Shown here: in pieces, positions 1 to 35,363 of the stretch
Layout: every line of letters starts with the position of its first letter
Position numbering within the stretch: position 1 is the stretch's first letter
Source: a virus
DNA: 35,363 nucleotides
Reading direction: 5' to 3' (one strand)
Virus record (IMG/VR): IMGVR_UViG_3300005436_000022
Span: 1-35,363 of that record
Made by a program: the position numbers and the translations under genes
Notes under the pieces: generated by a model
Told to the model about the DNA's origin: nothing
The model's input: the letters and a program-made list of their open reading frames with translations, nothing else
The model's database searches: none

Positions 1-43
1 ATGTGGGCAAGATGGTATTGAGTTTTACTAACTGACCTGCATG

Positions 44-49
44 TATTAA
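44..49 (+). promoter_or_regulatory. Possible -10 box for the first gene
   Basis: TATTAA at 44-49 lies in the only AT-rich stretch at the left edge, 9 nt before the GTG at 59. A start site about 7 nt downstream would give an almost leaderless mRNA. No good -35 is visible, so this is a weak call. Confidence 0.3.
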
Positions 50-58
50 TGTGGGACG

Positions 59-580
59 GTGCCCAAGAAGCTCTCCTACGAAGAGGCCGTCGAACACTTC
101 CGGTCTCAGTTCGACCGCTCGGCAGGACCAGGAGCTTGCCACCCCTGGACAGGATCTATTCGCCCCGACGGATACGGCCAGGCCAACCTTGCCGCACTCG
201 GCGGGACCAGGACCGCTCATGCGCTGCTATGGATCATCGAGCGCGGGGAGATCCCCATCGACAGCTCCGGGCGCAAGATGCACCTGGACCACGAGTGCCA
301 CAACCAGGAACTGTCGTGCCCGGGTGGCGACAGGTGCCTGCACCGTCGCTGCGGCAACCTGGATCACGTCGCGGCTAAGCCTCGCAAGGCCAACCTCGAT
401 GACGCTGACGAGCCCAGAAGGCGCGGCAGGTTCCGCACGCACTTCGACTGCGGCTGCGAGATTACCGAGGACAACACATACCGGATCACCAGGAAGAGCA
501 CGCGCAATGGAAAGCCGAGAAGTCCCGAGCGCCGATGCCGCAAGCACGAGCGCATCAAGCAGTCCGGAGGACAGCACTGA
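59..580 (+). CDS. HNH endonuclease (homing type)
   Basis: 173 residues. The N-terminal third has the W-x-G, DGYG and AH...W..ERGEIP pattern of phage HNH_3-type homing endonucleases. It is followed by HLDHEC (about residue 92), a Cys pair and CGNLDHV, matching the His-Asn-His metal finger and its zinc-binding Cys residues. Such enzymes nick or cut DNA and spread between phage genomes. The C-terminal region is basic with more Cys/His (CGCE, CRKHE) and may bind DNA. The start is GTG at 59; an overlapping frame from 51 has no recognisable content until 582. The stop at 578-580 is one base before the next GTG, so the genes are probably co-transcribed. The family call is from motif reading; the target is unknown. 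Confidence 0.75.
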   Translation: MPKKLSYEEAVEHFRSQFDRSAGPGACHPWTGSIRPDGYGQANLAALGGTRTAHALLWIIERGEIPIDSSGRKMHLDHECHNQELSCPGGDRCLHRRCGNLDHVAAKPRKANLDDADEPRRRGRFRTHFDCGCEITEDNTYRITRKSTRNGKPRSPERRCRKHERIKQSGGQH

Positions 581-581
581 C

Positions 582-731
582 GTGGAGCTGCTCCAGCGGC
601 TGGAGAAGTTCTTCCTCCCGCTCAGCCCGGAGGAGGCCGCCGATCGGCTGCGGGCCAATACCGGGAGCGGGGTCCTCACCCGCAACATGATCATCCGGGC
701 GCTCGGCGGCGAGCCCACGGAAGGCTCATGA
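582..731 (+). CDS. Small protein, 49 aa
   Basis: GTG start at 582 is preceded by GGAGGA at 566-571, a good ribosome site with 10-nt spacing, and follows the HNH stop by one base. The same frame is open further upstream (ATG at 507), but that part is antisense-like shadow of the HNH gene. The product is helical and charged, with a SPEEAADRLRANTGSG stretch and an ending like a short helix-turn-helix (LTRNMIIRALGGEP). The last codons overlap the next ATG (ATGA). Function unknown; a small DNA-binding or nuclease-partner protein is only a guess. Confidence 0.55.
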   Translation: MELLQRLEKFFLPLSPEEAADRLRANTGSGVLTRNMIIRALGGEPTEGS

Positions 732-985
732 CCGCTAAGCGCGAGGCCGAGCTGGAAACCGAGAACCGCATGCTCCGTGAGCAGGTGGCCAGCCTTGAGA
801 AGATCATCGAGCGGATGCAGCCGGTGATCCACCTGGACAGCAGCCGCCTCATCGGGGCCGCTGCCCCGCAGCCGGCCTGGTACTGGTGGCCGAACGGCAC
901 CTGGACCACCGACTTCACCGTTACCTGCGGCTCCAGCACACTCACCGGGTCGCCGCCGGAGGGCTCCACAATCAGCCTGTCCTGA
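728..985 (+). CDS. Short coiled-coil protein, 85 aa
   Basis: ATG at 728 overlaps the previous stop (ATGA), which indicates translational coupling. Residues 2-35 form a heptad-rich helix (KREAELETENRMLREQVASL), likely a dimeric coiled coil. The rest is Trp/Thr/Ser-rich (WYWWPNGTWTTDF) and may be beta. No family recognised. It closes the first short operon; a stem-loop follows at 1060. Confidence 0.6.
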   Translation: MTAKREAELETENRMLREQVASLEKIIERMQPVIHLDSSRLIGAAAPQPAWYWWPNGTWTTDFTVTCGSSTLTGSPPEGSTISLS

Positions 986-1059
986 CTTATGCTGGGGAAG
1001 TCGAGGGTGCCCCCGATCCTCGCGCCTGAGGGTTCCGGTGCCCCCGTCCGGACCCGCCA

Positions 1060-1112
1060 GCGAGCCCGCCTGACGATCCCACCCCAAGGAAACGTCCCCC
1101 AGGCGGGCTCGC
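1060..1112 (+). other. 13-bp perfect inverted repeat with 27-nt loop
   Basis: GCGAGCCCGCCTG (1060-1072) pairs exactly with CAGGCGGGCTCGC (1100-1112). It sits in the 166-nt gap between 985 and 1152 and is followed by TCCTTTCCCC. It may be a weak terminator or a leader structure for the 1152 gene; the long loop and missing T-tract make either call uncertain. Confidence 0.45.
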
Positions 1113-1151
1113 TCCTTTCCCCGGAAGACGTGAGGCCGGGAGGAGGGCGCT

Positions 1152-1421
1152 GTGAGCTTGCACTGGCTGGGCGACTACTGGCACTGGGCGGGGAGCAACA
1201 TCGGCGCGATGCCGGCCGAGGCGCTCATCACCGCCATTGCCACGGCGGCGTTCACCGTCGTCTTCCAGAGGCCGCTGCGGAGGTTCGTCGCCTGGCTCCG
1301 CGAGGAGAGCCGTGAGGCACGGGAGAAGGCCAGGGGCGATGCGGAGGCGGCCCGGCAGATCGCCGCCGACCTGTACCGGCACGTGACCGGCGAGGACCAC
1401 CCCGTCCAGAACGGGAAGTAG
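1152..1421 (+). CDS. Small membrane protein with basic helical tail
   Basis: 89 residues, GTG start with a GGGAGGAGG ribosome site just upstream. One hydrophobic segment at about residues 22-42 (ALITAIATAAFTVVFQ) is followed by an amphipathic charged helix (REESREAREKARGDAEAARQ). The arrangement, one membrane helix plus a cytoplasmic coiled coil, resembles the 18205-18468 product on the other strand and small phage holin-like or anchor proteins. No catalytic motif. It lies three bases before the repeat-rich virion gene, so the two are probably translated from one mRNA. Holin role is inference only. Confidence 0.7.
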   Translation: MSLHWLGDYWHWAGSNIGAMPAEALITAIATAAFTVVFQRPLRRFVAWLREESREAREKARGDAEAARQIAADLYRHVTGEDHPVQNGK

Positions 1422-1424
1422 CCA

Positions 1425-3527
1425 GTGCCGAATCACCCGGGGACAGCCGCCCTGACGGGCAGCGGGACCGTCACGCCGCACGGGACCGCCACCCGGCGCA
1501 AGTCCGCCGCCCTGTCCGGGTCAGGCACCTTCACCGCCCACGAGAAGAACGCATACCCGGTGGCCGCCCTGTCGGGGGCGGGGAGCCTCACCGCGAACGG
1601 GCAGCGGAAGATCCCGGTCGTCTTCTCGGCGAGCCCGTCTGTTTCGACATCCGGCCTGGTCATCAAGAACGCCGTGGCTGCCTGGTCGGCTGCCCCGGTG
1701 CTGACCGCGACGGGGGTTGTCCCCACGCTGTCGGCGAGCCCGGTGCTGACCGCGACGGCGAGGGCGACGCAGCTCGCAGCCGCCGCCTTCCACGCGGCGG
1801 GCACCCTGACGGCGGGTACCTCGCAGTCCGCCGCGCACCTGGCCGCCGCCCCGGCGCTGCTGGCCCCCGGCCGGATGGCCGCCGCCCGCCTGCTGGCGGG
1901 CACCTCGATGTCGGTGTCCGGCACGTACTTCCTGCCGGGCGCGGCGGCGCTGTTCGCGGGGCCGGCCCTGTCGGTGGCGGCGAAGGTCACCGAGCTTCCC
2001 TCCGTGCACCTGGCCGCGCCCGCGTCGATGACCGTCCCGTCACTGGCCCGCGTCCAGGCGGCTGCGGCCTTCCACGCGGGCGGGACCCTTACTGCGGTGC
2101 CGTTCACCGCCTCGGCTCACCTGGCTGCCGCCGCCGCGCTCAGCGCGTCCGGGTCGGGCACCGACTTCGTGCACGTGGCGCTCAGCGCCCCCGGTTCCGT
2201 CGCCGCGACGGGAAGGGCCACGCGCAAGCCCAGGGCGGCGCTCAGCGGCTCCGGGGCCTTTTCCCCTCGCGGAACCCACGTCCGGTTCGCCCAGGCCGCC
2301 CTGAGGGCTTCTGCGGCTCTCACGGCGGCAGGCGTGCGGGTTGTCCCCGCGCACTCGGCGCTGGCCGCCGCCGCCGCGCTGTCGGCGAGCGCCCTGCGGT
2401 CAGCGGCCGGGCACGCGGCCCTGTCCGCCCAGGTGAGCCTGCTCGCATCGGCCCAGGCGACCCCGGGAGCCCGGCTGGCCGCCGCCGCCTCCCTGTCGGC
2501 CTCGGCGGTCCTCAGCCGGACGGTGAAGGCCACGCTGTCGAGCGCGGCGAAGCTCACCTCGACCGCGCACGGGACGACGCTGCCGAGGGCCGCCCTCACT
2601 GCCCCCGGCGTGCTCACCTCGGTGCCGCTCGGGATCGTCAAGGGAGGGGAGGCGCTCGCCGCGAGCCCCTCGCTGCGGGCGGCGGCGGACACCAGGCCCG
2701 CGCTCCCGTTCCCGCAGCCGCCAGGGCACCAGCAGCCCTCCTGGGAGCGGGACGTGCAGCGGTTCGCGATCGTCCAGGAGCGGCAGCGGCACGCCCAGGC
2801 GCTGTGGCAGTACGGCGAGCTGGTGATGTTCGCCCTGATGTGGCGGCCGGACGACATCTCCCTGGGCCTGGCGCGGCGGTGCACCCGGTGCTACGTGCCC
2901 GGCCAGGTGATCAGTGACCTGCCCCCGGAGACGCCGCCCCCGCTGGGCTGGCCGACGGCCGCCGCTGAGGCGCAGATCAGCGCCGCCTACGGGCAGGGCA
3001 GCCAGTTCCGCTGCCTGCTGTGCTTCGGCACCCAGGTGATCGCGGCCGGGGACGTGAAGGTCCCCGGTGTCCGGGCGCTGCTGGTGCGCCCTGCCGTGCT
3101 GACTGACACCGACCAGAACCAGCAGCGGACCGCCCGGGGCGTGGTGAGCACCGGCTCGGTACAGGTGCAGTCGACGCCGGACTTCCGGGTGAACACCCTG
3201 GACTACCTGTTCCGGTCCGACGGCCGCCGCTACCAGCTCTCCGTGCCGGCCCGGACGACGCTGCGCACCGGGTTCGGCTCCCCCTGGCAGGCCGCCACCG
3301 CGATCAGCTACAACATCTCGAACGCCAGCCTGGAGGACCCTGACGCCTCGGTGGCTTACGTGATCGCGCCGCTGGCCGCCGAGCTGGCCCAGGTGCTGGG
3401 CACCTACACCAGGGTCCCGGCTGACTACGCCTGGGTCGAGCAGGTGAACGGGCCGCTGATCCCGGGTGAGGACCCGCCGCCCGCCGCGTTCGGGGCGTAT
3501 CAGCCGCCGGCCTCGGTGGGGGTCTGA
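1425..3527 (+). CDS. Repeat-rich virion protein with Cys-rich C-terminal module
   Basis: 700 residues from a GTG start 3 bp after the previous stop. Residues about 5-420 are degenerate 18-25-residue repeats with a core like AALSGSGTFTA, rich in Ala/Ser/Gly and with very few charges, as in fibrous tail proteins. Residues about 425-700 form a different globular part: WQYGELVMFALMW, RRCTRCYVPG (about 485) and FRCLLCFGTQ (about 529) give two CxxC knuckles, followed by a beta-rich tail (SVQVQSTPDFRVNTLDYLF). Related Cys-knuckle plus C-x-G-T-G modules occur in structural genes of actinobacterial myoviruses. It is the plus-strand counterpart of the repeat fibre at 28944-32432, which shares the same repeat core. 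The stop overlaps the 3' end of the convergent DUF397 gene by 28 bp. Exact virion position unknown. Confidence 0.8.
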   Translation: MPNHPGTAALTGSGTVTPHGTATRRKSAALSGSGTFTAHEKNAYPVAALSGAGSLTANGQRKIPVVFSASPSVSTSGLVIKNAVAAWSAAPVLTATGVVPTLSASPVLTATARATQLAAAAFHAAGTLTAGTSQSAAHLAAAPALLAPGRMAAARLLAGTSMSVSGTYFLPGAAALFAGPALSVAAKVTELPSVHLAAPASMTVPSLARVQAAAAFHAGGTLTAVPFTASAHLAAAAALSASGSGTDFVHVALSAPGSVAATGRATRKPRAALSGSGAFSPRGTHVRFAQAALRASAALTAAGVRVVPAHSALAAAAALSASALRSAAGHAALSAQVSLLASAQATPGARLAAAASLSASAVLSRTVKATLSSAAKLTSTAHGTTLPRAALTAPGVLTSVPLGIVKGGEALAASPSLRAAADTRPALPFPQPPGHQQPSWERDVQRFAIVQERQRHAQALWQYGELVMFALMWRPDDISLGLARRCTRCYVPGQVISDLPPETPPPLGWPTAAAEAQISAAYGQGSQFRCLLCFGTQVIAAGDVKVPGVRALLVRPAVLTDTDQNQQRTARGVVSTGSVQVQSTPDFRVNTLDYLFRSDGRRYQLSVPARTTLRTGFGSPWQAATAISYNISNASLEDPDASVAYVIAPLAAELAQVLGTYTRVPADYAWVEQVNGPLIPGEDPPPAAFGAYQPPASVGV
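1435..2690 (+). repeat. Degenerate in-frame repeats coding AALSGSG-type units
   Basis: About 1.25 kb of imperfect tandem coding repeats (core motif SGSGT or SASxxL). They are more diverged than those at 29180-31220, which suggests older or faster-decaying copies of the same fibre repeat. Confidence 0.7.
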
Positions 3528-3727
3528 CCGAAGCCGTCGAACTCGCTGTTCACGACGCCGCCGAGGAAGTCGCGCCACTCAGCGGCCGTGTAGGCAATGA
3601 CGACCCCGGGATCGGCGGCGTTGCGCACCTGGACGCCGCCGGAGATGAACCGGACCTCGACGGGGCTGCCGCCGGAGGAAAGGCTCGACCTGAGCCATTC
3701 ATCACTCTTCGTGTTGTCGCGTGACAT
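3500..3727 (-). CDS. DUF397-family small protein
   Basis: 75 residues. W-L-R-S-S-L-S-S-G-G followed by VEVRF, VQVRNAADPG and TAAEWRDFLGGV..GEFD-like ending is the DUF397 signature, a family common in Streptomyces and relatives, usually beside an XRE-type regulator and sometimes described as a regulator partner or antitoxin-like protein. Here no helix-turn-helix partner is adjacent. ATG at 3727 is chosen: it lacks a ribosome site but lies 7 nt after TAAGAT, so the mRNA may be leaderless; a TTG at 3757 would lie inside the terminator stem. The 3' end overlaps the convergent repeat gene by 28 bp, and transcription of that gene would run antisense through all of DUF397 to the terminator at 3757-3793. 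Likely captured from an actinobacterial host. Confidence 0.8.
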   Translation of the reverse strand: MSRDNTKSDEWLRSSLSSGGSPVEVRFISGGVQVRNAADPGVVIAYTAAEWRDFLGGVVNSEFDGFGQTPTEAGG

Positions 3728-3734
3728 ATCAGTT

Positions 3735-3740
3735 ATCTTA
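3735..3740 (-). promoter_or_regulatory. -10 box of leaderless DUF397 promoter
   Basis: On the minus strand TAAGAT lies 7 nt before the ATG at 3727, the TANNNT spacing expected when the start codon is the first transcribed base. There is no convincing -35, and the upstream side is the terminator hairpin. Confidence 0.45.
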
Positions 3741-3756
3741 TGCAATAATCGTCGCA

Positions 3757-3793
3757 AGCACCCGGATTTGGCGGCCCACTCCGGGTGCTTTTC
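3757..3793 (+). terminator. Rho-independent terminator
   Basis: AGCACCCGGA (3757-3766) pairs with TCCGGGTGCT (3780-3789), a 10-bp perfect stem with a 13-nt loop, followed by TTTTCT. It would end the plus-strand transcript of the repeat gene after it has crossed the DUF397 gene, and it isolates the downstream tRNA-like island. Confidence 0.7.
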
Positions 3794-3872
3794 TAATCCC
3801 CGCGCACCTCAATCGCATCGTCTGGTACGTTATGTCCCGAGCGCAAGCTGAGGTTCAGGCTGAGGCTGACAC

Positions 3873-3976
3873 GCTCCCACATTGACCGGAAGGCCCTGGT
3901 TCGACTCCAGGTCCCGGCACGCATGCCGGGATAGCTCAGGGAGAGCGCCCGGAGGGGGCCTCAGGATCAGGATGTG
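3873..3976 (+). tRNA. Circularly permuted tRNA-like gene A (3' half before 5' half)
   Basis: The 3' half comes first: variable region ending C48 (3894), T-stem CCTGG/CCAGG (3895-3899/3907-3911) with loop TTCGACT, 3' acceptor TCCCGGC (3912-3918) and A73 (3919). After 5 nt (CGCAT) the 5' half begins: acceptor GCCGGGA (3925-3931), T8, A9, D-stem GCTC/GAGC with a minimal A14 G15 G18 G19 A21 loop, and G26 (3947). The two acceptor strands pair 7/7 and G15-C48 is a proper Levitt pair. An anticodon-stem pairing CCGG (3949-3952) with CCGG (3886-3889) is possible. No U33 falls in that loop, so the anticodon is unassigned. Outer pairing is possible: GCTCCC (3873-3878) with GGGGGC (3954-3959), or CTGAGGC (3860-3866) with GCCTCAG (3958-3964). 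CCA is not encoded. The span given is approximate. A tRNA remnant or tRNA mimic is the alternative. Confidence 0.6.
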
Positions 3977-4019
3977 ACGCTCGAAGCTGAAGCTCGCGCC
4001 AGCGTGTGCAGATCCACCT

Positions 4020-4124
4020 GGCGGTCGCAGTCGACAAGGAGTTGCGGGTTCGAGTCCCGCCCGGGGCGCTCCGTGCCCTGGTGGTCCAATGGCAAGACGC
4101 CTTCCGTTCAGGATGACGACCGCC
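4020..4124 (+). tRNA. Circularly permuted tRNA-like gene B (3' half before 5' half)
   Basis: 3' half first: AAGG (4036-4039), variable region ending T48 (4043), T-stem GCGGG/CCCGC (4044-4048/4056-4060) with loop TTCGAGT, acceptor CCGGGGC (4061-4067), G73 (4068). After 6 nt (CTCCGT) the 5' half starts: acceptor GCCCTGG (4075-4081), T8, G9, D-stem GTC/GAC with loop AATGGCA (G18G19), G26 (4099), CCTT (4100-4103). Acceptors pair 7/7 with one G-U; A15-U48 is a proper Levitt pair; CCTT/AAGG starts the anticodon stem. The flanks outside the tRNA pair perfectly over 8 bp: GGCGGTCG (4020-4027) with CGACCGCC (4117-4124). The anticodon is not resolved. The 5' half runs into TTCAGGATG, a motif shared with gene A. 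CCA is not encoded. Confidence 0.6.
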
Positions 4125-4173
4125 CGACAGCCGCTGCACGCGGACCTGGTGCCAGGAGCGAACCTGATAAGTC

Positions 4174-4189
4174 CGTAATCCTGATTACG
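4174..4189. promoter_or_regulatory. Operator-like palindrome
   Basis: CGTAATCCTGATTACG pairs at 7 of 8 positions about its centre, in an AT-richer stretch after the tRNA-like genes. A related dyad with the same CGTAAT half-site is at 9015-9030. Binding protein unknown. Confidence 0.35.
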
Positions 4190-4191
4190 TA

Positions 4192-4224
4192 GCCCCGGCG
4201 CACACGGCAAAGGTGCGTCGGGGC
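4192..4224 (+). other. Long stem-loop in the leader of the 4251 gene
   Basis: GCCCCGGCGCAC (4192-4203) pairs with GTGCGTCGGGGC (4213-4224): 12 bp with one G-U and a 9-nt loop. No T-tract follows, so it is either a GC-rich terminator for the tRNA-like transcript or a leader structure 26 nt before the ATG at 4251. Confidence 0.45.
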
Positions 4225-4250
4225 ACCACATCACCCAGACGGGGAAAACC

Positions 4251-5009
4251 ATGACTCAGACGCTCGGGCAGGTAGTGGCGGCGGAGGCGGCGGCGCGGGC
4301 CGAGGCCAACAAGCGCGGCGGGAAGCTGCACAAGGACAGCCAGAAGGCCGACCTCTTCGAGGGGTTCGACACCAACTACTCGCCGTTCGCCGAGGCAGAG
4401 GACGGGAGCGACGCCCGCGCGCTCCAGCGCCCCCCGGAGGGCAAGCGCGTCCAGCTCATCGCCGAGGACCTGCTGGGCGAGTTCATGAGCGAGATGCGCA
4501 GCGCCATCGACCTGGCCGCCGTCAAGGACGAGGCTAACTGCCGGGCGAAGGCCGACGTGACCATGCCCGACGGCCTGGTGCTGCTGCGCGCGGTCCCCGC
4601 CACCCACCTGCTGCACATGGAGAAGGTGCTGGAGGACTTCGGCACCTTCGTCGCCAAGCTGCCGGTCCGCGACCCGGCCATCGACTGGACGTACAGCACC
4701 GACGACCGGCTGGCGCACTCGCCGGAGACCTTCACCAACAGCGAGGAGGTCAGGCAGAGGGCGCTGGTGATCGTCCCGCCGACGCAGTACCAGGCGGGCA
4801 CGGGCACCACCTACCAGGAGCGCGTCGCCGTCGGCCGCCGCACCACCGTCCGGCACACCGGGGCGCTGTCGGTGCAGCGCAAGCGCGACCTGGAGCGGCG
4901 CGTGGCGGAGCTGAAGGTCGCCTTCAAGCAGGCCCGCGAGGTGGCCAACCGGGTTGACGCCGCCGACGTGCACGAGGCCGACATCCTGTTCGGCTATATC
5001 CTGGGCTAG
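4251..5009 (+). CDS. DUF7873-like conserved phage/actinobacterial protein
   Basis: 252 residues; ATG at 4251 with GGGGA a few bases upstream. The sequence follows a conserved family I recognise from actinobacterial and mycobacteriophage genomes: GGKLHKDSQKADLFEG near the N-terminus, a central LAAVKDEANCRAKADV and AVPATHLLHMEKVLEDFGTF block, KLPVRDPAIDWTY, a charged coiled coil (RDLERRVAELKVAFKQARE) and a closing AD-I-LFGYI-G. Length is normal for the family. It is soluble with no membrane segment. Function unknown; it is usually encoded by temperate and lytic phages outside the virion module. It stands alone between the tRNA-like island and a strong terminator. Family name from memory of the motif order. 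Confidence 0.8.
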   Translation: MTQTLGQVVAAEAAARAEANKRGGKLHKDSQKADLFEGFDTNYSPFAEAEDGSDARALQRPPEGKRVQLIAEDLLGEFMSEMRSAIDLAAVKDEANCRAKADVTMPDGLVLLRAVPATHLLHMEKVLEDFGTFVAKLPVRDPAIDWTYSTDDRLAHSPETFTNSEEVRQRALVIVPPTQYQAGTGTTYQERVAVGRRTTVRHTGALSVQRKRDLERRVAELKVAFKQAREVANRVDAADVHEADILFGYILG

Positions 5010-5021
5010 CCCGGAGACGGG

Positions 5022-5056
5022 AGAGAGCCCCGGAGGGCCATCCTCCGGGGCTCTCT
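5022..5056. terminator. Bidirectional GC-rich terminator
   Basis: AGAGAGCCCCGGAGG (5022-5036) pairs perfectly over 15 bp with CCTCCGGGGCTCTCT (5042-5056), loop GCCAT. It lies between the convergent genes ending at 5009 (+) and 5066 (-), so it can serve both strands; it has no long T-tract. Confidence 0.7.
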
Positions 5057-5065
5057 GCGTTCCTG

Positions 5066-5344
5066 CTACGGCCGGCCATCCGGGTGGACCTCGACGACGA
5101 CCAGGCCCAGCTCGTCCTGGCACCGGCCGGGCACGGCGTGCAGATGCTGCACCACGTACTGGGTCTCGCCGAGGTCGTGGAGCACGCAGATCAGGCCGGC
5201 CGTGTTCAGGGCCATCACGCAGGTGATGGCGGTGACGCGAGCCATCCCCGCCTCGGCGGCGAGCAGCTTCACGCTGACCTTGCCGGGACCCAGCCTGCGC
5301 AGCACGTCCAGGACCCTGGCGTCTGCCTCGGCGGCGGTCATCAT
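5066..5344 (-). CDS. Small winged-helix-like protein
   Basis: 92 residues; two adjacent ATGs at 5344 and 5341, with GGGAGG 7 nt upstream of the first. Residues about 8-55 read like a winged helix-turn-helix: ARVLDVLRRLGPGKVSVKLL, AAEAGMARVTAITCVMALNTAG, then a beta wing (LICVLHDLGETQYVVQ). The C-terminus (QDELGLVVVEVHPDGRP) is a short beta segment. It could be a transcription regulator, but wHTH folds also occur in other roles. The ATGATG start overlaps the previous stop, so translation is coupled. Last gene of the minus-strand run, before the terminator. Confidence 0.7.
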   Translation of the reverse strand: MMTAAEADARVLDVLRRLGPGKVSVKLLAAEAGMARVTAITCVMALNTAGLICVLHDLGETQYVVQHLHAVPGRCQDELGLVVVEVHPDGRP

Positions 5345-5556
5345 CTGGCTTCCTCCCCTGCTTCCGGGTCGGCGTGCAGCCGCTCGTGCTGCTCGACCCC
5401 GCCGGGGGCCACCAGGCACCCGTGGCCCTCGTGCTCCAGCAGCGGGCCGCGCACCGTGCACGGCCCCCCGGCGAGGTGGAGGGTGACGGTCACGGTTCCT
5501 GCTGGCCGGTAGCCCGGCGGGATCTCTGGCACGCTGCGGAGGCTACCGGAAGACAA
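5341..5556 (-). CDS. Small hypothetical protein, about 71 aa
   Basis: The frame runs from a TTG at 5556 (GTG at 5532 also possible) to a TGA that overlaps the next ATGATG. The product has a beta-rich centre (PAGTVTVTLHLAGGPCTVRG, then HEGHGCLVAPGG) and a charged C-terminus. No ribosome site decides the start, and the longer form overlaps the end of the vWA gene by 14 bp. Unrecognised. Confidence 0.55.
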   Translation of the reverse strand: MSSGSLRSVPEIPPGYRPAGTVTVTLHLAGGPCTVRGPLLEHEGHGCLVAPGGVEQHERLHADPEAGEEAR

Positions 5557-6640
5557 GAAGCCGCGTCCCCGCGAACAGGTTCCTGTTGTGGCTGGTGCTC
5601 TGGACGAAGACGGTCATTCCGGGCTTCGGCTCCGGCTTGACCTTGATCTCCGCGCCGGCCGGGAGGCCGACGAACCCGCGCACCTGGTCCAGGGTCCCGG
5701 AGTAGACGTGGCCCTCGCTCTCGATGGCGACGTGCTTGTACGACTGGATGACGGCGGTGTCGGTGAACTGGTAGTAGCACTTTCCCTTCGGGTAAGGGCC
5801 GTGCCCCTGTGCCTCGAAGAACGTCTCGATGCCGACCTTGCCGTGCGGGTTGCCGCCGCAATCGGCGGCGGTGACGTCGAGGAAGTAGTAGCTCCCGGGG
5901 GTCATCGGTGTGAGTTCGTGCCGGACGTCAGCGGCGGAGAAGTCGCGCATCTGGAACAGGCCGCCGCCGGACCGGACGCTGTAGCCCCGGACTCCCTGGG
6001 CGCGGGCTGCCATGTAGGACTCGGCGACATCGCCCATGAGGGTGGCCGCCTCCTCGATCCCCTGCTCGGAGGTCGAGTCCCAGACGCTGATGTTGGAGGC
6101 CGGGAAGCCGAACTGCTGAGCCTGCACCTTGCCCATCTGGTCCGGGACGAACAGGCCGTAGGTCTCGTTGTCCGGGGCGGCGGCCAGTGCCCTGGACCAC
6201 TCGGAGATCACCCGGGACTGGTTCTCGCGGGTGCGGGGGAAGTAGCTGTCGTTCTCTTCCCCGTCGGTCCAGCCGAAGACGACGAAGGAGTGGTTGCCGT
6301 ACTTGACCGGGATCTCCCGCAGGTCGCTCATGGCGAGCTGGAAGGTCTGGAGGAGCGCGGTGTTCCCGTGCGGGTGGTAGAGCCCCTCCAGTGAGGGCAC
6401 CCTCAGGACGTCCATGTCGTAGATGACGCACTTCTGGGTCCCGTAGGAGTTGAAAAAGTACACCGTGATCCGGGTTTCCTGGCCGGCCGTCTTCGAGGTG
6501 ACGGCCAGGCGGGAGATGAAGGCGTCGAAGACGCGGACCACGGCCGCCCGCAGGCCGCGCATGGACAGCGACTCGTCCACGATCAGGATGAAGTGGTTGA
6601 TGTAGTTGGCCGGCTCACTGGCCGTCGCGCCTACGGGCAT
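5543..6640 (-). CDS. von Willebrand factor A (vWA) domain protein
   Basis: 365 residues, ATG at 6640 with a GGAGGAG ribosome site. Residues about 14-190 are a vWA/integrin-I fold: HFILIVDESLSM holds the DxSxS part of the metal-ion (MIDAS) site, GNTALL supplies the Thr and VVFGWTDGEEND the Asp. The middle part (Y-MAARAQGVRGYSVRSGGGLF) continues as typical of phage vWA proteins. The C-terminal 130 residues are a separate beta-rich region (YYFLDVT, AEIKVKPEPKPGMTVFVQST). vWA domains bind partner proteins through Mg2+; in phages they are linked to tellurite-resistance-like, virion or regulatory roles. First gene of the block 6640-5066; 31 nt separate it from the zinc-ribbon gene upstream. Domain call firm, role unknown. 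Confidence 0.85.
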   Translation of the reverse strand: MPVGATASEPANYINHFILIVDESLSMRGLRAAVVRVFDAFISRLAVTSKTAGQETRITVYFFNSYGTQKCVIYDMDVLRVPSLEGLYHPHGNTALLQTFQLAMSDLREIPVKYGNHSFVVFGWTDGEENDSYFPRTRENQSRVISEWSRALAAAPDNETYGLFVPDQMGKVQAQQFGFPASNISVWDSTSEQGIEEAATLMGDVAESYMAARAQGVRGYSVRSGGGLFQMRDFSAADVRHELTPMTPGSYYFLDVTAADCGGNPHGKVGIETFFEAQGHGPYPKGKCYYQFTDTAVIQSYKHVAIESEGHVYSGTLDQVRGFVGLPAGAEIKVKPEPKPGMTVFVQSTSHNRNLFAGTRLLVFR

Positions 6641-6671
6641 TTTCTCCTCCGGTTATCTGGTTTTCCTGTAT

Positions 6672-6971
6672 TCAGTTTAGCGGAGGAGTCTGACATTCGG
6701 GCGCGGGTCCGGGCCTCCGGCCCGTCCAGTCGCGGCAGTTGCCGCAGTAACCCTCGCGGATGTCGTCGGGGCTGTAGCTGGTCATCAGGCAGCGCGGGCA
6801 GGTGATCAGCGGCTGGCCCGGCACCGGGCACGACCAGCCGATCGCCGCCCCGTTGGCGTCGCGGATGGCGGCCACGTTCCGCTCGAAGGTGACGATGAAG
6901 TGGAGGTTGCGCTGCATCTCGCCGATCACCTGGTCGGCCCACCAGCGCTTCAGGCGGGAGAGGAGTGACAC
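6672..6971 (-). CDS. Zinc-ribbon protein, 99 aa
   Basis: GTG start at 6971, 9 nt after the previous stop. Residues about 1-45 form an amphipathic helix and hydrophobic strand (SRLKRWWADQVIGEMQ, LHFIVTFERNVAAIRDANG); residues 48-82 carry four Cys in ITCPRCLMTS and EGYCGNCRDW, a CxxC-x(n)-CxxC zinc ribbon. The tail is Pro-rich. Could bind nucleic acid or a protein; no specific family recognised. Confidence 0.65.
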   Translation of the reverse strand: MSLLSRLKRWWADQVIGEMQRNLHFIVTFERNVAAIRDANGAAIGWSCPVPGQPLITCPRCLMTSYSPDDIREGYCGNCRDWTGRRPGPAPECQTPPLN

Positions 6972-6980
6972 GCGGGCATG

Positions 6981-7286
6981 CTAGCCCGGTTCCTGGTCGA
7001 TGACGGTGCAGTTGTCGTGAACGATCAGGTCGCCGGGGGCGATCTCGCATCGGTCGTGCCTGACGAGCCTCCACTGGCCGGGCGGGTAGGCCGGGTTAAC
7101 GGCCACCATGACGCCCAGCAGCGACTCCAGCTTCCCGCCCCAGGTGACCGAGAACCCCGGGGGATTCTCCCGGGTCCTGGCTGCCAGCTCGTCACTGACG
7201 TCCCGGGCGCAGGTGATCACCTTCCAGCCAGGCAGCCCGTAGACCAGGGCGATGTCGGCCACCAGCCGGTCGACGGAAGCGCTCAC
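6981..7286 (-). CDS. Hypothetical protein, 101 aa
   Basis: GTG at 7286 overlaps the previous TGA (GTGA), which decides the start over an upstream in-frame extension. The protein has an N-terminal helix (SVDRLVADIALVYGLPGWKVITC) and a beta-rich C-terminus (LLGVMVAVNPAYPPGQWRLV, PGDLIVHDNCTVID). The latter is reminiscent of small actinophage immunity-like beta proteins, but I cannot name a family. Confidence 0.65.
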   Translation of the reverse strand: MSASVDRLVADIALVYGLPGWKVITCARDVSDELAARTRENPPGFSVTWGGKLESLLGVMVAVNPAYPPGQWRLVRHDRCEIAPGDLIVHDNCTVIDQEPG

Positions 7287-7630
7287 TCGATCCCGGCCCG
7301 GCGACGGGCTACGTCGCATTGCGTCTGGTACTCAGTCCAGTAGCCGAACTGCCGGATGAACAGGGTCCGGTTAGAAAGGGTCCGCAGCAGGGCCAGGTCC
7401 TCCCGGTTGAGCATGACGAACCGGACCTGGTGGTCGCGCAGCGCCGCGACCTCTACGGGACGGTCTTCCGGCTTGGGGAGGATTAGCACGTACAGCCCAA
7501 GCTCCCGGCCTGAGAGGTAGAAGTCCGCCGCAGCCTCCCCGGCGACTTCAGGGTCCTGCACGTAGATGCCGTGAAACCTGCACAGCCCGTAGAAGAAGGC
7601 GCGCAGGCCCTCTCCGTTGTCGTCAGGCAC
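7283..7630 (-). CDS. Hypothetical protein, 115 aa
   Basis: GTG at 7630 overlaps the upstream TGA (7623-7625). Mixed alpha/beta: EGLRAFFYGLCRFHGIYV, ELGLYVLILPKPED, VRFVMLNREDLALLRTLSNRT. No motif recognised. Coupled by start-stop overlaps at both ends to its neighbours, so it is one link of a polycistronic mRNA. Confidence 0.65.
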   Translation of the reverse strand: MPDDNGEGLRAFFYGLCRFHGIYVQDPEVAGEAAADFYLSGRELGLYVLILPKPEDRPVEVAALRDHQVRFVMLNREDLALLRTLSNRTLFIRQFGYWTEYQTQCDVARRRAGIE

Positions 7631-7847
7631 GGAGGGCCTCCTCCACCTGCTCGGCCGTGAAGAGGTCAGCGGTATCCTGGATGTCCCTCGCCAGGGCGAC
7701 CAGCGCACGGACGGCCCCCAGGGAGATAACCGTGTACTCGTTCGCCGAGTCGGCGATCACCCGGACCTCCCGGCCGTCGCCGAGCCCGCTGCACGCGGCG
7801 ACGAACCTGCCGCCCTCGGCGGCGGCCCTCCTCAGCGTCACGCTCAT
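7623..7847 (-). CDS. Hypothetical protein, 74 aa
   Basis: ATG at 7847 with GGGAAGGG just upstream; a longer in-frame extension to 8036 would overlap the previous gene and is not used. N-terminal beta hairpins (VTLRRAAAEGGRFVAACSG, EVRVIADSANEYTVISL) followed by a helix (AVRALVALARDIQDTADLF). Resembles small phage proteins with a PH- or SH3-like start, but no family is assigned. Confidence 0.65.
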   Translation of the reverse strand: MSVTLRRAAAEGGRFVAACSGLGDGREVRVIADSANEYTVISLGAVRALVALARDIQDTADLFTAEQVEEALRA

Positions 7848-7881
7848 GACCCTTCCCCGTTCGCCCGTGCGGCCAGGCCCA

Positions 7882-8190
7882 TTACCGGCCCCGGGCGAAC
7901 ACGAAGTAGGCCGGGTAGGACTCGTTCCAGCCGGGCTTGTCGAAGGCGACGTGCCACCCGGCAGCCTGGTAGACGGGCTCGACGTTGAGCAGGCCCTGCT
8001 CGAATACCTCCTCGCGGGTGCGGACGATGCCGGCACCCAGGATCGCCTCCACCGCTTCCTCCTGGTACACCATGGCGCGCTGCCCGTCCCAGGCCTTCAC
8101 GATCAGCGCGTTGAAGACGACGATCACCAGGTCCGGGAGCACGGCCTGCCTCGCGGCAGGGACCTGATCCGGGGTGATGGGATCGGTCAT
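7882..8190 (-). CDS. Conserved small phage protein (FN-LI..WDG type)
   Basis: 102 residues; ATG at 8190 overlaps the previous stop (ATGA) and has AAGGGA upstream. The pattern DLVIVVFNALIVKAWDGQRA, then YQEEAVEAILGAG, REEVFEQGLLNVEPVYQAAGW and FDKPGWNESYPAYFVF matches a family of about 100-residue proteins seen in many unrelated tailed phages, with an FNELI..N.DG core and a closing aromatic strand. No function is established that I know of. Family match is from memory of the pattern. Confidence 0.7.
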   Translation of the reverse strand: MTDPITPDQVPAARQAVLPDLVIVVFNALIVKAWDGQRAMVYQEEAVEAILGAGIVRTREEVFEQGLLNVEPVYQAAGWHVAFDKPGWNESYPAYFVFARGR

Positions 8191-8474
8191 CGCAGTTCCC
8201 TTTCCGGCATGACGGGCTCTTCGAGGGCGAGCGGTCCGGCCTCGGCGACATGCTCGTCGAGCCACCCGGCCGTCTCCGGATGCCGGTCGGGGAGCCTGCC
8301 CCACAGCTCCCACAGGACCTCGCGGACGGTGGCCACGCCGGCGCGGTTCTGCTCGGCGTCGAGTTCGTAGATGATGCGGTCGATGATGGACCACTTGGTC
8401 TCGGCGTCGGCGAACTTGACTGCCTGGAGCCCGGCGCGAATCTGGATCGCTCTCATGGCGGTTGGACTAAGCAC
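8187..8474 (-). CDS. Hypothetical protein, leaderless start
   Basis: 95 residues. The GTG at 8474 lacks a ribosome site but sits exactly 6 nt after the -10 box of a conserved promoter (8481-8509), so the mRNA is probably leaderless and this start is preferred over the ATG at 8456. Largely helical (KWSIIDRIIYELDAEQNRAG, TVREVLWELWGRLPDRHPET). The stop overlaps the next ATG. It is the first gene of the transcript that continues to 5066. Family unknown. Confidence 0.7.
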   Translation of the reverse strand: MLSPTAMRAIQIRAGLQAVKFADAETKWSIIDRIIYELDAEQNRAGVATVREVLWELWGRLPDRHPETAGWLDEHVAEAGPLALEEPVMPERELR

Positions 8475-8480
8475 GAAGGA

Positions 8481-8509
8481 AGGATATCAAGAAAGGCTGT
8501 ATTTGACTA
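8481..8509 (-). promoter_or_regulatory. Conserved phage promoter P3 (leaderless)
   Basis: Minus strand: TAGTCA, 17-bp spacer AATACAGCCTTTCTTGA (8503 down to 8487), TATCCT (8486-8481). The spacer is identical base for base to that of P1 at 23669-23685. The start codon GTG 8474 is 6 nt after the -10. Confidence 0.65.
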
Positions 8510-8776
8510 GCCGTCTCTCAGCTTCAGGTACGCCTGGACGAGCAGCAGCACCCGGCAGTCGATGCTCATGGTGTCCATGCTGTAGCCGTGCGGCACCCCG
8601 GCCCGGTCGAGCAGGTGGTGGGAGATCTTGATCTCGCAGAACATCTCAGCGGCGTAGTGGGTGTCCGGGTCCGGCGGGGACCAGGAGTTGTTCACCAGCG
8701 GGTGGTCCTGGTCGGCCAGGCCGTCCATGACCGACCAGTCCACCTCGCCGCGAGCCGGGAACGGCGCTTCGCTCAC
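8507..8776 (-). CDS. Hypothetical protein, 89 aa
   Basis: GTG at 8776 overlaps the TGA of the 8773-8943 gene (GTGA), so this start is preferred over a GTG at 8794. Contains DWSVMDGLADQDHPLVNNSW, THYAAEMFCEIKISHHLLD and a hydrophobic C-terminal helix (DCRVLLLVQAYLKL). Its stop codon lies within the P3 -35 region. Unrecognised. Confidence 0.65.
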   Translation of the reverse strand: MSEAPFPARGEVDWSVMDGLADQDHPLVNNSWSPPDPDTHYAAEMFCEIKISHHLLDRAGVPHGYSMDTMSIDCRVLLLVQAYLKLRDG

Positions 8777-8943
8777 GCCAGGGTTAAACGGCACACCTCG
8801 GCCGTCTGTCCGGTGAACAGCCGGCAGTCCTCGGAGTGGTCGATGACGTAGGGCACGGTCTTCCCGTCACCGCTGCTGGCCGGCGTGCAGCACTCGTAGC
8901 ACGCGATGGTGCCCTGTGCCGTCCAGTAGAGCCTCTGCTGCAC
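8773..8943 (-). CDS. Small Cys-rich protein, 56 aa
   Basis: GTG at 8943 with GGGAGAGGA 5-6 nt upstream; the coding frame ends in a GTGA overlap with the next gene. The sequence has ACYECCTPASSG, a beta stretch (KTVPYVIDHSEDC) and CRLTLA, with five Cys and one His, so a small zinc or disulfide fold is possible. A 7-bp hairpin (8953-8971) covers part of the ribosome-site region. It is too short for most ORF callers. Confidence 0.6.
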   Translation of the reverse strand: MQQRLYWTAQGTIACYECCTPASSGDGKTVPYVIDHSEDCRLFTGQTAEVCRLTLA

Positions 8944-8952
8944 GTGAGTCCT

Positions 8953-9030
8953 CTCCCGGTCCCTCCGGGAGGAACATATACCGTATTTACGGGACTTTAC
9001 ACCCCAGAAGTGAACGTAATAGTACTAACG
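8953..9030 (-). promoter_or_regulatory. AT-rich regulatory gap with hairpin and two palindromes
   Basis: The gap 8944-9036 holds CTCCCGG/CCGGGAG (8953-8959/8965-8971) around the ribosome site of the 8943 gene, the perfect palindrome CCGTATTTACGG (8981-8992), and CGTAATAGTACTAACG (9015-9030, 7 of 8 paired). It is one of few AT-rich stretches, so a promoter with operators for the 8943 gene is likely, though I cannot fix its -10. Confidence 0.4.
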
Positions 9031-9036
9031 CGAGGG

Positions 9037-9576
9037 CTACACCGGGTCGTGAACGTCCGGCTCAGTCCTCTTGTAGCGCCACCCCTCGTCCAGCATCGGG
9101 CGGTCCGGGCCGTCGTACACCTGGGCGATCTGGTCAGCGCGCTCCTTCGCCAGCTCGGCGTGCTCCCTGGCCTTCTCGGCGTGCGCCAGCGCCTCGTCCG
9201 CGAGCTGCCGGGCCATCTCGGGCCGGGTGAGGTCGTTCCGCTCGCGCTCGGCTGCCAGCCGGGCGTCCTCTGCCTCCGGCTGGGTCTCCGGGAGCCGGAA
9301 GCCGTCGGCGGGCTCCACGTCGTCGAGGTTCACCGAGGCGGGGACGGCGGCGACCGGCTTGGCCCGCTCGCGCTCCTCCTCCGTCATCGGGCGCTCGTCA
9401 CGGTGCTGGATGCGGGCACCGCCGTACACCCCGCCGCCCTTCACCTGGGTCTGGTTCTCGGGGTCGCGGGCGACGTCGGTAAAGGCAGGGCCGGCACCGG
9501 GAGACTGCTGTTCCTGGTCATCCTGCGGCGTCACCTTGTGCTCCACGTCGTACTTCGTGTCCTTGTCCGTACCCAT
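9037..9576 (-). CDS. Charged coiled-coil protein, 179 aa
   Basis: ATG at 9576 with AAAGGA upstream. Residues 1-95 are polar and probably disordered (TPQDDQEQQSPGAG, QVKGGGVYGGARIQHRDE); residues about 97-155 form an Ala/Glu/Lys-rich helix (RLAAERERNDL, ADEALAHAEKAREHAELAKE), likely a coiled coil. Conserved ending GPDRPMLDEGWRYKR. No enzymatic motif. Could be a scaffold or an adaptor; it lies in the accessory run, not in the capsid module. Confidence 0.7.
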   Translation of the reverse strand: MGTDKDTKYDVEHKVTPQDDQEQQSPGAGPAFTDVARDPENQTQVKGGGVYGGARIQHRDERPMTEEERERAKPVAAVPASVNLDDVEPADGFRLPETQPEAEDARLAAERERNDLTRPEMARQLADEALAHAEKAREHAELAKERADQIAQVYDGPDRPMLDEGWRYKRTEPDVHDPV

Positions 9577-9612
9577 TACGGGTCCTTTCGCATCTGAAGG
9601 AGGATTTTCGTC

Positions 9613-9690
9613 CTAGATTGCGCCGAGCAGGAGGAGCACGACGACGATGACGAGCACGAGGACGATAATCCCCCAGGGGCTGTAGAACAT
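9613..9690 (-). CDS. 25-residue single-pass membrane peptide
   Basis: ATG at 9690; the product is MFYSPWG followed by a continuous hydrophobic run (IIVLVLVIVVVLLLLGAI) and TAG. An open frame this uniformly hydrophobic is unlikely by chance here, and it resembles tiny DUF3309-like membrane peptides. AAGGGG is nearly adjacent to the ATG, so the ribosome site is poor. Could affect the membrane or lysis; this is a guess. Confidence 0.5.
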   Translation of the reverse strand: MFYSPWGIIVLVLVIVVVLLLLGAI

Positions 9691-9732
9691 GCCCCTTCGA
9701 CTGCCCAGCAAAGGCACCCGGAAACTACCCCT

Positions 9733-10020
9733 TCAGGGCCGGGGGCGGCCTTCGGCCCAGGACCTCAGCAGCGCGAGGCTGGGGAACGCACGGCCGCCTG
9801 TTCCCCGGTGGCTGTTGCACCACTTGTGAGCCAGCCTCATGTTGTCGGCGGTGCTCGGGCCGCCGAGGGACCGGGGGATGAAGTGGTCCCGGGACCAGTG
9901 CCAGGGGTCATCGTCGTCGGTGATCGTGAAGTCGATGAGGTAGCCGCACAGCCAGCAGTTATCGCCGTCGCGCCTGCGGAGGAAGCGCACCTGGGCAGCG
10001 ACGGCGCGGGAGTTCCCCAT
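9733..10020 (-). CDS. HNH endonuclease
   Basis: 95 residues; ATG at 10020 overlaps the previous TAA (TAATG). CWLCG (first zinc-knuckle Cys pair), WSRDHFIPRSLGG (the catalytic H of the first strand), then NMRLAHKWCNSHRG (Asn, Trp-Cys-Asn and final His) is a clear HNH finger of the phage type, near CxxC-DH-x-P-x-S-GG-N-x2-H-CN-x-RG. Length is normal for the small stand-alone form. Small HNH nucleases often aid DNA packaging or act as homing enzymes; here it lies just downstream of the capsid module, not beside a terminase. The overlapping longer frame upstream is not used. Confidence 0.8.
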   Translation of the reverse strand: MGNSRAVAAQVRFLRRRDGDNCWLCGYLIDFTITDDDDPWHWSRDHFIPRSLGGPSTADNMRLAHKWCNSHRGTGGRAFPSLALLRSWAEGRPRP

Positions 10021-10211
10021 TACTCGAAGAACCCGCTCTCGTGGAGGGCCAGGTGCCGGTCCTTGGCCTCCTGGGCTGCCTTCCGGGTGTAGTACCCGTA
10101 GGAGTTCCCGAGGCCCGCGACGTTTTCTTCCACCACGGCCTCCCCGCACGCCTCGCAGTCCACGAGGAACACCGGGGTGATGCTGACCTTCGACCGGGGG
10201 ATCTTCGCCAT
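10020..10211 (-). CDS. Small Cys-pair protein, 63 aa
   Basis: ATG at 10211 with GGAGGG about 11 nt upstream. VDCEACGEAVVEENVAG has one CxxC pair; then YGYYTRKAAQEAKDRHLALHES, a helix with two His that could complete a zinc site (CxxC-x(n)-H-x3-H). Zinc-finger-like, function unknown. Stop overlaps the HNH start. Confidence 0.65.
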   Translation of the reverse strand: MAKIPRSKVSITPVFLVDCEACGEAVVEENVAGLGNSYGYYTRKAAQEAKDRHLALHESGFFE

Positions 10212-10218
10212 GATGCGG

Positions 10219-10449
10219 TTAGCCCTCCAGCTCAGCCGCTACGGCCAGGGCGTGCGCCCTGACACTGATGCCCTCGCCGTTAACGGCGGCCTGAATAGCC
10301 TCGGCCAGGCTGGCATAACGAGGTGCGAACAGCTCCTCGTCGTCCAGGCGGGCGAGGAGCTGGTCGATCTGGGCCGGGGTGAGCCGGACGCCGTGCGCTG
10401 TCTCGACGATCGCGATGAGGTCGTCGTAGTCTTCTCCGGGTTCTGCCAC
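10219..10449 (-). CDS. Small acidic helical protein, leaderless start
   Basis: Two GTGs are possible, at 10455 and 10449. The second is 6 nt after the -10 box of promoter P4, the same spacing as at P3 and P1, so a leaderless start at 10449 is preferred (76 aa). Residues 5-40 (YDDLIAIVETAHGVRLTPAQIDQLLARLDDEEL) and ASLAEAIQAAVNGEG look like an all-helical acyl-carrier-sized fold without a Ser attachment motif. Unrecognised. First gene of the accessory run downstream of the capsid genes. Confidence 0.65.
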   Translation of the reverse strand: MAEPGEDYDDLIAIVETAHGVRLTPAQIDQLLARLDDEELFAPRYASLAEAIQAAVNGEGISVRAHALAVAAELEG

Positions 10450-10455
10450 GGCCAC

Positions 10456-10484
10456 AGCTTATCAAGAAAAGCTGTAATAGCAGA
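10456..10484 (-). promoter_or_regulatory. Conserved phage promoter P4 (leaderless)
   Basis: Minus strand: TCTGCT, spacer ATTACAGCTTTTCTTGA (10478 down to 10462), TAAGCT (10461-10456). The spacer differs from P1/P3 at two bases. The -35 is poor, which hints at dependence on an activator or on the shared spacer itself. Confidence 0.55.
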
Positions 10485-10536
10485 AGCCCCCGCCGCCGTG
10501 AGGCAGCGAGGGCTCTGCGCTCCCGAGGGGGAGGAG

Positions 10537-11562
10537 CTAGCTCTTGGTGATGCTCGCCAGGCCGCGTGGGTTGAGGATCGACATCGCGATCATCTCGTCG
10601 AACACCCAGCCCTTCCAGAACGCCTCGACGTTGTGGTTCTCCTCCACGTCGAGGGAGTACAGGATGGGGAAGACGCCCAGGAAGTTCGGCTCCGGGGCCA
10701 GGAAGATCTTCGCCTGCGGGACGATGATCGAGCGCTGGATCTGGAACTCGCCGAAGCTGGTGATGGTCTCGCCGGCGACCACCCGGTCCTTGAAGGCCCA
10801 GCCGGTCTGGTTGATGTCCCACCGGAACATGTCGCGGTAGTCGAAGGGGTTGATCAGGATGCGGGCCGACGGAAGCTCGTGCAGGTCGGTCATCGCCACG
10901 GCCGAGTAGAGGCTACCGGGAGTGAGGTAGCCGCTCGCTTCCGTGATGTTGTGATTGGGGGTGACCACGTGGTCCGGCCGGGTGGCGTAGTCGGTGATCG
11001 CCGCCTGGAGGAGCACCAGCAAGCGGGCGTCCTCCTGCTTGAGGATCGCCTGCTTGGTCTCGTCCTGGGCCTGCTCGACCGCGTTGATGCGCAGGTAGAA
11101 GAGGTCTTCCTTGCGGATCGCGGGACGCGAGGCGATGCGGAAGAACCGCACCGGGATGCGCTTGCCCTCGAACGGGGTCACGCGGACCTCGCCCTCGGTG
11201 CCGCTCAGGATGTAGGCCTGGCCCAGGTCGTCCCATACGTCGTACTCCACGGGAGTACCAGGAGTAACCGGGTCCTCAACCAGGACGTTCCGGACAATGC
11301 CCTGGTACCGGAGCTTGAGCTGGATGGGGCCGACCATCCCGACGCCCAGGCGGCGGAAACCGTGCATCTCGTCGCTGAGGATCAGCGCCATCTTCCGCAC
11401 CTTGGCCTCGCGGGTCAGCGAGACCCCGTTGGTGCGGGCGCGGCGCGCCTCGATCTGGGCAACGTAGTCGTCGCTCTTGCGCGATGCCACGCGGGGCCGG
11501 AGGCCGCCGCCGGGAGCCAGCGCCAGTTGCCCGCCGGCCGTAGTGGTCGCCAGCTCGGTCAT
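10537..11562 (-). CDS. Major capsid protein (HK97-like fold)
   Basis: 341 residues; ATG at 11562 with AGGAAGGA upstream. The sequence shows the layout of a phage major head protein: an N-terminal basic arm (RVASRKSDDYVAQIEARRART), a beta-rich middle (IPVRFFRIASRPAIRKEDLFYLR), a central helix (VEQAQDETKQAILKQEDARLLVLLQAAI), and a conserved end with LPSARILINPFDYRDMFRW, GEFQIQRSIIVP, KIFLAPEPNFLGVFPI and VFDEMIAMSILNPRGLASI. That ending (A-domain strand and P-loop) is typical of HK97-type capsids of actinobacterial and SPO1-like phages. It forms the icosahedral shell. It lies downstream of the protease gene, in the standard order. No separate N-terminal delta domain is obvious; scaffolding is probably in the protease gene product. 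Confidence 0.85.
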   Translation of the reverse strand: MTELATTTAGGQLALAPGGGLRPRVASRKSDDYVAQIEARRARTNGVSLTREAKVRKMALILSDEMHGFRRLGVGMVGPIQLKLRYQGIVRNVLVEDPVTPGTPVEYDVWDDLGQAYILSGTEGEVRVTPFEGKRIPVRFFRIASRPAIRKEDLFYLRINAVEQAQDETKQAILKQEDARLLVLLQAAITDYATRPDHVVTPNHNITEASGYLTPGSLYSAVAMTDLHELPSARILINPFDYRDMFRWDINQTGWAFKDRVVAGETITSFGEFQIQRSIIVPQAKIFLAPEPNFLGVFPILYSLDVEENHNVEAFWKGWVFDEMIAMSILNPRGLASITKS

Positions 11563-11594
11563 GGTGTTCCTTCCTGCTTTCCGCGTGTCCGCGC

Positions 11595-12212
11595 TTAGTT
11601 CCTGACCGCCGTCAGCATGGCCGCGTCGTAAGGAGACAGGCCGCCGATGACGAGCTTGGTGGAGGAGCACACCTTCAGCAGCCGGGCCACCGGGGCGGAG
11701 ATGGTGGTGCTGGACGACCAGGGGACGAGCATCCCCTGGTTGGAGGTCGCGGTGCTGACCCCGATGAGGTTCGCGCCGGAGCCGTCCACCGGGTCGGTCC
11801 AGGTGGCGGTGGCGTCGAAGGCGGGGGCGAGGATCTCGAACTCGGCGTCCGGGCCGAGCACCCACACCGCGAAGGCGTTGATGCCGGCGTAAAGCAGCTC
11901 GTCGATCCCGTCGCCGCCGACGTACAGCGCGCCCAGGCCGTAGACCGGGACCGCTGCGGCGGTGACGTCGGAGCCGGCGTTGCCCGAGTGGGCGGAGCCG
12001 GCCATCGTCTTGCCGCCCATCTGGACGCTGTTCGCGCCCGCCAGGGTCACCAGGTCGCCGCCCGTGCGGACGAAGCCCATGCCGGGCCAGATCGGGATGG
12101 CGCGGGTCCAGGCCGGGTCCAGGAAGCAGCTCTTGGGAGTTGCCTGCGTCCACGTGTAGAGCGGCCTGATCGTCCGCTTCACGTAGTCGTTGCTGAGGTA
12201 CGTGCGAATCAT
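11595..12212 (-). CDS. Head protein, probable decoration or capsid-associated
   Basis: 205 residues; ATG at 12212 after GGAGTAGAG. Beta-rich, few charges, many Gly/Ala/Thr (VPVYGLGALYVGGDGIDELL, AFAVWVLGPDAEFEILAPAFD, CSSTKLVIGGLSPYD). The N-terminus is basic and aromatic (RTYLSNDYVKRTIRPLYTWTQ). Placed directly upstream of the major capsid gene, where decoration or stabilising proteins are often coded. No family recognised with certainty. Confidence 0.7.
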   Translation of the reverse strand: MIRTYLSNDYVKRTIRPLYTWTQATPKSCFLDPAWTRAIPIWPGMGFVRTGGDLVTLAGANSVQMGGKTMAGSAHSGNAGSDVTAAAVPVYGLGALYVGGDGIDELLYAGINAFAVWVLGPDAEFEILAPAFDATATWTDPVDGSGANLIGVSTATSNQGMLVPWSSSTTISAPVARLLKVCSSTKLVIGGLSPYDAAMLTAVRN

Positions 12213-12239
12213 CGGGCTCTACTCCGTGTCTGGTCGGCC

Positions 12240-12253
12240 GGGCCGTATGGCCC
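12240..12253 (-). other. Short GC hairpin in the 82-nt gap
   Basis: GGGCC (12240-12244) pairs with GGCCC (12249-12253) around GTAT. It separates the head-fibre-like gene from the next; too short to call a terminator. Confidence 0.25.
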
Positions 12254-12294
12254 TCCTGCTATTCCTTCTGGGGCTGCGGGCGGAAAAGGCGCTG

Positions 12295-12645
12295 TCATGT
12301 CAGCGTCGTGGTGTCTGAGGAGAAAAGAGAGCTGAGCGCCCCGGCGGGAATCAGCCCGTACTCGGCGTCGGAGAGCACCACCACCGCGCCCGCGCTGTAG
12401 CGCAGCCCGTTGGGCAGCACCACGTTCTTCAGGCCGGAGTGGATGGTCACCTGATGGCTCACGGTCCCTCCCAGGTAGCCGGTGGCGGTGCCGCCTGCCC
12501 CCGCCGTGAGAACGGCCTTCGCCCCGGCCGTCAGCGTCCCGAAGTCCGCGTCGGTGAGGGTGAAGTCCTCCCCGGCGGGGTGCCTGATGCCCTCAGGGGT
12601 CACCAGGTTCCCGTGGCCGGAGTTCACGACGAGGGTGTAGGTCAC
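12295..12645 (-). CDS. Head-fibre-like protein with internal duplication
   Basis: 116 residues; GTG at 12645 overlaps the protease stop (GTGA). Two copies of one small module are visible: HGNLVTPEGIRHPAGEDFTLTD (about 10-31) and LKNVVLPNGLRYSAGAVVVL (about 72-91), each followed by D-x-(D/E)-(F/Y)-G. The LPNG-Y-AGxxVxLSDxxY motif is typical of small phage head-fibre and decoration proteins, which stick out from the capsid. Ends in a Thr-rich tail. Sits between protease and capsid genes, in agreement with a capsid role. Confidence 0.75.
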   Translation of the reverse strand: MTYTLVVNSGHGNLVTPEGIRHPAGEDFTLTDADFGTLTAGAKAVLTAGAGGTATGYLGGTVSHQVTIHSGLKNVVLPNGLRYSAGAVVVLSDAEYGLIPAGALSSLFSSDTTTLT

Positions 12646-15600
12646 AGGAACAGGTCCGACCCGTCCAGGTCGTCCATGACGGCCGGGGCGTACTGGGCGG
12701 AGGCTCCCACCGAGGCGAGCGACGGGACCGCGCGGGCGGCGGTGCGCTGCTGCGGCGGGCGCGGGGCCTGGCGCTGCGGGGCGACCTGCGTCAGGACGCC
12801 GACCTCGTGCTCGATCATCGCCGTGGACAGCGCCGCGTCCCGTTCGATGCGCTCGGCGACCGCCAGCTCCTCGCCCTGGGCGAGCCCGGCCGTCACCCGC
12901 AGGCGGGCCAGCCGGATGGAGGCGAAGGTGCGCCGCGAGGCCTCGGCCTCGCTCAGCGAGGCGTTGACGCTGCCGCCCGCGCCCTGCTGCTGGCCCGGCT
13001 GCCGGGCGTCCAGCAGCCACGGGAACGCCGCGCCGTTGTCGCCCTGGCCGCCGATGCCGGGGCCGTGCGCCTTCAGCGGGTCCGGGTCGATCCGCACGTC
13101 GGTCTCGATGCGCCGCTGCTCCAGCGGGACACCGCCGTCCTGGCTCGGGTTGGTGCCGGCCACGGGGGCAGTCACGTCGACCAGGTTGGTCGCCGGGGGC
13201 GTCTGCACCTCGACGCCCGGGGTGATCGGCGTGGTGGTCTGCATGGCGGGCACCCGCGAGTTCGCGCCGGGCGTGGTGCCGGGCCGGCCCGCGTTGTCCA
13301 TCGCCTCGGGGGCGAGCGCCTCCTCGGTGCTCTGCGTGGCGGGAGCCTGCGGCGGGTCCGGGACCGGGCTGGCCGGGTTGAGGAGGTCCGCGTGGCGGCG
13401 CATCACCCGGCGGCCGATCTCGGCCAGCTCCCTGTCCACCCCCGCAGCGGAGGCGAGGAAGCTGAGCTGGGCCTCCAGGACCGCGTTACGGGCGCTCAGC
13501 TCGGCAATCCGGCGCGTCTGGGCCTGCGCGAGCGCGGCGGCCGTCTTACGGTCTGCTGGCATGTCCTTGTCCTCGTCTTCCTCGTCTTCCTCGTCCTCGG
13601 GCTCTTCGCCCTCGGCAGACGGGTCTCCTGCTCCTTCCGGGGGTGCCGCGTCCTCCCCGTCCTCCACGGCCTCTTCCTCGTCCTCGTCAGCAGGGTGCAG
13701 CGCGGCCATCCCGCACGCCGGGCACGGCACGCCCGGCTGGGCGGCGGCGTCGGCCTCGAAGGTGGTGCCGCACGCCGGGCAGATCAGCTCCTCGGCGTAC
13801 GCGCCGCCGCCGTCCTCTTCGTCTTCCGGCGGGACGGCACCCTCCGGGGCTTCCTCGTCCTCTTCGGCTGCTGCCTCTTCTTCCTCCGCCAGGGCATCCG
13901 GCGGGAGCCCGTCGGTGCCCTCTCCCGCCACCGGGCCGCCCTCCCCCTGGACCGTGGGCACGCCGTCAGGGGCGATCTGGTCGGGGTGCACGAGCTGCTC
14001 GTCGGCGTCATCGCCGCTGCCGATCTCCGCTCCCGGCTGGGCGTCAGGCTGGCCCGCGCCGGGCTGATCCGGCGGTACCTCTACTTCCCCGGCGGAATCG
14101 AGCTGGTCGCGCACCTCGCTGGCCTTGCTGGTGTCCGGGTCACGGAACACCGACGGCGGCACGACGAAGCCGCAGACCGGGCACCGGGAGCCTGACCACA
14201 CGTTGTGCTCGCCGCAGACCGGGCACTCGTCCATCCGCAGCGTGTCCACCTGAGGCGGGACCCTGGTCTCCCCGTATGCCTGCTTCTCCAGGGAACTGAG
14301 GGACCGGCGCAGCCCTTCGTCACCCAGCGGCCGGGAGGTATCCCCGGAGATCGTGTGGACCTGGTGCGCGCGGGTCCGGCCCCCGGGCATGGCGGAGTCT
14401 TCCTTCCAGCCGATCTTCCCGAGGCACCCCTGGCACAGCATCGGCATCATGCGGCTGGGCGGCGACCCGACCTGGCTGAAGTCGGCCCCGCACCCGGCGC
14501 AGTGGGTCCCCTGCTCCGCGAAAGCGCCGTGGTAGTGCATGTTGTGCTCGGGGAAGTCCGGGTGGTGCTCCCGCCGGCGCTGCTGCCAGCGGGCGCGGGA
14601 GTTCTCCCCGAGCTGGTTGCGGCCCTTGCCGCCGCCGCCCTTGGAGCCGGAGGCGTCCTCGGCGGAGTTCTTGCGGATCTGTACCAGCCAGGTGGCTGCC
14701 TGCACCTGGTGCGGGGCGATGTGCCGCCCGTAGTGCGCCGACAGCTCCTTCGCCGCCACCCGGTAGTGATGGGCGACATGCTCGTAGTGCTGGTCCTGGC
14801 CGATCGGCATCCCGTCCTTCTCCGCGTCGGTCAGCCGGTGGCCGGCGGCGACGGACATGGCGTGCCGGTCGATGACGACCTTCTCCTTGCCGCTCTTCAC
14901 GTCCGCCTCGGTGTCGCCGCCGTGCTCGATCAGGTGGGCGAAGGCGGCCGTCTTGGGGGCCTTCAGGACCTTGGAGTGGTGCTCGCCCCCGATGATGCGG
15001 ACGGCGGCCTTCTGGTGCACGCCCATCGCCCCGGTACCGGGTCCGGGCGGGTCGCCGCGCAGCGCGCGGGAGGCGTTGAACAGGTTGACCGGCCAGAGGG
15101 TGCGGACCGAGTAGGCGGACAGCACGCCGGCTCCCAGGGCAGCGTCGCCCCTGCCCATCACCTTGGCGACGTGGTGCGCGTCGGAGTACCACTTGTCGCC
15201 CAGCGCCCGCTCGTCGTCGCTGGCCTCGTGATAGGCGGCGACGATGTGGTGGTGGGAGACCGGGTGGTCCCGGAACCACTGGTGGTCGCCGCCCTCGGCC
15301 TTCTTCGCCGCCGACGCGCGCATCTGCTCGATGTCGGACTCGGGGATGTCGTCGACCGTGGGGTAGGAGTCGCTGCGCGACCGCTGCGAGCGGGAGTGGA
15401 CGTAGAAGCCGTTCCGGTCGCGCTTCAGTCCCACCCCGTCGAACCGGGGGTCGCGGCCGTGCCCCCTGACCGGCTTCGGCTGCTGCCGCTTCCTGGCGGC
15501 GGTGAACGGGTCCGGTGGCATCTGGCCCTCGTCTCCCCTGGGGCGGCGCGGCAGGGGCCGCCCGCTGAGCTGCTCGAACTGCCCGTGCAGGTACTCCCGC

Positions 15601-16517
15601 ATGGCCTGCTGCGCCTGGTCGCGCCGCGCCTCGATGCCGGGGATGGAGGCGATCACGCCCTCAGGGTCGGCCGGGAGTGCCTCGTGGTCTCGCTTCATCC
15701 CGTCGTGGTGGTGCCAGCCCCCGTTGATCTCCTGCTTGCGCATGTTGACCTTGACCTGCTCGCCGCAGACCAGGCAGTGGGTGCCCCCGTAGGTCTGGCT
15801 CCGGTTAACGGCGGTCCGGGACGCGGCCTTGGCCATGCCCCGCGCGTCGGGCTCGCCGAGCAGGTAAGCGGTCGGGTCGGCGGGGTCCTCCACCAGCAGG
15901 GAGTTCTCGAAGAACGACAGGCCGGCGCAGACCTCGTGGATCAGCTTCTCCTCGACCTTGCCGGTCACCTGGTTGCGCTGGCGGATCTTCTTGCCCTTCA
16001 TGGCGGGCAGGTGCTTGCAGTACTCGGCGGGGCTGGTCGCCTTGTTGCCGCAGGCAGAGCACTTGCTCCACTCCACGTCCACGCCCATCGAGGTGCGGTT
16101 CACCCGCCCGGCGAGGATCGCCTTGGCCAGGCGGGGGAACCGCACGGCGTCAACCTCCATGAGCCCCTCGACCCAGGTGTCCGGCGTCCCGTCCGGGTTG
16201 CGGTCGCGGTGCAGGGCGACGGCGACGATGACGCCCCTGGCCCTCCGGTGGTTGGCGTTGTGGTGGTTGACGAAGACAGGCTTGCCGAGGAAGGTCCGGT
16301 AGCCCTTCTCGATCTCCCCGGCCGGGAACGTGTCGTGGTTGTCGTTGGTGCGGCTGGAGATCATCCGGGAGCGGACGTAGAGATAGCCCTGCCGGGGCTG
16401 GTAGTCGAACGCCACCCGGTGCGCCGTCTTGAAGATCCGGCGCTCAGCGCCCGCGAGGTCGCCCGGGGCAGCATGACGCCACGCCTCCAGCACCTCCAGG
16501 CTCGCGTACTTCCGCAC
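12642..16517 (-). CDS. Prohead protease fused to scaffold-like and extra domains (1291 aa)
   Basis: GTG at 16517 after GGGAGGACC. Residues about 30-225 are a capsid maturation protease of the S78/U35 type: YLYVRSRMISSRTNDNHDTF, GKPVFVNHHNANHRRARG (His 85/86) and NRTSMGVDVEW (Ser 143), with a Cys/His knuckle at 153-169. Residues about 370-620 look like an inserted DUF7178-type domain (VLSAYSVRTLWPVNLFNASR, KTAAFAHLIEHGGD, VVIDRHAMSVAAG). Then come a CAGCG...CQGC ribbon (673-698), CPVCG x2 (765-783) and CPACG x2 (913-937). A very acidic stretch reaches about 985, followed by a coiled coil (RRIAELSARNAVLEAQLSFL) and a Pro/Gln/Thr-rich end. The acidic and coiled part fits an internal scaffold, as in other phages where protease and scaffold share a gene. 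Usual proteases are 200-350 aa, so the fusion is unusual. Confidence 0.85.
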   Translation of the reverse strand: MRKYASLEVLEAWRHAAPGDLAGAERRIFKTAHRVAFDYQPRQGYLYVRSRMISSRTNDNHDTFPAGEIEKGYRTFLGKPVFVNHHNANHRRARGVIVAVALHRDRNPDGTPDTWVEGLMEVDAVRFPRLAKAILAGRVNRTSMGVDVEWSKCSACGNKATSPAEYCKHLPAMKGKKIRQRNQVTGKVEEKLIHEVCAGLSFFENSLLVEDPADPTAYLLGEPDARGMAKAASRTAVNRSQTYGGTHCLVCGEQVKVNMRKQEINGGWHHHDGMKRDHEALPADPEGVIASIPGIEARRDQAQQAMREYLHGQFEQLSGRPLPRRPRGDEGQMPPDPFTAARKRQQPKPVRGHGRDPRFDGVGLKRDRNGFYVHSRSQRSRSDSYPTVDDIPESDIEQMRASAAKKAEGGDHQWFRDHPVSHHHIVAAYHEASDDERALGDKWYSDAHHVAKVMGRGDAALGAGVLSAYSVRTLWPVNLFNASRALRGDPPGPGTGAMGVHQKAAVRIIGGEHHSKVLKAPKTAAFAHLIEHGGDTEADVKSGKEKVVIDRHAMSVAAGHRLTDAEKDGMPIGQDQHYEHVAHHYRVAAKELSAHYGRHIAPHQVQAATWLVQIRKNSAEDASGSKGGGGKGRNQLGENSRARWQQRRREHHPDFPEHNMHYHGAFAEQGTHCAGCGADFSQVGSPPSRMMPMLCQGCLGKIGWKEDSAMPGGRTRAHQVHTISGDTSRPLGDEGLRRSLSSLEKQAYGETRVPPQVDTLRMDECPVCGEHNVWSGSRCPVCGFVVPPSVFRDPDTSKASEVRDQLDSAGEVEVPPDQPGAGQPDAQPGAEIGSGDDADEQLVHPDQIAPDGVPTVQGEGGPVAGEGTDGLPPDALAEEEEAAAEEDEEAPEGAVPPEDEEDGGGAYAEELICPACGTTFEADAAAQPGVPCPACGMAALHPADEDEEEAVEDGEDAAPPEGAGDPSAEGEEPEDEEDEEDEDKDMPADRKTAAALAQAQTRRIAELSARNAVLEAQLSFLASAAGVDRELAEIGRRVMRRHADLLNPASPVPDPPQAPATQSTEEALAPEAMDNAGRPGTTPGANSRVPAMQTTTPITPGVEVQTPPATNLVDVTAPVAGTNPSQDGGVPLEQRRIETDVRIDPDPLKAHGPGIGGQGDNGAAFPWLLDARQPGQQQGAGGSVNASLSEAEASRRTFASIRLARLRVTAGLAQGEELAVAERIERDAALSTAMIEHEVGVLTQVAPQRQAPRPPQQRTAARAVPSLASVGASAQYAPAVMDDLDGSDLFL

Positions 16518-16564
16518 AGGTCCTCCCGGTCCGCTCTCCTCTTCCGGGGCAGCCGGGGAACCCG

Positions 16565-16593
16565 TTGCTCAATACAGCTTTTCTTGGTATTGT
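16565..16593 (+). promoter_or_regulatory. Conserved phage promoter P2
   Basis: TTGCTC (16565-16570), spacer AATACAGCTTTTCTTGG (16571-16587), TATTGT (16588-16593). CAATA (16570-16574) and TATTG (16588-16592) make a dyad across it. It drives the reverse insert 16645-17690 with a leader of about 45 nt and a GGAGG ribosome site. Confidence 0.65.
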
Positions 16594-16644
16594 CGTCTCA
16601 GCGAACGCAGAGCAGAGGCTAAGCAGGGACACCGGAGGACGAAG

Positions 16645-17205
16645 ATGAGCACAATGACGACAAGCCAGAAGGTCGCCGCGCTGGCGGCCACCAAGTACCA
16701 CAAGCTCCCCGCCTGGATGGTCGCCGAGGACTACCACCTCACCGACGCCCAGGCCGAGCAGATCACCGCCTACCTCGGCCGGTGCCCGGACAAGCCGACC
16801 CCGGAGGAGAACGTGGCGCGTCACGAGGCATACGAGGCGGAGCAGGAGCACCAGCGCCGCGCGGCCGGTGCCGTCATCGCCGACATCACGGCCGGTTTCT
16901 ACGCAACCCCGTCGGCGACCGGCAGCAACGACTACGACTTCTGGAAGGTCACTGAGGGCCGCCGGCCCGGCGTCCGGTTCGTCAAGCGGGTGGTCGGCGG
17001 CGGCGACGAGAAGTACCCCCGGCTTATCGAGATCTCCAACAGGGAGCAGCTCGCCGCCCTGCGGGCTATCCTGCGGGCAGGAATAGCAGAGGCTGCCGAC
17101 ACCTACGCCGTCAACCAGGAGCGCTGCAAGAAGTGCGGCAGCCACCTCACCGACGAGGCGTCGCGGGCAGCCAGGATGGGGCCTGTATGCCGAGGAGAGC
17201 GGTGA
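16645..17205 (+). CDS. DUF6011-type zinc-ribbon protein
   Basis: 186 residues; ATG at 16645 with GGAGG upstream. The C-terminus CKKCGSHLTDEASRAARMGP followed by VC is the DUF6011 signature (CxxCGxxLTD..S...GPxC), a short zinc ribbon common in phage and actinobacterial proteins. Before it, the N-terminal helices (KVAALAATKYHKLPAW, LTDAQAEQITAYL) and a beta part (DYDFWKVTEGRRPGVRFVKR) could bind single-stranded DNA or a protein. First gene of a two-gene unit that points against the capsid genes on both sides. The stop overlaps the next GTG. Function unknown. Confidence 0.75.
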   Translation: MSTMTTSQKVAALAATKYHKLPAWMVAEDYHLTDAQAEQITAYLGRCPDKPTPEENVARHEAYEAEQEHQRRAAGAVIADITAGFYATPSATGSNDYDFWKVTEGRRPGVRFVKRVVGGGDEKYPRLIEISNREQLAALRAILRAGIAEAADTYAVNQERCKKCGSHLTDEASRAARMGPVCRGER

Positions 17206-17690
17206 GTAACTGGATTACGGCCGAGGTCGCGATCCTCGCGATGGTCCTCCTCGCGGCGCTGATGCCGGGCGAGGAGGACCTCCTCATCCCCGAGCGCCGT
17301 GACTGGATGGGCGCGGCGCGGCGCTGGGTCAGCCCGGCTGCCAGGAGGCTCCGCGAGATCCGGGGAGCGCGCGAGGCAGAGGACTACGTGGCGGCGCTGC
17401 GCGAGGATGGAGCGCTCGCCGTCCGGGCGAGCGACCTGACGACCCGCAAGATCAGCACGGTGCTGCTCACCGCGCCCGTGCTGACCGCCGACCCGGAAAC
17501 CGGGGAGCGGAGACCGCAGAGGCCCCCCTGGCAGACCGCCCCGTTCGCCCCCGCGCCCGGGGGGCCGCCGATGGACAGGCCGCGCCGGGCCGAGCGCGAT
17601 GCCCCCACCCTCGTCAGGGAGAAGGTGCTCCCGGCGATCAGAGGGGATCTCGGGAGTTACCTGGAGCGGATGCCGGGGTATCCCGAGTAG
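17202..17690 (+). CDS. Membrane-anchored protein with Pro-rich tail
   Basis: GTG at 17202 overlaps the previous TGA and has GAGGAGAGC just upstream; an ATG at 17187 in frame lacks a site. 162 residues. One membrane segment at residues 6-23 (TAEVAILAMVLLAALMPG), then charged helices (AARRWVSPAARRLREIRGAREAEDYVA is read as separate short helices), and a Pro/Arg-rich end. The last 53 bp overlap the convergent membrane-protein gene at 17638. Unknown function; membrane location is the only safe statement. Confidence 0.65.
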   Translation: MSNWITAEVAILAMVLLAALMPGEEDLLIPERRDWMGAARRWVSPAARRLREIRGAREAEDYVAALREDGALAVRASDLTTRKISTVLLTAPVLTADPETGERRPQRPPWQTAPFAPAPGGPPMDRPRRAERDAPTLVREKVLPAIRGDLGSYLERMPGYPE

Positions 17691-18000
17691 CCTCGTCGTC
17701 CAGCACGCCGTCCCGCTGGGATATCCAGATCATCACGGCCCGCCACACCACGTTGACGAACACCAGCGCCAGCGCTATGGCCTGGATCAGCTCCAGGGTC
17801 TGGCTGGAGATCCCGAAGTCGATGAACAGCCAGGACGGGAAGATCGCCGCCGCGATCCCGATCTCCAGCATGACGATGTTCCAGCCCCAGGAACTCTTGT
17901 GCCACGGCCAGTAGAGCCGGGTGACGACCGGGAACAGGAGCGACACGACGAAGCAGGCGTTGATCTCCCAGTCGAGGACCTCGCGCATCGTGGAGAACAT
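17638..18000 (-). CDS. Three-helix membrane protein
   Basis: 120 residues, ATG at 18000 overlapping the previous stop (TGATG). Three hydrophobic segments: about 12-30 (EINACFVVSLLFPVVTRLYW), 38-60 (WGWNIVMLEIGIAAAIFPSW) and 70-93 (LELIQAIALALVFVNVVWRA), then a polar C-terminus. Size and topology fit a phage holin or holin-like protein, and it follows two other small proteins, one with a membrane helix, in a tight cluster. No endolysin is visible nearby, so the lysis role is inference. Confidence 0.7.
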   Translation of the reverse strand: MFSTMREVLDWEINACFVVSLLFPVVTRLYWPWHKSSWGWNIVMLEIGIAAAIFPSWLFIDFGISSQTLELIQAIALALVFVNVVWRAVMIWISQRDGVLDDEATRDTPASAPGNSRDPL

Positions 18001-18203
18001 CAGTTCCCTGCCTGGTCCGCGCGCCGCTGTATCAGCATGTTGATCGCCTCCGAGACGTGATTCCGCTCCCGCAGCTCCCTCAGCGGGATGATCACGGTCT
18101 CGCGCGCTTCCGCCAGGCGCTGCTCTGCTTCTTCCCTGGCTTCACGTGCCTCACTCAGCGCAGGAGAACCCACGGAGTCATTCGTGCGCCACCAGAACCG
18201 CAT
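18000..18203 (-). CDS. Small coiled-coil protein, 67 aa
   Basis: ATG at 18203, one base after the previous stop, with AAGGAG further up. MRFWWRTND at the start, then a long charged helix (SEAREAREEAEQRLAEARE, PLRELRERNHVSEAINMLI). No membrane segment. Middle gene of the small membrane-protein cluster, coupled at both ends. Could be a partner of the neighbouring membrane proteins. Confidence 0.6.
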   Translation of the reverse strand: MRFWWRTNDSVGSPALSEAREAREEAEQRLAEARETVIIPLRELRERNHVSEAINMLIQRRADQAGN

Positions 18204-18204
18204 G

Positions 18205-18468
18205 TCACCCAAGCTCCTTGAGTTCCTTGCCTGTGCCGGGGAACTCTTCGTGCAGGGCGCGGAGGACGTCCCTGGCCGTCTGCCCGGCGAGGACTCCGGC
18301 CTCAGCGCGAGCGCCGTTGAGTTCTGCGGCCCGCTTCCACTCATCTCGCTCTGCCCTCACCTCGTCAAGCCTTCCCTTAGGGACGATCTGCTCGGTCACC
18401 AGCAGGACGATGAAGACGATGATCGCCCCGCCGTTCTCCAGCAGCGTTATGAGGTCGCCTGTCGTCAC
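18205..18468 (-). CDS. Single-pass membrane protein with coiled-coil tail
   Basis: 87 residues; GTG at 18468 with GGAAGGG upstream. Membrane helix at about residues 13-28 (GGAIIVFIVLLVTEQIV), followed by a charged helix (GRLDEVRAERDEWKRAAEL). This short-N, one-helix, coiled-tail design is shared with the 1152-1421 product and with class III holin-like and spanin-like phage proteins. Its first 92 bp overlap the end of the 18377-18712 frame. Confidence 0.7.
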   Translation of the reverse strand: MTTGDLITLLENGGAIIVFIVLLVTEQIVPKGRLDEVRAERDEWKRAAELNGARAEAGVLAGQTARDVLRALHEEFPGTGKELKELG

Positions 18469-18712
18469 TCGCCCTTCCCCCGTCCCAGCGCTCCCGGATA
18501 AGGCCGGCGTCTATCCCACTGCTTCCAGGGTCAACCCAGGTACCTATGCCGCTCCAGGTCACAGCAGGCAACACCTCCCCCATCCGGTCGGCAAGGGTCC
18601 GGAGCATCTCGTCCCCTGTTACCCCAGGAGCCTCCAGGAACACCCCCCGTCCCTCAAAAGGATCTTCGGCGGCCATCTCCTCGCGGGACCGCTCCGTCCA
18701 CCAGGCGCTCAC
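18377..18712 (-). CDS. Hypothetical protein, 111 aa, overlapping the next gene
   Basis: GTG at 18712 overlaps the TGA of the 1637-residue gene (GTGA), the coupling used all over this window. N-terminal 80 residues look like a real helical domain (AWWTERSREEMAAEDPFEG, VTGDEMLRTLADRMGEVLPA). The last 30 residues (RRPHNAAGERRGDHRLHRPA) lie in the 92-bp overlap with the membrane gene and read like low-value sequence, so the frame may have been extended by loss of an earlier stop. Unrecognised. Confidence 0.5.
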   Translation of the reverse strand: MSAWWTERSREEMAAEDPFEGRGVFLEAPGVTGDEMLRTLADRMGEVLPAVTWSGIGTWVDPGSSGIDAGLIRERWDGGRASDDRRPHNAAGERRGDHRLHRPAGDRADRP

Positions 18713-21700
18713 GCGAACATCACGTCGTCGTCGTAGTCGTCCAGGCTGACGCCGCGCTTGCCCAGCTCCTCGTCTGCGTCTTCGTAGTGGGTGCCCTCCA
18801 GGCGCAGCAGGTCCAGGTTCCGCGCCCGGCTGCCCGCCCCCTCCCGGATCAGCTCGTCCGCCTCCGCCTGAGGCAGCGCGTCGGCTGTCTTCGACAGGTA
18901 CGCCCTGGCCGCCCCGGCGATGTCGCCGTCAGCGACCGCTGCCCGGGAGTCCCCGGCGTAGCCCTTCGCCGCAGCGGTCGCCTGAAAGGCCGCCACGATG
19001 TCATCGATGCCGCCCTGAGGGTCCCCGGCAGGGACCGTCACCTCGTCGGAGTCCGCCCCGCCGCCGGACCACTGCTGGTTCCCCATGGTCTGGATCGAGG
19101 AGTCGTCCGGGGTCAGGTACTCGTCGAGAGAGCCAGGCCCGGGGCTCTGGGTGACCGGGGACGGCTCCTGGGCCTGCGGCCGGGTCTCCCTGAACAGGTC
19201 GCCCATCGGGGTGCCCGCCAGGTGGTGGCGCAGCATCCGGCGCGCCGCCCCGAACTCGCCGAGGGACGCGGTGTCATCCGCCGCCCCCTGGCCCTGCCCG
19301 GTCCCGGCGTCCCCGCCGCCGATCGTGCCGTCGGCCGCCGCCGTCGCCTCGATGTCGTCCCCGGTTGTCTCCGGGAGAGCGGGCTCCGGATGGTCCTTCA
19401 GCTCGGCGAGCGCCCCGTCAAGCTGCGGCACCGTGTCCCGGAACGGGTACGGGGTCCCGGCGGCGGTCAGGCTGCCGAACACCGGGTCATGGCCGTAGCC
19501 GTCATCGTCGCCAGGGTGCCACTGGAAGGAGTCGTCCTGGTTGAAGGCGTTCTCCTGCTCGGTGGCGGCGTGCTCGTGTATGGCGCGGTGCCAGTCGCTG
19601 GCCTCCGCGCCGGTCATGCCGTTGAGCTGGCGCGCCATGTCCCGGCTGAACCCGTCGAAGGCATGCTCGAACTCCAGGTGGTGCGCCAGCCAGTCGTGCC
19701 GCTGGTCAGTGCGCCGCTCGCTGAGCGGCTCCCGGCCCCAGTCGGGCTCCAGGGGATGCCTCGGGTCGCGCGGGAGAGGCCGCTCAGGATCGCGCCTGGA
19801 CTCCTCCATCCGGATGCCCTGCGGGTCCCTGGGGGTAATCGAGGTGGACGGCCCGGCCGTGTTCGCCCGGTCGGTGTACCCGAAGCTCCCCTGGTCCTCC
19901 TGCTGCCATCCCTCTACCGACGGCCAGTGCAGGTCGCCCGGCTGCGGGCGGGGCGCGCCGGGAACCAGCACCTGGTGGGCGGCGGTGTTGGTCAGCGGCA
20001 TCTGGAGGGCCGAGTCCTGGTCGATCGCGCCCCAGTTCTCCGGGTCCGGGCCGGACAGCGGGCCGTAGGAGCCGGGGTCCATGTCCCAGTTGCGCGGGGA
20101 GGTCGCCCCGTAGGGCTTCTGGGTCGGGTGCTCCGACACGTTCTGGCTGCCCCAGGAGGAGTTCGCCTGGTCGGCGGTGGCGCGCAGCCCGGCCTGGCGG
20201 TCCAGGAGCCCGGCCACGGCCTGGCCCATGACCCGGGCAGCGGCGGCGGTCGGGTGAACGCCGTCGGCGCTGTAGCCTCCGGCCCAGGAACCGCGACCGT
20301 CAGACAGCGGACCGAAGAAGTCGGCGACGGGCACGCCCGAGTGAAGGGCAAAGCGCCGCGCCCACGTGTTGTATCCCTGGATGAAGGCGGAGCGGCCAGG
20401 GTCGTCAGTCGGCGGCTCAAGTGACAGCAGCGGCGCTATCCCGGCGACGCGCAGCGCCAGTACCGCGTTCTGGACGTCTGATGCCGTCCGCTCGAAGGAA
20501 ACGCCGAGGACCGGGTTATTGACGGCCCAGGGGCCGATGATGCAGGCATCAGGGCGGGCCGCCACGACAGAGGCGAGCTGGGACGCCAGGATCTGGCTGC
20601 TGCTGGCCCCGCCGACCGAGAACGACCCGGCGTGACGGATGCGGCCACCTGACAGGTGACTAGCCCACCGGAGGAACGAGAGGTCCGGGCTCTCGTCCCC
20701 GGAGCCGCTGTTGCCGTGCGCGGCGATCGAGTTGCCCATGCAAGCGATGCGCAGGCCGGGAGATGCTCCGGCCATCATCCGGAGCGCTCCGACCGCGCCA
20801 GGGTCCTCCCCGGCGCGCAGCAGCGCCACGGTGGCGCGCCAGGCTGGCGCGGAGCTGGCGCGGTCCCACTCGTCACGCTGCTCCGGCGTCCAGTCCCGGT
20901 CGCGCCGCTCATCCGGGGTGGCGCGCCGGCGCGTCCCCTGGACCGGCTGGCGCACCGCCGGGGCGCGCCACTCCTCGCTCCACCGGCCCCGGTGCGGCGC
21001 GCCGTCGTACGGCGGCCACGACTTGACCACCACGGTCTGCGGCGACCAGGAGGGCAGGCCCTCGTCAGAGGAAACATCGCGGCCGAACATGCCCCGGCTC
21101 TGCGCTTCAAACTGAAGGGCCATCACGTGGGAGCACGGCCGGCCGGCGTACCGGCTCTGGGCCATGGCGGTCTTCTGGTGGAAGGACGCCCACGGGCAGC
21201 CGCACGCCCAGTGCTGGATTGACAGGCGCTTGCCGACCGGGCGCTGGATGCCGCACTCGTAGGTGTCGTGGTCGCCGCGCACCTCGCCGATTACCATGCC
21301 CGCCGAGGCGTGGGTGACCCGGACGTGCCCCTCGGCCCTGATCCGCCTCGCCTTCGCCATCACGTCGTGCCAGGTGCCCGTGAACTCGAACCGGAAGTCG
21401 GAGTTCCCGGCCGCTGCGGTGAAAGCCGCCAGCGCCCCGTCCTTGGAGAACGGGGTGCTCTCGTCGTCGGGGCGGTCGCCCTCGGCGGGGGCGTCGCCCT
21501 GGTCCCCGCCCCCGCCGCTGTCGCCGTCGTCGGGGCTGAACGCGGCGGGGGCGGGCGCGCCACGGGTCACCTTCCCGTCGTCCGACCCCTGCGTGTAGGC
21601 GCGGCCGGTCTCGTTAACGTCGGCCCCGGCCTGCGGCCAGTTGTCCGGGTGTCCGGGATCGTCCGGAGACAATCCGGAAGAGTCCGGAAGAGTCCGGCTG

Positions 21701-23622
21701 CCCGGCGGAGTGACCGGCGGAGTGTCCGGCAATCCACCCCCGCTGGCCTGGCCAGATGTAATTTCCGGGCCGTTTTTGTCCGCCTGGTTGTCCGGGTGGT
21801 TGTCCGGGGTTGTCCGGGAATTGTCCAGGGAGTTGTCCGGGTCGTCGTGCTCGTGCTGCTGCGGCCCCGGGTCCGGCCCGTCGTCGTCGTGGTCGTGCTT
21901 CAGCTCCTGCCCGTCGATCCGCACGTGCACGTTGAGGGCGCTCATCATCCGCTTGAAGCGCTCGGGGCTGAACTGCCGGTAGTACTCCGGGGTCATCGGG
22001 GGCTCGGCGGCCTCTGAGCCCCACACCGCGTGCTGCGGGTCGCCGCGCAGGGACCCTCCCAGCTCGGGCTTCGCCAGCGGCATCTGCGCGGGGGTACGGC
22101 GCGGGAACGCAGGGCCGAACATGTTGTCCTCTGACTGCCGGCGCTCCATCTCGCGGGCGTCCTCCGGGCCGCCGGCGTGCCGGTGGTCGGGCAGGCCGAG
22201 CTGGTGGAGGGCCTCGTGCACGTGGCGGAACGGCCCCGACTGCCGGGCCTGCTCGATCCGGGCGTCATCCCAGCCGTGCCCGTAGCGCAGGTGGTTCTCC
22301 CACTGGGCGTCGCCGGCGGCCTCCACCGGGGGAAGGCCTTCCCCGGGCTCGACATGGTGGACGACCTCCCCTGCGTCCAGCAGCGGGAAGTCGGCCGAGT
22401 TCACGAAGTCGCCCCAGGTTGCGGTGGGCGCGTTCTCCCAGCGGTGCAGCAGGCCGCGCTCCTGGCCGGTCCACGGCACCCTGGCCTCGTGCAGCGAGCC
22501 GAAGTGCGGGTCCAGGTCCCAGCTATGCCCGTGGTAGGACGCGGCGTCGTCGCTCAGCTCCCAGGGCTCCTGGTCGTCGTCCTCGTCCCCGTAGAAGTCA
22601 GCGTAAGGGTCCGGCTGCCTGATCCGCCCGTGCCCGGCGTCCGGGTGCTGGGGGCCGCCCTCCGGGGACCTGGAGTGGTCCATCTGGTGGGCTGCCGCCA
22701 GCTCGTACGGGGCGTTCCCGCGTGAGGTGATGCCGTGCTGCTCGTGCAGGTGGCCTTCCAGTTCGCCGGGGGTCGTCAGCCGCCCGTGCGCGAGGACGGT
22801 CTCGCCGGACCAGTCGTTCCAGGGGCGGCCCTGGCTGACCCGGCGGTGCGCCTCCTGAAGCTCGGTGTTGTGCGTGTGCCAGGCCGACAGCCGCAGGTGC
22901 TGGAGGTCCTCGTCGCCCAGGCCGTGTTCGCGGAGGTGGTCCTCCAGCTCGGCGCTGTTGGTGATGTGGTGGCTGTGCGCCGTGAATGCCCCGATCGGCA
23001 GCCCCGGCCCGTTGCCGCTGGAGATCCCCTCGGGGTACATGCCGACGGTGGCGGCGTTCTCTTCCTTCTTGTGGCCGCCCTGCTCCGGCGGGAGCGGCTG
23101 GTTCCACCTGTCGTCGCCCTCGCCCTCCTCGGACTCATCGTCATAGCCGTCGGGGTCCTCAGCGCGGGGGACGGTGCCGTGCTCGGGGGCGTCCCCGGCA
23201 TCGTCCACGTGGGTGCCGTTGATGTCGGTGGCGTGGTGGCGCATGCCGAAGAACGACTGCGCCTCCTGCATGGCCTCCAGGCGGGCCAGGACGGGGCTCT
23301 GCGCCCACGGCGGGGGCGGTGCCTCCTCCTGGGGGCCGAGGTTGTCCCGCGCCCACTGCTGCTCGCCTGGCTCCGCCCAGTACATGCCGAGGTCGCCCTC
23401 GCCGCCGTTGTAGCCGGAGTTGCGGGCGTCGTGCCCGGCATCGTAGGCCTCGGCGGTCCGGCGGGACCCGATGACGGTGATCACCCGGCCCGGGTCTGGC
23501 CGGTCGGTCAGCACGGTGCCCAGCTCCGGGTAGGAGGCGGACGCCAGGTGCTGGCCGTCCTGCTCGTCCTCGGGCTCCCCGTCGTTCGCCTGGGACAGCC
23601 TGGTTGAGTGCCTCGGGGTCAT
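18709..23622 (-). CDS. Giant multidomain protein with SWIM zinc finger and SGNH hydrolase domain (1637 aa)
   Basis: ATG at 23622. Residues about 40-560 hold His-rich modules (ELEDHLREHGLGDEDLQHLR, ELEGHLHEQHGIT, WENHLRYGHGWDDARIEQAR) separated by acidic linkers. Residues about 595-700 are a low-complexity PDN/DDP linker. About 805-835 is a SWIM finger: CGCPW ... RPCSHVMAL (CxC-x(n)-CxH), which can bind DNA or protein. About 955-1140 reads as an SGNH/GDSL hydrolase: MGNSIAAHG (block I Ser), SVGGASSSQI (Gly block), GPWAVNN (Asn block), DGVHPTAAA (Asp-His block); such domains remove acyl or acetyl groups from sugars or lipids. The last 500 residues are polar with a helical segment near 1320-1370. 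Placed among structural genes, so possibly carried in the virion. SWIM and SGNH calls are by motif; overall role unknown. Confidence 0.8.
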   Translation of the reverse strand: MTPRHSTRLSQANDGEPEDEQDGQHLASASYPELGTVLTDRPDPGRVITVIGSRRTAEAYDAGHDARNSGYNGGEGDLGMYWAEPGEQQWARDNLGPQEEAPPPPWAQSPVLARLEAMQEAQSFFGMRHHATDINGTHVDDAGDAPEHGTVPRAEDPDGYDDESEEGEGDDRWNQPLPPEQGGHKKEENAATVGMYPEGISSGNGPGLPIGAFTAHSHHITNSAELEDHLREHGLGDEDLQHLRLSAWHTHNTELQEAHRRVSQGRPWNDWSGETVLAHGRLTTPGELEGHLHEQHGITSRGNAPYELAAAHQMDHSRSPEGGPQHPDAGHGRIRQPDPYADFYGDEDDDQEPWELSDDAASYHGHSWDLDPHFGSLHEARVPWTGQERGLLHRWENAPTATWGDFVNSADFPLLDAGEVVHHVEPGEGLPPVEAAGDAQWENHLRYGHGWDDARIEQARQSGPFRHVHEALHQLGLPDHRHAGGPEDAREMERRQSEDNMFGPAFPRRTPAQMPLAKPELGGSLRGDPQHAVWGSEAAEPPMTPEYYRQFSPERFKRMMSALNVHVRIDGQELKHDHDDDGPDPGPQQHEHDDPDNSLDNSRTTPDNHPDNQADKNGPEITSGQASGGGLPDTPPVTPPGSRTLPDSSGLSPDDPGHPDNWPQAGADVNETGRAYTQGSDDGKVTRGAPAPAAFSPDDGDSGGGGDQGDAPAEGDRPDDESTPFSKDGALAAFTAAAGNSDFRFEFTGTWHDVMAKARRIRAEGHVRVTHASAGMVIGEVRGDHDTYECGIQRPVGKRLSIQHWACGCPWASFHQKTAMAQSRYAGRPCSHVMALQFEAQSRGMFGRDVSSDEGLPSWSPQTVVVKSWPPYDGAPHRGRWSEEWRAPAVRQPVQGTRRRATPDERRDRDWTPEQRDEWDRASSAPAWRATVALLRAGEDPGAVGALRMMAGASPGLRIACMGNSIAAHGNSGSGDESPDLSFLRWASHLSGGRIRHAGSFSVGGASSSQILASQLASVVAARPDACIIGPWAVNNPVLGVSFERTASDVQNAVLALRVAGIAPLLSLEPPTDDPGRSAFIQGYNTWARRFALHSGVPVADFFGPLSDGRGSWAGGYSADGVHPTAAAARVMGQAVAGLLDRQAGLRATADQANSSWGSQNVSEHPTQKPYGATSPRNWDMDPGSYGPLSGPDPENWGAIDQDSALQMPLTNTAAHQVLVPGAPRPQPGDLHWPSVEGWQQEDQGSFGYTDRANTAGPSTSITPRDPQGIRMEESRRDPERPLPRDPRHPLEPDWGREPLSERRTDQRHDWLAHHLEFEHAFDGFSRDMARQLNGMTGAEASDWHRAIHEHAATEQENAFNQDDSFQWHPGDDDGYGHDPVFGSLTAAGTPYPFRDTVPQLDGALAELKDHPEPALPETTGDDIEATAAADGTIGGGDAGTGQGQGAADDTASLGEFGAARRMLRHHLAGTPMGDLFRETRPQAQEPSPVTQSPGPGSLDEYLTPDDSSIQTMGNQQWSGGGADSDEVTVPAGDPQGGIDDIVAAFQATAAAKGYAGDSRAAVADGDIAGAARAYLSKTADALPQAEADELIREGAGSRARNLDLLRLEGTHYEDADEELGKRGVSLDDYDDDVMFA
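21640..21860. repeat. Short direct repeats coding a PDN-rich linker
   Basis: TTGTCCGGG- and GTCCGGA-type units recur many times in about 220 bp, giving DNS/PDN/PDD units on the minus strand. They join the His-rich N-terminal part to the SWIM/SGNH part of the giant protein. Confidence 0.6.
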
Positions 23623-23662
23623 GACGCCTCCTCACCCCTTCCGGCGGTCTGTCCCTTTTCCC

Positions 23663-23691
23663 TTGAGCAATACAGCCTTTCTTGATATTGT
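23663..23691 (+). promoter_or_regulatory. Conserved phage promoter P1
   Basis: TTGAGC (23663-23668), spacer AATACAGCCTTTCTTGA (23669-23685), TATTGT (23686-23691), the best sigma70-like match of the set. CAATA (23668-23672) and TATTG (23686-23690) form a dyad. It reads into the plus-strand insert 23718-24720. Confidence 0.7.
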
Positions 23692-23697
23692 CTTGGC

Positions 23698-23730
23698 ATG
23701 ACGAACGGAGCGCCAGCATGCCGCACCTGA
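23698..23730 (+). other. Possible leaderless 10-codon micro-ORF
   Basis: ATG at 23698 is exactly 6 nt after the P1 -10 box, so it may be the first transcribed base. It codes MTNGAPACRT and a stop that overlaps the start of the 23718 gene in another frame. It may be only a coincidence of the leader. Confidence 0.25.
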
Positions 23731-23972
23731 TGGGCCAGGCCCTGCCGCGTGACCTGAAGCCGGGCGACGAGATCATCCGGCCCCACGGCTCCCATCCGGA
23801 GCGGGTGAGGCTGGTGATCAAGCGGACGCGCGGGACGCGCGGCGTCGTGCGGCCCGGCCACGTAACCCGCTACCGGGTAACCACCGACCGCGCCGAGCAC
23901 AACCACTTCTGGGTTGCCCCGCACGTGAAGATCGGCATCTGCCTCACCCACAAGAGGCCGGAGGAATCATGA
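23718..23972 (+). CDS. Small beta-barrel-like protein, 84 aa
   Basis: ATG at 23718 with CGGAG upstream; about 20 nt of leader from promoter P1. Contains LKPGDEIIRPHG, ERVRLVIKRTRGTRGVVRPG, and a His-rich end (DRAEHNHFWVAPHVK). The KPGDEI...V..I start resembles small SH3-like barrels. Ends in an ATGA overlap. First of three coupled genes; function unknown. Confidence 0.7.
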   Translation: MPHLMGQALPRDLKPGDEIIRPHGSHPERVRLVIKRTRGTRGVVRPGHVTRYRVTTDRAEHNHFWVAPHVKIGICLTHKRPEES

Positions 23973-24298
23973 GCGAGACCCTGACGGTGAGGATCTGGAT
24001 CGGGTCCATCAGCACCGACGAGCATGCCGCCCTGCGCACTGCCATCGCCCGCGCCACGGCCGGGGCCGTCACCTACGTGGACGCGCCGGAGGGCAGGGCG
24101 GCGATCGTCCCTGAGCAGGCGGCCGTCTGGTGGGAGGCGTACCTGGCAGGCCTGTGCCCGATGTGCGCTGAGGGCAAGCACGCGCACTGCTCGCGGTACT
24201 CCGGCACCGTGTGCAACTGCATGAACGCTGATGTCCACTCCGCGATCGAGATGGAGCGGGCGGCCCGCGCCGGCCTGCTCAGCAGGAGGAGGCTGTAA
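23969..24298 (+). CDS. Cys/His-cluster protein, 109 aa
   Basis: ATG overlaps the previous stop. Residues 1-60 are alpha/beta (TVRIWIGSISTDEHAALRTA, AVTYVDAPEGRAAIV); residues about 70-87 carry CPMCAEGKHAHC and CNCMN with five Cys and two His, a likely zinc site. Helical end. The stop overlaps the next ATG (TAATG). No family recognised. Confidence 0.7.
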   Translation: MSETLTVRIWIGSISTDEHAALRTAIARATAGAVTYVDAPEGRAAIVPEQAAVWWEAYLAGLCPMCAEGKHAHCSRYSGTVCNCMNADVHSAIEMERAARAGLLSRRRL

Positions 24299-24720
24299 TG
24301 CCCCTGGCCGTCCTGGGCGTTTTCGGCCTGATGCTCCTCGTCGCGGGGGGCGTCGAGGTCAACCACCTCGTGCACGAGTACCCGGGCCAGTTCTACATGG
24401 GCGTCTTCGCCACCATGTTCTTCGCCGTCGCGTCCGGCACGATGCTGCTGCGCAGGGCCGCGCACGGGGGCCGACAGGTCCCGCTCGTGCGCGAGCTGCC
24501 GCCGCTGCCGAGGGCGATCCAGGCGGCCCCGGTCGTCACCGCCATACCGGCGGCGAGCGCGCCGCAGGAGGAGCTGGAGTGCGAGCGCGAGGGGTGCGAG
24601 CACACGATGATGCCGAAGGCCGCCTGGGGCGTGCAGGTGCACGGGGAGACAGGCGAGCGCCTGTTCTGCTCCGAGTGGTGCGCGCAGACCTGGGACGCGG
24701 CCAGGCTGCTGCCCGGCTAG
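24298..24720 (+). CDS. Two-helix membrane protein with zinc-finger tail
   Basis: 140 residues. Two hydrophobic segments at about 3-20 (AVLGVFGLMLLVAGGVEV) and 33-51 (YMGVFATMFFAVASGTMLL), a Pro/Ala linker, then CEREGCEHTMMPKAAWGV and LFCSEWCAQTW, giving a C-x4-C ... C-x3-C zinc knuckle. The topology puts the zinc end on one side of the membrane. It ends the three-gene plus-strand insert, overlapping the convergent gene by 4 bp. Unknown role. Confidence 0.7.
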   Translation: MPLAVLGVFGLMLLVAGGVEVNHLVHEYPGQFYMGVFATMFFAVASGTMLLRRAAHGGRQVPLVRELPPLPRAIQAAPVVTAIPAASAPQEELECEREGCEHTMMPKAAWGVQVHGETGERLFCSEWCAQTWDAARLLPG

Positions 24721-25325
24721 ACGGCCGGCAGGAAGAACTGGGAGGGCTCGCTGCCCTGCTCCCAGGAGTAGAAGGCGACGATCCCGTCCATCAGCGGGAT
24801 CGTCCCCGGTGCCCCGTAGTCGTGCAGGTGCGCCACGTCCCCGTGCACGTGCGGCGAGAACCCGTCGCGCAGGAGGACCGTGGCCAGGTAGTTGTCCAGG
24901 TGCCACCAGCACCCGCGCCCCTGGCAGGACGCGCAGCCGGAGAACAGGTCCTCCACCTTGCTGAGGCTGACCGTCCGCTGGAGCGCGGCGGAGAACCTGG
25001 TGCAGCCGAGCGCGGTGTCGAGGCGCTTGCACCCGAAGATGTCGTAGGCGAAGCAGCACCAGTCCCGGTCGCATCCCTCCAGGGAGGCGACGGTGCCCGG
25101 CCCGACCTGGATGTCGTGCTCGATGACGATCAGGTCCTCGGTGCCCTGCCACCGGGCGCGGATCTCGCGCCAGTAGGCGTACTCGTCCCCGGTCACGTCG
25201 ACCAGCTCTGCCTGCGGGGCGTGCAGCCGGACCGAGGCAAGGCCGTCCGGCTGCGACGAGTGCAGGTGGTACCGGCCGTCGTCCCGGGGCTGGCGCGGCG
25301 TGTAGCAGCAGAGCACCCTGGTCAC
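24717..25325 (-). CDS. Glycosyltransferase-like protein (GT-A type)
   Basis: 202 residues; GTG at 25325 one base after the spike stop. Motifs: YWREIRARWQGTEDLIVIEH followed by DIQVGPGTVASLEGCDRDWC reads like the nucleotide-sugar strand and the D-x-D-like acidic pair of a small GT-A enzyme; later CWWHLDNYLATVLLRDG and HVHGDVAHLHDYG. Many Cys (CDRDWCCFAYDIFGC, CASCQGRGCWW). Similar proteins are coded next to tail fibre genes in actinophages, where they may add sugars to virion proteins or to the host surface. Sugar donor and acceptor unknown. Family call moderate. Confidence 0.65.
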   Translation of the reverse strand: MTRVLCCYTPRQPRDDGRYHLHSSQPDGLASVRLHAPQAELVDVTGDEYAYWREIRARWQGTEDLIVIEHDIQVGPGTVASLEGCDRDWCCFAYDIFGCKRLDTALGCTRFSAALQRTVSLSKVEDLFSGCASCQGRGCWWHLDNYLATVLLRDGFSPHVHGDVAHLHDYGAPGTIPLMDGIVAFYSWEQGSEPSQFFLPAV

Positions 25326-25326
25326 G

Positions 25327-28300
25327 TCAGGTCCAGTTCCCGACGGTGGTGACGGTGTTGCTGCCGACCGGCCGCAGGCGGAAGTAGGAGTTGGTGCCGA
25401 CGGCGGCGGTGGTGGTGGAGACCCCGAGCGCCACCTGCGGGATCAGCGTGCCGGCCGCGTTCACCCGGATGGTCCCCCTGATCCGGGCCATCCCGGTCTG
25501 CTGGGACGTGCTGGTGTTGGACACCAGGGCCAGCGCCGTCGCGGCGGTGCCCATGACGACCTGCGGGGCCACCGGGGTAGTCAGGTTGGCCGCCTTAACG
25601 CTCCAGGCCATGTACTTGACGCTGGTCAGGGTCGCGGTACCGCCGAACCCGAAGGAGAAGTTCCCGGAGCCGGTGGCCATCGTGGCGAGGTCGAAGTCGC
25701 ACTCGAAGAAGTAGGTCGTCGCCGCCTGGACCGTGATGGTCCCGTTGGTGGTCGCGTTGAAGAGCTTCTGGAGGGCGGTCCCTGAGGCAAGGGTGTACGG
25801 GGTGGTCAGCTCTACGAACTGCTCGGCGGAGGGAATGGCGTCGGTCGGCTTGCCGACCGGGAACCAGGACCCGAAGACGGTGCTCCACTGGTAGAAACGC
25901 ATGGTGTTCGGCGTGATGAACTCGTTGACCCCGCTGGCCACGTGGCTGGTCGCGGTCGCGGCGAACGTGACGGTGAAGGCCGAGTCGTTGAAGACCGTGA
26001 GGAACTGCCCGTCGTACGTCCCGGAGGCGATGATGACGCCGGTCACCGAGGCGGTGGGCGCGACGATCGCCCACGACGCCGAGGCGCTGATCGTCCCGCT
26101 GCTGGCCAGGACGGTCGCGGTGGCGTAGGTCCCCGTCCCGAGCTGCCCCTGGAACAGCCATGCCTGGGTGCTCTGGGCGACGAGGGCCGGGTCCCCGTCG
26201 GTGAACCCGAAGAACCCGATGACCGCCGTGGTCGAGGTGAACGTGTTGCCGGACGCCCCGAAGTACAGGTTCCCGAACAGGTTCCCGGCGTAGCAGCTTC
26301 CCGACAGGGAGAAGGTGGTCGGGGTGAAGGTGAAGCCCCCGGCGCACTCGACCCCCACGTCCACGAAGCACTTGAAGAGGTTGCTCGGGATCGCCCCCGG
26401 CGCGCCGTCCTGGCTGCCGGACGGGGTGGAGCCGGTGATCTTGAAGACGGCGGAGGTCACCGCGCCGGAGTTGGTCCCGCCGAAGTTCCCGAAGACCCGC
26501 AGGTCGGAGTTGTTCAGGTAGGTGCCGTCCCTGATGGTGATGCCGTCGAAGCTCGCGCTCACCTGGTCGATGCAGATGGTCAGGTTGGCCCGCTCGAAGC
26601 TCCCGTAGCAGAACGTGTTGCTCACGCCCGGCGTCTGGGCGAACATCACGTTGGTGGTCGAGTTGAAGGCGTAGATCAGCCCCTGCATCTGCTCGCTGAT
26701 CGCCCACACGTTGTCGAACTTCACCGCGACGCTGGAGCTGCCGGCGTTGAAGTTTCCGACGGCAACGTCGAACTCCAACTGGAAGATGTCCCCGACGTGG
26801 ATGCCGACGGCGTTCCCGGTGGTGTTAACCCCGTCGACCGTCATGCCCTTGAAGCCGCCGCCGAAGATGACCCGCGACCCGTAGGTGCTGGAGTCGAGCA
26901 TGCGGAAGACGTCCCCGGCCCCGACCCCGAGGACGTAAGTCGACCACTTGCCCTCGCCCTCGAAGTAGACCCCCGACCTGTCGACTGATACCTGGCCGCA
27001 CTCGACGTACCAGAGCCCGGCCGCCAGGTGGATGGTGCCGACCCCCGCCGGGAGATTGGCGAGGGCTCCGTTGATGATCGCGGCGTCGGTGACCCCGGAG
27101 GCGTCGCCCGACGGGAGCAGCCGGGTGACATCCTCGGCGAAGTCGTTGAGGTTGACGCCGGTCTGGTAGTAGAGCGGCGTGACCACGTTCTGGATCTGGT
27201 TGTTGTCGGCCGTGACGGTGAGCACGCCGCCGCTGTTGTACTGGAGGACCAGGCCGAGGGAGTTGAACGGGCTGCCCGAGTTCCCGACGATGGCGTTATC
27301 GGTGACGATCGCTGCCGCGTCCGTCTCCCCGCTCCCGGCCGTCACGGCGATGAGCTGGTAGTGGGAGGCGTTGACCGACTTGTCGTTGGAGCCGACCAGG
27401 TTGCGGCTGATGTGCGAGGCCCGGCCGTTCACCTGGGTGATGCCGATCCCGGCGTAGTAGGTCGCGGCGTTCTGGCCGCCGAAGTCCTCGATGTAGTTGT
27501 CGATGATCTTGGTGGCGAACCCGACGCGGCCGTTGATCCCGTTGCCGCCGATGCCGTACAGGTGGCACCCGGATATGCTCCAGCCGCCGAGGCAGTCGAT
27601 GCTGATTGCGTCCAGCCCGGTCCCGGAGATCAGGCAGTCCCTGATGAAGCCGTCCTCGTTGTTGCCGGAGTTTCCGGAGAACGACCGGATGGCGTTCTGG
27701 CCGATGTTGTAGAACTTGCACTCGGTGATGCTGTTCTCGCTGCCGGCCGACGCCAGCGGGGAGGCCCCGATCGCCTGGTCCGTCAGGTACACCCCGTGCA
27801 TCGGCATGTCCCTGAACGTGCACTCCCGGATGCTGCTCCAGTAGTTCATCAGGACGATGCCGGAGCAGGTGGAGAACGGGTTCTGCGACACGTTCCCGTC
27901 GAACTGGATATTCCTGAACTGCGACGGGCCGCCGTCGGAGCCGGAGTTGGTCGCCCAGTCCCAGGCGGCGAACAGCCCGGTCGAGCCGACGGCGGCCCAG
28001 TGGGAGGTGTCAACGTCGGGGGTGGTCGTCGAGGTCAGCGCGGTGGTGCAGTAGTAAAGCTGCGTGGCGACCTGCTGCCAGTGCGTTCCGTCGTTGTTCG
28101 GCGTGGTCGCCGACGAGGTGTACGCCGAGATGCAGATGTACGCCAGGTTGTCCGCCGTGACGTTGCGCACCACGTCGTTGACCGCGTAGCTGGTGCTGGC
28201 GGCGAAGTTGCCGCGTGAGTTCGCCGACGTGTAGAAGAGCGGCCCCGGCATGACGGGCAGGAGCACCGCGTCGTGCAGGGCGTAGGCGGTCCCGGAGATC

Positions 28301-28905
28301 CACAGCCCCCGGTTGTTGAGCGCCGGGGTGCCCGGCGGGACCATGTTCGCGCCGCTGGCCTGCTGCACGTACGCCGTCGCCCCGACGGAGTAGCCCTTGC
28401 TGAAGCCGAGGCCCACCACCGACTGGCCGTTCTCGTAGAGCACCGGGGCGTTCAGGTAGTAGGTCCCGCCGGCCAGGATCAGCGTGCCGTTGGCCGGGAG
28501 GCTCTCCAGGGCTGCCTGCATGGCCGCCTGGTCGGCGACCCCCGTGGTGTCCCCTGTCGGCTGCACGATGATCTGCGTGGCCTGCGAGAACAGGTTGAGG
28601 GCGGCGGCGTCGATGACGTTCTGGACGGTGAACCCGGAGGAGTGGGCGACCGGGTTGGTGCCCTCGGCCCCGCGCGTGACCGTCCAGGTGGTTCCCGAGA
28701 CGTTGGTGACGATCATCTTCTCGGTCGAGCTGGCCGGGTCGGTGATGCGGAAGAACGTCGGCGGGACCGCCGTATTGCTGGCGGCGGGGAACCCGGTCGA
28801 CGACGCTACCGTCCAGGTCTGCACGGTGCCTGCCGCCGGGGCGGTGGTCCCGCCGCTGGAGACGGTCGTCGATGCCTGGTTGGAGAAAAGCTCAAGGCCG
28901 GCCAA
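25327..28905 (-). CDS. Tail spike with two right-handed beta-helix domains
   Basis: 1192 residues; ATG at 28905 with GGAGGGCACC. N-terminal 1-110 is a short beta anchor (FFRITDPASSTEKMIVTNVS, TWTVTRGAEGTN), common in phage tail proteins. PTGDTTGVADQAAMQAAL (about 117) and LPSGDASGVTDAAIINGAL (about 595) each open a pectate-lyase-3-type domain, followed by the rung pattern of a beta-helix (NSITECKFYNIGQNAI, DGFIRDCLISGTGLDAI, WSISGCHLYGIGGNGI). After about 900 a beta-sandwich tail follows, ending in VALGVSTTTAAVGTNSYFRL. Such spikes bind or cut host surface polysaccharide. The catalytic residues are not identified. It lies between the repeat fibre and the glycosyltransferase. Confidence 0.85.
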   Translation of the reverse strand: MAGLELFSNQASTTVSSGGTTAPAAGTVQTWTVASSTGFPAASNTAVPPTFFRITDPASSTEKMIVTNVSGTTWTVTRGAEGTNPVAHSSGFTVQNVIDAAALNLFSQATQIIVQPTGDTTGVADQAAMQAALESLPANGTLILAGGTYYLNAPVLYENGQSVVGLGFSKGYSVGATAYVQQASGANMVPPGTPALNNRGLWISGTAYALHDAVLLPVMPGPLFYTSANSRGNFAASTSYAVNDVVRNVTADNLAYICISAYTSSATTPNNDGTHWQQVATQLYYCTTALTSTTTPDVDTSHWAAVGSTGLFAAWDWATNSGSDGGPSQFRNIQFDGNVSQNPFSTCSGIVLMNYWSSIRECTFRDMPMHGVYLTDQAIGASPLASAGSENSITECKFYNIGQNAIRSFSGNSGNNEDGFIRDCLISGTGLDAISIDCLGGWSISGCHLYGIGGNGINGRVGFATKIIDNYIEDFGGQNAATYYAGIGITQVNGRASHISRNLVGSNDKSVNASHYQLIAVTAGSGETDAAAIVTDNAIVGNSGSPFNSLGLVLQYNSGGVLTVTADNNQIQNVVTPLYYQTGVNLNDFAEDVTRLLPSGDASGVTDAAIINGALANLPAGVGTIHLAAGLWYVECGQVSVDRSGVYFEGEGKWSTYVLGVGAGDVFRMLDSSTYGSRVIFGGGFKGMTVDGVNTTGNAVGIHVGDIFQLEFDVAVGNFNAGSSSVAVKFDNVWAISEQMQGLIYAFNSTTNVMFAQTPGVSNTFCYGSFERANLTICIDQVSASFDGITIRDGTYLNNSDLRVFGNFGGTNSGAVTSAVFKITGSTPSGSQDGAPGAIPSNLFKCFVDVGVECAGGFTFTPTTFSLSGSCYAGNLFGNLYFGASGNTFTSTTAVIGFFGFTDGDPALVAQSTQAWLFQGQLGTGTYATATVLASSGTISASASWAIVAPTASVTGVIIASGTYDGQFLTVFNDSAFTVTFAATATSHVASGVNEFITPNTMRFYQWSTVFGSWFPVGKPTDAIPSAEQFVELTTPYTLASGTALQKLFNATTNGTITVQAATTYFFECDFDLATMATGSGNFSFGFGGTATLTSVKYMAWSVKAANLTTPVAPQVVMGTAATALALVSNTSTSQQTGMARIRGTIRVNAAGTLIPQVALGVSTTTAAVGTNSYFRLRPVGSNTVTTVGNWT

Positions 28906-28943
28906 TGGTGCCCTCCGGGTTAGGTCTCAGGGCTTCCGTGGCC

Positions 28944-31900
28944 TCAGCCGGGCGCGCCGGCGTAAACCCGGCGCTGCGCGTCCTGGAAAGCCTGGTAGGC
29001 GAGGTCGGCGTCCCGTTCGGCGTCGTACGCCTTCGCGTACAGGAACCCGGCTGACCCGTCAGTGCCCCCGGCCTGGCGCATCATCTTGTAGTTGGCGAGC
29101 TGCCGGTCGGCGAAGAACTTGGCTGCCAGGTAGGCGGACCACAGCGCGTCCAGGTCCGGCCCGGCGACTGACGATGCCGTCAGCGTCGCGGAGGCGGACC
29201 AGGTGGCCTCGCCGAACTCGGTGAAGGCAGTGGCGTACAGCACCCCGGGGGCGTGCAGGTGCGCGAAGCCGGCGGTGGGGATGTCGCCGGCGGCGGCCAG
29301 CGTGCCGGGCGCGTTCAGGTGGACGACGCCGCGCCTGGAGATCACGCCCTGCGCGTGCAGGACGGCGGGCGCGGCGAGCGCGAGCGCGGGAGCGTGGACG
29401 ATGCGGTGCCCGGCCGGGTGGATGGTTCCGGAGCCCGAGAGGGCGGCTGCCCCGGGCACGTTGCGGACGTGGCCGGCGGTCATCGTGCCCGACCCGGACA
29501 GGGAGGCGACCGGGTACTGGGTATAGCCCCCGGCGGCCGTGAGCGACCCGATGCCCGACAGGGACGCGGTGGACGGGACGTTCTTCCTCGCGGTGGCCCC
29601 GAGGCTGCCGGAGCCCGTGAGGGGGGCCGTGCCCGCGTGCACCTGCCGCGCTGCCACCGCGAGCGACCCTGGCGCGGTCATGGCGGCGCTCGCGGCGAAG
29701 TCATGGACCGCGTGGGCGGTCATGGTGCCGGAGCCGGAGGCGGGGACCGCGCCGGGGACGACCTTGAAGGCGTTGGAGGTGATGACCCCGGAGCCGGACA
29801 GCGCGGCCGACCCGGCGAACCCGTGAGACGGGCGCGCCGTGGTCATCGTCCCGGAGCCGGAAAGGGCCGCTGCCCCCGGTGCGATGACCAGCGCCGCCCC
29901 GCCGATCGTCCCCGACCCGGACATCGCTGCCGCGCCAGGGATGACCTTCTGGCCCTGCGAGGAGAGGGTCCCGGAGCCGGAAAGCGAGGCAGAGGCCGGG
30001 ACGATCGTCTGTCCGCCCCCGGTGAGGGTGCCCGACCCGTCCAGGGCGACAGTCCTGGAGAAGGTGACCAGGCTGGCGGCGGTGAACGTCCCCGAGCCGT
30101 CGAGCGGGGCCGCCCCGGGCACGCTCTTCTGCCCTGCGGCGGTGAAGGTGCCCGAGCCCGACATGGCGACGGCACCCGAGACGAAGGACCCCTGGGTGAC
30201 GACGATGGTGCCCGAGCCGTCCATCGCCGCTGCACCCGGGATGACCTTCTGGCCTGCGGCGGTGAACGTCCCCGAGCCGGAGAGGACCGCAGTCCCGGCG
30301 GGGATGATGATCGTGGGGGGAGCGGTGAGCGTGCCCGACCCGGACATCGACACGGCACCAGGGACCGTCTTCTGGCCGGTGGCCCCGAGGACCCCCTGGC
30401 CATCGAGGGGGGCTGCGCCGGGGACCGTCTTCTGGGCGGTCGACGTGATGACGCCCGACCCGGACATGGGGGAAGCGCCTGGGACGACCTTCTGGCCGGC
30501 CGCCGTAAACGTCCCGGAGCCGGACATCGAGGCTGACCCGGGGACGATGACAGTGGGCGGGGCGGTGATAGTCCCCGACCCCGACAAGGCAGCAGCCCCG
30601 GGGATCTGCTTCTGGCCAGTGGCGGTGAAGGTGCCCGAGCCCGACATCGACGCAGAGGCGGCCAGGACGCCCGCAGCGGTGATGGTGCCCGACCCCGACA
30701 TCGCGGCGGCACCGGGCACCGTCTTCTGCGCGGTGGCCGTGAACGTGCCGGACCCGGACATCGCGGAGGCACCGGGGGCGGTAACCGACGGCGCGGCGGC
30801 GGTGAAGGTGCCCAGGCCGGACAGGGAGCCCGCCCCCGGGACCGTCTTCTGGCCGGCGGCGGTTATAGTTCCAGATCCCGACAAGGCAGAGGCACCGGGG
30901 ACCTTCTTCTGCCCCGTGGCGGTGAACGTGCCCGAGCCAGACAGGCCGGCCGCTCCCGGGACAACCGACAGCGGGGTACCGGGAACGGCCGCGCCGGGAA
31001 CGGCCAGGCCGGGGACCGCGACCGCATGCGACGGCTGCGGGAGCCCGGAGGGCTTGATCGCCCCCGACCCGGAGAGGGCGGCGGCTCCCGGCACCTTCTT
31101 CTGCCCGGCGGCAGTGATAGTCCCCGAGCCGGTGAGGGCTACGGCCCCCGGGACCTTCTTCTGGCCTGTCGCACCGATCGCGCCCGAGCCCGTGAGGGCG
31201 GCAGCGCCGCTGTGCGTGGTCGCGCTCGCGATCTTGAAGGTGGCGACGACAGCGGTATAAGAGACTGACGCGCTGGTCGTCCCGGAGTAGGTGGCCGTCG
31301 TGGTCGACGTCAGCAACTGGTAGCCGGCTACCAGGCCGACGTGAGTGGACGCGCTGGTCTGCTGCGCCAGGTTCGCCCAGGGGTTTCCCGGCCCGGTGAT
31401 AGTGCCGACGGCGGTGGCGTTGAAGGCACCGACCGCGCCGATCGCGACCTCATTCGCCTGCGTGGTCGTCGCGGTGGCCGTCGAGGACCACGACGTAACA
31501 GCCCCGTTGTTGACCTGCGAGGCGGTCTTGTCCGAGTTCGGGGCTGAGGTGGAGAGCCCGCTCCACTCCATGACGGTAATGTCGACGCTGGTCACCGCCG
31601 GGCTGAAGGAGACGGCGACCGCCGTCTGCCCCCCGGCGCAGTTGGGGTCAGCCCATATCTGCGTGGTCTGGGTGTCCGAGCCGACGGCCCCGGCGGTGAC
31701 TACCTGCGCGAAGTTCCCTGCGCTGCCGCCGAGGGTGATCCCGGTGATCGACGGGTTGGTGGGCGAGGCCGAGCTGACGAAGCACACGACCAGGCAGTTG
31801 CCCGCCGTGGTGTTCGAGGTCAGCGTGACGGTGATCGGCGAGCTGGCCCCGCCTGTGGCCGACTTCGACTGGACGAGCACCGCGTTGGCCGTTACCTGCA

Positions 31901-32432
31901 CGTCCATGCCGAAGTTGCTGCCGGCGGTGCCCGACTGGGTGAGCGGCATCGCCATGGACGTGCCGATGTTGTACCAGCCCTGGGACAGGGCGCTCGTCGA
32001 CTCGTCCTTGGGAGCGGTCAGGATGCCGGAGCTGGTCGGCCAGGTGACCGAGTAGAAGGAGAACCAGCGGTTAACGGAGTCGTTGCGGAACTGCGTCGCC
32101 ATGTAGTCGACGCCGGGGATCACGACCGGCGGGCTGGTGAACGCCGCGTAGCACCAGCCCGAGCCTGCGGACGCCGAGGAGCCCCCAGGCCCGGTAAGCC
32201 AGGTAGCGGTGTTAGACGTGACCAGCGTGCCGCTGGCAGGGGCCGCCTGGGTGGTGTAGAGGCCGATGGACGTGGGGAGCTGGGTGTCGCTGGCTGAACT
32301 CCAGTGCCACACGCCGTCCAGGGTGCCCGCCGAGGTGACGGTGAAGTGGAGGCCGTTGGTGCCGTTGTTCCCAGCGCCCGAGGTGATCGTCCCGCCGGGC
32401 GTTGCCTGCGCGAACAGGTTGTAGTCGGTCAT
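28944..32432 (-). CDS. Giant tail fibre with about 30 SGSGT repeats
   Basis: 1162 residues. N-terminal residues about 5-150 match a DUF4082-type jelly-roll (LFAQATPGGTITSGAG, GLYTTQAAPASGTLV, GVDYMATQFRND). Residues about 195-400 are another beta domain (SPITVTLTSNTTAGNCLVVC, SVDITVMEWSGLS, NEVAIGAVGAFN). Residues about 405-1080 are near-perfect repeats of some 19 residues, core KVPGAAALSGSGTFTAAGQ. The last 80 residues are a helical tip (LDALWSAYLAAKFFADRQL, YDAERDADLAYQAFQDAQRR). Repeats of this kind make long thin fibres; number of copies may vary. Start ATG at 32432. Shares its repeat core with the 1425-3527 gene. Confidence 0.85.
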   Translation of the reverse strand: MTDYNLFAQATPGGTITSGAGNNGTNGLHFTVTSAGTLDGVWHWSSASDTQLPTSIGLYTTQAAPASGTLVTSNTATWLTGPGGSSASAGSGWCYAAFTSPPVVIPGVDYMATQFRNDSVNRWFSFYSVTWPTSSGILTAPKDESTSALSQGWYNIGTSMAMPLTQSGTAGSNFGMDVQVTANAVLVQSKSATGGASSPITVTLTSNTTAGNCLVVCFVSSASPTNPSITGITLGGSAGNFAQVVTAGAVGSDTQTTQIWADPNCAGGQTAVAVSFSPAVTSVDITVMEWSGLSTSAPNSDKTASQVNNGAVTSWSSTATATTTQANEVAIGAVGAFNATAVGTITGPGNPWANLAQQTSASTHVGLVAGYQLLTSTTTATYSGTTSASVSYTAVVATFKIASATTHSGAAALTGSGAIGATGQKKVPGAVALTGSGTITAAGQKKVPGAAALSGSGAIKPSGLPQPSHAVAVPGLAVPGAAVPGTPLSVVPGAAGLSGSGTFTATGQKKVPGASALSGSGTITAAGQKTVPGAGSLSGLGTFTAAAPSVTAPGASAMSGSGTFTATAQKTVPGAAAMSGSGTITAAGVLAASASMSGSGTFTATGQKQIPGAAALSGSGTITAPPTVIVPGSASMSGSGTFTAAGQKVVPGASPMSGSGVITSTAQKTVPGAAPLDGQGVLGATGQKTVPGAVSMSGSGTLTAPPTIIIPAGTAVLSGSGTFTAAGQKVIPGAAAMDGSGTIVVTQGSFVSGAVAMSGSGTFTAAGQKSVPGAAPLDGSGTFTAASLVTFSRTVALDGSGTLTGGGQTIVPASASLSGSGTLSSQGQKVIPGAAAMSGSGTIGGAALVIAPGAAALSGSGTMTTARPSHGFAGSAALSGSGVITSNAFKVVPGAVPASGSGTMTAHAVHDFAASAAMTAPGSLAVAARQVHAGTAPLTGSGSLGATARKNVPSTASLSGIGSLTAAGGYTQYPVASLSGSGTMTAGHVRNVPGAAALSGSGTIHPAGHRIVHAPALALAAPAVLHAQGVISRRGVVHLNAPGTLAAAGDIPTAGFAHLHAPGVLYATAFTEFGEATWSASATLTASSVAGPDLDALWSAYLAAKFFADRQLANYKMMRQAGGTDGSAGFLYAKAYDAERDADLAYQAFQDAQRRVYAGAPG
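29180..31220 (-). repeat. Tandem coding repeats of about 57-60 bp
   Basis: About 30 in-frame copies coding xVPGAAALSGSGTxTAxGQ. Neighbouring copies are similar at DNA level, so slipped-strand or recombinational change of copy number is likely, and short-read assembly here may be wrong. Not a CRISPR array: no constant repeat with unique spacers. Confidence 0.85.
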
Positions 32433-32478
32433 GGGTGCCCCCAGGCGCGTCAGGGCACGGGGCTACCGCGCGGGCGGG

Positions 32479-32892
32479 CTACCAGACAGATGCGTCGCAG
32501 GTCACGGCACCGGAGGCGAACTGAACCGTGTCACCGTTCGCCACCCCGGTGATGTTGGCGGTCAGCGCGCCCTGGAACCACCGGAGGGGAGTGCCGGCGG
32601 TGTCCCAGATCTCCACGCTCGTGATGGTCGTCCAGGAGCCGGTCGCCGTCCAGGACGGGGTGTTGGAGGAGGTGGACACGCCGGCAGAACTCGCGCCGAA
32701 GGTGATCGCCACGCCGCCGGCGGTGTAGCCAGGGCAGTTGCCCGAGGTCGCCTCGGTGCCGTTGCTGGTGTTGGACCCCTGGGCGGTCATCAACCGCAGG
32801 CGCAGCGCGGTCGGGAAAGTCGGGGCGGACCCGCCGTTCAGGATCGCGTTCATGATCGCGGCGGCACGGGTGCGGTCAGTCATTGATGCCAT
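32479..32892 (-). CDS. Small phage tail-fibre-family protein
   Basis: 137 residues; ATG at 32892 is preferred (M4 at 32883 also possible), overlapping region TGACATG with the gene upstream. The order of motifs (MNAILNGGSAPTFPTALRLR, LMTAQGSNTSNGTE, VAITFGASSAGVSTSSNTPS, SVEIWDTAGTPLRWFQGALT) is typical of a widespread 120-140-residue phage tail protein family that often precedes or follows the receptor-binding fibre. All-beta. Probably an accessory or adaptor of the fibre. Confidence 0.75.
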   Translation of the reverse strand: MASMTDRTRAAAIMNAILNGGSAPTFPTALRLRLMTAQGSNTSNGTEATSGNCPGYTAGGVAITFGASSAGVSTSSNTPSWTATGSWTTITSVEIWDTAGTPLRWFQGALTANITGVANGDTVQFASGAVTCDASVW

Positions 32893-32893
32893 G

Positions 32894-33118
32894 TCAGAAG
32901 GTCTCCGCGCTTGTTCCGACGAGTTCGATGTCCAAGGGGACGATGATCACGGGACGGCAGGCGATCCCGGTGTCCCGGTTGGCCTGCCCGTGGTTGTGAG
33001 GCAGCAGGCAGCACGTGCATCCCGCCGCGTCCAGCGCGTCGTGGATGTCCACGCCGCTGGCGGTAATGACTACCTCTGCCGCGCACTCCCCGTTCGAGCA
33101 CCTCACTCGGTGCGCCAT
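32894..33118 (-). CDS. Small Cys/His protein, 74 aa
   Basis: ATG at 33118 with GAGGAGGAC upstream. VRCSNGECAAEVVITASG carries a C-x5-C pair and GCTCCLLPHNHGQ three Cys and two His; together they could hold one or two zinc ions. Ends in a beta strand (PVIIVPLDIELVG). Between the portal and the small tail protein, so it may be a minor virion or assembly component. Unrecognised. Confidence 0.7.
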   Translation of the reverse strand: MAHRVRCSNGECAAEVVITASGVDIHDALDAAGCTCCLLPHNHGQANRDTGIACRPVIIVPLDIELVGTSAETF

Positions 33119-33128
33119 GCCGTCCTCC

Positions 33129-35336
33129 TCACCCCTGTGCGGGGGCGTAGGTCTCGTAATCCACCAGGTCGCCGTCGTCCTCTCTCACGCCGAGGCGCGA
33201 GCGGATGCCGACGTGCGGCGGGTCCTGGTAGCCCTTGACCGGCGGCCCGGACAACCAGGTGCCCTGTCCCTTCTGGGCCTGGGCCTCGGATTCGGGCAGG
33301 TGCGCAACGAGGGTGATCACGCCCTCGTCCCCGGCGGCGGCGGCGCTGCCCTCCTGGGCGGCCTCGTTCACGGCCCTGGCCAGGGCCGCCATCCGGCGCA
33401 CCCGGTCGGTGCGGCGCAGCAGCGCGCCTTGCTTCGGCATGCCGCGCTTCCCGGCCTTCGGCATCGGGCCGCGCTGCTCGGACGACTCCGGCGGCACCTG
33501 GGGCATGTCCCCGCCCGCGTCCTCCGCTGCCATCTCGCCCTCCGAGGGGGCGTTGACGGGGCCGCCCTGCTCGGCCTCCATCTCCTCGGCCATCTGCGCG
33601 TCCTCGGGGGTGGGCGCGAGGTCGGGCAGCGGGACGGGCTGGACGCCCATCCGGTCGATCATCACCTGCTGAGCGGCCAGGGCCGGGGGAACGCCCTCCA
33701 CCTGGGCCATGGGGGCGAAGTCGGCCATCAGGTCCGGCGGGACCGGCAGGCCCGCGTTGCGCAGCTCGACGAAGGCCTGGCGGCGGGTGCGGGCCTGGGC
33801 GATGATGTCGGCGACCGCCTCGTCCTGGGACTGCTCGCGCTCCTCGTCCAGGTCGACGCCGAGCCCCCGCGTGCGCGTGCGCGCGGAGATCGGGATGCCC
33901 GACGCGCGCAGCGCCTCGGTGAACTGGCGGGTGATGTCCTCGTCGCGGAAGTTGAGGACCTGGCACTTCAGGTCGGGCACCAGGAGCTTGGGCTGCTCGG
34001 TGATCCGCTTCTCGCCGGTCTCCTCGTCGGTCTCCAGGACCTCCTCCATGATCACGAACCGGCGGCCCGACCGCTCCTCGTAGTCATAGTGTTCCTGCGC
34101 TTCAGCGACAATCAGCATCCGCTTGCGCATGTGCCTCATGAGCATCTGCTGGTAGGTGGTCATGAGCTGCTCGACGAGCTGCTTGTTGAGCGCGTCGGCG
34201 GCGTACGTCTGCCCCTCGCCCGCCCCGGTGAGGAATGTGCGGGAAAGTCCGAACACCTGGAGCACCCGGTCCTCGATCCGCTCGAAGTCCATGCTCAGGT
34301 CCGGCATGTTCTCCCGGCCGAACACCGGCTCGATATCCACCGCGAAGTTGTGGATCAGCGCCCGGAAGTCGCCCGCCAGGGCAGCGTCGAGCGCCATCTC
34401 GAAGTTCTCCAGGTCGTCGTCGGTGGGAATCCACGGGACGCTGGTGCCCAGGTCGGTGGCGGACGCGCCGAGCTTGCACAGGATCAGCGGGGTGTAGAGC
34501 CGGTCGGCGATCGAGTCGAGGGCGGTGTTGAGCATCTCCTGCTGGAGCATGGAGCGCATCGCGCGGGTGAGCAGCGGCAGCCCGCGCAGCGAGAACGTGT
34601 CGCCCTTGAACCGGAGCTGGCGCAGCAGCACGTTGCTCACCGGCATGAAGGCGTTCTCGGCGGTGTAGGCGGCCAGCTCCGGGTACTCCTGGACCAGCCG
34701 GTTGTACTCCCATGCCGGCTGGCGGGTGGTGAGGATCTGCCGGATAGTCCACGGCAGCCGGGTGAAGAACCGGGGCTCCTTCAGGAACGGGGAGCGCTCC
34801 ACCTTGATGTCGTCGGCGTTGAGCAGCTCCTCGTCATCCCAGATACCCAGGTCCTCGTTGAACGTCGCGAACGGCCACGCTTCCCCGGTGATGTAGTACT
34901 CGCGGCCGATGTCGACGAGGAACTCGCCGTAGTCGAGGCCGTCGTCGCCGAAGAACAGGTCCTGGTAGAAGTCGGTGAGCCGCTGGTCCTTGCACTCCAG
35001 GTGCGCGCCCACCACCGGGAACTTGGAGAAGATGTCGACGCAGGAGCCGACGATCGGGTCGGTCTGGTAGAGCAGCCGGCAGAACGCCCGGACCTTCGCC
35101 AGCTCCTCGTTCTGCGAGAAGTCGTAGGGGAGGTTGTTCTGTCTCCAGTAGAAGAGCGGGTCGCGGGGCCGCCCGGTGGCGAACTGGATGTCGGAGAACC
35201 CCGACCCTCCCGCCCCTCCGGCCGTGTAGGCGGTGCGGCGGCCGACGGACGCCTGCCGGGCGTTGATCCGCCGGTTCTTGCGGGCCTCGGCGACCTCGGG
35301 GCTCATCTGCTCGGAGCTGAGCGCCCCGATGCCCAT
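33129..35336 (-). CDS. Portal protein (5' end may extend beyond the window)
   Basis: 735 residues from the ATG at 35336. Portal features: FCRLLYQTDPIVGSCVDIFS, GEFLVDIGREYYITGEAWPF (wing), PVSNVLLRQLRFKGDTFSLR, the long helix region AMRSMLQQEMLNTALDSIAD and DRVLQVFGLSRTFLTGAGEG, YAADALNKQLVEQLMTTYQQ. This is the myovirus-type portal organisation: a dodecamer at the capsid vertex through which DNA passes. The C-terminal 150 residues (Glu/Pro-rich, then KGALLRRTDRVRRMAALARA-like basic helix and VGIRSRLGVREDD) are an extension beyond the core. The ATG lacks a ribosome site and the frame stays open to 35363, so the true start may be off the edge. First gene of the minus-strand structural run. Confidence 0.85.
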   Translation of the reverse strand: MGIGALSSEQMSPEVAEARKNRRINARQASVGRRTAYTAGGAGGSGFSDIQFATGRPRDPLFYWRQNNLPYDFSQNEELAKVRAFCRLLYQTDPIVGSCVDIFSKFPVVGAHLECKDQRLTDFYQDLFFGDDGLDYGEFLVDIGREYYITGEAWPFATFNEDLGIWDDEELLNADDIKVERSPFLKEPRFFTRLPWTIRQILTTRQPAWEYNRLVQEYPELAAYTAENAFMPVSNVLLRQLRFKGDTFSLRGLPLLTRAMRSMLQQEMLNTALDSIADRLYTPLILCKLGASATDLGTSVPWIPTDDDLENFEMALDAALAGDFRALIHNFAVDIEPVFGRENMPDLSMDFERIEDRVLQVFGLSRTFLTGAGEGQTYAADALNKQLVEQLMTTYQQMLMRHMRKRMLIVAEAQEHYDYEERSGRRFVIMEEVLETDEETGEKRITEQPKLLVPDLKCQVLNFRDEDITRQFTEALRASGIPISARTRTRGLGVDLDEEREQSQDEAVADIIAQARTRRQAFVELRNAGLPVPPDLMADFAPMAQVEGVPPALAAQQVMIDRMGVQPVPLPDLAPTPEDAQMAEEMEAEQGGPVNAPSEGEMAAEDAGGDMPQVPPESSEQRGPMPKAGKRGMPKQGALLRRTDRVRRMAALARAVNEAAQEGSAAAAGDEGVITLVAHLPESEAQAQKGQGTWLSGPPVKGYQDPPHVGIRSRLGVREDDGDLVDYETYAPAQG

Positions 35337-35363
35337 CGTCCGGCCGAGCTGCCTGGCTACTGA

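What the first reader, a model, noticed from the sequence alone, without database searches (positions are those of the whole stretch)
3886..4103. Two tandem circularly permuted tRNA-like genes in a phage
At two places, 150 bp apart, a T-arm plus 3' acceptor strand is followed within 5-6 nt by the complementary 5' acceptor strand plus D-arm. A: TCCCGGC (3912-3918) with GCCGGGA (3925-3931), 7/7. B: CCGGGGC (4061-4067) with GCCCTGG (4075-4081), 7/7 with one G-U. In the permuted assembly both show U8, A14, G18G19, A21, G53-C61, TTCGA and a proper 15-48 pair (G-C and A-U). Assembling D-arm A with T-arm B in the usual order gives only 4/7 acceptor pairs and a G15-U48 pair. Permuted tRNA genes are established for red and green algae and a few archaea; I know of no accepted phage case. 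Possible outcome: RNase P and 3' processing at the junction yield a two-piece tRNA, as for permuted tmRNA, or the ends are ligated into a circle first.
Basis: partly seen in the sequence, partly recalled or inferred. Interest (0 to 1): 0.93.

Follow-up and report, generated by a model that had tools for sequence, protein, structure and literature searches.

The report
Paired permuted-tRNA mimics beside DUF7873
The two odd tRNA look-alikes are real, but they are not scrambled tRNA genes: they are a pair of Y-RNA-like tRNA mimics that recur in phages and bacterial chromosomes beside one uncharacterised protein gene (DUF7873), apparently a second system of the Ro60/Y RNA kind that does without Ro60.

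Summary
Both units have 7/7 acceptor pairing in permuted order, and relatives keep it by compensatory changes (GCCGGGA/TCCCGGC becomes GCCGCCC/GGGCGGC in L004). The permuted-tRNA reading fails: where an anticodon arm should be there is a long covarying stem, the layout of bacterial Y RNAs (Rfam YrlA is the best hit, below its cut-off). The units are one of each of two RNA types, T1 (unit A) and T2 (unit B). Models trained without this clade score them at 54 and 76 bits. Both sit beside a DUF7873 gene (window 4251-5009). The link holds in both directions: 58/80 viral and 77/80 chromosomal DUF7873 loci carry adjacent units, and 18 of 19 T2-motif RNAs found blind in IMG/VR lie beside DUF7873. Ro60-linked phage Y RNAs have different stems (UACUUC 18/29; DUF7873-linked 0/88). 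Two contigs with both proteins keep each RNA type beside its own gene. The window and most relatives lack detectable Ro60. Most likely this is a Ro60-independent, Y-RNA-like RNP in which DUF7873 holds the stems and the tRNA-like heads recruit tRNA-binding factors. Binding by DUF7873 and the biological output are inferred.

The parts
3843..3995 (+). Unit A = type T1 Y-RNA-like RNA (extent of the model match; outer helix starts at 3839)
   Evidence: T1 model R2, trained without the window's clade: 54.4 bits, E 1.2e-10, full length 1-145; weak YrlA hit 3888-3949, 20.4 bits
3839..3843 (+). Unit A P0 5' strand GAGCG, pairs with 3978-3982 CGCTC
   Evidence: sequence; rare T1 variants compensate (GGGGT/ACCCC, GGACA/TGTCC, GAAGCG/CGCTTC), but the general test is inconclusive
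3860..3866 (+). Unit A stem strand CTGAGGC, inside a CTGARR-repeat stretch; pairs with 3958-3964 GCCTCAG
   Evidence: one mismatch in L004
3895..3911 (+). Unit A T-arm CCTGG-TTCGACT-CCAGG
3912..3918 (+). Unit A 3' acceptor strand TCCCGGC
   Evidence: covaries with 3925-3931 (L004 GGGCGGC/GCCGCCC)
3925..3931 (+). Unit A 5' acceptor strand GCCGGGA
3932..3946 (+). Unit A D-arm TA-GCTC-AGGGA-GAGC
4012..4126 (+). Unit B = type T2 Y-RNA-like RNA
   Evidence: T2 model R1, trained without the window's clade: 76.0 bits, E 1.3e-15, full length 1-122; Rfam YrlA 28.6 bits, gathering 69
4020..4027 (+). Unit B P1 5' strand GGCGGTCG, pairs with 4117-4124
   Evidence: compensated in relatives: GGTGGCCG/CGGCCACC in L003, GGTGACCG/CGGTCACC in L004; anchored test 15/23 at 7-8 of 8 vs 2.4% non-cognate
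4117..4124 (+). Unit B P1 3' strand CGACCGCC
4036..4039 (+). Unit B P2 5' strand AAGG, may pair with 4100-4103 CCTT (position of the anticodon stem)
   Evidence: sequence; not in the consensus structure, so weak
4044..4060 (+). Unit B T-arm GCGGG-TTCGAGT-CCCGC
4061..4067 (+). Unit B 3' acceptor strand CCGGGGC
4075..4081 (+). Unit B 5' acceptor strand GCCCTGG
4082..4098 (+). Unit B D-arm TG-GTCC-AATGGCA-AGAC
4251..5009 (+). DUF7873 (PF25283) gene, 252 aa, the conserved protein partner of the RNA pair
   Evidence: Pfam E 2.7e-53; AlphaFold2 mean pLDDT 94.2 with no clear fold match; adjacency
3721..3749 (+). sigma-70-like promoter GTGACA-17-AATAAT upstream of the cassette (consensus match only)
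   Evidence: 10/12 matches, shuffles mean 0.0

Best explanation
The two units are one T1 and one T2 RNA of a cassette that also encodes DUF7873. Each RNA is a Y-RNA-like tRNA mimic: a long basal stem carries, where a tRNA would have its anticodon arm, the rest of a tRNA in permuted order (T-arm, acceptor hairpin, D-arm) as a head. Proposed mechanism: DUF7873 binds type-specific stem signals (T1 CTGARR repeats; T2 AUCGACC / UUAAACG internal loop) as Ro60 binds Y RNA stems. The tRNA-like head recruits proteins that recognise tRNA elbows and acceptors (for YrlA: DusA and TruB modification, PNPase tethering), so the RNP guides RNA processing or decay, or acts as a tRNA decoy. Shown by sequence: the RNA fold, the two types, the DUF7873 linkage, and separation from Ro60-type RNAs. 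Inferred: DUF7873 binding, head partners, and output.
For: Rfam's best hit is YrlA. T2 consensus: 23 of 25 pairs have compensatory changes, 97.5% of cells paired vs 39-50% when slid. Window B 76 bits and A 54 bits with clade-excluded models. Forward linkage: 58/80 viral and 77/80 chromosomal DUF7873 loci have adjacent permuted units; only 26 of the 80 chromosomal loci contain an ordinary tRNA. Reverse linkage: of 45 T2-pattern hits in IMG/VR, 19 are unit-like and 18 of these lie beside DUF7873 on the same strand (17 within 107-271 bp, one 994 bp); 0/26 of the rest do. No other same-strand neighbour gene is broadly conserved in the chromosomal loci. Ro60-linked phage units carry UACUUC (18/29) and never UUAAAYG or CTnA repeats; DUF7873-linked units 0/88 UACUUC. 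In contigs G019 and G014 each RNA type sits beside its own protein gene. Sister phages: Atuin has Ro60 plus its own permuted units and no DUF7873 at the syntenic place; Mimi has DUF7873 plus T1/T2 and no TROVE. YrlA biology: PMC8394870, PMC11472068.
Against: No biochemical data; no transcript shown. DUF7873 has no clear fold match and no recognised RNA-binding domain, and could be an enzyme acting on the RNAs rather than a Ro60-like holder. The window clade lacks the T2 UUAAACG motif and has the gene order RNA-RNA-gene instead of gene-RNA-RNA. The window record is a 35-kb fragment, so a Ro60 gene elsewhere in this phage cannot be excluded. 17 of 40 bacterial DUF7873 genomes also encode TROVE elsewhere, so cooperation with Ro60 is possible. 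22 of 80 viral loci showed no unit in the first scan.
Confidence: 0.72

Rival explanations
1. Ordinary Ro60-bound Y RNAs (YrlA): the phage supplies RNAs for host or phage Ro60, and DUF7873 is an accessory gene.
For: Same permuted tRNA-like head and overall stem plan as YrlA. TROVE exists in 5/34 DUF7873 phage contigs and 17/40 DUF7873 bacterial genomes. Phage Ro60-Y RNA pairs are real.
Against: No TROVE detected in the window, in the 162-kb relative, or in the records of NiceHouse, Phendrix, Mimi and Guey18. UACUUC in 0/88 DUF7873-linked units vs 18/29 Ro60-linked. RNAs partition by protein in two contigs holding both. 22/40 bacterial genomes have DUF7873 without detectable TROVE.
Confidence: 0.13
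2. Genuine permuted tRNA genes whose transcript is cut in the acceptor linker (RNase P plus 3' trimming) and joined or used as a two-piece tRNA.
For: Complete tRNA-like T, D and acceptor arms; 37/88 related units encode NCCA in the linker against 107/437 ordinary tRNAs in the same loci.
Against: No anticodon loop; P1 of 9 bp with compensation at all 9 pairs fills its place; no bulge-helix-bulge in the consensus; steady pairing with a protein gene; a tRNA splicing endonuclease is not known in bacteria (general knowledge).
Confidence: 0.05
3. A protein-RNA antagonism module (type III toxin-antitoxin-like or anti-nuclease): DUF7873 is a toxin or sensor held in check by T1/T2, or T1/T2 are decoys for tRNA-cutting nucleases, which would suit phage tRNA islands.
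For: A one-gene, two-RNA cassette with no other broadly conserved same-strand neighbour, sitting in tRNA islands in phages; a YrlA decoy role has been proposed (PMC7790460).
Against: No match of DUF7873 to PADLOC or NCBIfam and no convincing match to a known ribonuclease fold; two different structured RNAs instead of tandem repeats of one; T1 and T2 stems differ.
Confidence: 0.08
4. Chance: leftovers of a shuffled tRNA cluster or attachment-site tRNA fragments.
For: Related phages carry large tRNA islands; a T-arm followed by the next gene's D-arm is common there.
Against: 0 units in 300 Markov versions of the window; compensatory acceptors and P1; 77/80 chromosomal loci, most without any tRNA gene nearby.
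Confidence: 0.01

Closest known systems
YrlA / bacterial Y RNA (Rfam RF02553; PDB 6CU1)
   Same: Circularly permuted tRNA-like head (T-arm, acceptor hairpin, D-arm) on a long basal stem with internal loops; encoded beside a protein gene; present in bacteria and phages.
   Different: Partner gene is DUF7873, not Ro60/Rsr; stem signals differ (T1 CTGARR repeats, T2 AUCGACC/UUAAACG; no UACUUC); two paralogous types in a fixed order; linker often encodes NCCA; below the Rfam cut-off.
Phage Ro60 ('Ro-like RNA binding protein', TROVE) with adjacent permuted tRNA-like RNAs, e.g. Arthrobacter phage Atuin, Streptomyces phages GiJojo and BRock
   Same: Protein gene plus one or more permuted tRNA-like RNAs next to or within a tRNA island.
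   Different: TROVE protein instead of DUF7873; UACUUC-type stems in most; located upstream of the protein gene in most loci read.
Permuted tRNA genes of red/green algae and Thermofilum
   Same: 3' half precedes 5' half; acceptor strands joined by a short linker.
   Different: Those have a bulge-helix-bulge and rebuild an anticodon loop after circularisation; here a conserved stem fills that place and no anticodon is evident (recalled knowledge for the algal and archaeal genes).
Permuted two-piece tmRNA
   Same: A tRNA-like domain whose acceptor strands come from two sides of a processed linker.
   Different: No Rfam tmRNA hit in the window; an ordinary tmRNA is found separately in Phendrix.

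Membership tests
YrlA / Y RNA | Permuted tRNA-like head with T-arm, acceptor and D-arm | tested here: met
YrlA / Y RNA | Long basal stem pairing the 5' and 3' ends | tested here: met
   T2 P1: 9/9 pairs with compensatory change; anchored P1 test. For T1 the outer helix is weaker
YrlA / Y RNA | Encoded beside a Ro60/Rsr (TROVE) gene | tested here: not met
   no TROVE detected in the window, its close relatives or four isolate phage records; 0 TROVE beside the blind T2 hits
YrlA / Y RNA | Stem signature of Ro60-linked phage Y RNAs (UACUUC) | tested here: not met
   0/88 vs 18/29
YrlA / Y RNA | Rfam RF02553 gathering score | tested here: not met
   28.6 and 20.4 bits vs 69; however the best YrlA match beside Atuin Ro60 also falls short at 31.7
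YrlA / Y RNA | Physical binding to Ro60; modification by TruB and DusA | not testable with these tools
   needs biochemistry
Permuted tRNA gene | Acceptor, T and D arms pair in permuted order | tested here: met
Permuted tRNA gene | Anticodon loop rebuilt at the junction, bulge-helix-bulge flanks | tested here: not met
   consensus structure has a continuous 9-bp P1 separated from the head by a 15-20-nt interior region, and no such motif
Permuted tRNA gene | Processed, aminoacylated product | not testable with these tools
   no RNA data
Permuted tmRNA | tmRNA covariance-model match | tested here: not met
   Rfam gathering and permissive scans of the region show no tmRNA
DUF7873 (PF25283) protein family | Match over the Pfam cut-off | tested here: met
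   181.6 bits vs 27; all 68 aligned homologues match
TROVE/Ro60 (for the DUF7873 protein) | TROVE profile match | tested here: not met
   only DUF7873 is reported for the protein in Pfam
TROVE/Ro60 (for the DUF7873 protein) | HEAT-ring plus vWA fold | tested here: inconclusive
   no Ro60 among the Foldseek and VIA-align rows shown, but all matches are weak

The most novel reading that the evidence does not exclude
DUF7873 with T1 and T2 is an independent class of tRNA-mimic ribonucleoprotein, parallel to Ro60-Y RNA, carried by hundreds of bacterial species and by phages. In part of the family its RNAs may be opened at the encoded NCCA linker to give a two-piece tRNA-like end that CCA- and acceptor-recognising enzymes use.
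Probability: 0.5. Interest if true: 0.9.

Novelty: new variant of a known kind. Interest (0 to 1): 0.8.

Why it matters
Y RNAs are defined by their partner Ro60. Here the same unusual RNA architecture recurs with a different, unstudied protein, in phages and in chromosomes of Actinobacteria, Planctomycetes, Myxobacteria, Acidobacteria and others (at least 512 matching stretches in the species collection), and it is missed by Rfam cut-offs in the 20 loci tested. That would separate what a permuted tRNA mimic is for from what Ro60 does, give a function to a domain of unknown function, and explain unannotated gaps in phage tRNA islands. Several Streptomyces genomes carry both DUF7873 and TROVE and the genus is tractable, so a long-standing question (what the tRNA-like head of Y RNAs recruits) becomes directly testable.

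Tried and rejected
(1) Permuted group I intron or ribozyme excising the halves: no Rfam intron or ribozyme match in the region, and the flanks form a conserved stem. (2) Accidental T-arm/D-arm adjacency in a tRNA cluster: rejected by covariation and by chromosomal loci without tRNAs. (3) Phage attachment-site tRNA fragments: rejected, since the units recur beside DUF7873 with changing sequences. (4) DUF7873 as a disguised Ro60 or RNA ligase: PDB and BFVD searches gave no convincing match (best VIA-align Z 7.7 at rmsd 7.5, within the background range). (5) A general test of the T1 outer helix was uninformative because CGCTC/TGCTC is nearly invariant. (6) MG752970 (a jumbo phage with TROVE) is not in the collection. 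(7) Primary papers on YrlA (Chen 2014, Sim & Wolin 2018, Wang 2018) are not held, so phage Y RNA precedents rest on citing papers and recall. (8) Rfam YrlA as a genome-wide detector is noisy at a loose threshold: it rings in 13 of 14 control genomes.

Full report
OBSERVATION. The sequence is as described. Unit A: T-arm 3895-3911, acceptor strands 3912-3918 and 3925-3931 (7/7), D-arm 3932-3946. Unit B: T-arm 4044-4060, acceptor strands 4061-4067 and 4075-4081 (7/7, one G-U), D-arm 4082-4098. ARAGORN reports no tRNA. Nothing reaches an Rfam gathering score. In a permissive scan the best match is YrlA, the bacterial Y RNA, at 4021-4126 (28.6 bits, E 4.6e-4), with a weaker one over unit A. A strict scan for such units finds 2 in the window and none in 300 Markov versions.

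RELATIVES OF THE WINDOW. The window is a 35,363-base virus record. The region matches two IMG/VR contigs at 85-88% and one at about 71%. All keep both units. Acceptor A changes from GCCGGGA/TCCCGGC to GCCGCCC/GGGCGGC in L004. The flank helix of B goes from GGCGGTCG/CGACCGCC to GGTGGCCG/CGGCCACC to GGTGACCG/CGGTCACC. It also exposes a stem where a tRNA would have its anticodon arm.

THE PROTEIN. The gene just downstream, 4251-5009, is DUF7873 (PF25283). In isolate phages of Gordonia, Rhodococcus and Arthrobacter the same gene lies in or beside tRNA islands, with unannotated permuted units near it. Of 80 viral DUF7873 loci, 58 have at least one unit by the first scan, nearly all on the same strand, usually 30-300 bp away and often two about 150 bp apart. 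Of 80 bacterial chromosomal loci (from at least 512 matching stretches in the species collection), 77 have one with 7/7 acceptors and 50 have two, while only 26 contain any ordinary tRNA. No other same-strand gene is broadly conserved around them.

REVERSE TEST. A T2 sequence pattern was searched in IMG/VR without reference to the protein. Of 45 hits, 19 are unit-like (T-stem at least 4/5, acceptor at least 6/7). Eighteen of these lie beside DUF7873 on the same strand (17 within 107-271 bp, one at 994 bp). None of the other 26 hits does, and none of the 45 lies beside TROVE. The nineteenth has poor P1 pairing and is probably chance.

TWO RNA TYPES. T1 (unit A) has CTGARR-type repeats in the 5' flank and a conserved CTCAGRYTMTCGCTC...CTCAG in the 3' flank. 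T2 (unit B) has P1 between AUCGACC and UUAAACG. On 31 T2 sequences that exclude the window's clade, 23 of 25 pairs show compensatory change and 97.5% of cells are paired, against 39-50% when partners are slid. With motif anchors only, 15 of 23 P1 helices pair at 7 or 8 of 8, against 2.4% of non-cognate pairs. Models built without the clade score unit B at 76.0 bits (E 1.3e-15) and unit A at 54.4 bits (E 1.2e-10), both full length. Other permuted heads also match these models, mostly over the head only. The outer helix of T1 is suggestive only. None of 20 chromosomal loci has its T1/T2 units over any Rfam cut-off.

IS IT A Y RNA? Bacterial Y RNAs are circularly permuted tRNA mimics: ARTEMIS superposes PDB 6CU1 on tRNA by circular permutation (PMC11472068). 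YrlA has a basal stem that binds Rsr/Ro60 and a tRNA-like head modified by DusA and TruB, with PNPase tethered (PMC8394870). Phage TROVE proteins are noted in PMC7824862, which adds that in cells TROVE works with a tRNA-like partner, and phage YrlA is mentioned in PMC7765460. The architecture here is the same, but the partner is not. TROVE was not detected in the window, its close relatives or the records of NiceHouse, Phendrix, Mimi and Guey18. I then read units beside phage Ro60 genes in Arthrobacter, Streptomyces, Gordonia, Brevundimonas, Xanthomonas, Rhizobium and Caulobacter phages; none convincing was found near the Neville and crAss001 genes. Of 29 scan hits (6 or more of 7 acceptor pairs, some of them probably spurious), 18 carry UACUUC in the 5' stem; of 88 DUF7873-linked units none does, and the T1/T2 signatures UUAAAYG and CTnA repeats are absent from the Ro60 set.

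TWO SYSTEMS SIDE BY SIDE. Five of 34 viral DUF7873 contigs also encode TROVE. In two of them (G019, about 10 kb apart; G014, about 60 kb apart) UACUUC units adjoin TROVE and T1/T2 units adjoin DUF7873. Sister Arthrobacter phages differ in the same way: Atuin has the Ro-like gene with its own permuted units and no DUF7873 at the syntenic place, while Mimi has DUF7873 with T1/T2 and no TROVE. In bacteria, 17 of 40 DUF7873 genomes have TROVE over the cut-off elsewhere and 22 show none, so the cassette is neither dependent on nor exclusive with Ro60.

MECHANISM. I propose that DUF7873 is the stem-binding protein of a Ro60-independent Y-RNA-like particle, and that the tRNA-like heads bring in tRNA-recognising factors. 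Shown: RNA structure, two types, gene linkage in both directions, separation from Ro60 RNAs. Inferred: protein-RNA binding, head partners, and output (guided RNA decay or processing, or a tRNA decoy; a YrlA decoy role was suggested in PMC7790460). The DUF7873 model is confident (mean pLDDT 94.2, pTM 0.72) but has no clear relative in PDB or BFVD, and NCBIfam and PADLOC do not know it. No held paper names it.

THE LINKER. 37 of 88 units encode discriminator-CCA in the acceptor linker, against 107 of 437 ordinary tRNAs in the same loci. A processed two-piece tRNA-like end is therefore possible in part of the family, though the window's linkers (ACGCAT and GCTCCGT) lack CCA.

LIMITS. All evidence is computational. 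The window clade has lost the UUAAACG element of T2 and has the RNAs upstream of the gene. The window is a fragment. DUF7873 is patchy: 3 of 149 genomes sampled across one phylum, counting the query. The claim about prior phage Y RNAs rests partly on recalled literature that the library does not hold.

Noticed in passing
L107:258-411 (viral contig G019, beside TROVE): A Ro60-linked unit has a head very like T1 heads (58.8 bits with the T1 model, AGTG...TAGCCCAAC..GGCAGAGGCAGC) on a UACUUC-type stem: a possible head swap between the two systems, which would suggest that both heads serve the same factor.
   Followed up: partly
linkers of T1/T2 units in viral and phage loci: NCCA is encoded right after the 3' acceptor strand in 37/88 units, more often than in ordinary tRNAs of the same loci (107/437); 7-nt linkers are commonest.
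   Followed up: partly
L014:4063-4591 (Gordonia phage Phendrix): Rfam finds a tmRNA at 89 bits that the record's feature table does not list.
   Followed up: no
window 3721-3795: A good sigma-70-like promoter match (3721-3749) is followed at once by a long hairpin AGCACCCGGA...TCCGGGTGCTTTT, also present in L003: possibly an attenuator or the terminator of an upstream transcript.
   Followed up: no
window 4193-4226: GC-rich hairpin GCCCCGGCGCAC...GTGCGTCGGGGC between unit B and DUF7873, kept in L003 and L004.
   Followed up: no
window 12642-16517 (-): 1291-aa protein with DUF7178 and, at its N-terminus, a PHROG match to a head maturation protease: apparently a fused multi-domain gene.
   Followed up: no
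control genome Deinobacterium chartae: Carries both TROVE and DUF7873, another lineage with both systems.
   Followed up: no
L104 about 10890-11240 (Arthrobacter phage Atuin): Apparently three tandem permuted tRNA-like units beside the Ro-like gene, unannotated in the record (two confirmed by the scan at 7/7, the third by eye).
   Followed up: partly
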